This document shows, in pieces, positions 1 through 34,736 of a stretch of 34,736 nt of DNA. Position 1 is the stretch's first letter. Each line of letters starts with the position of its first letter. The position numbers and the translations under genes are program-made. Below the pieces are notes generated by a model that saw nothing but the letters and a program-made list of their open reading frames with translations, was not told the origin of the DNA and did not search any database. Origin of the DNA: Rhodobiaceae bacterium (GTDB lineage: Bacteria > Pseudomonadota > Alphaproteobacteria > Rhizobiales > JANQQB01); contig JANQQB010000447.1 in assembly GCA_028285165.1 (NCBI GenBank), positions 1 to 34,736 of the forward strand, in the 5' to 3' direction.

Positions 1-56
1 AAACACCACAAAAGGGTTGGCAGATCGGCTGGCGGCATCTTGTGTCGGCTGTCCCC

Positions 57-911
57 TCAATCCCGCAGGAGATCGTTGATCGAGGTCTTTGATCGCGTCT
101 GGGCGTCCACTTGCTTGACGATCACGGCGCAATAGAGCGATGGCGTCGGGCTTCCGTCGGCACGGGGTTTGCCGGGCAGCGTGCCGGGCACGACGACGGA
201 ATAGGGCGGCACCGACCCGATATGCACTTCGCCGGTCGCCCGGTCGACGATCTTGGTCGACGCGCCGATGAAAACGCCCATGGACAACACCGCGCCTTCG
301 CCAACGACGACACCTTCCACGACTTCCGATCGGGCGCCGATAAAACAATTGTCCTCGATGATGACCGGTCCGGCCTGCAGCGGTTCAAGCACGCCACCGA
401 TGCCGACGCCGCCCGAAAGGTGAACGTTCTTGCCGATCTGCGCGCAGGATCCCACCGTCGCCCAGGTGTCGACCATCGTGCCTTCGCCCACATAGGCGCC
501 CAGATTGACGAAGGATGGCATGAGTACGACACCGGGGGCCACATAGGCCGATCGCCGCACGACGCAGGACGGCACAGCCCGGAAGCCGGCCGTTTCGAAG
601 TCGGCCGCCTGCCAATTGTCGAATTTGGAAGGCACCTTATCCCACCACACGGCATTGCCGGGTCCGCCCCGGATGACCTCCATGGGGTTCAGACGAAACG
701 ACAGCAGCACGGCCTTTTTGAGCCATTGATTGACGGTCCAGCCGCTCGGGCCCTTTTCGGCGACCCGCACGGCGCCCCGGTCCATCAGGGCAAGCGCCGT
801 TTCGACCGCGTCGCGCACGGCGCCTGTCGTATCGGTGCCGATCGTATCGCGTTCCTCGAAGGCCGCATCGATCGTCGTTTCCAGGGCGGACAGGTCGGCG
901 GGCGCGTTCAT
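57..911 (-). CDS. dapD: 2,3,4,5-tetrahydropyridine-2,6-dicarboxylate N-succinyltransferase
   Basis: Cytoplasmic enzyme of the succinylase branch of lysine and meso-diaminopimelate synthesis; it transfers succinyl from succinyl-CoA to tetrahydrodipicolinate. The 284-residue length is typical of DapD. An alpha-helical N-terminal domain (about 1-100, with the family stretch [20 protein letters not shown] near residue 55) is followed by a left-handed beta-helix of hexapeptide repeats (about 105-250), including [20 protein letters not shown] and [27 protein letters not shown] ribosome-binding site precedes the ATG. The gene follows argB and a HAD nucleotidase on the same strand, a grouping common in alphaproteobacteria. 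A dapE gene often follows, but only 56 bases remain before the window edge and none can be called there. Identification is secure. Confidence 0.97.
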
Positions 912-1058
912 CGAAAAACCTCGCGGGCATGGCAGGATCGGTAAATCGCGCCGGACATTAGCTGTCGCCGGGTCGAAGTCAACCGCGGGACAGGACAGGT
1001 GGCCCGAAGAATCGGCCGGAATTTCGGCGCGACCGTGTTCCGGCTGGCGCGCCGTCTG

Positions 1059-1772
1059 TCAGTGCCCGGACGCCTGCAGCACATCATTCAGGAAATCGGC
1101 CAGATGATCGGTCACGAAAGCCACATGCGGCGCATCCTGGCCTTCCAGTTCCCATTCGTCGTGAAACACTTCGCCGGTGCCGCGCGGCACGACCAGGGTC
1201 GTGACCATGCCGAGCGCATGCGGCACGACCAGATTGCGATGCAGGTCCTCGAACATCGCGGCGCGAGCCGGATCGATTCCCGTGCGGGCGATGAACTTGT
1301 CATAGGTCTCCTGCTGCGGTTTGGGCAGCAGGTCGGCAGCGACAATGTCGAAGATATCGTCGAAATGGTCGGTGATGCCGAGCCGTTCGGCCACCTTCAC
1401 CGCATGGCTGTGGGAGCCGTTCGTAAAGACGTATTTGCGCCCGGGCAGGGTTTCGATGGCCCGGCCGAGCGCCGGGTCTGGCTCGACCCACGAATGGTCG
1501 ATGTCGTGCACATATTCGAGAAACTCGTCCGGATCGATGCTGTGTTCGATCATCAGGCCGCGCAGCGTCGTGCCGTATTGCCGGTAATAGCCTTTCTGGA
1601 TTGTGTGCGCTTCGTCCGGGGCGATGTCGAGAAGCGCCGAAACATAGGTGGTGATCTTCTGGTTGACCTGTTTGAAGAGATCCGTGTGGCGCGGGTACAG
1701 CGTGTTGTCCAGATCGAAGATCCAGAATCGGACGGGGCCGAATGCGTTGAGATCTGACAGATGATCGGTCAT
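1059..1772 (-). CDS. HAD-superfamily pyrimidine 5'-nucleotidase
   Basis: A 237-residue haloacid-dehalogenase-type phosphatase resembling the yeast Sdt1/Phm8 pyrimidine 5'-nucleotidase family, which dephosphorylates nucleoside monophosphates in the cytoplasm. HAD motif I is FDLDNTLYP, with Asp20 (nucleophile) and Asp22. Motif II is seen as VFTNGSHSHA, and motif IV as AMFEDLHRNL. The helical cap (about 30-105) contains the family segment GYYRQYGTTLRGLM. The gene lies 27 bp downstream of argB on the same strand and 147 bp upstream of dapD, so co-transcription with argB is likely. The link to arginine or lysine synthesis is positional only. The family assignment is firm; the true substrate is not shown by sequence. 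Confidence 0.9.
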   Translation of the reverse strand: MTDHLSDLNAFGPVRFWIFDLDNTLYPRHTDLFKQVNQKITTYVSALLDIAPDEAHTIQKGYYRQYGTTLRGLMIEHSIDPDEFLEYVHDIDHSWVEPDPALGRAIETLPGRKYVFTNGSHSHAVKVAERLGITDHFDDIFDIVAADLLPKPQQETYDKFIARTGIDPARAAMFEDLHRNLVVPHALGMVTTLVVPRGTGEVFHDEWELEGQDAPHVAFVTDHLADFLNDVLQASGH

Positions 1773-1799
1773 GGCGATCCGGGTTTCGGTCGGCGAATC

Positions 1800-2693
1800 T
1801 CAGGGCACAAAAAGTGTGCCGGCGCCGCCTTCGGTGAACAATTCGATCAGCACGGCATGCGGGATCTTGCCGTTCAGGATCACGACGCCCTCAACACCCT
1901 GTTCGATCGCTTCGATGCAGGTCTCGACTTTGGGGATCATGCCGCCGGAAATCGTGCCCTCGGCAATCAGTCGTCGGGCCTCGGCGATCGTCAGGTCTTC
2001 AATCAGGGCGCCGGACCGATCGAGCACGCCTGGAACGTCGGTCAGAAACATCAGCCGCTTGGCCGTCAGCGCGCCGGCGATGGCTCCGGCGAACGTATCG
2101 GCGTTCACATTATAGGTCTTGCCGTCTTCGCCGAGCGCCACCGGCGCGATTACCGGTATGATGGCGCTTTCGGCCAGGATATCGATCACCTCCCGACGCA
2201 CCACGGTGGGCTCGCCCACATAGCCGAGGTCGAGCACCTGTTCGATGCTGGAATCGGTATCGGCGACGGTGCGCGTGAGTTTGCGGGCGGTCACCATGCC
2301 GCCGCCCTTGCCGCAGATCCCGATGGCACGGCCGCCTTCGGCATTGATGGCCGCAACGATGTCCTTGTTGATGGAGCCGGCGAGCACCATTTCCACGACT
2401 TCGATCGTGGCGTCATCGGTCACGCGAAGGCCCGCCTTGAAGGTGCTTTCGATGCCCAGCTTGTCGAGCATGCGCCCGATCTGCGGACCGCCGCCATGCA
2501 CCACGACCGGATTGATGCCCGATTGTTTCATCAGGGCGACGTTGCGTGCAAACGCCCGGGACAGGGCCTGGTCGCCCATGGCGTTGCCGCCGTATTTGAC
2601 CACCACGGTACGCCCGTCGTAGCGCTGCATGTAGGGCAGCGCTTCGGAAATCGTTTGAGCCCGGCTGGTCAGCGGGTCGTGGGTATCGGTCAT
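1800..2693 (-). CDS. argB: Acetylglutamate kinase
   Basis: Phosphorylates N-acetyl-L-glutamate, the second step and usual arginine-feedback point of arginine synthesis; cytoplasmic. Amino-acid-kinase family motifs are clear: [10 protein letters not shown] near residue 31 (phosphate-binding Lys), [10 protein letters not shown] near 73, LTDVPGVLD and [10 protein letters not shown] in the C-terminal half. The reading frame stays open 36 codons further upstream to 2801, but the ATG at 2693 was chosen because AGGTCAGGA lies just before it and because the 297-residue product matches family length. The upstream extension has no kinase-like content. First gene of the argB / HAD nucleotidase / dapD group; divergent from the small secreted protein at 2860. 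Confidence 0.96.
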
Positions 2694-2859
2694 GGTGGTC
2701 CTGACCTGTCGGAAACACGCGCCGGTGCGGCCGGTCGAACCGCGCTGGTAACAGGCTTTTCCGGGGTGCGCAAAGGTTTCTTGATTATCCGCACTTGTCA
2801 TCGCTGCGGCGTGACATCACCTTGTTACCTGCAGGTCTTTAAGAATTGGGGGGAATGGA

Positions 2860-3288
2860 ATGCGCCGCGATATATTTGCTCTTGTTTGCGCGCTGTGTGT
2901 CTTTGCTGCAGCTTTTACTGTCGATACGCCTGAGGCGCAGGCCGATTCCTGCTGGCTTCACAACGGGTCTCTGATGCGTCTGAAAGCGCAGGGAAACAAC
3001 AGATGGATCTATTATGAATCGCCGCGCCCCGTCTTGCGTAACGCGGGTGTCCGGCCCGGCACATTGTTGTTCAATGGCGTGAAGAACGGCAATTGGTATT
3101 CCGGGACGGCGCGGGTCTTCTCGAAACATTGTCCGGGCGAACCATTGGAATATTTTGTCGAAGGACCGGTGCGCGGTGATCAGCGTCAGGTTACGGTCCG
3201 CGGGACACGCGAGGTCTTTGCCCAGTGCCGCGCAACAGGCCGCAGCAAAGCCGATACACTTGTGTTCGACTACAGTCATAGATGTTGA
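2860..3288 (+). CDS. Small secreted protein of unknown function with four cysteines
   Basis: A 142-residue protein with a clear Sec signal peptide (MRRD charged start, hydrophobic 5-20, likely cleavage after AQA around residue 28). The mature part has exactly four cysteines (Cys31, Cys91, Cys123, Cys142), an even number that fits two disulfides in the periplasm. It reads as a small beta-rich domain (NNRWIYYESPR, GTLLFNGVKNGNWYSGTARV). Similar short secreted proteins are, to my recollection, common in Rhizobiales genomes, but I know no function. A GGGGGGA ribosome-binding site lies 5 nt before the ATG. The stop codon is followed immediately by an AT-rich inverted repeat. The gene is real by signal peptide, ribosome-binding site and codon pattern; its role is unknown. 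Confidence 0.8.
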   Translation: MRRDIFALVCALCVFAAAFTVDTPEAQADSCWLHNGSLMRLKAQGNNRWIYYESPRPVLRNAGVRPGTLLFNGVKNGNWYSGTARVFSKHCPGEPLEYFVEGPVRGDQRQVTVRGTREVFAQCRATGRSKADTLVFDYSHRC

Positions 3289-3328
3289 ATACTTAAAAAT
3301 TGAAGAATAGATCTGAATTTATAAGTAT
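3289..3328 (+). repeat. AT-rich 13-bp inverted repeat directly after a stop codon
   Basis: Arms at 3289-3301 and 3316-3328 pair over 12 of 13 positions (ATACTTA-A-AAATT against AATTT-A-TAAGTAT) around a 14-nt loop. The element begins at the first base after the stop codon of the secreted-protein gene. It is strikingly AT-rich for this region and has no T-run after it, so it is not a standard intrinsic terminator. It could protect the mRNA 3' end or bind a regulator of the next gene. Confidence 0.6.
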
Positions 3329-3341
3329 CCGAGTGTATAAT
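3312..3341 (+). promoter_or_regulatory. Candidate promoter for the DUF2852 gene
   Basis: A perfect TATAAT at 3336-3341 lies in the AT-rich gap, with a weak -35-like TCTGAA at 3312-3317 (18-bp spacer). It would start transcription near 3348 and give a leader of about 65 nt before the DUF2852 start. The right arm of the inverted repeat falls inside the spacer. The prediction rests on motif match only. Confidence 0.35.
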
Positions 3342-3413
3342 TCGAATTTGTCTTGAATCCGTTGGTGTCAATACCCATATCAAAGTCATATGGTGACTGA
3401 TGTGAGAGGAATG

Positions 3414-3881
3414 ATGACCAACACCAATGCACTCCGGCCCGCATGGACTCCGTTGACCATCGGTCTGATGGTGCTGGGATTTGTCGTGTTCTGGCCGCTG
3501 GGATTGGCGATGCTCGCCTATATCCTGTGGGGTGACCAGTTTCAGGACATGTTCCGGGACGCCCGGACCCATTTCGACAAGATGATGCGGGACAACTGCA
3601 CCGGCAACCGGCACCGCCGCTCGGCGCGCCCGGTCTATTCGGGCAACGTCGCTTTCGACGATTTCCGCGACCAGGAAATCGAGCGCATCGAGGAAGAGCG
3701 CCGTCGACTCGACGACGAGCGGCGCAAGATCGATGCCATGGAAGAAGAGTTCGATGCCTTCCTGCGCAATTTGCGTCGTGCGAAAGACCAGGAGGAATTC
3801 GACAAGTTCATGGCCGCGCGCAATGCCACCCGCCCGCCGTCCGGCAATCCGGATGCCGATGCGGGTAACAATGCCGGCTAA
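3414..3881 (+). CDS. DUF2852 family membrane protein
   Basis: A protein of about 155 residues of the alphaproteobacterial DUF2852 family, function unknown. After a short N-terminus (WTPLTIGLMVLG...) there is a strongly hydrophobic segment (GFVVFWPLGLAMLAYILWG) that should be one or two membrane passes. A charged tail follows, rich in Glu, Arg and Asp (around EEERRRLDDERRKIDAMEEEF), which is very likely a coiled coil on the cytoplasmic side. Three in-frame starts exist: 3390, 3411 and 3414. GAGAGG at 3404-3409 is best spaced for 3414, which is chosen here. A rho-independent terminator follows at 3996. The family call is good; no biochemical role can be given. Confidence 0.85.
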   Translation: MTNTNALRPAWTPLTIGLMVLGFVVFWPLGLAMLAYILWGDQFQDMFRDARTHFDKMMRDNCTGNRHRRSARPVYSGNVAFDDFRDQEIERIEEERRRLDDERRKIDAMEEEFDAFLRNLRRAKDQEEFDKFMAARNATRPPSGNPDADAGNNAG

Positions 3882-3894
3882 TGATCGAGGCACA

Positions 3895-3920
3895 GGTCCG
3901 GCCGCTCGTCCGGCCGGACC
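3895..3920 (+). repeat. Perfect 10-bp GC-rich hairpin after the DUF2852 gene
   Basis: GGTCCGGCCG at 3895-3904 pairs perfectly with CGGCCGGACC at 3911-3920 around a 6-nt loop, 13 bp after the stop codon. No T-run follows, so it is not itself a standard terminator. It sits upstream of a true terminator at 3996 and may act as an mRNA 3'-end stabiliser or a pause site. Confidence 0.55.
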
Positions 3921-3995
3921 GTGAGCAAGACCCTGGATCGGCCCGACAATTGTCGACAGGCCGGTTCTCCACAACTAGGATTGGCTGAATTCAGC

Positions 3996-4023
3996 GCGCC
4001 CTCGTAAGGGGCGCATTTTTTTT
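3996..4023 (+). terminator. Rho-independent terminator
   Basis: GCGCCC at 3996-4001 pairs with GGGCGC at 4009-4014 around a 7-nt loop, followed by an unbroken run of eight T (4016-4023). It ends the DUF2852 transcript and separates it from the metalloprotease gene. Confidence 0.85.
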
Positions 4024-4097
4024 GTGCCCCACAATGGAATTCGACCGGACGTCATGTCAGATTCTGCAACGTCGATTCGCCGTCGGACCCGAAACCC

Positions 4098-4886
4098 ATG
4101 ACCGGGCGCTTTCGGAAAACCTCACGTTATCTCAGGGAGTTACTGGGCTTGCAACGCGCCAGGAGCCGCCAGGATTTTGTCAGGGACATCATGCATGTCG
4201 CACTGGACGACGAGACGATCGACGTCCGGGTCCGCACCCATCCCCGCGCCCGCCGGTTCACGCTTCGTGTGCCGTCGAACGGTGAAATTCCGGTTCTGAC
4301 GATGCCGCGCGACGGCAGCGAACGCGATGCGGCCGAATTCCTGAAACGGCATGGCGGCTGGCTGCGGACCCGCCTCGCGGAGCGGCCGCAGCGCGTCGCT
4401 TTCGAGGACGGCGCAATCATCCCGGTGCGCGGGCGCCCGCATGTGATCGAACATTGTCCGAACCGCCGCGGCACGGTCTGGCTCGACGAGGAAGCCGGCG
4501 AACGTTTGCTGTGCGTGACCGGCGGCGAAGCGCATTTGTCCCGGCGTGTCACAGATTGGCTGAAGGCCGAGGCGCGGCGCGACCTGGAGCCGGCCGTGTC
4601 CGATTACGCCGGCCAGATCGACAAGCAGGCGAAATCGATCCGCATCGGCGATCCGAAGACCCGCTGGGGGTCGTGCTCGACGACCGGCCGGCTATCCTTT
4701 TCGTGGCGTCTCATCATGGCCCCGCCCTATGTCCTGCGTTATCTCGCTGCCCACGAAGTGGCGCATTTGCGGGAGATGAACCATTCGCGGCGCTTCTGGA
4801 ACCTCGTGCGCGGCCTGTCTGCCGACACCGACCGGGCCGAAGCCTGGCTGAAGACCCACGGCCGGTCCCTGCACCGGTACGGGTGA
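4098..4886 (+). CDS. YgjP-like (M48/SprT-type) zinc metallopeptidase
   Basis: A soluble zinc-dependent metallopeptidase-like protein of the YgjP / DUF45 family. The zinc motif HEVAH (His219, Glu220, His223, counted from the 4098 start) is followed by NHSRRFW with a further His229, as in YgjP and WLM-type proteins. Other family signatures are THPRARRFTLRV, KTRWGSCSTTGRLSFSWRL and MAPPYVLRYLAAHEVAHL. The ATG at 4098 has no clear ribosome-binding site. An in-frame ATG at 4191 has AGGGA four bases upstream and would give a 231-residue protein close to the usual family length, so it may be the true start. The stop is 24 bp from the convergent stop of the next gene. The physiological substrate is unknown. 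Confidence 0.88.
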   Translation: MTGRFRKTSRYLRELLGLQRARSRQDFVRDIMHVALDDETIDVRVRTHPRARRFTLRVPSNGEIPVLTMPRDGSERDAAEFLKRHGGWLRTRLAERPQRVAFEDGAIIPVRGRPHVIEHCPNRRGTVWLDEEAGERLLCVTGGEAHLSRRVTDWLKAEARRDLEPAVSDYAGQIDKQAKSIRIGDPKTRWGSCSTTGRLSFSWRLIMAPPYVLRYLAAHEVAHLREMNHSRRFWNLVRGLSADTDRAEAWLKTHGRSLHRYG

Positions 4887-4910
4887 TCATCCGTGCCCGT
4901 TTGATTGCTG

Positions 4911-5690
4911 TCATTTCACTGTGCCGGGCAGCGTCAGATCTCCGGACGCGATATCGAACACATCCGTCACGCAGAGCAGCGGCGCATGGATGTTGGCGTT
5001 GACCCGCAGCGCCGATGTCACGCCGTCGTAAGAAACGCCGGCAACGCTGTCCGGATCGTCTAACGGCACCGTCACGCGGATTTCCGGTCCGTCGAACAGC
5101 GGCGTGTAACCCGGACTGTCGATGAACAACGGCAATCCGGGCCATGTGACGGGCATGGCCGGACGGGTGCCTTCCGGGATATCGCGAACGCCGAGCGCGC
5201 CCGGACCGCAGGCTTCGTTCGGATGCAAGACCACCCAATGGCTGTGCCAGAGGCCGCCGTCATTTGCCGGATTACCGTCGCGGTTTTCGTCGAAGAGCGG
5301 GGTGTCATCAAAGTCCGGATGACTGGTCGCCGCGAGTGCCAGGATCCCTGTGCCGGATTCAAAACCGACCGCGGATGGATCGAGCGATGTCGGCCAGACA
5401 TAGGCATAGACCGAAGCGCCGCCGAGCGCGCCGGTTTTGGCCGGCGTGTCGGAACCCGCCATGCCCCTCGTCGTCATGTGAAAGGTCACGGTGCGACCCT
5501 CGCGGTGCACATGCGCGGCGAGAATGTCGAACGAGGCGGTGATCGTTTCGCCCGCCGGTGAGGCGACGGCGTCCTTCTGATGAACGGCATGGCCGCTGTC
5601 GGCAAGGGCCTGAAAGGCGGAAAGGGCAAGTCCGGCGCCGAGGACGAGTGCTGTCGCCCTGGGGCCGGCCAGGGGTGTGAACGAAGTCAT
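4911..5690 (-). CDS. Secreted protein of unknown function, divergent from a MarR regulator
   Basis: A 259-residue protein with a classical signal peptide (hydrophobic ATALVLGAGLALSAF, likely cleavage after ALA at residue 30), so periplasmic or exported. The mature part begins with a His-containing stretch (DSGHAVHQKD) and looks beta-rich. It carries segments such as GGLWHSHWVVLHPNEACGPG and HPDFDDTPLFDENRDGNPAND, the latter calcium-loop-like in its Asp/Asn density. I recognise no named domain. AAGGAGA lies 8 nt before the ATG. The gene is divergent from marR, and the shared intergenic palindrome implies that the MarR protein regulates it. Histidines and two cysteines could bind a metal, but that is speculation. 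Confidence 0.78.
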   Translation of the reverse strand: MTSFTPLAGPRATALVLGAGLALSAFQALADSGHAVHQKDAVASPAGETITASFDILAAHVHREGRTVTFHMTTRGMAGSDTPAKTGALGGASVYAYVWPTSLDPSAVGFESGTGILALAATSHPDFDDTPLFDENRDGNPANDGGLWHSHWVVLHPNEACGPGALGVRDIPEGTRPAMPVTWPGLPLFIDSPGYTPLFDGPEIRVTVPLDDPDSVAGVSYDGVTSALRVNANIHAPLLCVTDVFDIASGDLTLPGTVK

Positions 5691-5734
5691 AAGGAACGTC
5701 TCCTTGCAGTTCGATCATGTGATGAGGATCATAT

Positions 5735-5779
5735 AATAGCGACTCGCTATAATTGCAATTATTATTTCGAGTCGCTATT
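5735..5779. promoter_or_regulatory. Nested palindromic operator with back-to-back promoters (marR / secreted protein)
   Basis: Outer arms AATAGCGACTCG (5735-5746) and CGAGTCGCTATT (5768-5779) are perfect 12-bp inverted repeats. Between them is a second perfect palindrome, ATAATTGCAATTAT (5749-5762). Its centre TTGCAA (5753-5758) reads as a -35 on both strands. On the minus strand it lies 17 bp from TATATG (-10 at 5730-5735). On the plus strand it lies 17 bp from TATTTG (-10 at 5776-5781), placing the start at about 5788, the marR ATG. A perfect TATAAT also occurs at 5748-5753 on the plus strand. The layout fits autoregulated MarR control of both genes. Confidence 0.75.
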
Positions 5780-5787
5780 TGAAAACG

Positions 5788-6333
5788 ATGCAATCGATCG
5801 ACGTCAGCGAAATCAGGGAAGTGCTGGAACGGCTTGGCCGCCTGGCTGCGGCCGAGGAATGGTCGACGGAACTCAATCCGGCCCAGCGCGCCGCGCTGGG
5901 TTATCTGGCACGTGCCAATCGTTTTTCGCGCACCCCGTCCGCCGTCGCCGACTATTTGTGCACGACGCGCGGCACCGCGTCCCAGACCCTGAAGGCCCTT
6001 GAGCGCAAGGGCCTTGTCGAGGCGCAGAAGTCGGACGCCGACAAACGCAGCATTTCCTACACCCTGACGGATGCCGGGCAGGATGCCATCGAGGGCCGGG
6101 GAGTGCTCGACGCGGCGATCGCGGATCTGCCGGCGGAAACGGCCGAAAACCTGCATGCCGCTTTAGGGCGCATCGCGCGGGACGCGCTCGCGCGACGCGG
6201 CAATCGCGCCTTCGGATTGTGCCGCACCTGCCGCCATCACGGATCCCGGCAGGGCGGCGCCTTCTGTACTTTGCTCGACGTGGCGCTCGCGCCGCAGGAG
6301 GCGGATCAGATCTGCCACGAGCACCGGGAATAG
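5788..6333 (+). CDS. MarR-family transcriptional regulator with C-terminal Cys/His tail
   Basis: A 181-residue winged-helix DNA-binding protein; the HTH and wing cover about residues 35-105 (FSRTPSAVADYLCTTRGTASQTLKALERKGLVEAQ, then DADKRSISYTLTDAG with the typical MarR wing Asp/Arg). The C-terminus is unusual: CRTCRHH, then FC and ICHEH, giving Cys145, Cys148, Cys160, Cys176 with nearby histidines. This could hold zinc or an iron-sulfur cluster, or serve as a thiol sensor. The ATG at 5788 is preferred over an in-frame TTG at 5779, which lies inside the operator arm. No ribosome-binding site is visible, and the predicted transcript start coincides with the ATG, so the mRNA may be leaderless. 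Likely represses itself and the divergent secreted-protein gene. Confidence 0.9.
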   Translation: MQSIDVSEIREVLERLGRLAAAEEWSTELNPAQRAALGYLARANRFSRTPSAVADYLCTTRGTASQTLKALERKGLVEAQKSDADKRSISYTLTDAGQDAIEGRGVLDAAIADLPAETAENLHAALGRIARDALARRGNRAFGLCRTCRHHGSRQGGAFCTLLDVALAPQEADQICHEHRE

Positions 6334-6389
6334 CGTTTTGCCTTTTCTGGACGCGCGTGGCCTGAGGGCACCTGCCGGGATTTCGTGAT

Positions 6390-6411
6390 CGGTCGCGATT
6401 CGAAGCGACCG
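6390..6411 (+). repeat. Short hairpin between marR and the VOC genes
   Basis: CGGTCGC at 6390-6396 pairs with GCGACCG at 6405-6411 around an 8-nt self-complementary loop. There is no T-run. It may be a weak terminator or leader structure; little more can be said. Confidence 0.3.
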
Positions 6412-6475
6412 CCGTCACAAGGCGACCGCACGGCACAGATTTGCTATCCTTGGTGCCCCGTCATAGGAGACTGCG

Positions 6476-6829
6476 ATGGCTGTCCGTCGGATCGTTGCAA
6501 ACATTGCCGCGGATGATTTGTCGAAGGCACACGCCTTCTACCGGGACCTTCTCGGTCTCGATGTGCTCATGGATCTCGGATGGATCATGACATTCGGATC
6601 CGATCACCCGGCATCCGTCCAGGTCAGTTTCGCGCGCGAGGGCGGGTCGGGAACACAGGTTCCCGATCTTTCGATCGAGGTGGACGACGTCGACGACGTT
6701 CACCAACGGGCCGTCCAAGCCGGATTTGAAATCGTCTACGATCTCACCGTCGAGCCCTGGGGCGTGCGCCGGTTCTTCGTCCGCGATCCGTTCGGCAAGG
6801 TGATCAACATCCTGTCCCACGGCGCCTGA
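6476..6829 (+). CDS. VOC (glyoxalase/bleomycin-resistance fold) family protein
   Basis: A 117-residue single VOC domain made of two beta-alpha-beta-beta-beta modules. Module one starts IVANIAADDLSKAHAFYRDLLGLDVL and module two PDLSIEVDDVDDVHQRAVQAGFEIV, ending with the usual VRDPFGKVINILSH. Family members include glyoxalases, dioxygenases and drug-binding proteins; residue patterns here do not select one. AGGAG lies 7 nt before the ATG. A second VOC gene begins 33 bp downstream on the same strand, and the two are probably co-transcribed, perhaps acting as a pair or independently. Cytoplasmic. Substrate unknown. Confidence 0.88.
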   Translation: MAVRRIVANIAADDLSKAHAFYRDLLGLDVLMDLGWIMTFGSDHPASVQVSFAREGGSGTQVPDLSIEVDDVDDVHQRAVQAGFEIVYDLTVEPWGVRRFFVRDPFGKVINILSHGA

Positions 6830-6862
6830 GCCCAACAGCCATCGAACCACAGGGAGCGCGGA

Positions 6863-7228
6863 ATGGCCGAATTCCGATACATGGTCGACGACGTCGAGGC
6901 CGCAATCCGGTTTTATGTCGACATGCTCGGTTTCACCCTGGAGCAGCAATTCGGACCGGCCATGGCGATCCTGTCGCGGGATGACCTGTCGCTGTGGCTG
7001 GCCGGCCCGATGGCATCGGCCCGCAAGCCGATGCCGGACGGGACGGTCCCTGTACCGGGCGGATGGGCCCGGATTGTGCTGCGCGTGGACGATCTGGATG
7101 CCAAGGTCGCCGAACTGGAGGCGGCAGAAACTCCCTTCCGGAACGCTGTTGTTTCGGGCCCCGGCGGCAAACAGATCCTGTGCATGGATCCGTCTGGAAA
7201 CGTCGTTGAGCTTTTCGAAACCGTCTGA
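6863..7228 (+). CDS. VOC (glyoxalase/bleomycin-resistance fold) family protein
   Basis: A 121-residue single VOC domain. Signature segments are FRYMVDDVEAAIRFYVDMLGFTLEQ in the first half and RIVLRVDDLDAKVAELEAAETPFRN with DPSGNVVELFE in the second. The final Glu of VVELFE is in the place of a common VOC metal ligand. The first module lacks an obvious His ligand, so a metal-dependent activity is uncertain. AGGGAGCG precedes the ATG. It follows another VOC gene by 33 bp and ends 40 bp before the convergent penicillin-binding-protein gene, with no clear terminator between. Function cannot be assigned beyond the fold. Confidence 0.88.
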   Translation: MAEFRYMVDDVEAAIRFYVDMLGFTLEQQFGPAMAILSRDDLSLWLAGPMASARKPMPDGTVPVPGGWARIVLRVDDLDAKVAELEAAETPFRNAVVSGPGGKQILCMDPSGNVVELFETV

Positions 7229-7268
7229 ACGATCCGCCGCCCGACAGGCCGAAGCCGGTACGGATCGA

Positions 7269-9467
7269 TCAATCGCCGCCAAAGATCCGCTTGAGGAAAC
7301 CGGGCACGCGTCCGGGCTCCGGCGGCAGGACCGGGCTTTCTTCCGCCGAACCGCCGCGGCGCGGGGCGGCCACCGGTTGCACGGCCGCCGTGCGCGTCAT
7401 GTCGGCGCCGGGCAGTGCCGCGGGCGGCAGGCCCTTATGGGCGATTTCCATGAAACGCCGCCACGATTGTGCGGGCAGGTTGGAGCCGGAGGCGCTGCGG
7501 CTCGGCGCGCCGTCGTCATTGCCGAACCAGACCCCGGTCGTCAGGTGGCCGGTATAGCCGACGAACCAGGCATCGCGCTGGTCCTGGGTTGTCCCGGTCT
7601 TGCCGGCGGCCGGGCGGTCGCCGAGCGCGGCGCGCTTGCCGGTCCCGGTCTTCAGGGACTCGGTGAGCATATGGTTCATCATGCCGACATGGTCAGGATC
7701 GATCACCGCGCCCGGACCTGAGCCATCGCGCTCGTAAAGCACTTTGCCGTCCTTGGTGGCGATCCGGCGCACCACATGCGGCAGAATACCGAACCCGCCG
7801 TTGGAAAACGGAACATAGGCCGCTGTCAGCTCCAGGGGCGTCACTTCCGACGTGCCGAGCGCGATCGAGGGATGGGCGCGCAGCTTGGACTGGATGCCGA
7901 GCCGTTGCGCGGTCGCGACGACGTTGGCAGGGCCCACGGTATGGGCTGTCGTGGCAGCCACGGTATTCATCGACTTTGCCAGCGCCGTCGTCAGCGACAC
8001 CTTGCCGTAATACTTGCCGTTCGGTGCGGTCGGGCGCCAATTGTTGATGCGCACCGGCGCGTCCAGCCGGATGCTCGACGGCGTGAAACCCTGTTCCAGT
8101 GCCGTCAGGTAGACGAACGGCTTGAAGGTCGACCCCGGTTGCCGTTTGGCGGTAACCGCGCGGTTGAACTGGCTCTTGCCATAATCGCGCCCGCCGACCA
8201 TCGCCTTGATGCCGCCGCTGCGGTCGATGGCGACGAGGGCGCCCTGGGCGACGCCGCGCGTCTCACCTTCCTCGTCCAATATCGTGCGGATGACGTCTTC
8301 TGCGGCCTCCTGCAGGTGCATATCGATGGTCGTGTCGACGACCAGATCGTTCGGGATATCGCCGATCAGGCGTTTGACTTCCGACAGGGCGTAGTCCGCA
8401 ACGTAGTGTTCGGCGCCGCGGGTCTGGCGCGCCGCGGAGATCGCGGCCGGTGACGCGAGGGCGTTGGCCGCCTCGGCTTCGGTGATGAACCCTTCCCTGT
8501 GCATGGCCATCAGCACCACCTGGGCGCGTTTTTCCGCCCGGTCGGGATTGCGTTTCGGCGAATAGATCGATGGCGCCTGCAACACGCCGGCCATCACCGC
8601 GGCCTCGGCGATCGTCAGGGTTCGGGCCGATTTGTTGTAATAGCGCCGCGCGGCGGCATCGATACCGTAGGCGCCGGAGCCGTAATACACCCGGTTGAGA
8701 TACAATTCGATGATCTCGTCCTTGGAGAAATTGTTCTCCAGCCAAAGCGCCAGCACAACTTCCTGCATTTTGCGCTTCAACGTGCGGTCCGGTTTCAGGA
8801 ACAGGTTCTTCGCCAATTGCTGGGTCAGCGTCGAACCGCCCTGAACCAGCCGACCGGCAGTGATGTTTGTGACCATGGCCCGCGCCAGGCCGATCACGTC
8901 GATGCCGAAATGCGAATAAAACCGCCGATCTTCGATGGCGATGATTGCCTGCGGCAGATAGGGCGGAACCTGTTCGAGCCGAATCGCTTCGCCGCCGGTC
9001 TCGCCGCGATTGCCGATCAGCGCGCCGGCTGCGGACACGATCTGCACGTTGGGCGGTCGTTTCGGAACTTCCCACTCGGAGGCCGGCGGCAGATAGGCGG
9101 CGTAAAACCCGAGCATGCCGGCAAAGACGATGCAGCCCCAAACCCCGGCGACCGCTCCCCAATATGCGAGGCGCCCGCTGGTGCGGGCCAGAAAAGGCAA
9201 GAGGCCGCGCCTGCGGCCGCGCGCCGACCGGGCGGGCTTGCGCCCGCGGGCCGCCGGTTTGCCTTTCGACCTGGTCCGAGGCGCGGAGTTTCCGGACTTC
9301 GGAGGTTTTGCAGGCTTGGTCGCCTTCTTCGCGGCAGGCCGCTTTTTCGCTGGTTTGGTGAGCGTGCGATCGTCGTCGCCAAGCCGCAGGTCGAGCGCGC
9401 CCGCCATGCTCGTGCCAATGTCAAACACTGGCTCTTTCCGCCCTTTCGGCATTTTTTTACGCGCCAT
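7269..9467 (-). CDS. Class A penicillin-binding protein (PBP1A family), bifunctional transglycosylase/transpeptidase
   Basis: Inner-membrane enzyme that polymerises and cross-links peptidoglycan in the periplasm; 732 residues. The N-terminus is a long Lys/Arg/Pro/Ala-rich cytoplasmic tail (about 35-90), then one membrane anchor (about 100-125). The GT51 transglycosylase domain shows AIEDRRFYSHFGID (catalytic Glu179) and QGGSTLTQQLAKNLFL. The transpeptidase has all three motifs: SxxK at 446-449 (STFK), SMN at 499-501 and KTGT at 623-626. It is shorter than canonical ~800-residue PBP1a because no large insert is seen, so it may be one of several class A paralogues. The charged tail may bind cytoplasmic or division partners. 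Monocistronic by position. Confidence 0.95.
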   Translation of the reverse strand: MARKKMPKGRKEPVFDIGTSMAGALDLRLGDDDRTLTKPAKKRPAAKKATKPAKPPKSGNSAPRTRSKGKPAARGRKPARSARGRRRGLLPFLARTSGRLAYWGAVAGVWGCIVFAGMLGFYAAYLPPASEWEVPKRPPNVQIVSAAGALIGNRGETGGEAIRLEQVPPYLPQAIIAIEDRRFYSHFGIDVIGLARAMVTNITAGRLVQGGSTLTQQLAKNLFLKPDRTLKRKMQEVVLALWLENNFSKDEIIELYLNRVYYGSGAYGIDAAARRYYNKSARTLTIAEAAVMAGVLQAPSIYSPKRNPDRAEKRAQVVLMAMHREGFITEAEAANALASPAAISAARQTRGAEHYVADYALSEVKRLIGDIPNDLVVDTTIDMHLQEAAEDVIRTILDEEGETRGVAQGALVAIDRSGGIKAMVGGRDYGKSQFNRAVTAKRQPGSTFKPFVYLTALEQGFTPSSIRLDAPVRINNWRPTAPNGKYYGKVSLTTALAKSMNTVAATTAHTVGPANVVATAQRLGIQSKLRAHPSIALGTSEVTPLELTAAYVPFSNGGFGILPHVVRRIATKDGKVLYERDGSGPGAVIDPDHVGMMNHMLTESLKTGTGKRAALGDRPAAGKTGTTQDQRDAWFVGYTGHLTTGVWFGNDDGAPSRSASGSNLPAQSWRRFMEIAHKGLPPAALPGADMTRTAAVQPVAAPRRGGSAEESPVLPPEPGRVPGFLKRIFGGD

Positions 9468-9615
9468 GAACAGCCCGGTGCGATCGTAGGGTTTTGAAGA
9501 TGCGGATGATTCCGGACCCTATTACCGTCTCATTAAGGTGCGGTAAAGGAATGGCACGACTCCATAAAGTCCTCTATATCTGGACGTCTTCCTCGAATGC
9601 ACCTTCCGGCCGCGC

Positions 9616-10017
9616 ATGTTCACGCTTGATCCCAGACTGGCATCGGATTCCTATCCCGTTCATTTGCTGTCGCTGTGCGATGTGCGTTTGAAGCGCGATT
9701 CTGCGGCCAATCCCTGGCTGCTTCTGGTTCCCAGGCGGCCGAACCTCGTCGAAATCCACGATCTTGCGCCGGTCGACCGGCATGCCCTGATCGATGAAAT
9801 CGGGCAGGTCACCGCCGCTTTGAAGGCCGCGTCGTCCTGCGACAAGATCAACGTGGCCGCTTTCGGCAATACCGTCCCGCAAATGCATGTTCATGTCATT
9901 GCCCGTTTCACCATGGATCCGTGGTGGCCCGGTCCCTTGGACATGACCGCATCCGGCAGCCCTTGGGACGATGCCGCGCGGCAATCGTTCTGCGCCCGTC
10001 TCATAGATGCCCTCTAG
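9616..10017 (+). CDS. HIT-domain protein (nucleotide phosphohydrolase-like)
   Basis: A 133-residue histidine-triad protein; the family hydrolyses or transfers nucleotidyl groups (Ap4A, AMP-lysine, AMP-X substrates). The start MFTLDPRLASDSYPV and LLLVPRR segment are typical of the alphaproteobacterial branch. The triad reads QMHVHVIAR (His91, His93): the first His of the usual His-x-His-x-His is Gln, while the central (catalytic) and last His remain. No obvious ribosome-binding site precedes the ATG. The nudC gene follows 68 bp downstream on the same strand, and both products act on nucleotide phosphates, so joint expression is plausible. Confidence 0.88.
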   Translation: MFTLDPRLASDSYPVHLLSLCDVRLKRDSAANPWLLLVPRRPNLVEIHDLAPVDRHALIDEIGQVTAALKAASSCDKINVAAFGNTVPQMHVHVIARFTMDPWWPGPLDMTASGSPWDDAARQSFCARLIDAL

Positions 10018-10085
10018 AAAACTGTGTGTATAGGCTGAGTGGCGCCCTCGGCAGCGTCGACCCGCCCGCAAGGAGAAATGACGCC

Positions 10086-11045
10086 ATGGTGTCGCTCTTG
10101 GCCAAGTCGCCCTTTCCCGACTACGAAGCGTCCGCGGTCACCGGGTTTTGCGGCAACAGTCTGGATCGGGACGCGTTGAAACGCCCGGATCGGGCGTGGT
10201 TCGACGCCCAATGGGCACGCGCGGACGCGGCCTGTCTGATATTCTGCGCGGACCGTCCGGTTCTGGATGTCACCGGCGCGCGTCCGAAGGCGGACCTGCC
10301 CGCTTCCCGCGCCGCGGATTTCGGCACCGATATGCAGACGACGGTCTTTCTCGGCATGCAGGAGGGCAAACCGCTTTTTGCTGCGCTTGCCGGCACCGAC
10401 GATGCGGCAATCGAGGCGATGGGTCCGTACAAGCTTATCGATCTTCGCTCGCTGGCCCGCCAGGGCGTCATGACACCGCCCGAACTCGGCGCGCTGGCCC
10501 AGGGCAGAAGTCTGTCGCATTGGCATGACAGGCATCGGTTCTGCGCCAATTGCGGCGCGCCGACCCGCATCGCCGAAGCCGGATACCGGCGCGATTGCGA
10601 TGCCTGCGGGGCCAAGCATTTTCCCCGGACCGATCCGGTGGCGATCTGGCTGACCCTGTCCGAAGGCCACGTCCTGCTCGGCCGGTCCGGCCGCTTCGCC
10701 GACAGCATGTATTCCTGCCTTGCCGGCTTCATCGAGCCCGGCGAAACCATCGAGGATGCGGTCCGCCGGGAAAATTTCGAAGAATCGGGCGTGCGCATCG
10801 GCCGTGTCGCCTACCATGCGAGCCAGCCCTGGCCGTTTCCCGCCTCGCTGATGGTCGGCTGCTATGCCGAGGCGCTCACCAGCGAAATCCAGATGGACGA
10901 TGAGGAATTGGTCGATTGCCGTTGGTTCAGCCGCGACGAGGTCGCGGCGATGCTGGCCGGCAGCCACCCCGAAGGAAAGACCGTGCCCCCCGATATGTCC
11001 ATCGCCTACCGTCTGATCCGGGACTATGTCGAGGCCGGTTGGTAG
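10086..11045 (+). CDS. nudC: NAD+/NADH pyrophosphatase (Nudix)
   Basis: Hydrolyses NADH to NMNH and AMP, and in other bacteria removes NAD caps from RNA; 319 residues, cytoplasmic. It has a zinc ribbon (CANC at 153-156 and CDAC at 171-174) and a full Nudix box from Gly214 to Val236 (GFIEPGETIEDAV then RENFEESGV). It also has the NADH-pyrophosphatase marker SQPWPFPAS at 246-254, which separates NudC from other Nudix proteins. The frame is open from 9921, but the ATG at 10086 is chosen because AGGAG lies upstream at normal spacing and the extension overlaps the HIT gene. Convergent with pheA, stops 25 bp apart. Confidence 0.95.
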   Translation: MVSLLAKSPFPDYEASAVTGFCGNSLDRDALKRPDRAWFDAQWARADAACLIFCADRPVLDVTGARPKADLPASRAADFGTDMQTTVFLGMQEGKPLFAALAGTDDAAIEAMGPYKLIDLRSLARQGVMTPPELGALAQGRSLSHWHDRHRFCANCGAPTRIAEAGYRRDCDACGAKHFPRTDPVAIWLTLSEGHVLLGRSGRFADSMYSCLAGFIEPGETIEDAVRRENFEESGVRIGRVAYHASQPWPFPASLMVGCYAEALTSEIQMDDEELVDCRWFSRDEVAAMLAGSHPEGKTVPPDMSIAYRLIRDYVEAGW

Positions 11046-11069
11046 GCGCCGATGCCTTGATCGTCGGTG

Positions 11070-11960
11070 TCAGGTTTCCAGGCCCGGCCGCAGGTCGCGC
11101 GTGCTTTCCGGTTCGCTGATCTTTTCGCGGAACGATGCAGCCGGAAAGACCCCCAGGATGCGCAGTTCGCGGGAGAAGAACGCCAGTTCCTCGAGCGCAA
11201 GCGACAGGTCCTTGTCGTCCGGATGCGCTTCGACTTCCGCATAGAATTGTGTGGCGAAGAATTCGCCCTCCAACTGGTAGGATTCCAGCTTGGTCATGTT
11301 CACGCCGTTCGTCGCGAAACCCCCAAGCGCCTTGTAGAGCGAGGCCGGCACGTTGCGGACGCGGAAAATGAACGAGGTGACGCATAATCCATTCCCGGCC
11401 GCGATCGGGACGGCGTCCTTGCTGAGGATGATGAAACGTGTCGTATTGTGCGCTTCGTCCTCGATGTCTTCTGCAAGAATGTCCAGGCCATAGATTTCCG
11501 CGGCCAGGCGCGAGGAGATCGCCGCCCGGTCGGTCTCGTTCGCCTCGGCGATGATGCGGGCCGACCCGGCCGTGTCGGCGCCGACGACCGGACGCAGATT
11601 CAGTTCCCGAATTCGCCGGCGGCACTGGCCGAGCGCCTGGACGTGGCTCTGGACGCTTTCGATGCCGGCAAGCGTCGAGCCCTTCGGGGCCACCAATTGA
11701 TGATGGATCGGCAGGAAATATTCGCCGATGATATGCAGCGACGAGGTCGGAAGCAGATGGTGGATATCGGCAACCCGTCCGGCGACGGAGTTTTCGATCG
11801 GGATCATCGCGAGTTCGGCGCCTCCCGATTCGACCGCCGCGAAACAGTCTTCGAATGTCGGACATGGTACGGCCTGGGCCTCGGGATAGACCTCGTGGCA
11901 GGCAATATGCGAGTTGGCGCCGGGTTCCCCCTGGAAAACGACTTTCTTCACTGTATTCAT
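11070..11960 (-). CDS. pheA: Prephenate dehydratase
   Basis: Converts prephenate to phenylpyruvate in phenylalanine synthesis. Monofunctional type, 296 residues, without a chorismate mutase domain. The catalytic domain (about 5-185) contains [24 protein letters not shown] and the conserved Thr-Arg-Phe (TRF 174-176). The C-terminal ACT regulatory domain (about 195-275) contains [14 protein letters not shown], the counterpart of the phenylalanine-binding ESRP motif, so feedback inhibition by phenylalanine is expected. It overlaps the upstream kdsB by 4 bp (ATGA), which implies translational coupling. The kdsB-pheA-nudC neighbourhood is common in Rhizobiales. Confidence 0.97.
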
Positions 11961-12736
11961 TCCGGACCCGGTTCGGTGTCTGTGTTGTCTTTTGCCGCGG
12001 CGTCTGTGCGTTCCCGGACCAGTGTCTGGGCACGGTCGAGGTCGGTCGGTGTGTCGACCCCGAACGGCACGGTGTCGACGATTGCCACGTCGATGCGCAT
12101 GCCGGCCTCAAGCGCACGCAATTGTTCGAGCCGTTCCCGCTTTTCCAGAACCGACGGGGCGAGACCGACGAAGCGTTCTAAAGCCTTGCGCCGGTAGGCG
12201 TAAAGTCCGATGTGGTGATAGAGCGGTCCGTCGCCGGACGGCGCGCTCGCCCGGGTGAAGTAAAGCGCCCGCAACCGGTTCGGCGAAATCGGCGTGCCGA
12301 CCGCCTTGACCACATTGGGGTCGGTGCGTTCCCGGGCTTCGGTGATCGGCGCACAGGGCGTGCCGATGGCCACCTCCGGTTCGTCCAGCAACGCGACACA
12401 GGCGCGGATGGTTTTGGGATCGACGCTCGGGAGGTCGCCCTGGACGTTGACCACGCAATCGAACCTGCCGTCGGGATCGATCTGTTCGATCGCCTCGAAG
12501 ATGCGATCCGAACCCGACGGATGGTCGGTGCGGGTCATGACGGCCCGTCCGCCGGCGGCCTGAACAGCCGCGGCGATGTCCGCATGGTCGCAGGCGACCG
12601 CCACCGGTCCGATATCCGCTTCGACCGCCCGGCGCCAGACATGCACGATCATCGGCTCGCCGGCGATCGGCGCCAGCATCTTGTTCGCCAGGCGGGTGGC
12701 CGCCATGCGGGCCGGGATGAGGATTATCGGAGTCAT
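11957..12736 (-). CDS. kdsB: 3-deoxy-manno-octulosonate cytidylyltransferase (CMP-KDO synthetase)
   Basis: Activates KDO with CTP for lipopolysaccharide inner-core assembly; cytoplasmic, 259 residues. The start [20 protein letters not shown] carries the nucleotide-binding [12 protein letters not shown] motif. [17 protein letters not shown] and [13 protein letters not shown] (metal-binding Asp) are also family-typical, as is the [10 protein letters not shown] segment. In the classical family the motif is NVQGDEP; here it is QGDLP, a mild variation. The last 4 bp overlap pheA, so the two are one operon. The upstream 345 bp to cycM contain the promoters of both divergent genes. Confidence 0.96.
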
Positions 12737-13081
12737 GACGTGATCGGGTCCGGAGAGAGGGCATCGGTGTCGGGCATGGGGTGCGGAATCGAGCGGGCAG
12801 GAGGCAGCGAGCCTGCCGTGCTGACGGGAAAGGGCCGGTCCTGGCGGGTTCCTGATACTATTTGGGCGCTTGCCGTCGGTCGTTTGGGTCTGTAGTGGAA
12901 AGAGCGGATTTCACGGACGAATTGTCTCACAATCCGGTCCTTTAATCCTATGGACACTCGCTTGGCAATATCGCTAGGGTCCGGCGCGTCTTGTACACGG
13001 CGCCTTTGGCTTTGAATGCGCCCGGCGTCTGGTCTATGGTCTGGCCAGAATCGGGCAAGCGACGGAAACGGAACGGCAACG
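12737..13081. other. Intergenic region between kdsB and cycM
   Basis: A 345-bp stretch between divergent genes. It must contain both promoters, but I found no convincing -35/-10 pair and no palindrome, repeat or RNA gene. Several antisense frames are open through it with arginine- and proline-rich, non-protein-like content. Confidence 0.5.
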
Positions 13082-13621
13082 ATGGATTCCTTTGAACTCA
13101 ATAAGATCGCCGGCGCCCTGCTGGGAGCGCTCCTGTTCGTTTTTGGGACGGGCTTTTTGTCGGAGTTGATTTTTTATCAGCACCATCCCGAGACGCCGGG
13201 CTACGTGATCGAGGTCGCCGAGGCGGCGACCGAGGAGGCTGAGGAACCGGTCGTGATTTCCGTCGCCGCGCTGATGGCCAATGCCGAGGTGTCCGGCGGC
13301 GAAAGGGCCGCCCGCAAATGCTCGGCCTGCCACACATTCGACAATGGTGGCGCAAACAAGGTTGGTCCGAACCTTTGGAATATCGTCAATCGGCAGTTCG
13401 GCGCCGTCGACGGGTTCAATTATTCATCCGCCCTGACGGCGTTGGCAGCGGAAAAGACCTGGACGTTCGAGGAACTGAACGGCTTTTTGCAGAACCCCCG
13501 CGGGCACCTGCCCGGCACGTCGATGAGTTTTGCCGGCCTGAAGAAGGACGATGAGCGGGCCGATATGCTGGCTTACCTGCGTTCGCTTTCGGATTCTCCT
13601 GCGCCGTTGCCGACCGAATGA
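13082..13621 (+). CDS. cycM: Membrane-anchored class I cytochrome c (CycM type)
   Basis: A 179-residue electron carrier between the bc1 complex and a terminal oxidase, held on the periplasmic side of the inner membrane by an uncleaved N-terminal anchor. Residues 1-31 (MDSFELNKIAGALLGALLFV...) are the classic CycM start and anchor. An acidic Ala/Glu-rich linker (about 43-60) leads to the haem motif CSACH at 80-84 and a likely axial Met148 in PGTSMSFAG. The frame is open from 13016, but the ATG at 13082 gives the conserved MDSFE start. Monocistronic, followed by a strong terminator. Confidence 0.95.
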   Translation: MDSFELNKIAGALLGALLFVFGTGFLSELIFYQHHPETPGYVIEVAEAATEEAEEPVVISVAALMANAEVSGGERAARKCSACHTFDNGGANKVGPNLWNIVNRQFGAVDGFNYSSALTALAAEKTWTFEELNGFLQNPRGHLPGTSMSFAGLKKDDERADMLAYLRSLSDSPAPLPTE

Positions 13622-13654
13622 TCCTGGTACGAGCCAAGGACTGACAGTGACAAG

Positions 13655-13686
13655 GAGCCGGGCCCGTCCCGGCTCTCTGCATTTTT
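13655..13686 (+). terminator. Rho-independent terminator after cycM
   Basis: GAGCCGGG at 13655-13662 pairs perfectly with CCCGGCTC at 13668-13675 around a 5-nt loop; a five-T run follows at 13682-13686. It ends the cycM transcript. Confidence 0.8.
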
Positions 13687-13825
13687 GCCGGTGAGGAACG
13701 TGAATTCTTTGTTAGAATCGCCGAGTGGTGGTGGCGAACGGCCGCCGCCGCCATAATATTCATGCAAACCTGGAACAGGCTTCGTCACCAGCGAAGCCGT
13801 TGATCGAACCAGCGGGAGCGTTCTT

Positions 13826-15691
13826 GTGAAAAAAGCCGCGTTGCCCCTCGCCGTATGTGCGGGATTGTCCCTGGCACTTATCCTGCCTCTTGGAGCCGAC
13901 GCGGCCAAGGCCGAGGAAGAACCGAAATGGCGGCATGGCACGTCATTGATGGGGTCGATCAAGTATCCGCCGGATTTTCCGCATTTTGACTACGTCAATC
14001 CGCAGGCGCCAAAGGGCGGCCGGGTGCGCCTTTCGGCGACAGGGACCTTTGACACCTTCAATTTTGTCATTCCGAAAGGCCGCTCCGCCGCCGGCATCGG
14101 CCTGATCTATGATTCCCTGATGGATTCCGCCTTGGACGAAATCTCCGCGGAATACGGCCTGATCGCAGACGGTATGCGCTATCCGGAGGACTATTCCTGG
14201 GTCGAATACCGCATCAATCCCAAGGCCCGCTGGCATGACGGCAAGCCGATCACGGCGGAAGATGTCGTATGGTCGTTCGACGTGCTCACAACGAACAATC
14301 CGAGCCAGAAATTCTATTATCGCCACGTGACGTCGGCGAGCGTCGCGCGGCCGGGGATCGTACGGTTCGATTTCGACCAGACGGGCAACAGGGAATTGCC
14401 GCAGATCGTCGGACAATTGTCGGTCTTGCCGAAGCATTACTGGGAGGCGGTCGGTGCCAGCGGCAATCCGCGCAACATCCTGGAAAGCACGCTGGAGCCG
14501 CCGCTCGGCTCCGGTCCCTACCGGATCAAGAGTTTCAAGGCTGGCCGTTCCGTTACGTTCGAGCGGGTCAATGATTACTGGGCCAAGGACCTGAACGTCG
14601 CGATCGGCAAGAACAATTTCGATGAGGTCGTTTACGAGTATTTCCGCGACACCAACACCCTGCTCGAAGCCTTCAAGGGCGACCAGTACGACTTCCGTTC
14701 GGAGAATTCGGCAAAGAACTGGGCGACCGGTTACAAGTTCCCCGGTGTCGAGAAGGAACGCGTGGTCCTGGAGACATTTCCGGAAGTGTCGTCGGGGATC
14801 ATGCAGGCTTTTGTCGTCAACCTCAGGCGCGACAAGTTCAGCGATCCCCGCGTCCGACGCGCGCTGAACTACGCGTTCGATTTCGAAACGCTGAACCGTA
14901 CGATCTTCTTCGGTCAGTACAAGCGCATCTATTCCTATTTTGCCGGCACCGAACTGGCGTCCAAGGGCCTGCCGGAAGGCCTTGAACTGGAAATCCTGGA
15001 GACGGTGCGCGACAAGGTCCCCGAGGAGGTGTTCACGACGCCCTTCACCAACCCGATCGGGGGAGACACCAACAAACTGCGGGACAATCTGCGCAATGCG
15101 GTCGCGCTCCTGAAGGAAGCCGGCTGGGAATTCCGCAATCGCAAGCTGGTCAATTCCGAAACCGGCGAACCGTTTGTCATCGAATACCTTGCCGCCGACC
15201 CGAATTCGGAACGCATCGTCCTGCCCTACCGCTCCAATCTTGAGCGCATCGGCATCACGCTCAATTTGCGCATCGTCGACACGTCGCAATACATCAATCG
15301 TCTGCGGGCCTTCGATTTCGACATGATCACCACCGGTTGGGGTCAGTCGCTGTCTCCCGGCAACGAGCAATTGTTCTATTTCGGCACCGAGGCGGCCGAA
15401 AACAATTCGTCGCGGAACTATCCGGGCATCAAGGATCCCGCCGTTGACGCCCTGATCCAGCGTGTGATTTTTGCCAAGGACCGGGAGGAGCTTGTTGCCG
15501 CGACAAAGGCGCTCGACCGTGTGCTCCTGGCGAACCATTTTGTCATTCCGCAATTCTACATCGACTACAGCCGCACCGCTCGGTGGGATCGGTTCTCGCA
15601 CCCCGAGCCCTTGCCGACATATTCCTACGGCTTCCCGACGATCTGGTGGTGGGACGAGGAAAAAGCCGCCGCCGTGGAGGCAAGGAAATGA
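13826..15691 (+). CDS. yejA: YejA-type extracellular solute-binding protein, family 5 (first copy)
   Basis: Periplasmic binding protein of a microcin C / oligopeptide ABC importer; 621 residues. It begins with GTG (ribosome-binding site GGGAG, 7 nt upstream) and has a Sec signal peptide with likely cleavage after ADA or AKA around residue 27-31. The SBP_bac_5 body includes HGTSLMGSIKYPPDFPHFDYVNPQAPKGGRV, MRYPEDYSWVEYRINPKARWHDGKPITAEDV and PPLGSGPYRIKSF, all typical of YejA. The stop overlaps the start of the second binding protein by 4 bp (ATGA). In Brucella and Sinorhizobium, YejABEF is linked to resistance to host antimicrobial peptides; the same role here is inference. Confidence 0.93.
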   Translation: MKKAALPLAVCAGLSLALILPLGADAAKAEEEPKWRHGTSLMGSIKYPPDFPHFDYVNPQAPKGGRVRLSATGTFDTFNFVIPKGRSAAGIGLIYDSLMDSALDEISAEYGLIADGMRYPEDYSWVEYRINPKARWHDGKPITAEDVVWSFDVLTTNNPSQKFYYRHVTSASVARPGIVRFDFDQTGNRELPQIVGQLSVLPKHYWEAVGASGNPRNILESTLEPPLGSGPYRIKSFKAGRSVTFERVNDYWAKDLNVAIGKNNFDEVVYEYFRDTNTLLEAFKGDQYDFRSENSAKNWATGYKFPGVEKERVVLETFPEVSSGIMQAFVVNLRRDKFSDPRVRRALNYAFDFETLNRTIFFGQYKRIYSYFAGTELASKGLPEGLELEILETVRDKVPEEVFTTPFTNPIGGDTNKLRDNLRNAVALLKEAGWEFRNRKLVNSETGEPFVIEYLAADPNSERIVLPYRSNLERIGITLNLRIVDTSQYINRLRAFDFDMITTGWGQSLSPGNEQLFYFGTEAAENNSSRNYPGIKDPAVDALIQRVIFAKDREELVAATKALDRVLLANHFVIPQFYIDYSRTARWDRFSHPEPLPTYSYGFPTIWWWDEEKAAAVEARK

Positions 15692-17583
15692 GTGCCGCGC
15701 GGTCCGCATCCGCCGCACCCGATCGCCGGACGGTCCTGAAACTGGCGGCGGCATCGGCGCTGGTACCGGGTTTCGCGGTCACGGCCGGAACGACACCGGC
15801 ACGGGCCGCCGACGGCGGCGCTCACGGATTATCGGTTTTCGGCGATCTGAAATATGGCTCGGACTTTTCGCATTTTTCCTATGCGGATCCCGCAGCGCCG
15901 AAGGGCGGCCGCCACGTGACGACGCCCTCGACATGGGCGTTCAACCAGAGCCCGCTGACCTACAACACCTTCAACGGGTTTGTGCTGAAGGGCGATGCGC
16001 CGCCGCGTATCGAGATCACCTTCGATTCCCTGATGGTGAGGGCGCTCGACGAACCGGATGCCGTCTACGGGCTTGTTGCCCGGTCGGTATCGGTCTCCGA
16101 TGACGGCAACGCCTACACGTTCGACCTGCGCCCCGAGGCCCGCTTCCATGACGGATCGCCGCTTACGGCAGAAGACGTAGCTTTTGCCGTCACGCTTCTG
16201 AAGGACAAGGGGCACCCGAACATCGGCCAGGTCCTGCGCGAACTGGAAAGCGTCGAAGCTGTCGCGCCCGATCGTGTCGTGTTCACGTTCACGGGCCGTC
16301 AGTCGCGCGATCTGCCGCTGTTCGTCACGCAATTGCCGATCCTGTCCAAGGCGTATTACAGCGAGGTGGATTTCGAGGCATCGACGCTCGTGCCGCCGCT
16401 CGGGTCCGGACCCTACAAGGTCGGTGATTTCGGGGTCGGCCGGTATGTCGACTACGAGCGGGTCGAGGATTGGTGGGCCAAGGACCTGCCGGTCTCTGTC
16501 GGCCATTACAATTTCGACGTCATCCGGCTCGAATTCTTTCGCGATCGCCAGGTCGCGTTCGAGGCCTTCAAGAAGGGCAGTCTGACGCTCCGGGAGGAGT
16601 TTACCTCCAAGACCTGGGCGACCGAGTACAATTTCCCGGCTGTCACCGAGGGCCGTGTCGTGCGCGAGAACTTCCCCGACGACCGGCCGTCCGGCGCGCA
16701 AGGGTTTTTCCTCAACACGCGACGGGCCGTCTTTGCCGATCCGCGCGTTCGCGAAGCGCTGGACCATGCGTTCGATTTCGAATGGTCGAACAAGAACCTG
16801 TTTTTCGACCTCTACAAGCGCACCGAATCGTTTTTCGAAAACTCGACCATGAAGGCATCCGGACCGCCGTCGGCGGACGAACTGGTGCTGCTTGAGCCGT
16901 TCCGCGGCTCGGTCCCCGACGAAGTGTTCGGCGAACCCTATGTGCCGCCCGTCTCTGACGGGTCCGGCCAGGATCGGCGGCTTTTGCGCCGCGCCTCGCA
17001 ATTGCTGACAGAGGCCGGATGGAAACGCTCCGGCGACATGGTGCGCAACGAGGCCGGCAACACGCTTGATATCGAATTCATGGAGCGGTCCAAACAGTTC
17101 GAACGCATCGCGCTGCCGTTCATCAAGAACCTGAGGCTGTTGGGCGTCAATGCGCGCTTCCGATTGGTCGATCCGGCGCAATTCCAGTCGCGGCTGAAAG
17201 ACTTCGATTTCGACGTAACCACCCGGCGCTATGCGCTGTCGTCGACGCCCGGCGAATCCATCCGTCAGTTCTGGGGATCGGCGGCCGCCGGCATTTCCGG
17301 TTCGAACAACCTTTCCGGCATTCGCAGCGACGCGATCGACGCGATGATCGAGAAGATCATCGAGGCGCCCGACCGTCCGTCGCTGGAGGTTGCGGCGCGT
17401 GCGCTCGACCGCCTGTTGCGGGCCGGCCGCTACTGGGTGCCGCAATGGTACAAGGGGTCCCACAACATGGCCATGTGGGATGTCTACGGGTATCCAGAGA
17501 CGAAACCGAAACACGGCTTTCCCGTCGACAGCGTCTGGTGGCGTGATGCGGCAAAGGCTGACGCGATCGGTTTCCAGGGATAA
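15688..17583 (+). CDS. yejA: YejA-type extracellular solute-binding protein, family 5 (second copy, Tat-type signal)
   Basis: A second binding protein of 631 residues, homologous to its neighbour throughout (FGDLKYGSDFSHFSYADPAAPKGG, ARFHDGSPLTAEDVAF, PPLGSGPYKVGDF). Its N-terminus differs: PDRRTVLKLAAASALVPGF carries the twin-arginine motif, so it is likely exported folded by Tat. The ATG at 15688 is chosen because AAGGAA precedes it and it overlaps the first gene by 4 bp; the frame is open to 15583 but that part is antisense-like extension. The pair probably arose by duplication and may widen the peptide range of one permease. The permease genes follow after 64 bp. Confidence 0.93.
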   Translation: MSAARSASAAPDRRTVLKLAAASALVPGFAVTAGTTPARAADGGAHGLSVFGDLKYGSDFSHFSYADPAAPKGGRHVTTPSTWAFNQSPLTYNTFNGFVLKGDAPPRIEITFDSLMVRALDEPDAVYGLVARSVSVSDDGNAYTFDLRPEARFHDGSPLTAEDVAFAVTLLKDKGHPNIGQVLRELESVEAVAPDRVVFTFTGRQSRDLPLFVTQLPILSKAYYSEVDFEASTLVPPLGSGPYKVGDFGVGRYVDYERVEDWWAKDLPVSVGHYNFDVIRLEFFRDRQVAFEAFKKGSLTLREEFTSKTWATEYNFPAVTEGRVVRENFPDDRPSGAQGFFLNTRRAVFADPRVREALDHAFDFEWSNKNLFFDLYKRTESFFENSTMKASGPPSADELVLLEPFRGSVPDEVFGEPYVPPVSDGSGQDRRLLRRASQLLTEAGWKRSGDMVRNEAGNTLDIEFMERSKQFERIALPFIKNLRLLGVNARFRLVDPAQFQSRLKDFDFDVTTRRYALSSTPGESIRQFWGSAAAGISGSNNLSGIRSDAIDAMIEKIIEAPDRPSLEVAARALDRLLRAGRYWVPQWYKGSHNMAMWDVYGYPETKPKHGFPVDSVWWRDAAKADAIGFQG

Positions 17584-17647
17584 CACGCTTGGCGTAACGC
17601 AAATGCCGGTCGCAAACGGGCGGCCGGCCGGCAGATGAAAGACTGAC

Positions 17648-18766
17648 ATGGGCGCCTACATTGTCCGCCGGCTGCTTTTGATGATCCCGACCCTGATCGG
17701 CATCATGATCATCAACTTTGCGGTCATCCAGTTCGCGCCCGGCGGACCGGTGGAGCAGGTGATCGCCCAGTTGACCGGCACCGATGTGGCCGCGACCGCG
17801 CGGATCGGCGGCGGCTCGGGAGGGGATTTCGCGGGCGGCGACCAGAATGCCCAGGCCGGCGGCGGCGGAGACGCCGTAACGTCGAAATATCGCGGCGCCC
17901 AAGGGCTCGACCCCGAATTCATCAAGGAACTGGAACGCCAGTTCGGCTTTGACAAGCCGGCCCACGAACGCTTTTTCACCATGATGGGCGATTACCTCAC
18001 CTTCGATTTCGGGGAGAGCTATTTCCGCGACGTGGCGGTGATCGACCTGATCGTCGAAAAGATGCCGGTCTCGATTTCCCTCGGTCTGTGGCTGACCCTG
18101 TTGTCCTATGGCATTTCGATACCGCTCGGCATCAAGAAGGCGGTGTCCGACGGCACGAGCTTCGATGTCTGGACGTCCGGCGTCATCATCATCGGCTATG
18201 CGATTCCCGGGTTTCTATTCGCGATCCTGTTGATCGTGCTGTTTGCCGGCGGCTCGTTCCTGGACTGGTTTCCGCTGCGTGGCCTGACCTCGGACAATTG
18301 GGCCGATATGTCCTGGCCGGAACGTATCCTCGATTATTTCTGGCACCTGACGCTGCCGCTGACGGCCATGGCGCTCGCTGCCTTTGCCACAACAACGCTT
18401 CTGACCAAGAATTCCTTTCTCGACGAAATCCGCAAGCAATACGTCCAGACCGCGCGGGCCAAGGGTCTTTCGGAGCGCCGCGTGCTCTACGGCCACGTGT
18501 TCCGCAACGCCATGCTGATCATCGTCGCCGGTTTCCCCGGCGCGTTCATCTCGGCCTTCTTTGCCGGGTCGCTGTTGATCGAGACGATCTTCTCCCTCGA
18601 TGGCCTCGGTCTGCTCGGATTTGAGAGCGTCATCAACCGGGACTATCCGGTCATCTTCGCGACGCTCTACATCTTTGCCCTGATCGGCCTGATCGTTGGT
18701 CTTATCTCGGACCTGACCTACACTCTGATCGATCCGCGGATCGATTTCGAATCGCGAGAGGTCTGA
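17648..18766 (+). CDS. yejB: Microcin C / oligopeptide ABC transporter permease
   Basis: Inner-membrane permease of 372 residues, clearly YejB by its start [20 protein letters not shown] and its Gly-rich loop (about 55-80) between TM1 and the [19 protein letters not shown] segment, which E. coli YejB also has. Later segments [33 protein letters not shown] and the EAA-type coupling loop near [18 protein letters not shown] are typical of DppB/OppB-type permeases. About six transmembrane helices. The next gene begins 1 bp after this stop, so the two permeases are translationally linked and form the heterodimeric channel. Confidence 0.96.
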
Positions 18767-18767
18767 G

Positions 18768-19940
18768 ATGGACGCGACGACCGAAGAAAAACTCGATCGC
18801 GATTTTCCGCCCGCGTCTCCCGTGGCCGCGCCTGCCGGCCGCCGGCCGACGCTGTCGCCGCTGAACCAGCGACGCTGGGAGAATTTCTGCGCCAACCGGC
18901 GGGGCTATTGGTCGCTCTGGATTTTCCTCTTCCTGTTTTTCGTCACCCTGTTTGCCGAGTTCATCGCCAACGACAAGCCGATCCTGATTTCTTACAAGGG
19001 CGAGTTTCTGACCCCCATCTTTGTCTCCTATCCGGAGGAAAAGTTCGGCGGGTTCCTGCCGGTGACGGATTATCGCGACCCATTCATCCAGGAGGAGATC
19101 AAGGCCAACGGCTGGATGGCGTGGCCGCTGATCCGCTATTCCTATTCCACGATCAACAACGAACTGGCCGAACCGGCGCCGGCGCGCCCGTCCTGGATGA
19201 TCGATCCTGAGACCCGCTGTGCCCGGTATCAGCAGGGCGTGGACGATCCGAACTGCACGATCGGCAACTGGAACTGGCTTGGAACCGACGACCAGGGGCG
19301 CGACGTCGTGGCGCGCATCATCTACGGCTTCCGCCTTTCGGTCCTGTTCGGTCTGATCCTGACCCTGTTCTCCGCCGTGGTTGGCGTGTCGGCGGGCGCG
19401 GTGCAGGGCTATTTCGGGGGCTGGACGGATCTCCTGTTCCAGCGCTTCATCGAGATTTGGACATCGATCCCGCAGCTCTATCTCTTGATCATCATTGCGT
19501 CGATCATCACGCCGACATTCTGGATCCTGCTCGGGATTCTCTTGTTGTTTTCCTGGGTCGGCTTTGTCGGGGTGGTGCGCGCGGAATTCCTGCGCGCCCG
19601 CAATTTCGAATATGTCAACGCGGCCCGTGCTCTGGGGGTTTCCAACTCCACCATCATGTTCCGCCATTTGCTGCCGAACGCCATGGTTGCCACGCTGACC
19701 TTCATGCCGTTCAACCTCAACGGCTCGATCACGGCGCTCACCTCGCTCGATTTCCTCGGCTTCGGCCTGCCGCCCGGATCGCCTTCGCTCGGTGAATTGC
19801 TGCAGCAGGGCAAGAACAACATCCAGGCGCCGTGGCTTGGCCTCACCGGGTTCTTCGTGATCTCGCTCATGCTGTCGCTGCTGATCTTCATCGGTGAGGC
19901 GGTGCGCGACGGCTTCGATCCCCGCAAGACGTTCAGATAG
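18768..19940 (+). CDS. yejE: Microcin C / oligopeptide ABC transporter permease
   Basis: Inner-membrane permease of 390 residues matching YejE. A cytoplasmic N-tail with LNQRRWENFCANRRGYWSLW leads to the first helix. A large periplasmic loop (about 80-165) contains YKGEFLTPIFVSYPEEKFGG and the NWNWLGTDDQGRDVVAR motif shared with DppC/OppC proteins. The EAA coupling loop is at RNFEYVNAARALGVSNSTIM. The family signature DFLGFGLPPGSPSLGELLQQG is near the end. It lies 1 bp after yejB and 9 bp before the ATPase gene, all one operon. Confidence 0.96.
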   Translation: MDATTEEKLDRDFPPASPVAAPAGRRPTLSPLNQRRWENFCANRRGYWSLWIFLFLFFVTLFAEFIANDKPILISYKGEFLTPIFVSYPEEKFGGFLPVTDYRDPFIQEEIKANGWMAWPLIRYSYSTINNELAEPAPARPSWMIDPETRCARYQQGVDDPNCTIGNWNWLGTDDQGRDVVARIIYGFRLSVLFGLILTLFSAVVGVSAGAVQGYFGGWTDLLFQRFIEIWTSIPQLYLLIIIASIITPTFWILLGILLLFSWVGFVGVVRAEFLRARNFEYVNAARALGVSNSTIMFRHLLPNAMVATLTFMPFNLNGSITALTSLDFLGFGLPPGSPSLGELLQQGKNNIQAPWLGLTGFFVISLMLSLLIFIGEAVRDGFDPRKTFR

Positions 19941-19949
19941 GGGCGCAGC

Positions 19950-21614
19950 GTGAACCAGAAAGCCCCCAACGGATCCGCGCCGTCTGCCGGAGACCCGCTG
20001 CTCTCGGTGAAGGACCTGTCGGTCGACTTCACCGTCTCCGGCAACACCACGCATGCGGTGCGCAAGGTGTCGTTCGACATCGGCCGCGGCGAGACGGTGG
20101 CGCTCGTCGGCGAATCCGGATCGGGCAAGTCAGTAACCGCCCTGTCCGTTCTCAAGCTGTTGCCCTATCCGTCCGCCAGCCACCCGTCCGGGGAGATCCG
20201 GTTCAAGGGCCGTGAACTGCTCGCCGCCCCGGAATCGGAGCTGCGCAAGGTGCGCGGCAACGACATCACGATGATTTTCCAGGAGCCGATGAGCTCCCTC
20301 AATCCGCTGCACGTGATCGAAAAGCAGATCGGTGAGATCCTGTCCATTCACCAGGGCATGGGCGAAAAGCAGGCGCGGGAACGCACGTTGCAATTGCTCG
20401 ATCAGGTCGGCATCCGCGACCCGGAAACCCGCCTGCGCTCCTATCCGCACCAATTGTCGGGCGGCCAGCGCCAGCGGATCATGATCGCGATGTCGCTCGC
20501 CAATGCGCCGGACCTCCTGATCGCCGATGAGCCGACCACGGCGCTCGACGTGACCGTGCAGGCGCAGATCCTGCGGCTCCTGAAGACCCTGCAGCGCGAC
20601 CAGGGCATGGCGATCCTGTTCATCACCCACGATCTCGGCATCGTGCGGCGGTTCGCCGACCGGGTCTGCGTGATGACCGATGGCGAGATCGTCGAACAGG
20701 GCCCGGTGGAAGACGTGTTCGAGCGTCCGCAACACGCCTACACGAAGCACCTTCTGGCGGCCGAGCCCAAGGGCGACCCGCCGGCCGCCGACCCGTCGGC
20801 GCCGATCGTCGTCGAAGCCGACGACCTGAAGGTCTGGTTTCCGATCCGGCGCGGCGTTTTGCGCCGGACCGTCGGTCACATCAAGGCGGTGAACGGTGTC
20901 GACATTCGCATCCGCCAGGGCCAGACGCTTGGCGTCGTCGGGGAATCAGGGTCGGGCAAGACCACGCTCGGTCTCGCCCTGTTGCGGCTCATCTCGTCGG
21001 AAGGACGGATCGTCCTGATCGGCAACCGCATTGACGGCAAGACCCGCAAGGAGGTCCTGCCGCTGCGGCGTGACATGCAGATTGTCTTCCAGGATCCGTT
21101 CGGGTCGCTCAGTCCGCGCCTGTCCGTGGCCGAGATCGTGGCGGAGGGATTGCGCATTCACAGGCCGCAGCTGTCCTATGAAGAGCGGGATCAGGTCGTT
21201 GCCAAGGCGCTAGAGGAAGTCGGCCTTGATCCCACCACCCGCAATCGCTACCCGCACGAATTCTCCGGCGGCCAGCGCCAGCGCATTTCGATTGCCCGTG
21301 CCATGGTGCTGGAGCCGAAATTCGTCATGCTCGACGAGCCGACATCGGCGCTCGATATGAGCGTCCAGGCCCAGGTCGTCGATCTCCTGCGCGACCTGCA
21401 GCGCAGCCACGGTCTCACCTACCTGTTCATTTCCCACGATCTGAAGGTGGTTCGCGCGCTCGCCAACGACGTGATCGTAATGCGCGACGGCGAAGTGGTG
21501 GAATCCGGTCCGGCGACATCGATCTTTGAATCGCCGCGCACCCGCTACACCCAGGCGCTGATGGCCGCGGCCTTCCGCATCGAGGCGATCGGCGAGGGCA
21601 TTGTGCGGGAATAG
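19950..21614 (+). CDS. yejF: Microcin C / oligopeptide ABC transporter, double ATPase subunit
   Basis: Cytoplasmic ATPase of 554 residues with two complete nucleotide-binding domains in one chain, as in YejF and unlike the separate DppD/DppF pair. Domain 1: Walker A GESGSGKS (about residue 52), signature LSGGQRQRI, Walker [13 protein letters not shown]. Domain 2: Walker A GESGSGKT (about residue 331), signature [15 protein letters not shown], Walker [13 protein letters not shown]. It starts with GTG, 9 bp after yejE, and ends the operon; no terminator is visible before the convergent DUF900 gene 19 bp away. Confidence 0.96.
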
Positions 21615-21633
21615 GCGCGCGCGGCCGGTCTGG

Positions 21634-22701
21634 TCAGGACCCGCCGAGCCGGTCTTTCATGTGCTTGTAAGCCACCGGATTGAACAGGTGATAGAGGTGC
21701 CCCGACGGCGTGCTCGGCGCAGAACTCGAGACATCGACGATGTCGATCCCGTCAAACCCGTCCAGATGCGACCCGGACTGGCCGAGCCGCGGATAGCCGT
21801 GCAGTTCGCGCGAGACCAGGAGCGGCGCATCCCGGTCCGACACATAGACGGTGATGCGTTCGGCCAGCGTTTTCAGCCGTTCGACTTTCTGCGCAAAGAT
21901 GCCGGCATCGATGTCTGGAGCGATCAGCATCAATTCCTTGACCACGGGCCCCGATCCCCGCGATTGCTGGCCGATTTGCAGGAGCGCGTCGACGGCCGCC
22001 CGGGAGCCGAGGGAATGGGCGACCAGATTGAAACGGCCCGACCCGAAGGTTTCGCCCATGCGGTCGAGCACGGTGACGAGCGCCGGCACGCTCCAGGCCA
22101 CATTGGCTTCGTCGCGCGCATAGGTGATCACCGCGCCTTCCGACGGCCAGCTGAAGACCGCAAACCGTCCGGCCAGCTCCGTATTGACCTGGAAGCGGGC
22201 GGCGCGGCGGCAGGTCTTAGCGAATCCCATGCGATAGCCGTGCACGTAGAGGCTCGGAACCGTGTCGTCGGCGGATTTGGCGAATGTATCCCAGAAGGCG
22301 GATTCAGTGTGGTGCTTGACGTCGGCAACGGCTTCCAGGGTCCGCGGCACGTGAAAGGTGACGGCTTCGGCGACGTCATCGAGACCGGGAATTGCCGTGT
22401 GATCGACATAACATGTGCCGTATTGGAGCGGTCCGCGTTCGGCCGGGAACCGGTTGGCCAGCGCCGCGTCAGGCTGTTTCTGACGCACGGTCAGGAAGGG
22501 CAGAGCATGGCGTGCTGTCGTGAAAAAGCCGGTTGTGTCGCTGTCGGCCGGGGTGTCATTGGCCAGTCCGGTTGCAGGCACAAGGACAAGGACCGATAGC
22601 GCCAGCACCGCTGCGATCTCGGTCGGGGCATATTGGCCGAGATGCCGGAAAAGGCCGGCCCGATCGGCTGGCGGCTGACGAGGTGGCCGGGGGTGCAGCA
22701 T
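21634..22701 (-). CDS. DUF900-type alpha/beta hydrolase, exported or membrane-anchored
   Basis: A 355-residue hydrolase of the DUF900 group. The N-terminus is about 28 polar residues followed by a hydrophobic segment (IAAVLALSVLVLVPATG), so it is a signal peptide or anchor. The catalytic domain shows the oxyanion-side YVHGYRMGF (152-160), the DUF900 marker FSWPSEG (183-189) and the nucleophile elbow VAHSLGSR (Ser230). A likely acid Asp lies in YVSDRDAPL and a His near the C-terminus (GSHLDGF). AGGAG lies 11 nt before the ATG, slightly far, so a different start is possible. Substrate unknown; the position next to yejF does not show a link. Confidence 0.88.
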   Translation of the reverse strand: MLHPRPPRQPPADRAGLFRHLGQYAPTEIAAVLALSVLVLVPATGLANDTPADSDTTGFFTTARHALPFLTVRQKQPDAALANRFPAERGPLQYGTCYVDHTAIPGLDDVAEAVTFHVPRTLEAVADVKHHTESAFWDTFAKSADDTVPSLYVHGYRMGFAKTCRRAARFQVNTELAGRFAVFSWPSEGAVITYARDEANVAWSVPALVTVLDRMGETFGSGRFNLVAHSLGSRAAVDALLQIGQQSRGSGPVVKELMLIAPDIDAGIFAQKVERLKTLAERITVYVSDRDAPLLVSRELHGYPRLGQSGSHLDGFDGIDIVDVSSSAPSTPSGHLYHLFNPVAYKHMKDRLGGS

Positions 22702-22833
22702 CGAGAGGGCGGCTCCTGAAGGTGATGATGTCAGAACGATTGGCCTCGATGATGATCTTTCGAGTGCGCAACAGGTGGGGCCGGAGCAACACTAAGTCAA
22801 TACGCGAAACGCGGCCGCGCAGGACCCGTAAAA

Positions 22834-22877
22834 GTGGCAAATGGGGCGCTGAGCGCCTCGGAAATGCCACAGTTTTT
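22834..22877. other. Compound stem-loop with T-run, possible terminator or leader element
   Basis: GTGGCA at 22834-22839 pairs with TGCCAC at 22865-22870 and encloses a second GC-rich hairpin (GGCGCT / AGCGCC, 22845-22857). Five T follow at 22873-22877 on the plus strand. On the minus strand the stem is followed by TTTTAC, so it could also act as an attenuator-like structure in the leader of the DUF900 hydrolase mRNA. No plus-strand gene is seen upstream. Confidence 0.4.
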
Positions 22878-22995
22878 CCATTTAGCCGGCGCCCGACCCT
22901 TGCTTTTCAAGCGGGGGACCCCCATCTTGGAAATGTTGTACAAAGAGTAAACGCCGCATCGGGAAGAGGCGCGTTGGACGCGGTTTAAGTAACAT

Positions 22996-23102
22996 AGTAG
23001 CGTGTGCGTACACGGTTTCCACGCCACAATAATGGGAACCGCTAACAATAACTATAATCGCAATCGACACCAAATCGGGCGACTTCGGTCGCCCTTTTCT
23101 CT
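22996..23102 (+). ncRNA. Candidate trans-acting small RNA
   Basis: Reading left to right: a small hairpin CGTGT / ACACG (23001-23014), a 7-bp stem GGTTTCC / GGGAACC (23014-23020 with 23034-23040, one G-U pair), and an unstructured A/C-rich stretch of about 36 nt (CTAACAATAACTATAATCG...). It ends in a perfect terminator. The two left hairpins share base 23014 and are alternatives or adjacent. Stem, A/C-rich single strand and terminator with a U-tail is the usual build of an Hfq-dependent sRNA. The 5' end is not known; TTGGAC (22972-22977) could be a -35, but the -10 is weak. No protein-coding gene on this strand explains the terminator. Confidence 0.5.
23077..23102 (+). terminator. Rho-independent terminator with UUCG loop
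   Basis: GGGCGAC at 23077-23083 pairs perfectly with GTCGCCC at 23088-23094 around the very stable TTCG tetraloop, then TTTTCTCTTT. It is strong on the plus strand. On the minus strand, where it would end the CoA-ligase mRNA, the following bases (GATTTGG) are poor in T. Confidence 0.88.
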
Positions 23103-23120
23103 TTGTATTGCCGGCTTTGT

Positions 23121-24776
23121 TTATGAATTGCCGGCCTGGTTAGTCTCCCCAAGACTGAGCCATCTGTTTTCTTGTGCATCGAATGAGCCGGCGCGGAGGT
23201 CGGTTGCGTCACCGACGAGCGAGCGCTTTTCGATCTTGTTCGACGCGGTCTTCGGCATGTGCGCCGTATAGGCAATGAAGCGCGGCACCTTGAAGGCCGC
23301 AAGCTGGCTCCTGCAATGCTCAAGAACACGTTCCGGCGGGCAATCAGCCGGCGTTCGATCGGGTTTCAGCTGGATATAGGCTTTGACCTCTTCGCCGCGT
23401 CTGGCATCTGGCACCGGTACGCAGGCTGCCTCCTCGACCTCCGGCAACAGGCACAACACGGCCTCGACCTCACGGGCGGCGATATTCTCCTGTGAGCGCC
23501 GGATCATGTCTTTGAGGCGCCCGACGAGGTATAGAAAGCCGTCTTCGTCGATCCGGAAGAGATCGCCGGTCCGGAACCAGCCCCCATCCTCAAACACAGC
23601 CTGATTGGCGTCCGGGCGGTTCCAATACCCCTGAAACAGAGCGCGGCCGCGGACCCATAACTCGCCGATGCCGCCGGACTCGACCGGCTGCCCGGCATCG
23701 TCGCGGACCGATGTTTCCCGGAACGGGGCGGCGAAACCGACACTGCCGCTGTCGAAGCGATCGGCGAATTCCGGCAACATCCAGGTCCCCAAACCGATTT
23801 CGGTCATGCCGAATCCTTCCCGCGCGACCGCACCGAACCGGCGTTTGAAGTCCCGGCATATGTCCGGTGGCCAGCCGAAGGTCGCCACCTGGATCAGGGC
23901 CGTATCGCATGCATCGCCGCCTTCTTCCTGGCGCGCCATCAGCAACGGGAAGAGGCACCATTCGATTGCATGCGTCTTGATCCAGCCGATATAGCGGCTT
24001 GCTGACAGGCCCGGTGCCATGACGAGCGTTCCGCCATTCATAAACGTCTTCAGCGTGATCCATTGCGGATCCATGTAGAAATAGGGCTGGGCGGACAGCA
24101 GGCGCCGTGGCGCGGCGTGATCCCATGACCGGGCCGCATGCGCGAGAACAAGCCAGTACTCGTGTGACAGCATGCAGCCTTTCGGAAATCCGGTTGTGCC
24201 CGACGTGTACTGGATGTTCATCAGGTCGTCCGGAGTTACGGTCGGCCCAAGGCAGGAGCGCACGTCGATCCCATTCAGGGCCGATTCCAGGCTCTCCTGC
24301 CCGGAATGGCCGTCGCCATTTACGACGAGGATCGCGTCGTTCGGGAGCGTTGCCGGCCGCTCGGGCATGTCCAGGAAGGTTCGGACCAGGTCCGCGTTCA
24401 CGAAAGCGAACCGGATTCCGGCGTCGTTTGCCACGAAGCTGATTTCTGCTGGCGTGTATCGCGTATTGATGGGGACATGGACGGCGCCGATTTTTGCCAA
24501 GGCGATCCAGACAAGCGGATAGGCAAGGCAATTGGGAAGCATGACCGCAACCCGATCTCCTTTGGCGATCCCCCTGTCTTTCAGCAGGCATCCGATGGCA
24601 TCGGACTTCAGCTTCACATCGCTGTAGGTCGCCCGCTCGTTCCGCTCGAAGACCTCGATCGCCACTGCCGTTCCGAGCTCGGCGGCAACGGCATCCACAA
24701 ATGCTCCGATCGTCGTGGATTGGAAGGTCGCCTCAACGGCGCGGTTTTTGGCGGCTGTCCTGTCTCGCCACGTCAT
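23121..24776 (-). CDS. AMP-forming acyl-CoA synthetase (CaiC-like / fatty-acyl-CoA ligase family)
   Basis: Activates a carboxylic acid with ATP and CoA; cytoplasmic, about 551 residues. Motifs of the ANL superfamily are all present: P-loop YTSGTTGFPKG (about 190-200), GFGMTEIGLG, FRTGDLFRIDEDGFLYLVGRLKDM and the catalytic C-terminal Lys in TASNKIEKRS. The N-terminal pattern RVAVMLPNCLAYPLVWIALAKIGA recalls carnitine/crotonobetaine-CoA ligase and medium/long-chain ligases; the acid cannot be read from sequence. The frame is open to 25391, but this runs antisense through tetR. AGGAG precedes twin ATGs at 24779 and 24776, spacing 3 and 6 nt, so 24776 is preferred. Divergent from tetR across a shared palindrome. 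Confidence 0.93.
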   Translation of the reverse strand: MTWRDRTAAKNRAVEATFQSTTIGAFVDAVAAELGTAVAIEVFERNERATYSDVKLKSDAIGCLLKDRGIAKGDRVAVMLPNCLAYPLVWIALAKIGAVHVPINTRYTPAEISFVANDAGIRFAFVNADLVRTFLDMPERPATLPNDAILVVNGDGHSGQESLESALNGIDVRSCLGPTVTPDDLMNIQYTSGTTGFPKGCMLSHEYWLVLAHAARSWDHAAPRRLLSAQPYFYMDPQWITLKTFMNGGTLVMAPGLSASRYIGWIKTHAIEWCLFPLLMARQEEGGDACDTALIQVATFGWPPDICRDFKRRFGAVAREGFGMTEIGLGTWMLPEFADRFDSGSVGFAAPFRETSVRDDAGQPVESGGIGELWVRGRALFQGYWNRPDANQAVFEDGGWFRTGDLFRIDEDGFLYLVGRLKDMIRRSQENIAAREVEAVLCLLPEVEEAACVPVPDARRGEEVKAYIQLKPDRTPADCPPERVLEHCRSQLAAFKVPRFIAYTAHMPKTASNKIEKRSLVGDATDLRAGSFDAQENRWLSLGETNQAGNS

Positions 24777-24808
24777 CATACACTCCTGATCGGCCAGACA
24801 GTTTCGGA

Positions 24809-24828
24809 ATTTGACAATTCTGTCAAAT
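24809..24828. promoter_or_regulatory. TetR operator, copy 1 (CoA ligase / tetR divergent promoter)
   Basis: ATTTGACA at 24809-24816 and TGTCAAAT at 24821-24828 form a perfect 8-bp inverted repeat around a 4-nt spacer. It contains TTGACA, a consensus -35, on both strands. It sits in the 141-bp gap between the divergent CoA-ligase and tetR genes. Near-identical palindromes occur at 25563 and 32830. Confidence 0.85.
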
Positions 24829-24917
24829 AATTCCAGTGGATTCCGAGCGCCGGTCGATATCGTCGGCGACCGGCCTGCTATAGGCAGGGGCGGGACGCGG
24901 CAGCCAGGGAGGGTGCA

Positions 24918-25562
24918 GTGAGCGAACAGAAGCCGGAAAACCTGATCCGGCCGGCCCGATACCAGAAGCGGCGTGACGCCATCCTGGACGGTGCTCTGAA
25001 GATCTTTTCCGAGCGTGGCATCGAGTCCACCGGTCTGAAGGAAATTGCCGCGCATCTCGGGCTGACCCACCCAGCGCTTTACCATTACTTCAGATCCAAG
25101 GAGCAGATCGTTTTCGAGGCCGTCGAAAAGGCGATGCTGGATCTGATTGCGGTCCTGGAGGACAGCCAGAAAGGCGTTCCCGCGCACGCGCCGACACGCC
25201 TGCTTGTGCTGTGCAGCGCGCATATCCTGTATGAATTGAAAGAAAGCAGCATCATTCCATTCGTCAATTCCCTGCTTTACGGCCCGCTGCGCGACGCCAC
25301 CACGCTCGACGAAGCGCAAAAGGAGCGTATCCAGGATCTCCAGCGCATCGTTCTGGATGCCTATCGCAAAATCATTGCTGCCGGTCAGCAATCAGGGGAT
25401 TTCATCGAAGGGTCGGCCAGCGTGGCCGCGTTCGGGGTTCTGGGCACTGTCTCTTACACGGTTTTCTGGTACCGCGCTGACGGCGCGCTTTCGGCAGAGG
25501 CCGTCGCACGGACCGTTGCGGCGCAGGCCCTGCGGTCCGTCAGTCGGCTGGTTGAAGGCTAA
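24918..25562 (+). CDS. TetR-family transcriptional regulator of the catabolic island
   Basis: A 214-residue repressor-type regulator. The N-terminal HTH (about 15-65) reads AILDGALKIFSERGIESTGLKEIAAHLGLTHPALYHYFRSKEQI, strongly TetR; the all-helical C-terminal part is the usual ligand-binding and dimerisation region. It starts with GTG, with GGGAGG 6 nt upstream. Its own promoter region contains operator copy 1, and operator copy 2 begins at the base right after its stop codon, so autorepression and control of the TRAP operon are likely. The inducer is probably the imported acid or its CoA thioester (inference, by analogy with FadR/PaaR-type TetR regulators). Confidence 0.93.
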   Translation: MSEQKPENLIRPARYQKRRDAILDGALKIFSERGIESTGLKEIAAHLGLTHPALYHYFRSKEQIVFEAVEKAMLDLIAVLEDSQKGVPAHAPTRLLVLCSAHILYELKESSIIPFVNSLLYGPLRDATTLDEAQKERIQDLQRIVLDAYRKIIAAGQQSGDFIEGSASVAAFGVLGTVSYTVFWYRADGALSAEAVARTVAAQALRSVSRLVEG

Positions 25563-25582
25563 AATTGACAAGATTGTAAAAT
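25563..25582 (+). promoter_or_regulatory. TetR operator, copy 2 (TRAP operon promoter)
   Basis: AATTGACA at 25563-25570 and TGTAAAAT at 25575-25582 flank a 4-nt spacer. It matches copy 1 at 15 of 20 positions with identical spacing. TTGACA at 25565-25570 can be the -35, with TAATCC (25590-25595) as a weak -10 at 19 bp. It starts immediately after the tetR stop codon and lies 41 bp before dctP. Confidence 0.75.
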
Positions 25583-25623
25583 TCTGACCTAATCCCTCGC
25601 AATCACAAGAGGGAGACAGTCGC

Positions 25624-26673
25624 ATGATGAAGCATGCATGCAGAACGATCGCGGCGACGGCCGTGCTGGCAGCCGGCGCGACTGCGCCGGCATTTGCTGA
25701 ACACAGTTTTAAGGTCATCGGAACCTGGGGCGTGGGCGCCATGTACAAGGAACATGAAGCGCCCCTGTGGGAGACCGCGATTCCCGAAGCGTCCGGCGGC
25801 AAGGTGACGGGCGAAATCAAGGCGATGACGGATCTCGGGCTGAAGGGATTTGAAACCGTCAAGCTCTTGAAGACGGGCGTCTATGACGTCGGCTTTGGCG
25901 CCTACACCTATATCGCATCCGGCAATCCGGTGTTCGAGGGCATCGATCTGGCCCTAACACCGAAGAACACCGACGAGGCGCGGCGGTTGGTCGAGGCTTA
26001 CGATCCTGTGGTGAAAAAGGCGTTTGCCGACATTCACGGCGTCGAATTGCTCGCGAGCTATCCGTTCCCCGCCCAGGTCTTGGTCTGCCGCGACCCGTTC
26101 GAAAGTCTTGCCGATTTGAAGGGGCGCAAGATCCGCGTCTATTCCACGACGCTTGGCGACATGGCCGAGGGGTTCGGCGGTGTCAGCGTGTCCATTCCCC
26201 TGTCGGAAGTGGTGCCGGCGCTGCAGCGTGGCGTGGTTGATTGCGGCGTATCATCCGGAGTCTCGATGTATCATGCCAAATGGCAAGACGTCGTGAATTA
26301 CCTCTACGAAACACCGGTCTCGGCCGGAATTGCGTTTCTTGCCATGAACAAGGCCAAGTTCGACGCGCTCGACGAAGAAACGCAAACGCTATTGACCGAG
26401 CAATCGCGGATCTTTGCAGACAAGGCCTGGGCGGCATTGAAGGATTCCGAACAGCAGGGCATTTCCTGTCTCACCGGTGAGGGCGGATCCTGCCGGTATG
26501 GCGATCCGGCCGGCATGACGCTCGTCAAGGCCAATCCGGACGACGAACCCCTGCGTCGCTCGATACTCGAAGACTACGTGCTCAAACGGTATGCGGAGCG
26601 GTGCGGTGCCGACTGCGCTGCCGAGTGGAATGCCACGGCCGGTGCCGTGATCGGCCTGTCGGCCACCCAATAG
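25624..26673 (+). CDS. dctP: TRAP transporter substrate-binding protein (DctP family)
   Basis: Periplasmic receptor of a TRAP importer, 349 residues, with a signal peptide cleaved after AFA (residue 25). DctP-family features include KVTGEIKAMTDLGLKGFETVKLLKTGVYDVGFG and the SLADLKGRKIRVYST segment; Arg171 in that segment occupies the place of the conserved Arg that binds the ligand carboxylate in DctP proteins. So the substrate is probably an organic acid. The C-terminal part has four cysteines (GISC, GSC, RCGADC) that may form disulfides, unusual for the family. GAGGGAG lies 8 nt before the first of two adjacent ATGs. First gene of the TRAP operon under operator copy 2. Confidence 0.93.
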   Translation: MMKHACRTIAATAVLAAGATAPAFAEHSFKVIGTWGVGAMYKEHEAPLWETAIPEASGGKVTGEIKAMTDLGLKGFETVKLLKTGVYDVGFGAYTYIASGNPVFEGIDLALTPKNTDEARRLVEAYDPVVKKAFADIHGVELLASYPFPAQVLVCRDPFESLADLKGRKIRVYSTTLGDMAEGFGGVSVSIPLSEVVPALQRGVVDCGVSSGVSMYHAKWQDVVNYLYETPVSAGIAFLAMNKAKFDALDEETQTLLTEQSRIFADKAWAALKDSEQQGISCLTGEGGSCRYGDPAGMTLVKANPDDEPLRRSILEDYVLKRYAERCGADCAAEWNATAGAVIGLSATQ

Positions 26674-26681
26674 CAGCACCG

Positions 26682-27308
26682 ATGTCCCTCCCAAGCAGCG
26701 CAAAGCGGCCCGCTTTCGAGCGGGCCGCTCAAATCCTGGTCTGGATCGGCGGTGCGGCGCTGATCGTAATGGCGTTTGTCATCACTATCGAAGCGCTGAT
26801 GCTGAAATTTTTCAACCATGCGTTCGGCGGCGTGGATGAGATCACGAAATACGTCTTTGCCTGCGCCTCTTCCTGCGCGTTTGCCTACGCCGTCTTCGAA
26901 AAGGCGAACATCCGCATCGACATCGTTCGCAACCGCTTCGGGGCGCGCATTCGCCTGGTATTCGACATCATCGCGTGGGCGGTTTTTGTTCTGGTATTCG
27001 CGGTCATTGCCTATCGCGGCGTGGAACTGGCCTGGCAATCCTTCGAAAGCGGCGCGCGCTCGATCACCCCGAAACGCATGTTGCTGTTCATCCCGCAGGG
27101 AATTTTTGCCTTCGGTCTGGTCATGACGGTCCTTGCCGGGCTCGTTATCGGCTGGCGCGCATTTCGTCTGCTCTCGAATGGCCGGTCCGACGCGGCCGCG
27201 ACCCTGTTGTCGCCGTCCAGCGAAGTGGATCGCGAATTGCCCGGTTCAGCGGAATCACGCCGTCTCGAGGCAGCCGATACCGACACCGGCAACGGGCACG
27301 AGCGATGA
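26682..27308 (+). CDS. dctQ: TRAP transporter small permease (DctQ family)
   Basis: Inner-membrane subunit of 208 residues with four predicted helices (about 16-38, 50-70, 88-110, 130-155). It carries DctQ-type segments FGGVDEITKYVFACASSCAFAYAVFEKANIRIDIV and ARIRLVFDIIAWAVF. A long hydrophilic C-terminal tail (about 160-208, ending SRRLEAADTDTGNGHER) is longer than usual. The start at 26682 is 9 nt after the dctP stop; the frame is open back to 26601 but there it overlaps dctP. The stop overlaps dctM by 4 bp. It pairs with DctM in the membrane complex. Confidence 0.93.
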   Translation: MSLPSSAKRPAFERAAQILVWIGGAALIVMAFVITIEALMLKFFNHAFGGVDEITKYVFACASSCAFAYAVFEKANIRIDIVRNRFGARIRLVFDIIAWAVFVLVFAVIAYRGVELAWQSFESGARSITPKRMLLFIPQGIFAFGLVMTVLAGLVIGWRAFRLLSNGRSDAAATLLSPSSEVDRELPGSAESRRLEAADTDTGNGHER

Positions 27309-28591
27309 TCGGAGTAAGCCTTTCCTTGCTGCTTGGCCTTCTGGCGCTTTCCGTGTCAGTGACGGCCGCGCTCGGCATGATGGCCATTCTGCTCACCACC
27401 TTTTTTACCGATATTCCAATCGACCGAATGACAGGCGAAATCGCCTGGCAGCATATGGCGTCGGAAACACTGGTCGCGATTCCGTTTTTCATCCTGCTCG
27501 GTGAGCTTCTGTTGCGCGCCGGCGTCGCGGAGCGCATGTACGCGGCGTTGACCCAATGGCTGTCCTGGCTGCCGGGCGGCACGATGCATGCCAATATCGG
27601 GTCCTGCGCATTGTTTGCCGCTACGTCCGGCTCGAGCGTGGCGACGGCCGCTACCATCGGAACGGTCTCTCTGCCGGAAATCCGCAAGCGCGGCTACAAT
27701 GAACGTCTGTTCCTCGGCACTCTCGCGGCCGGGGGCACGCTCGGCATATTGATCCCGCCGTCGGTCGCCTTCATCGTCTACGGCGTTCTGACCGAAACCT
27801 CGATACCGCGGCTTTACCTTGCTGGCATGGTTCCCGGGATCCTGCTTGCCGGCTTGTTCATGGTGCTGATCGGCGTGATCTGCGTTGTCCGGCCGGCGGC
27901 AGGAGGACGGCCGAACCCGACCAACTGGGATGCCCGGATCGCGTCGCTACCGGATCTCCTGCCGCCGCTCTTCATCTTTGCCGTGGTGGTGCTGACCATC
28001 TATGCCGGCATTGCGACGCCGACCCAGGCTGCTGCCTTTGGCGTCGTCGCGGCGCTGGGATTGGCGTGGTGGTACGGCGTTCTTGATCTGACCATGTTGC
28101 GGCTTGCCGTCGAGGGCACGATGCGGACGACCGCCATGGTTGTCGCAATCATCTTGACGGCGCTGCTCCTGAATTTCGTGCTGACCTTCCTGGGCATTTC
28201 CGACCAGATCACCAACGCCGTGCTGGGGCTCGATCTCAGCCCGATCGGCCTCCTCCTTGCTATCGCTGTCTTTTACCTGATCCTCGGCTGCTTCATGGAG
28301 GGGTTCTCCATCATGTTGATCACCGTGCCGATCATCGTGCCGCTGGTAAAGGCGATCGGCTATGACCCGATCTGGTTCGGCGTGATGTTGACCCTGCTCC
28401 TCGAGGCGGCCCTCATCACGCCGCCGATCGGCGTCAACCTGTACGTCGTTCAAGGTGTGCGCAAACGCGGGTCCATCACCGACGTCATTGTCGGTGCGAC
28501 GCCCTTTGTGCTGGTGATTTTTTTAATGGTCGTGGCCCTGATTCTCTTCCCCGAAATCGCGTTGTGGCTGCCGTCGGCCGTGTTTGACTGA
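27305..28591 (+). CDS. dctM: TRAP transporter large permease (DctM family)
   Basis: Inner-membrane transport subunit of 428 residues with about 12 hydrophobic segments, driving uptake by an ion gradient (sodium in characterised TRAP systems). DctM signatures: SETLVAIPFFILLGELLLRAGVAERMY, ANIGSCALFAATSGSSVATAATIGTVSLPEI, GTLGILIPPSVAFIVYGVLTETSI and LLLEAALITPPIGVNLYVVQG. The start ATG overlaps the dctQ stop (ATGA), so the frame open from 26975 is not used. The maoC-like gene follows after 13 bp, tying transport to metabolism in one transcript. Confidence 0.96.
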   Translation: MIGVSLSLLLGLLALSVSVTAALGMMAILLTTFFTDIPIDRMTGEIAWQHMASETLVAIPFFILLGELLLRAGVAERMYAALTQWLSWLPGGTMHANIGSCALFAATSGSSVATAATIGTVSLPEIRKRGYNERLFLGTLAAGGTLGILIPPSVAFIVYGVLTETSIPRLYLAGMVPGILLAGLFMVLIGVICVVRPAAGGRPNPTNWDARIASLPDLLPPLFIFAVVVLTIYAGIATPTQAAAFGVVAALGLAWWYGVLDLTMLRLAVEGTMRTTAMVVAIILTALLLNFVLTFLGISDQITNAVLGLDLSPIGLLLAIAVFYLILGCFMEGFSIMLITVPIIVPLVKAIGYDPIWFGVMLTLLLEAALITPPIGVNLYVVQGVRKRGSITDVIVGATPFVLVIFLMVVALILFPEIALWLPSAVFD

Positions 28592-28604
28592 GGAGACCCT
28601 GTTC

Positions 28605-29126
28605 ATGAGCGAACCGAAAGCGCTCGATCTGTCAGATTTTGCCATGCTTGAAGGGACCAGCGGCAGAGCATTGGGCGTGTCGCGATGGTTCGACATCACG
28701 CAATCCGACATCGATCGGTTCGGCGAAGTCACGCGCGACCGCGATGCCATGCATATGGATCCGGAATGGGCGGCCGCGCACTCCCCGTACGGGACGACAA
28801 TTGCCTACGGGTTTCAGACATTGGCCATGCTGACTGCGATGCTGAACGATATGGTGCCGCGCGGCACGCGGGAAGCCTATAAGATCAATTATGGCTTCGA
28901 CCGGATCCGGTTGTTGGCGCCCGTGCCGGCCGGCAGCCGAATTCGCGGTGCCGCTGTTTTGCGAGCAGTCCGAATGCGGGATGCGGAAAGCCATGTCGTC
29001 ACCGCGGAAATCACTGTTGAGATCGAAGACGCTGAACGGCCGGCGCTTGTGGCGGATTGGCTGTTTCTTGTGGTCAACGCCGAACGCGGCAAGCGCCGTC
29101 CGGACATGAACGGGGAGGCGGCCTGA
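28605..29126 (+). CDS. MaoC-like (R)-hydratase / hot-dog dehydratase
   Basis: A 173-residue single hot-dog domain protein. Enoyl-CoA hydratase 2 catalytic residues fit the D-x4-H spacing: Asp45 and His50 in TRDRDAMHMDPEWA. Further family signs are the SPYGTTIAYGFQTLAM helix and the KINYGFDRIRLLAPVPAGSRIRGAAVL strand pair. Such proteins hydrate 2-enoyl-CoA thioesters, so it should act after one of the two CoA ligases. GAGGAG lies 9 nt before the ATG; an earlier in-frame TTG at 28584 overlaps the dctM stop and is not favoured. Its stop overlaps the next start by one base (TGATG). Confidence 0.9.
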   Translation: MSEPKALDLSDFAMLEGTSGRALGVSRWFDITQSDIDRFGEVTRDRDAMHMDPEWAAAHSPYGTTIAYGFQTLAMLTAMLNDMVPRGTREAYKINYGFDRIRLLAPVPAGSRIRGAAVLRAVRMRDAESHVVTAEITVEIEDAERPALVADWLFLVVNAERGKRRPDMNGEAA

Positions 29127-29758
29127 TGGAGCGGATCGGATTTTTGGTGTTTGAGGGGGTCGAGGAACTGGACCTCGTCGGTCCCTGGGAAATGGCCACG
29201 ATGTGGCACACCTATGCCGACGGACCGCATTGTGTGACCGTTGCCGAACGCTCCGGCCCGCATGCCTGCGCCAAGGGCCTGACGCTGTCGGCTGAATACG
29301 ATTTTACGACCTGCCCGCAGCTCGACGCGCTGCTGATTCCCGGTGGGTTTGCCGCCTTCGATGAAATGGCCAACGAAACGCTCGTTCGGTTCGTTGCCGG
29401 ATGCGCATCCGACGACCGCCCGGTCCTGTCGGTCTGCACCGGAAGTTTCATACTGCACGCTGCCGGTCTGCTTGAGGGCCGGCAGGCCACGACCCACTGG
29501 AAGGCGATCGGCAGGTTACGCGATGCGGGCGTGGAGGTTGTCGAAGAGCGTTATGTGCGGGACGGACCGATCTGGAGTTCCGCCGGTGTCTCGGCGGGCA
29601 TCGATCTGATGCTGCATTTCATTGCCGAGGTGGACGGACCCGAGGCGGCGGCCATTGTGCAGCACAACGCCGAATATTATCCGCAGGCGAACGTGTACGG
29701 AACACAGCACCTGGCCGACGGCATGCCGGCATACATGAATTCCCTGGCAAAGCGCTGA
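29126..29758 (+). CDS. DJ-1/PfpI family protein, isonitrile hydratase-like
   Basis: A 210-residue protein with the nucleophile elbow VCTGSFIL (Cys104), the region IGFLVFEGVEELDLVGPWE (Asp16) and ATTHWKAIGRL. These segments line up with what I remember of Pseudomonas putida isonitrile hydratase InhA (FPGVQQLDLTGPYE, SVCTGS, ATTHW), whose Cys and neighbouring Thr plus an Asp are needed to turn an isonitrile into an N-substituted formamide. The same fold occurs as the sensor half of GlxA-type AraC regulators, but no DNA-binding domain is present here. The ATG overlaps the maoC-like stop, and a formamidase-like gene follows after 8 bp. Family secure, activity inferred. Confidence 0.88.
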   Translation: MERIGFLVFEGVEELDLVGPWEMATMWHTYADGPHCVTVAERSGPHACAKGLTLSAEYDFTTCPQLDALLIPGGFAAFDEMANETLVRFVAGCASDDRPVLSVCTGSFILHAAGLLEGRQATTHWKAIGRLRDAGVEVVEERYVRDGPIWSSAGVSAGIDLMLHFIAEVDGPEAAAIVQHNAEYYPQANVYGTQHLADGMPAYMNSLAKR

Positions 29759-29766
29759 TCCCTCCG

Positions 29767-31956
29767 ATGGCCGATCGGCGTTCGGAAAATCGCAAGGACA
29801 TCGTCGGCTATACCGGCAAGCTTTCGGTGCTGCCCGGAGAGACGCTCGATCTGAAGGTTTCCGCCTATGGACCGGAAACCTATGAGCTGTCGTGGCACCG
29901 CATCGAAGGCGCGCATTGGACCGATGTGGGAAGTGTGCCGGTCCTTCGGGACATGGCCTGCCAACCAAGCGGTCCGCGCACAATCCGTCGCCACGCAGTT
30001 CCGATCGGATCCTACATGACGGCACCGTTGCCGTTGTGCCTTCGGCATGTTCCGTCCTTTTCGGTGGGAGTGTTGGTCAAGCCCACCGGACCGCCGAAAC
30101 CGGTACGAACGCTCGTTTGCCTGGCGCCGGGAGACGGCAGCAGCCGTCTGAGGATCGTGCTCGACGATGCCAACCGGATTGCTGTTGCCCTCGGACAGGA
30201 AATCCTCGGCTCGGAAATCGGACCCGGACTGGCGGCCGATCGATGGACTGCGGTCGTCGTCGAGGTCGACAGGGGGGCGGGCCGCATGGCGGTCGCGCTG
30301 CAGGAAATGGGCATGCCGTCACCGGCGGTCATCGGGCTTGTTCTGGATACAGCCTGGCCAAAGCAGCCCTTCCGTGATTTCTATCTGGCCGCGTCCGTGT
30401 CCGACGACGGGATGCCGGCTGAATGTTTCAATGGCCGCCTCGAGACGCCCGTGATTGCGACGTGTAACGGCATGGAACTGGCGGCTGCCTTGATCGCCGG
30501 CCCGCAATCCGTGCGCCGCCTGGGGACGGCGCGTCTCGCCCACTGGGATTTTGCTGAGGCGATCGGATCGACGCGGGTCGTCGACAGGGGCCCGAGCCGG
30601 TGCGACGGCAGGCTCGTCAACGGACCGGACCGTGCCGTGACGGGGGCTTTCTGGGACGGCAGCGTGTTTTCTCCGCAGGCGGATCCCGACCAGTACGGCG
30701 CCGTGCACTTTCATGATGATGATCTGGAAGACTGTCGCTGGCCGACCAACGCCGTGTTGACGGTGCCGAACGCATGGCCCTCCGGTCTCTATGCGGCCCG
30801 TCTGAAAACCGGGGGTGGGGAGGACCTCGTCCCGTTTGTCGTCCGCGCCGCCCCTGCGCAGCGAAAGCGGGTGGCAATGCTTTTGCCGACTTGCACCTAT
30901 CTGTCCTACGCCAACGCAAAAAGCGCCATGCGCGGACCGGATTTCGGAATTGCGGACTACCCCGACGAAGGGTTTCTCGCCGAACACCCCGAGTTCGGCA
31001 AATCGCAATATGACCGGCACGCGGACGGTTCGCCGGTCATGGTATCGTCGCGTTTGCGACCGATCCTGACCATGCGGTTCGGCGTACGCCCGTGGGGATT
31101 GCCGGTCGATGCCTGGTTGCTTTCATGGCTCGCCCATGAAGGAGTCGATTATGATCTCCTGACCGACGAAGATCTGCACCGGGAGGGACTGGACGCGATC
31201 GACGGCTACGACGTCGTGCTCACCGGCAATCATCCGGAATACCATTCCCGTGAGATGCTGGATGCCCTGCAGGCGTTTGTCGAGCGGCGGGGACGCCTCA
31301 TGTATCTTGGTGGCAACGGCTTTTATTGGCGCATATCCGTTGCCGGCTCAGGGGCGCGCATCGAAGTGCGCCGGGCGGAAGATGGGACGCGCGCCTGGAT
31401 CGCGGAACCGGGCGAAGCGCATCATGCCATGGACGGCGCATACGGCGGCCTTTGGCGACGTCTCGGGCGGCCGCCCAACCGGCTCGTTGGCGTCGGATTT
31501 GCCGCACAGGGTTTTGACCGGAGCGGTTCTTATCGGGTTGTCGAGGGTGCCCGCGACGGCATAGCCGGCTTCGCCCTTGCAGGCATAGAGAGAGACACGT
31601 TCGGGGCTTTCGGCTGGCTGGGAGACGGCGCGGCGGGTCAGGAGATCGACCGCGCGGATCCGCGCCTCGGGACCGGCCGCGATAGTGTTGTCATCGCGTC
31701 GTCGGAGGGGCATCCGCCCTCCATGCTGCGTACGGTGGAGGAATTGCTGTCGACCCCGATGCCATTGAAGGATGCCAAGGCGCGGTCCGATATCGTGTTG
31801 CGTGCGGTGGAAGGCGGGGGCGCTGTATTCTCCGTAGGCTCCATGGCCTGGATCGGCGCCCTTGCCGAAAGCGGTTATGACAATGCAATTGCGCGCATGA
31901 CCGGCAATGTGTTGCGGCGCTTTCTGGACCCGAGGTCGATTGATCGGCGGTCTTGA
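29767..31956 (+). CDS. N,N-dimethylformamidase large (catalytic) subunit-like protein
   Basis: A 729-residue protein resembling DMFase large subunit (DmfA2). The N-terminal part has a LamG/concanavalin-like beta domain (about 95-290, WTAVVVEVD, DFYLAASVSDDG, LAHWDFAE, CDGRLVNGP). The C-terminal part (about 330-725) is the DMFA2 catalytic domain (LPTCTYLSYANAK, SQYDRHADGSPV, VLTGNHPEYHSREMLDAL, GRLMYLGGNGFYW). Known DMFase uses iron held by two Tyr and one Glu; Tyr381, Tyr415 and Glu491 are candidates by motif and similar spacing. No signal peptide. No gene for a small subunit is found here, unlike dmfA1A2. It ends 5 bp from a convergent hydrolase. It likely hydrolyses an N-formyl or other amide. 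Confidence 0.85.
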   Translation: MADRRSENRKDIVGYTGKLSVLPGETLDLKVSAYGPETYELSWHRIEGAHWTDVGSVPVLRDMACQPSGPRTIRRHAVPIGSYMTAPLPLCLRHVPSFSVGVLVKPTGPPKPVRTLVCLAPGDGSSRLRIVLDDANRIAVALGQEILGSEIGPGLAADRWTAVVVEVDRGAGRMAVALQEMGMPSPAVIGLVLDTAWPKQPFRDFYLAASVSDDGMPAECFNGRLETPVIATCNGMELAAALIAGPQSVRRLGTARLAHWDFAEAIGSTRVVDRGPSRCDGRLVNGPDRAVTGAFWDGSVFSPQADPDQYGAVHFHDDDLEDCRWPTNAVLTVPNAWPSGLYAARLKTGGGEDLVPFVVRAAPAQRKRVAMLLPTCTYLSYANAKSAMRGPDFGIADYPDEGFLAEHPEFGKSQYDRHADGSPVMVSSRLRPILTMRFGVRPWGLPVDAWLLSWLAHEGVDYDLLTDEDLHREGLDAIDGYDVVLTGNHPEYHSREMLDALQAFVERRGRLMYLGGNGFYWRISVAGSGARIEVRRAEDGTRAWIAEPGEAHHAMDGAYGGLWRRLGRPPNRLVGVGFAAQGFDRSGSYRVVEGARDGIAGFALAGIERDTFGAFGWLGDGAAGQEIDRADPRLGTGRDSVVIASSEGHPPSMLRTVEELLSTPMPLKDAKARSDIVLRAVEGGGAVFSVGSMAWIGALAESGYDNAIARMTGNVLRRFLDPRSIDRRS

Positions 31957-31961
31957 AGCTT

Positions 31962-32780
31962 TCAGGCGGCGCGGGTCAATGAATGCCGGTCGACATGCGA
32001 TCGCAGCATCCGTCCGAGGCCATCCGGCATCTCCACATTGGGCTGGTGTCCGATATCCGGCAGGATCGCCAATTCCGCAGCCGCAATGCCGCTTGCGATC
32101 GTCTGGGACTTTGTCGGCGGATTGGCGCCGTCGAGATCACCGACAAAGACCAGGGTCGGGCACAGGACATGCGCGAGCATATGCCGGATGTCGACACGGC
32201 GCAGGATCGGGGCCGCTGCCCGGGCGACAGCCGCACCGTCATTGCTGATGATCAAGCGGCGTTCCTGTTCGAGCAGGGTGCGGTTCCTGGGATCGTTCCG
32301 GAACGGTGCACCGTAGAGGATTTCCATCAAATGGTCGGCAACGCTCTCCGGATCTTTGGCGAATCCGTCGAGCAGCAGGCTTTCATACTTCTCGACCTTT
32401 TCAATTGGTTCGGCTTCGGCCGAAGCGCCGCCGACGGCCAGCGACAGGAAGCGGCCCGGAAATTGTGCGGCATTGCGGATTCCGGTCACGCCGCCGACCG
32501 ACATTCCGATCCAGTGAAAGCGGTCGACAGCCAATGCATCGGCAACCGACATGATGTCCCGGGCCAGCATGTCGACATCATATCCACCGAGCGGTTTGGC
32601 ACTGCGTCCTTGTCCGCGCCAGTCGACCGTCACGCAACGATAGCGATCGCTGAGATGGGCGATCTGCTGTTCGTACATGCGCCCGGAAAAGAAGAGAGCA
32701 TGGGTCAGGAAAACGGTTTCCGCGCCGTCGCCGAAGCATTCCACATACAGGTCGGTTCCGTTTATCGGCATCAATGGCAT
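31962..32780 (-). CDS. Alpha/beta-fold hydrolase (enol-lactonase/esterase-like)
   Basis: A 272-residue cytoplasmic hydrolase with a complete triad: nucleophile Ser94 in IGMSVGG, acid Asp217 (or Asp215) in VFVGDLDGANPP, and His245 in PDIGHQPNVE. The TVDWRGQGRSAKP segment after the first strands and overall length recall 3-oxoadipate enol-lactonase and related C-C or ester hydrolases; the substrate is open. It could also act as a thioesterase or amidase in the island pathway. It is divergent from the second CoA ligase, with operator copy 3 in the 116-bp gap to that gene's preferred start. It has no clear ribosome-binding site; ATGs at 32780 and 32771 are both possible starts. Confidence 0.9.
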   Translation of the reverse strand: MPLMPINGTDLYVECFGDGAETVFLTHALFFSGRMYEQQIAHLSDRYRCVTVDWRGQGRSAKPLGGYDVDMLARDIMSVADALAVDRFHWIGMSVGGVTGIRNAAQFPGRFLSLAVGGASAEAEPIEKVEKYESLLLDGFAKDPESVADHLMEILYGAPFRNDPRNRTLLEQERRLIISNDGAAVARAAAPILRRVDIRHMLAHVLCPTLVFVGDLDGANPPTKSQTIASGIAAAELAILPDIGHQPNVEMPDGLGRMLRSHVDRHSLTRAA

Positions 32781-32829
32781 GACACGTCACTCACTTTCTG
32801 GCGGCAATCAAGGCAAACACTTTGCTATG

Positions 32830-32849
32830 AATTTACAAATATGTAAATT
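32830..32849. promoter_or_regulatory. TetR operator, copy 3 (hydrolase / second CoA ligase divergent promoter)
   Basis: AATTTACA at 32830-32837 and TGTAAATT at 32842-32849 are perfect 8-bp inverted repeats around a 4-nt spacer. It matches copy 1 at 14 of 20 positions with the same geometry. TTTGCT (32821-32826) and TAAATT (32844-32849), 17 bp apart, could be the promoter of the CoA ligase, with the operator over its core. Confidence 0.75.
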
Positions 32850-32896
32850 TTAGGATCGCTGTGAAGCTCAATAAGTTCGGACGGGAGCATTGGTCC

Positions 32897-34435
32897 ATGA
32901 CAGTGCCGCGCCTTGCCGGAATGCACGACTATGTCGACTATTATGCCCGCCGGACGCCGGCGCAGATGGCCTGCATATGGAAGGAAGGCGAGCTTTCCTA
33001 CGCTGGACTTGAAAGAGCGGTCAACGCATGCGTGGCCATGCTGAAACGCCAGGGAATATGCCCGGGCAACCGTGTGGCGGTGCTTGCAGCGGCGGGCCCG
33101 ACTTACCTGATCGCGCTTATGGCCGTATCGCGACTCGGTGCAATTTACGTTGGTGTCAATCCCAAGCACACGACACGAGAGATTGCAGACCTGATAGAAG
33201 ACACCGACCCCGCAATGTTCGTTGTTGAAACCGACACGGCCGATCGGACCCGGACCGACCGAATCCGCAGCGCTGGCTTCCCTGGCCCGGTCATGGAACT
33301 TGGTGGTCCGGATGATCTCCCGGACGCTGAAGGATCGGAGGATTCCCATCCTGCGGCGAGCGACGACATTGCGGTAATCGTCTTCACGTCAGGCTCAACG
33401 GGTCGGGCCAAGGGTGCGGCCCTGCACCACGGCGGTCTGATCGAGGCGGCGATCGGTCAATACGCCCATTTGGACGCCCGGATGGATCGTCCCGCCCGGT
33501 ATTTGTCCAACCTGCCGATCAACCACGTCGGCGGTGTCATGAACCTGACCCTTGGCGCCCTTGTCGGCGGCGGCAGCCTGGTCTTTCGGGATCGGTTCGA
33601 TCCGCTTGAAACCCTGCGCGTCCTGGAAACGGACGCGGTGACGACCTGGCTGCAGGTGCCGGCCATGTTCACCCTTGTTGCAAACCATCCTGAGTTTGAC
33701 CGAACCGATTTTTCGTCCGTGCGCACGATCTGCATCGGCGGCGGTCCGGTTTCCGCGCCGACACTCGCCAGATTGCGGTCGACCGGCGCCGACGTCTTTG
33801 TTGAATACGGCCAGACGGAAGTGATGAGTTCCCTCTCCTATTCCGAATTCAATGCTCCGGACGAGGTGCTCCTGAACACGATCGGCCGGTTCGATCCCCG
33901 GTTCGAGACGCGCATCGCCGGCCCGGACAACCAGGTCTGTCCGATCGATATCGTGGGTGAGATTCAGGCCAGGGGCAATTGCACGCTGCGCCGCTATTGG
34001 GGCAACGAGCAAGCAACGGCCGCCGCGTTTACGTCCGATGGCTGGCTGAAGACCGGAGACCTTGCCCTGCAACGTCCCGACGGCAACATCGTGCTCAAGG
34101 GCCGGAACAGCGAAATGATCAAGTCGGCCGGTTACAATGTCTATCCGCGAGAGGTGGAACAGGTTCTGGAGACCCATCCGAACGTCGCCGAGGTCGTTGT
34201 CTTTGGAATCCCCGATCCCGTCTATTCCGAGCGCGTCGTGGCCGCAATCGAACTGCGCGATACCGAGAATACGCCCACGGAAGCGGATCTCGTTGCGTGG
34301 TGTCGCGCCCAACTTGCCCGGTACAAACTGCCGCGTGCGTTTGTGATGTCAGAAAGCCTCCCGAGACTGCCGAACGGCAAACTCGACCGGCCGGCGGTCC
34401 GTCGGCTGGGTGAACGGATCGAACAGACCGCCTGA
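32897..34435 (+). CDS. AMP-forming acyl-CoA synthetase (second copy)
   Basis: A 512-residue ANL-superfamily ligase, distinct from the one at 23121. Motifs: P-loop FTSGSTGRAKG (about 163-173), EYGQTEVM, GWLKTGDLALQRPDGNIVLKGRNSEM, SAGYNVYPREVEQVL and catalytic Lys in LPNGKLDRP. The upstream GTG at 32861 has AGGA before it and would add 12 residues. The ATG at 32897 has GGGAG 9 nt upstream and leaves room for the predicted promoter, so it is preferred. Having two ligases suggests two acids are activated, for example the imported acid and one released later in the pathway. Substrate unknown. Confidence 0.92.
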   Translation: MTVPRLAGMHDYVDYYARRTPAQMACIWKEGELSYAGLERAVNACVAMLKRQGICPGNRVAVLAAAGPTYLIALMAVSRLGAIYVGVNPKHTTREIADLIEDTDPAMFVVETDTADRTRTDRIRSAGFPGPVMELGGPDDLPDAEGSEDSHPAASDDIAVIVFTSGSTGRAKGAALHHGGLIEAAIGQYAHLDARMDRPARYLSNLPINHVGGVMNLTLGALVGGGSLVFRDRFDPLETLRVLETDAVTTWLQVPAMFTLVANHPEFDRTDFSSVRTICIGGGPVSAPTLARLRSTGADVFVEYGQTEVMSSLSYSEFNAPDEVLLNTIGRFDPRFETRIAGPDNQVCPIDIVGEIQARGNCTLRRYWGNEQATAAAFTSDGWLKTGDLALQRPDGNIVLKGRNSEMIKSAGYNVYPREVEQVLETHPNVAEVVVFGIPDPVYSERVVAAIELRDTENTPTEADLVAWCRAQLARYKLPRAFVMSESLPRLPNGKLDRPAVRRLGERIEQTA

Positions 34436-34451
34436 ACGACATCCGAAGGAA

Positions 34452-34470
34452 GCCCCGGGATCGCCCGGGC
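34452..34470. terminator. Terminator-like hairpin between convergent genes
   Basis: Two CCCGGG blocks (34454-34459 and 34464-34469) pair around the 4-nt loop ATCG between the stops of the CoA ligase and polA. No T-run follows on either strand, so it may only slow polymerase or need Rho. Confidence 0.3.
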
Positions 34471-34482
34471 AGAATCGCCGGT

Positions 34483-34736
34483 TCAGTGCGCCTCGTCCCA
34501 ATTGTTCGCCGCCCGGGCATCGACCTTGAGCGGGACCGATAGGGACACGGCCGGCAGCGGCGCCGATTCCATGACGTCGGTCACGACCGGGATCGTGGCA
34601 TCGACCTCTTCGTCCGGGACTTCGAAGATCAATTCGTCATGCACCTGCAAGAGCATGCGGGCGGAGAGCTTTTCCCGGTCGAGCCGGGTTTCCATGCGGG
34701 TCATGGCGCGCCGGATGATGTCGGCTGCCGAGCCCT
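34483..34736 (-). CDS. polA: DNA polymerase I, C-terminal fragment (runs off the window)
   Basis: Only the last 84 or so codons are inside the window. They contain the family A polymerase motif C, LLQVHDELIFEVPDEEV, whose His-Asp-Glu holds a catalytic Asp of the palm. The preceding GSAADIIRRAMTRM is the end of the O-helix-side segment typical of PolA. The protein ends SVPLKVDARAANNWDEAH, a common alphaproteobacterial PolA ending. Acts in DNA repair and Okazaki-fragment processing. The gene is partial only because of the window boundary. Confidence 0.95.
   Translation of the reverse strand, partial: GSAADIIRRAMTRMETRLDREKLSARMLLQVHDELIFEVPDEEVDATIPVVTDVMESAPLPAVSLSVPLKVDARAANNWDEAH

Follow-up and report, generated by a model that had tools for sequence, protein, structure and literature searches.

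Gene Content of the Locus

The window, i.e., the whole stretch of 34,736 nucleotides that was analyzed, is a single contig of a Rhodobiaceae bacterium assembly (5.9 Mb, 508 contigs). It contains a protein-free gap of 419 bp (22702–23120) with a GC content of 54% vs. 62% window-wide. The gap is flanked by a DUF900 alpha/beta hydrolase gene and by an AMP-binding acyl-CoA ligase gene (Table 1), and both indeed lie on the minus strand, as the sequence-only reading of this DNA had stated. The two genes are not convergent with each other; a plus-strand transcript arising in the gap would have the DUF900 gene behind it and the convergent ligase gene ahead. Further to the left, an oligopeptide transporter operon on the plus strand ends at position 21614. 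Small open reading frames of the gap gave no meaningful family match.

Table 1. Features of the gap and its flanking genes (window coordinates).
Feature	Position	Strand	Details
DUF900 alpha/beta hydrolase gene	21634–22701	−	PF05990, E 1.2e-31; left flank of the gap
Second, stronger hairpin	22834–22871	both	−23.1 kcal/mol on plus, −17.8 kcal/mol on minus
Start zone required if the transcript ending at 23077–23103 begins past the second hairpin	22872–23012	+	inferred
Upstream stem-loop	23013–23041	+	9 bp, 11-nt loop; −11.6 kcal/mol, z −2.4
A/C-rich, G-poor linker, predicted unpaired	23041–23076	+	AACAATAA at 23044; possible Hfq-binding stretch
Intrinsic terminator	hairpin 23077–23094, T-rich tail 23095–23103	+	7-bp perfect stem, cUUCGg loop; −12.4 kcal/mol alone
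AMP-binding acyl-CoA ligase gene	23121 to about 24767 (start approximate)	−	PF00501, E 9e-65; PF13193, E 3.9e-16; right flank of the gap

An Orphan Intrinsic Terminator on the Plus Strand

The perfect 7-bp terminator with a TTCG loop and a T-rich tail described in the sequence-only reading is present exactly as described: GGGCGAC-TTCG-GTCGCCC followed by TTTTCTCTTT, with eight T in 10 positions. Six of the seven stem pairs are G-C and the tract directly 3′ of the stem is TTTTCTCTT. When read on the minus strand, the same hairpin has a CGAA loop followed by GATTTGGTG, with neither a U-tract nor a UUCG loop. Both of these features occur on the plus strand only, and the hairpin fits this strand best. 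The U-tail is broken by a C (UUUUCUCUU), while long unbroken U-runs are typical of Hfq-dependent small RNAs (sRNAs).

The whole window was scanned for strict T-tails preceded by a perfect stem of 6 bp or more. Only two sites were revealed, 23077–23094 and 3996–4014. In first-order Markov shuffles that keep dinucleotide frequencies, a window held on average 0.2 such sites with stems of 6 bp or longer and 0.03 with stems of 7 bp or longer. A strict site of at least 7 bp appeared in 0.23% of the shuffled gaps. A looser terminator scan showed no excess over shuffles (three found vs. 3.3 expected), and thus the significance rests on the strict definition, that is, a perfect stem together with a strict T-tail. 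Under this definition the 23077 hairpin exceeds chance, and judged by its sequence it has all the features of a plus-strand intrinsic terminator. The second site of the window lies on the plus strand, about 115 bp past a plus-strand open reading frame called at 3453–3881, and consists of GCGCCC-TCGTAAG-GGGCGC followed by ATTTTTTTT.

Within the gap, neither a plus-strand gene upstream of the 23077 hairpin nor any coding family was found, which bears out the earlier claim that nothing protein-coding explains the terminator. Ordinary terminators of protein genes have the same hairpin and tail and differ from this one in having a same-strand gene upstream.

Orphan Terminators Elsewhere in the Genome

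Base rates were estimated from 0.71 Mb of the genome (60 pieces, the window included), with genes predicted by a simple codon-based caller. In total, 15 strict terminators with stems of 7 bp or longer were found between genes. Eleven of them come after a same-strand gene, four of these by more than 300 nt, and the remaining four, including the 23077 site, have an opposite-strand gene upstream. The orphan terminator is therefore not unique in this genome. Rfam searches of seven other contigs carrying orphan or far-from-gene terminators revealed no known RNA, so that they offer no positive control for orphan terminators marking RNAs here.

It should be mentioned that one of the orphan sites, at L070:1868–1889 on the plus strand, is formed by TGGCCGGGC-TTTT-GCCCGGCCA followed by T8, has opposite-strand genes on both sides and is preceded just upstream by an TGCGCATTATGCGCA hairpin. 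With a better U-tail than that of the 23077 site and no Rfam match, it is a second sRNA candidate.

Structure of the Region Upstream of the Terminator

The stem-loop that had been reported just upstream as 7 bp long is present: its stem at 23014–23040 (GGTTTCC/GGGAACC) includes one G-U pair and is lengthened by RNAfold to 9 bp (23013–23021 with 23033–23041). Shuffling the region 22960–23076 produces an equally stable hairpin in 33% of cases, and of 117-nt pieces taken at random from the window 90% contain one. The upstream hairpin is thus ordinary and only mildly unusual for its region. Once the terminator is removed, the remaining 117-nt body is no more stably folded than its shuffles, whichever strand is read, and hence the z-score of −3.0 for the whole element is carried largely by the terminator. 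A larger three-way-junction fold of 22960–23076 had a z-score of −0.35 and was dropped as evidence.

The 36-nt A/C-rich single-stranded stretch noted earlier was likewise recovered, between this stem-loop and the terminator. It comprises 16 A, 10 C, 7 T, and 3 G, and is predicted to be unpaired. Similarly A/C-rich and G-poor windows make up 0.08% of intergenic 36-nt windows in the 0.71 Mb of the genome, and about 5% of gap shuffles yielded such a linker. The sole AAYAAYAA motif on the plus strand of the window lies in the linker at 23044; its frequency in shuffles of the gap alone, which is AT-richer than the window, was about 0.035.

A Second Hairpin and the Bracketed Island

No local structure of the gap is more stable than the imperfect hairpin at 22834–22871, which is flanked by a T-run on either side (AGTTTTTCC on plus, TTTTACG on minus). 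In at least 5 of 400 shuffled gaps, a local fold reached the same stability. The hairpin could possibly be a bidirectional terminator, a boundary, or a 5′-leader element of the DUF900 gene. Between it and the 23077 terminator lies a protein-free island of about 205 bp. This arrangement fits an independent transcription unit, but it also fits plain boundary signals between neighboring genes. A promoter scan, which covers alphaproteobacterial and alternative promoters poorly, recognized no sigma70-like promoter for a plus-strand transcript.

Within the island, TTGTACAA at 22935–22942 is a perfect 8-bp palindrome, with GGGGGACCCCC shortly upstream; it could represent a candidate regulator site.

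Comparative Searches

A comparison with the 4227 families of Rfam 15, one of the checks put forward in the sequence-only reading, was carried out. No family matched at or above its gathering threshold, and a relaxed search gave chance-level or terminator-only matches. One of the families compared was the Pseudomonas sRNA PhrS (RF01673): the 18-nt terminator hairpin matches its consensus GGGCGACUUCGGUCGCCC, but nothing outside the terminator does, and the candidate scores 17.2 bits vs. a gathering score of 37.

Among the genomes searched, none was closer than the same order. DNA searches of 61 genomes, of 398 order-level genomes and of 385 class-level genomes revealed no homolog; the matches were mainly to the terminator or short and chance-level. 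In the 398 order-level genomes most matches were confined to the terminator. In the 385 class-level genomes a query without the terminator gave three matches, each about 25 nt long, which is roughly the number predicted by an E-value of 0.01 per genome. The one class-level match read in detail (L064) had no corresponding hairpin and terminator. A single-sequence covariance model run on the 398 genomes produced six weak matches vs. four expected at E 0.01; they were rejected as homologs, as the alignments shown cover mainly the terminator and the best match lies at the 3′ end of a porin-like open reading frame. No match was found in a plasmid collection.

Relatives of the CoA ligase protein are mostly alphaproteobacterial, the best being 60% identical, and the best relatives of the DUF900 protein are about 35% identical. 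Gaps located through relatives of either protein showed no homology beyond the terminator; in the genomes searched the flanking proteins are too diverged for a syntenic comparison. Trans-acting sRNAs are often confined to close relatives. As the genomes searched included no close relative, the failure to find homologs counts only weakly against an sRNA.

Interpretation of the Terminator

A plus-strand terminator with no plus-strand gene to serve, a linker that is A/C-rich and unstructured, and the presence of hfq in the genome (PF17209, E 8.1e-32) together make an sRNA a fair reading of the locus. In our judgement, which is not a computed value, the chances are about even that the terminator ends a short, lineage-specific and possibly Hfq-bound sRNA. 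Such a non-coding plus-strand transcript would begin between the 22834–22871 hairpin and about position 23012, end at the 23077 terminator and measure roughly 90–230 nt. Its stem-loop, the unpaired linker with AACAAUAA and the UUCG-capped terminator would suit a trans-acting base-pairing sRNA, probably working with Hfq. A more specific version is distinctly more tentative: a lineage-specific, Hfq-bound sRNA with its own promoter, located opposite and beside the CoA ligase gene, that would regulate genes of transport or acyl-CoA metabolism in an alphaproteobacterial family otherwise unsampled. In a target prediction against 546 start regions, the linker did not score above shuffled linkers.

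In Caulobacter, the 3′ end of Hfq-bound sRNAs is often made up of a hairpin with a U-run, and a low-GC stretch lies ahead of it (PMC11005374). The candidate resembles alphaproteobacterial Hfq-dependent trans-acting sRNAs such as Caulobacter RusT (PMC11005374) in its intergenic position, orphan intrinsic terminator, low-GC stretch upstream and the presence of Hfq in the genome. It differs from RusT-type sRNAs in being known from its sequence alone, in the lack of a recognized promoter or homolog, in its interrupted U-tail and in the lack of similarity to Rfam sRNAs. The proposal that this region has the build of Hfq-bound regulatory RNAs is partly supported: the plus-strand terminator, the A/C-rich linker and hfq in the genome speak for it, but no promoter was recognized, no Rfam family and no homolog, hence no compensatory base change, was found, the body shows no excess structure and the U-tail is broken. 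In that matches in other genomes are mainly to the terminator, the candidate also resembles ordinary terminators of protein genes.

The terminator may instead act with no sRNA at all, halting stray or read-through plus-strand transcription, e.g., from the transporter operon, before it enters the ligase gene in antisense orientation. We consider this a minority possibility. It agrees with the hairpin lying immediately beyond the 3′ end of the ligase gene and with the strict scan, which found no perfect-stem terminator right after the operon end at 21614. However, the 22834–22871 hairpin would already block such read-through, and the same hairpin, in favor of an sRNA, separates the candidate from other plus-strand transcription; the unusual linker in the upstream stretch also speaks against a mere boundary. 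It is rather unlikely that the hairpin serves only the minus-strand ligase mRNA, as a stabilizing 3′-end hairpin or a weak bidirectional terminator, which had been named as the outcome that would overturn the sRNA proposal. Its placement, 26 bp past the ligase stop codon, is what a 3′-end element would show, and intrinsic terminators between convergent genes are often bidirectional in Z. mobilis and E. coli (PMC7566282), but the other gene of this gap, DUF900, is not convergent with the ligase gene, and the U-tract lies on the wrong side for a minus-strand transcript. As for a chance hairpin or a functionless relic, the chance-level stem-loop and body and the lack of conservation in our searches are in line with it, but a perfect stem with a T-tail arose in only 0.2% of gap shuffles, which makes this explanation very improbable.

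Taken as a whole, the locus carries a genuine orphan terminator, and the sRNA candidate that it marks is plausible but ordinary and lineage-specific. If transcribed, it would be one more lineage-restricted sRNA, from an alphaproteobacterial lineage to which none of the genomes searched is closely related, and the general picture would be unchanged even if the sRNA is real. The practical value of the finding is that orphan intrinsic terminators can flag sRNA candidates in genomes for which expression data are lacking.

Follow-up and report, generated by a model that had tools for sequence, protein, structure and literature searches.

Several described systems resemble parts of the locus analysed here. 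The dimethylformamidase (DMFase) of Paracoccus (PDB 6lvb) has an unusual iron site made of two tyrosines and one carboxylate (Y399, Y440 and E521), relies on the essential residues H519 and N547, and needs a separate 15-kDa small subunit, the Paracoccus large subunit being inactive alone (PMC7686228). The N-acetyl-(R)-beta-phenylalanine acylase (PDB 8huy and 8i5a) is a single-chain enzyme of the same DMFA2_C family. Degradation of beta-valine uses a CoA ligase and hydratase-fold ammonia lyases (BvaA/BvaB; PMC4619459). The isonitrile hydratase InhA (PDB 6ni5 and 3non) has an N-substituted formamide deformylase as its partner, according to the route cited in PMC5391958. In the receptors of TRAP importers, carboxylates are selected by a conserved arginine (PMC4646407), and solved receptors of this fold include the pyroglutamate receptors DctP6 and DctP7 (PDB 2pfz and 2pfy).

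The locus comes from a Rhodobiaceae bacterium assembly of 5.9 Mb in 508 contigs (93% complete, 5.5% contaminated). The window, meaning the whole stretch of DNA that was analysed, is one entire contig of 34,736 bp. Ten genes at positions 23121-34435 were all present, each matching a named family (Pfam), and three predicted operators lie among them:

23121..24779, minus strand: CoA ligase 1 (AMP-binding, acyl/aryl-CoA synthetase type); Pfam AMP-binding, 9.9e-65; orthologues at 57-60% in four relatives
24810..24827: predicted operator 1, TTTGACAattcTGTCAAA, in the divergent CoA ligase 1/tetR gap; identified by pattern and shuffles; kept in four relatives
24918..25562, plus strand: TetR-family repressor (TetR_N and TetR_C_24, Pfam); 56-59% in relatives
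25564..25581: predicted operator 2, ATTGACAagatTGTAAAA, 42 bp before dctP; includes a TTGACA hexamer; identified by pattern and the relatives' sites
25624..26673, plus strand: DctP, TRAP solute receptor (Pfam); 66-70% in relatives; arginine R171 in a KIRV motif
26682..27308, plus strand: DctQ, small TRAP permease (Pfam); 55-62% in relatives
27305..28591, plus strand: DctM, large TRAP permease (Pfam; TIGR00786 above cut-off); 72-73% in relatives
28605..29126, plus strand: MaoC hot-dog enoyl-CoA hydratase-type enzyme (Pfam, 2.4e-17); Rv0130 match; D45-x4-H50 dyad
29126..29758, plus strand: DJ-1/PfpI protein (Pfam); nearest solved relative isonitrile hydratase InhA; C104 and D16
29767..31956, plus strand: DMFA2_C amidase/acylase, single chain (Pfam); Fe site Y381, Y415 and E491, with H489 and N517
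31962..32780, minus strand: alpha/beta hydrolase (PcaD/esterase-like; family profiles); 67-70% in relatives
32831..32848: predicted operator 3, ATTTACAaataTGTAAAT, in the divergent hydrolase/CoA ligase 2 gap; identified by pattern and the relatives' sites
32897..34435, plus strand: CoA ligase 2 (AMP-binding; Pfam, 1.3e-67); 54-57% in relatives

The gene families and coordinates of the first-pass annotation proved correct. The tight operon that it had drawn from dctP to the DMFase-like gene, with overlaps of 1-4 bp, was likewise recovered: DctQ and DctM overlap by 4 bp, MaoC and PfpI by 1 bp, and the dctP-dctQ, dctM-maoC and pfpI-amidase gaps measure about 8-13 bp. Its two divergent flanking units with a common operator also held, and a third operator, before dctP, can now be added. 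The start of CoA ligase 1 is placed at about 24779. For CoA ligase 2, alignment with relatives favours the ATG at 32897 as the probable start over the GTG, at 32861, that opens the longest reading frame.

The palindrome WTTKACA-N4-TGTMAAW occurred at three sites in the window and never in shuffled sequence (pattern WTTKACANNNNTGTMAAW: three exact matches compared to none in shuffles), and all three of its matches in the 5.9-Mb genome fell in the promoter gaps of the block. These gaps separate CoA ligase 1 from tetR, tetR from dctP and the alpha/beta hydrolase from CoA ligase 2, which leaves no promoter gap of the block without a site. In four relatives described below, operators occupy the same three places despite a moved and inverted hydrolase/ligase module, and the 15 operators from five genomes fit one consensus with 9 of 18 positions invariant. 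With a site in each promoter gap, no other match in the genome and retention in relatives, the block appears to be one dedicated TetR regulon with one type of predicted operator. The dctP and tetR sites include the hexamer TTGACA, so that a bound repressor would mask a -35-like element, and on this basis the TetR protein would block the promoters; a general promoter scan performed no better than chance. Separately, an operator-like match at 33143-33160 was set aside because it lies in the coding sequence of CoA ligase 2 and has one mismatch.

The first-pass annotation had made its reading depend on whether the genes are kept together elsewhere, and all ten were found together in four other genomes from at least two orders. 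A tblastn search of plasmids identified Ciceribacter thiooxidans, in which the DMFA-like enzyme (51%) and CoA ligase 1 (59%) lie 5 kb apart in a locus with 10 of 10 genes (51-73% identity). Three more carriers of the full set, Antarcticimicrobium luteum, a Notoacmeibacter MAG and Rhizobiales AFS003181, came from scanning genome contigs with an alignment of two DctP sequences; an earlier genome-contig scan with the DMFA protein as query had found no cluster. The order tetR-dctPQM-maoC-pfpI-amidase is identical in all four relatives and the spacing similarly tight (MaoC/PfpI overlap of 4 bp, pfpI-amidase gap of 7 bp), while the module of hydrolase and CoA ligase 2 sits at the opposite side and in inverted orientation compared with the window, with its operator retained. 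Judged from sequence, this conservation and the operators in five genomes are strong evidence that the ten genes form one functional unit. The first-pass annotation could name no pathway with this gene set. The component families are known; a search of the open-access literature (most subscription papers lie outside it) found neither the combination with its dedicated regulon nor a described pathway of the same composition, which is weak negative evidence.

All four relatives carry additional genes, namely an M20 amidohydrolase adjoining the hydrolase gene (TIGR01891 above cut-off) and an SBP_bac_5/dipeptide-type ABC importer immediately 3' of the amidase, and two of the four have a gamma-glutamyltransferase adjoining CoA ligase 1. 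The window's cluster has neither the M20 gene nor the ABC importer, and the best M20 match in its genome, at 32%, is not a close orthologue. The yej peptide importer of the window shows a similarity of only 24-27% over part of the receptor and is a member of another cluster, one that is probably core.

The block had been taken for an accessory insertion between core genes, a view that finds partial support. Its GC content (61%, and 62% in the remainder of the window) gives no composition signal. In one of ten relatives from the order (L129), polA is followed immediately by the PBP1 and YgjP genes, which here lie about 25-30 kb away from polA; this arrangement is consistent with the block, along with other genes, having been gained between polA and PBP1/YgjP. 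The other relatives have different polA neighbours or contigs of insufficient length. The cluster is plasmid-borne in Ciceribacter thiooxidans and has a transposase beside it in the Notoacmeibacter MAG, and none of the roughly 580 order- and class-level genomes searched had a close amidase orthologue; together these observations suggest an accessory, mobile cluster.

By profile comparison, the nearest solved relative of the amidase was N-acetyl-(R)-beta-phenylalanine acylase (E = 5e-131, 7-723 of 731), compared to E = 3e-97 for dimethylformamidase. Using phmmer, residues 11-723 aligned to the acylase (E = 2e-108) and only 220-722 to DMFase; the likeness to the acylase is that of a full-length, single-chain enzyme and includes the N-terminal region. 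The iron ligands and essential histidine and asparagine of DMFase are all retained, with Y381, Y415, E491, H489 and N517 corresponding to its Y399, Y440, E521, H519 and N547, and these residues are invariant in five orthologues. The window enzyme differs from DMFase in its CoA-dependent acid-pathway setting and in having no adjoining small-subunit gene, for which the gaps of 8 bp upstream and 5 bp downstream leave no room. On these comparisons the enzyme looks to be not a dimethylformamidase but a single-chain N-acyl-amino-acid acylase; the solved acylase is only a distant homologue, and no similar operon was found for it.

With the DMFA protein as query, about 580 order- and class-level genomes gave homologues of about 34-48%; at the level of the order 47 of 199 genomes carried one, and at the level of the class 62 of 385. 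None of about 60 loci read had a MaoC or PfpI homologue beside the DMFA gene, which makes DMFA alone a poor marker of the cluster. A general association with CoA ligases was also considered and rejected, with a ligase near 4 of about 60 loci and directly adjacent in one (L091), no more than chance would be expected to give. Because DMFA2_C homologues are common and their neighbours diverse, the family name leaves the substrate unfixed, which counts against reading the substrate as an N-acyl compound. The occurrence of DMFA2_C genes in many contexts would also suit a co-regulated mixed set, in which uptake and one acid pathway share control with a DMFA-like enzyme and a PfpI protein that detoxify unrelated compounds, and neither of these two proteins has a proven step here. 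We consider such a set unlikely, given that pfpI and the amidase gene are packed tightly within the dctPQM-maoC operon in five of five genomes.

The DJ-1/PfpI protein had isonitrile hydratase InhA as its best solved match (E = 6e-33), and the catalytic Cys101 and Asp17 of InhA align with C104 and D16, which are invariant in the five sequences; these residues are not discriminating alone. The Cys motif also occurs in GlxA-type regulators, the InhA-like group is numerous with few members characterised, and the predicted fold (pLDDT 47) was too poor for use. It is a putative isonitrile-hydratase-like protein. Its gene directly precedes that of the amidase, 7-8 bp apart, in all five genomes; in the InhA route the partner is a deformylase and not a DMFA2_C enzyme. 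One possible reading of this pair is catabolism of isocyano acids, in which hydration of an isonitrile acid by the DJ-1 protein yields the N-formyl compound, the iron amidase removes formate, and the amino acid is CoA-activated and deaminated or oxidised. Relatives of DMFase hydrolyse formamides (PMC7686228) and bacteria make isonitrile natural products with metal-binding activity (PMC10792529), but the lack of PfpI homologues near about 60 other DMFA2_C genes indicates that the pair is not a general module, and we regard this reading as quite unlikely. A complete route for isocyano-carboxylic acids, for example the 3-isocyano acids of bacterial metallophores, running from import through DJ-1 hydration, deformylation by the Fe(III) acylase and CoA activation to beta-oxidation, is slightly less probable still.

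All three TRAP components, DctP, DctQ and DctM, are present with the carboxylate-binding arginine. This residue, R171 of DctP, is invariant in nine receptors and was matched to Arg-147 of SiaP by motif. In a search with the predicted DctP structure (pLDDT 85), three of the first nine fold neighbours were pyroglutamate receptors (2pfy, 2pfz and 6wgm, which between them take ranks 3, 5 and 9). Identity to these receptors is about 21%; compared at the level of the fold, 2pfz and 2pfy share the DctP fold and the conserved arginine. Of the TRAP systems outside the cluster, the closest (L119) has hydantoinase/oxoprolinase genes nearby, and another lies near allantoinase and asparaginase genes. With the gamma-glutamyltransferase of two relatives, these neighbours would suit catabolism of cyclic amides or gamma-glutamyl compounds (pyroglutamate-like lactam acids), the amidases opening or trimming the amide. 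Pyroglutamate, however, needs neither two CoA ligases nor MaoC, the cluster has no oxoprolinase and the identity to the receptors is low; this substrate class is accordingly given only a small chance.

The MaoC protein resembles Rv0130, and its D45/H50 (D-x4-H) dyad aligned in all five sequences; MaoC enzymes of the Rv0130 type act on (R)-3-hydroxyacyl chains. The two CoA ligases are about 28% identical to each other and so probably take different acids as substrates. The alpha/beta hydrolase is PcaD/lactonase-like. A lactonase-like hydrolase and an (R)-specific MaoC could serve the degradation of N-acyl-homoserine lactones or lipo-amino acids, with the hydrolase opening the lactone, the acylase freeing the fatty acid, and the ligases and MaoC degrading the chain. 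We find this very unlikely: small acids are the usual TRAP receptor ligands, the cluster is without an acyl-CoA dehydrogenase and a thiolase, and PfpI would be left unexplained.

What the sequence establishes is ten genes, one operator type at every promoter gap and a set kept in five genomes. A pathway that imports a carboxylate, hydrolyses an amide and has two CoA activation steps and a single hydration fits the breakdown of an amide joining two acids, for example an N-acyl (beta-)amino acid. We propose, with about even confidence, a substrate-inducible regulon that takes up and degrades a single carboxylic acid with an amide linkage; an N-acyl (beta-)amino acid is the likeliest candidate. 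DctPQM would bring in the acid, the single-chain Fe(III) acylase would split the amide into a carboxylate and an amino acid, and the two CoA ligases would activate the two products. MaoC would then hydrate an enoyl-CoA or eliminate a beta-substituent, its product would enter ordinary beta-oxidation, and an acyl-CoA intermediate would release TetR from the promoters. The DJ-1/PfpI protein and the alpha/beta hydrolase may work on side groups, or on forms that precede the substrate in the route.

The earlier suggestion of a carboxylic acid with an amide nitrogen stands in this proposal, with the TRAP arginine, the intact iron site and the relatives' amide hydrolases in its favour; the DMFase label does not, as the enzyme looks more like an N-acyl-amino-acid acylase. 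The formamide and isocyano substrates that had also been put forward are conjectural. The additional genes of the relatives (M20, the peptide-type ABC importer and, in two, gamma-glutamyltransferase) are all amide- or peptide-directed and speak for an N-acyl substrate, whereas the absence of the M20 gene and importer from the window's cluster speaks against it, as does leaving PfpI and the alpha/beta hydrolase unexplained. The beta-valine pathway offers a likeness in which a CoA ligase is followed by a hydratase-fold enzyme acting on a beta-amino acid. BvaA/BvaB belong to the PaaK-like and crotonase families, compared to an AMP-binding acyl-CoA synthetase and MaoC here, and that pathway is without an acylase or a TRAP importer. 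Elimination of ammonia by MaoC would be an analogy with that pathway; MaoC itself has the hydratase dyad, a point against the proposed reading.

The block is a conserved, self-contained regulon with a genetic handle, one repressor and one operator type, built around two enzymes of poorly understood families, and among the bacteria that carry it are two named strains, Ciceribacter thiooxidans F43B and Antarcticimicrobium luteum 318-1. Finding the substrate would give a physiological role to a widespread, little-characterised family of iron amidases, and might also give one to a DJ-1-type hydratase.

The 5.9-Mb Rhodobiaceae assembly as a whole returned 33 DctP-type TRAP receptor hits, and by this count the genome is well stocked with organic-acid importers. 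The nearest TRAP system outside the ten-gene regulon cluster was found in Pseudaminobacter arsenicus (L119:8616-18690; DctP, 57%; DctM, 72%), where the nearby genes encode an FMN-dependent dehydrogenase, a GST and a hydantoinase/oxoprolinase, not the amidase set. Within the window, a yej-type peptide ABC cluster carries two SBP_bac_5 receptors in tandem (13826-17583).

DMFA2_C genes also occurred in other settings. At L091:5824-10900, such a gene is divergent from an adjoining CoA ligase, a 40% homologue of ligase 1 of the regulon, and also lies beside a crotonase-type enoyl-CoA hydratase, a group that resembles a pared-down form of the regulon’s chemistry. A further DMFA2_C gene at L101:1-18000 is clustered with Rieske oxygenases, an aminotransferase, flavoproteins and a TRAP importer (gene identities read by eye), which suggests that these amidases are broadly employed in catabolic islands.

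Inside CoA ligase 2, an operator-like match with one mismatch (window 33143-33160) is present in the relatives too and probably reflects a conserved coding stretch.

The regulon loci of all four relatives (L108:7701-8846, L116, L117 and L118) additionally contain an M20 amidohydrolase and, 3' of the amidase, an ABC importer of the dipeptide type; a gamma-glutamyltransferase occurs in two of the four. These three additions are helpful pointers to the regulon’s substrate.
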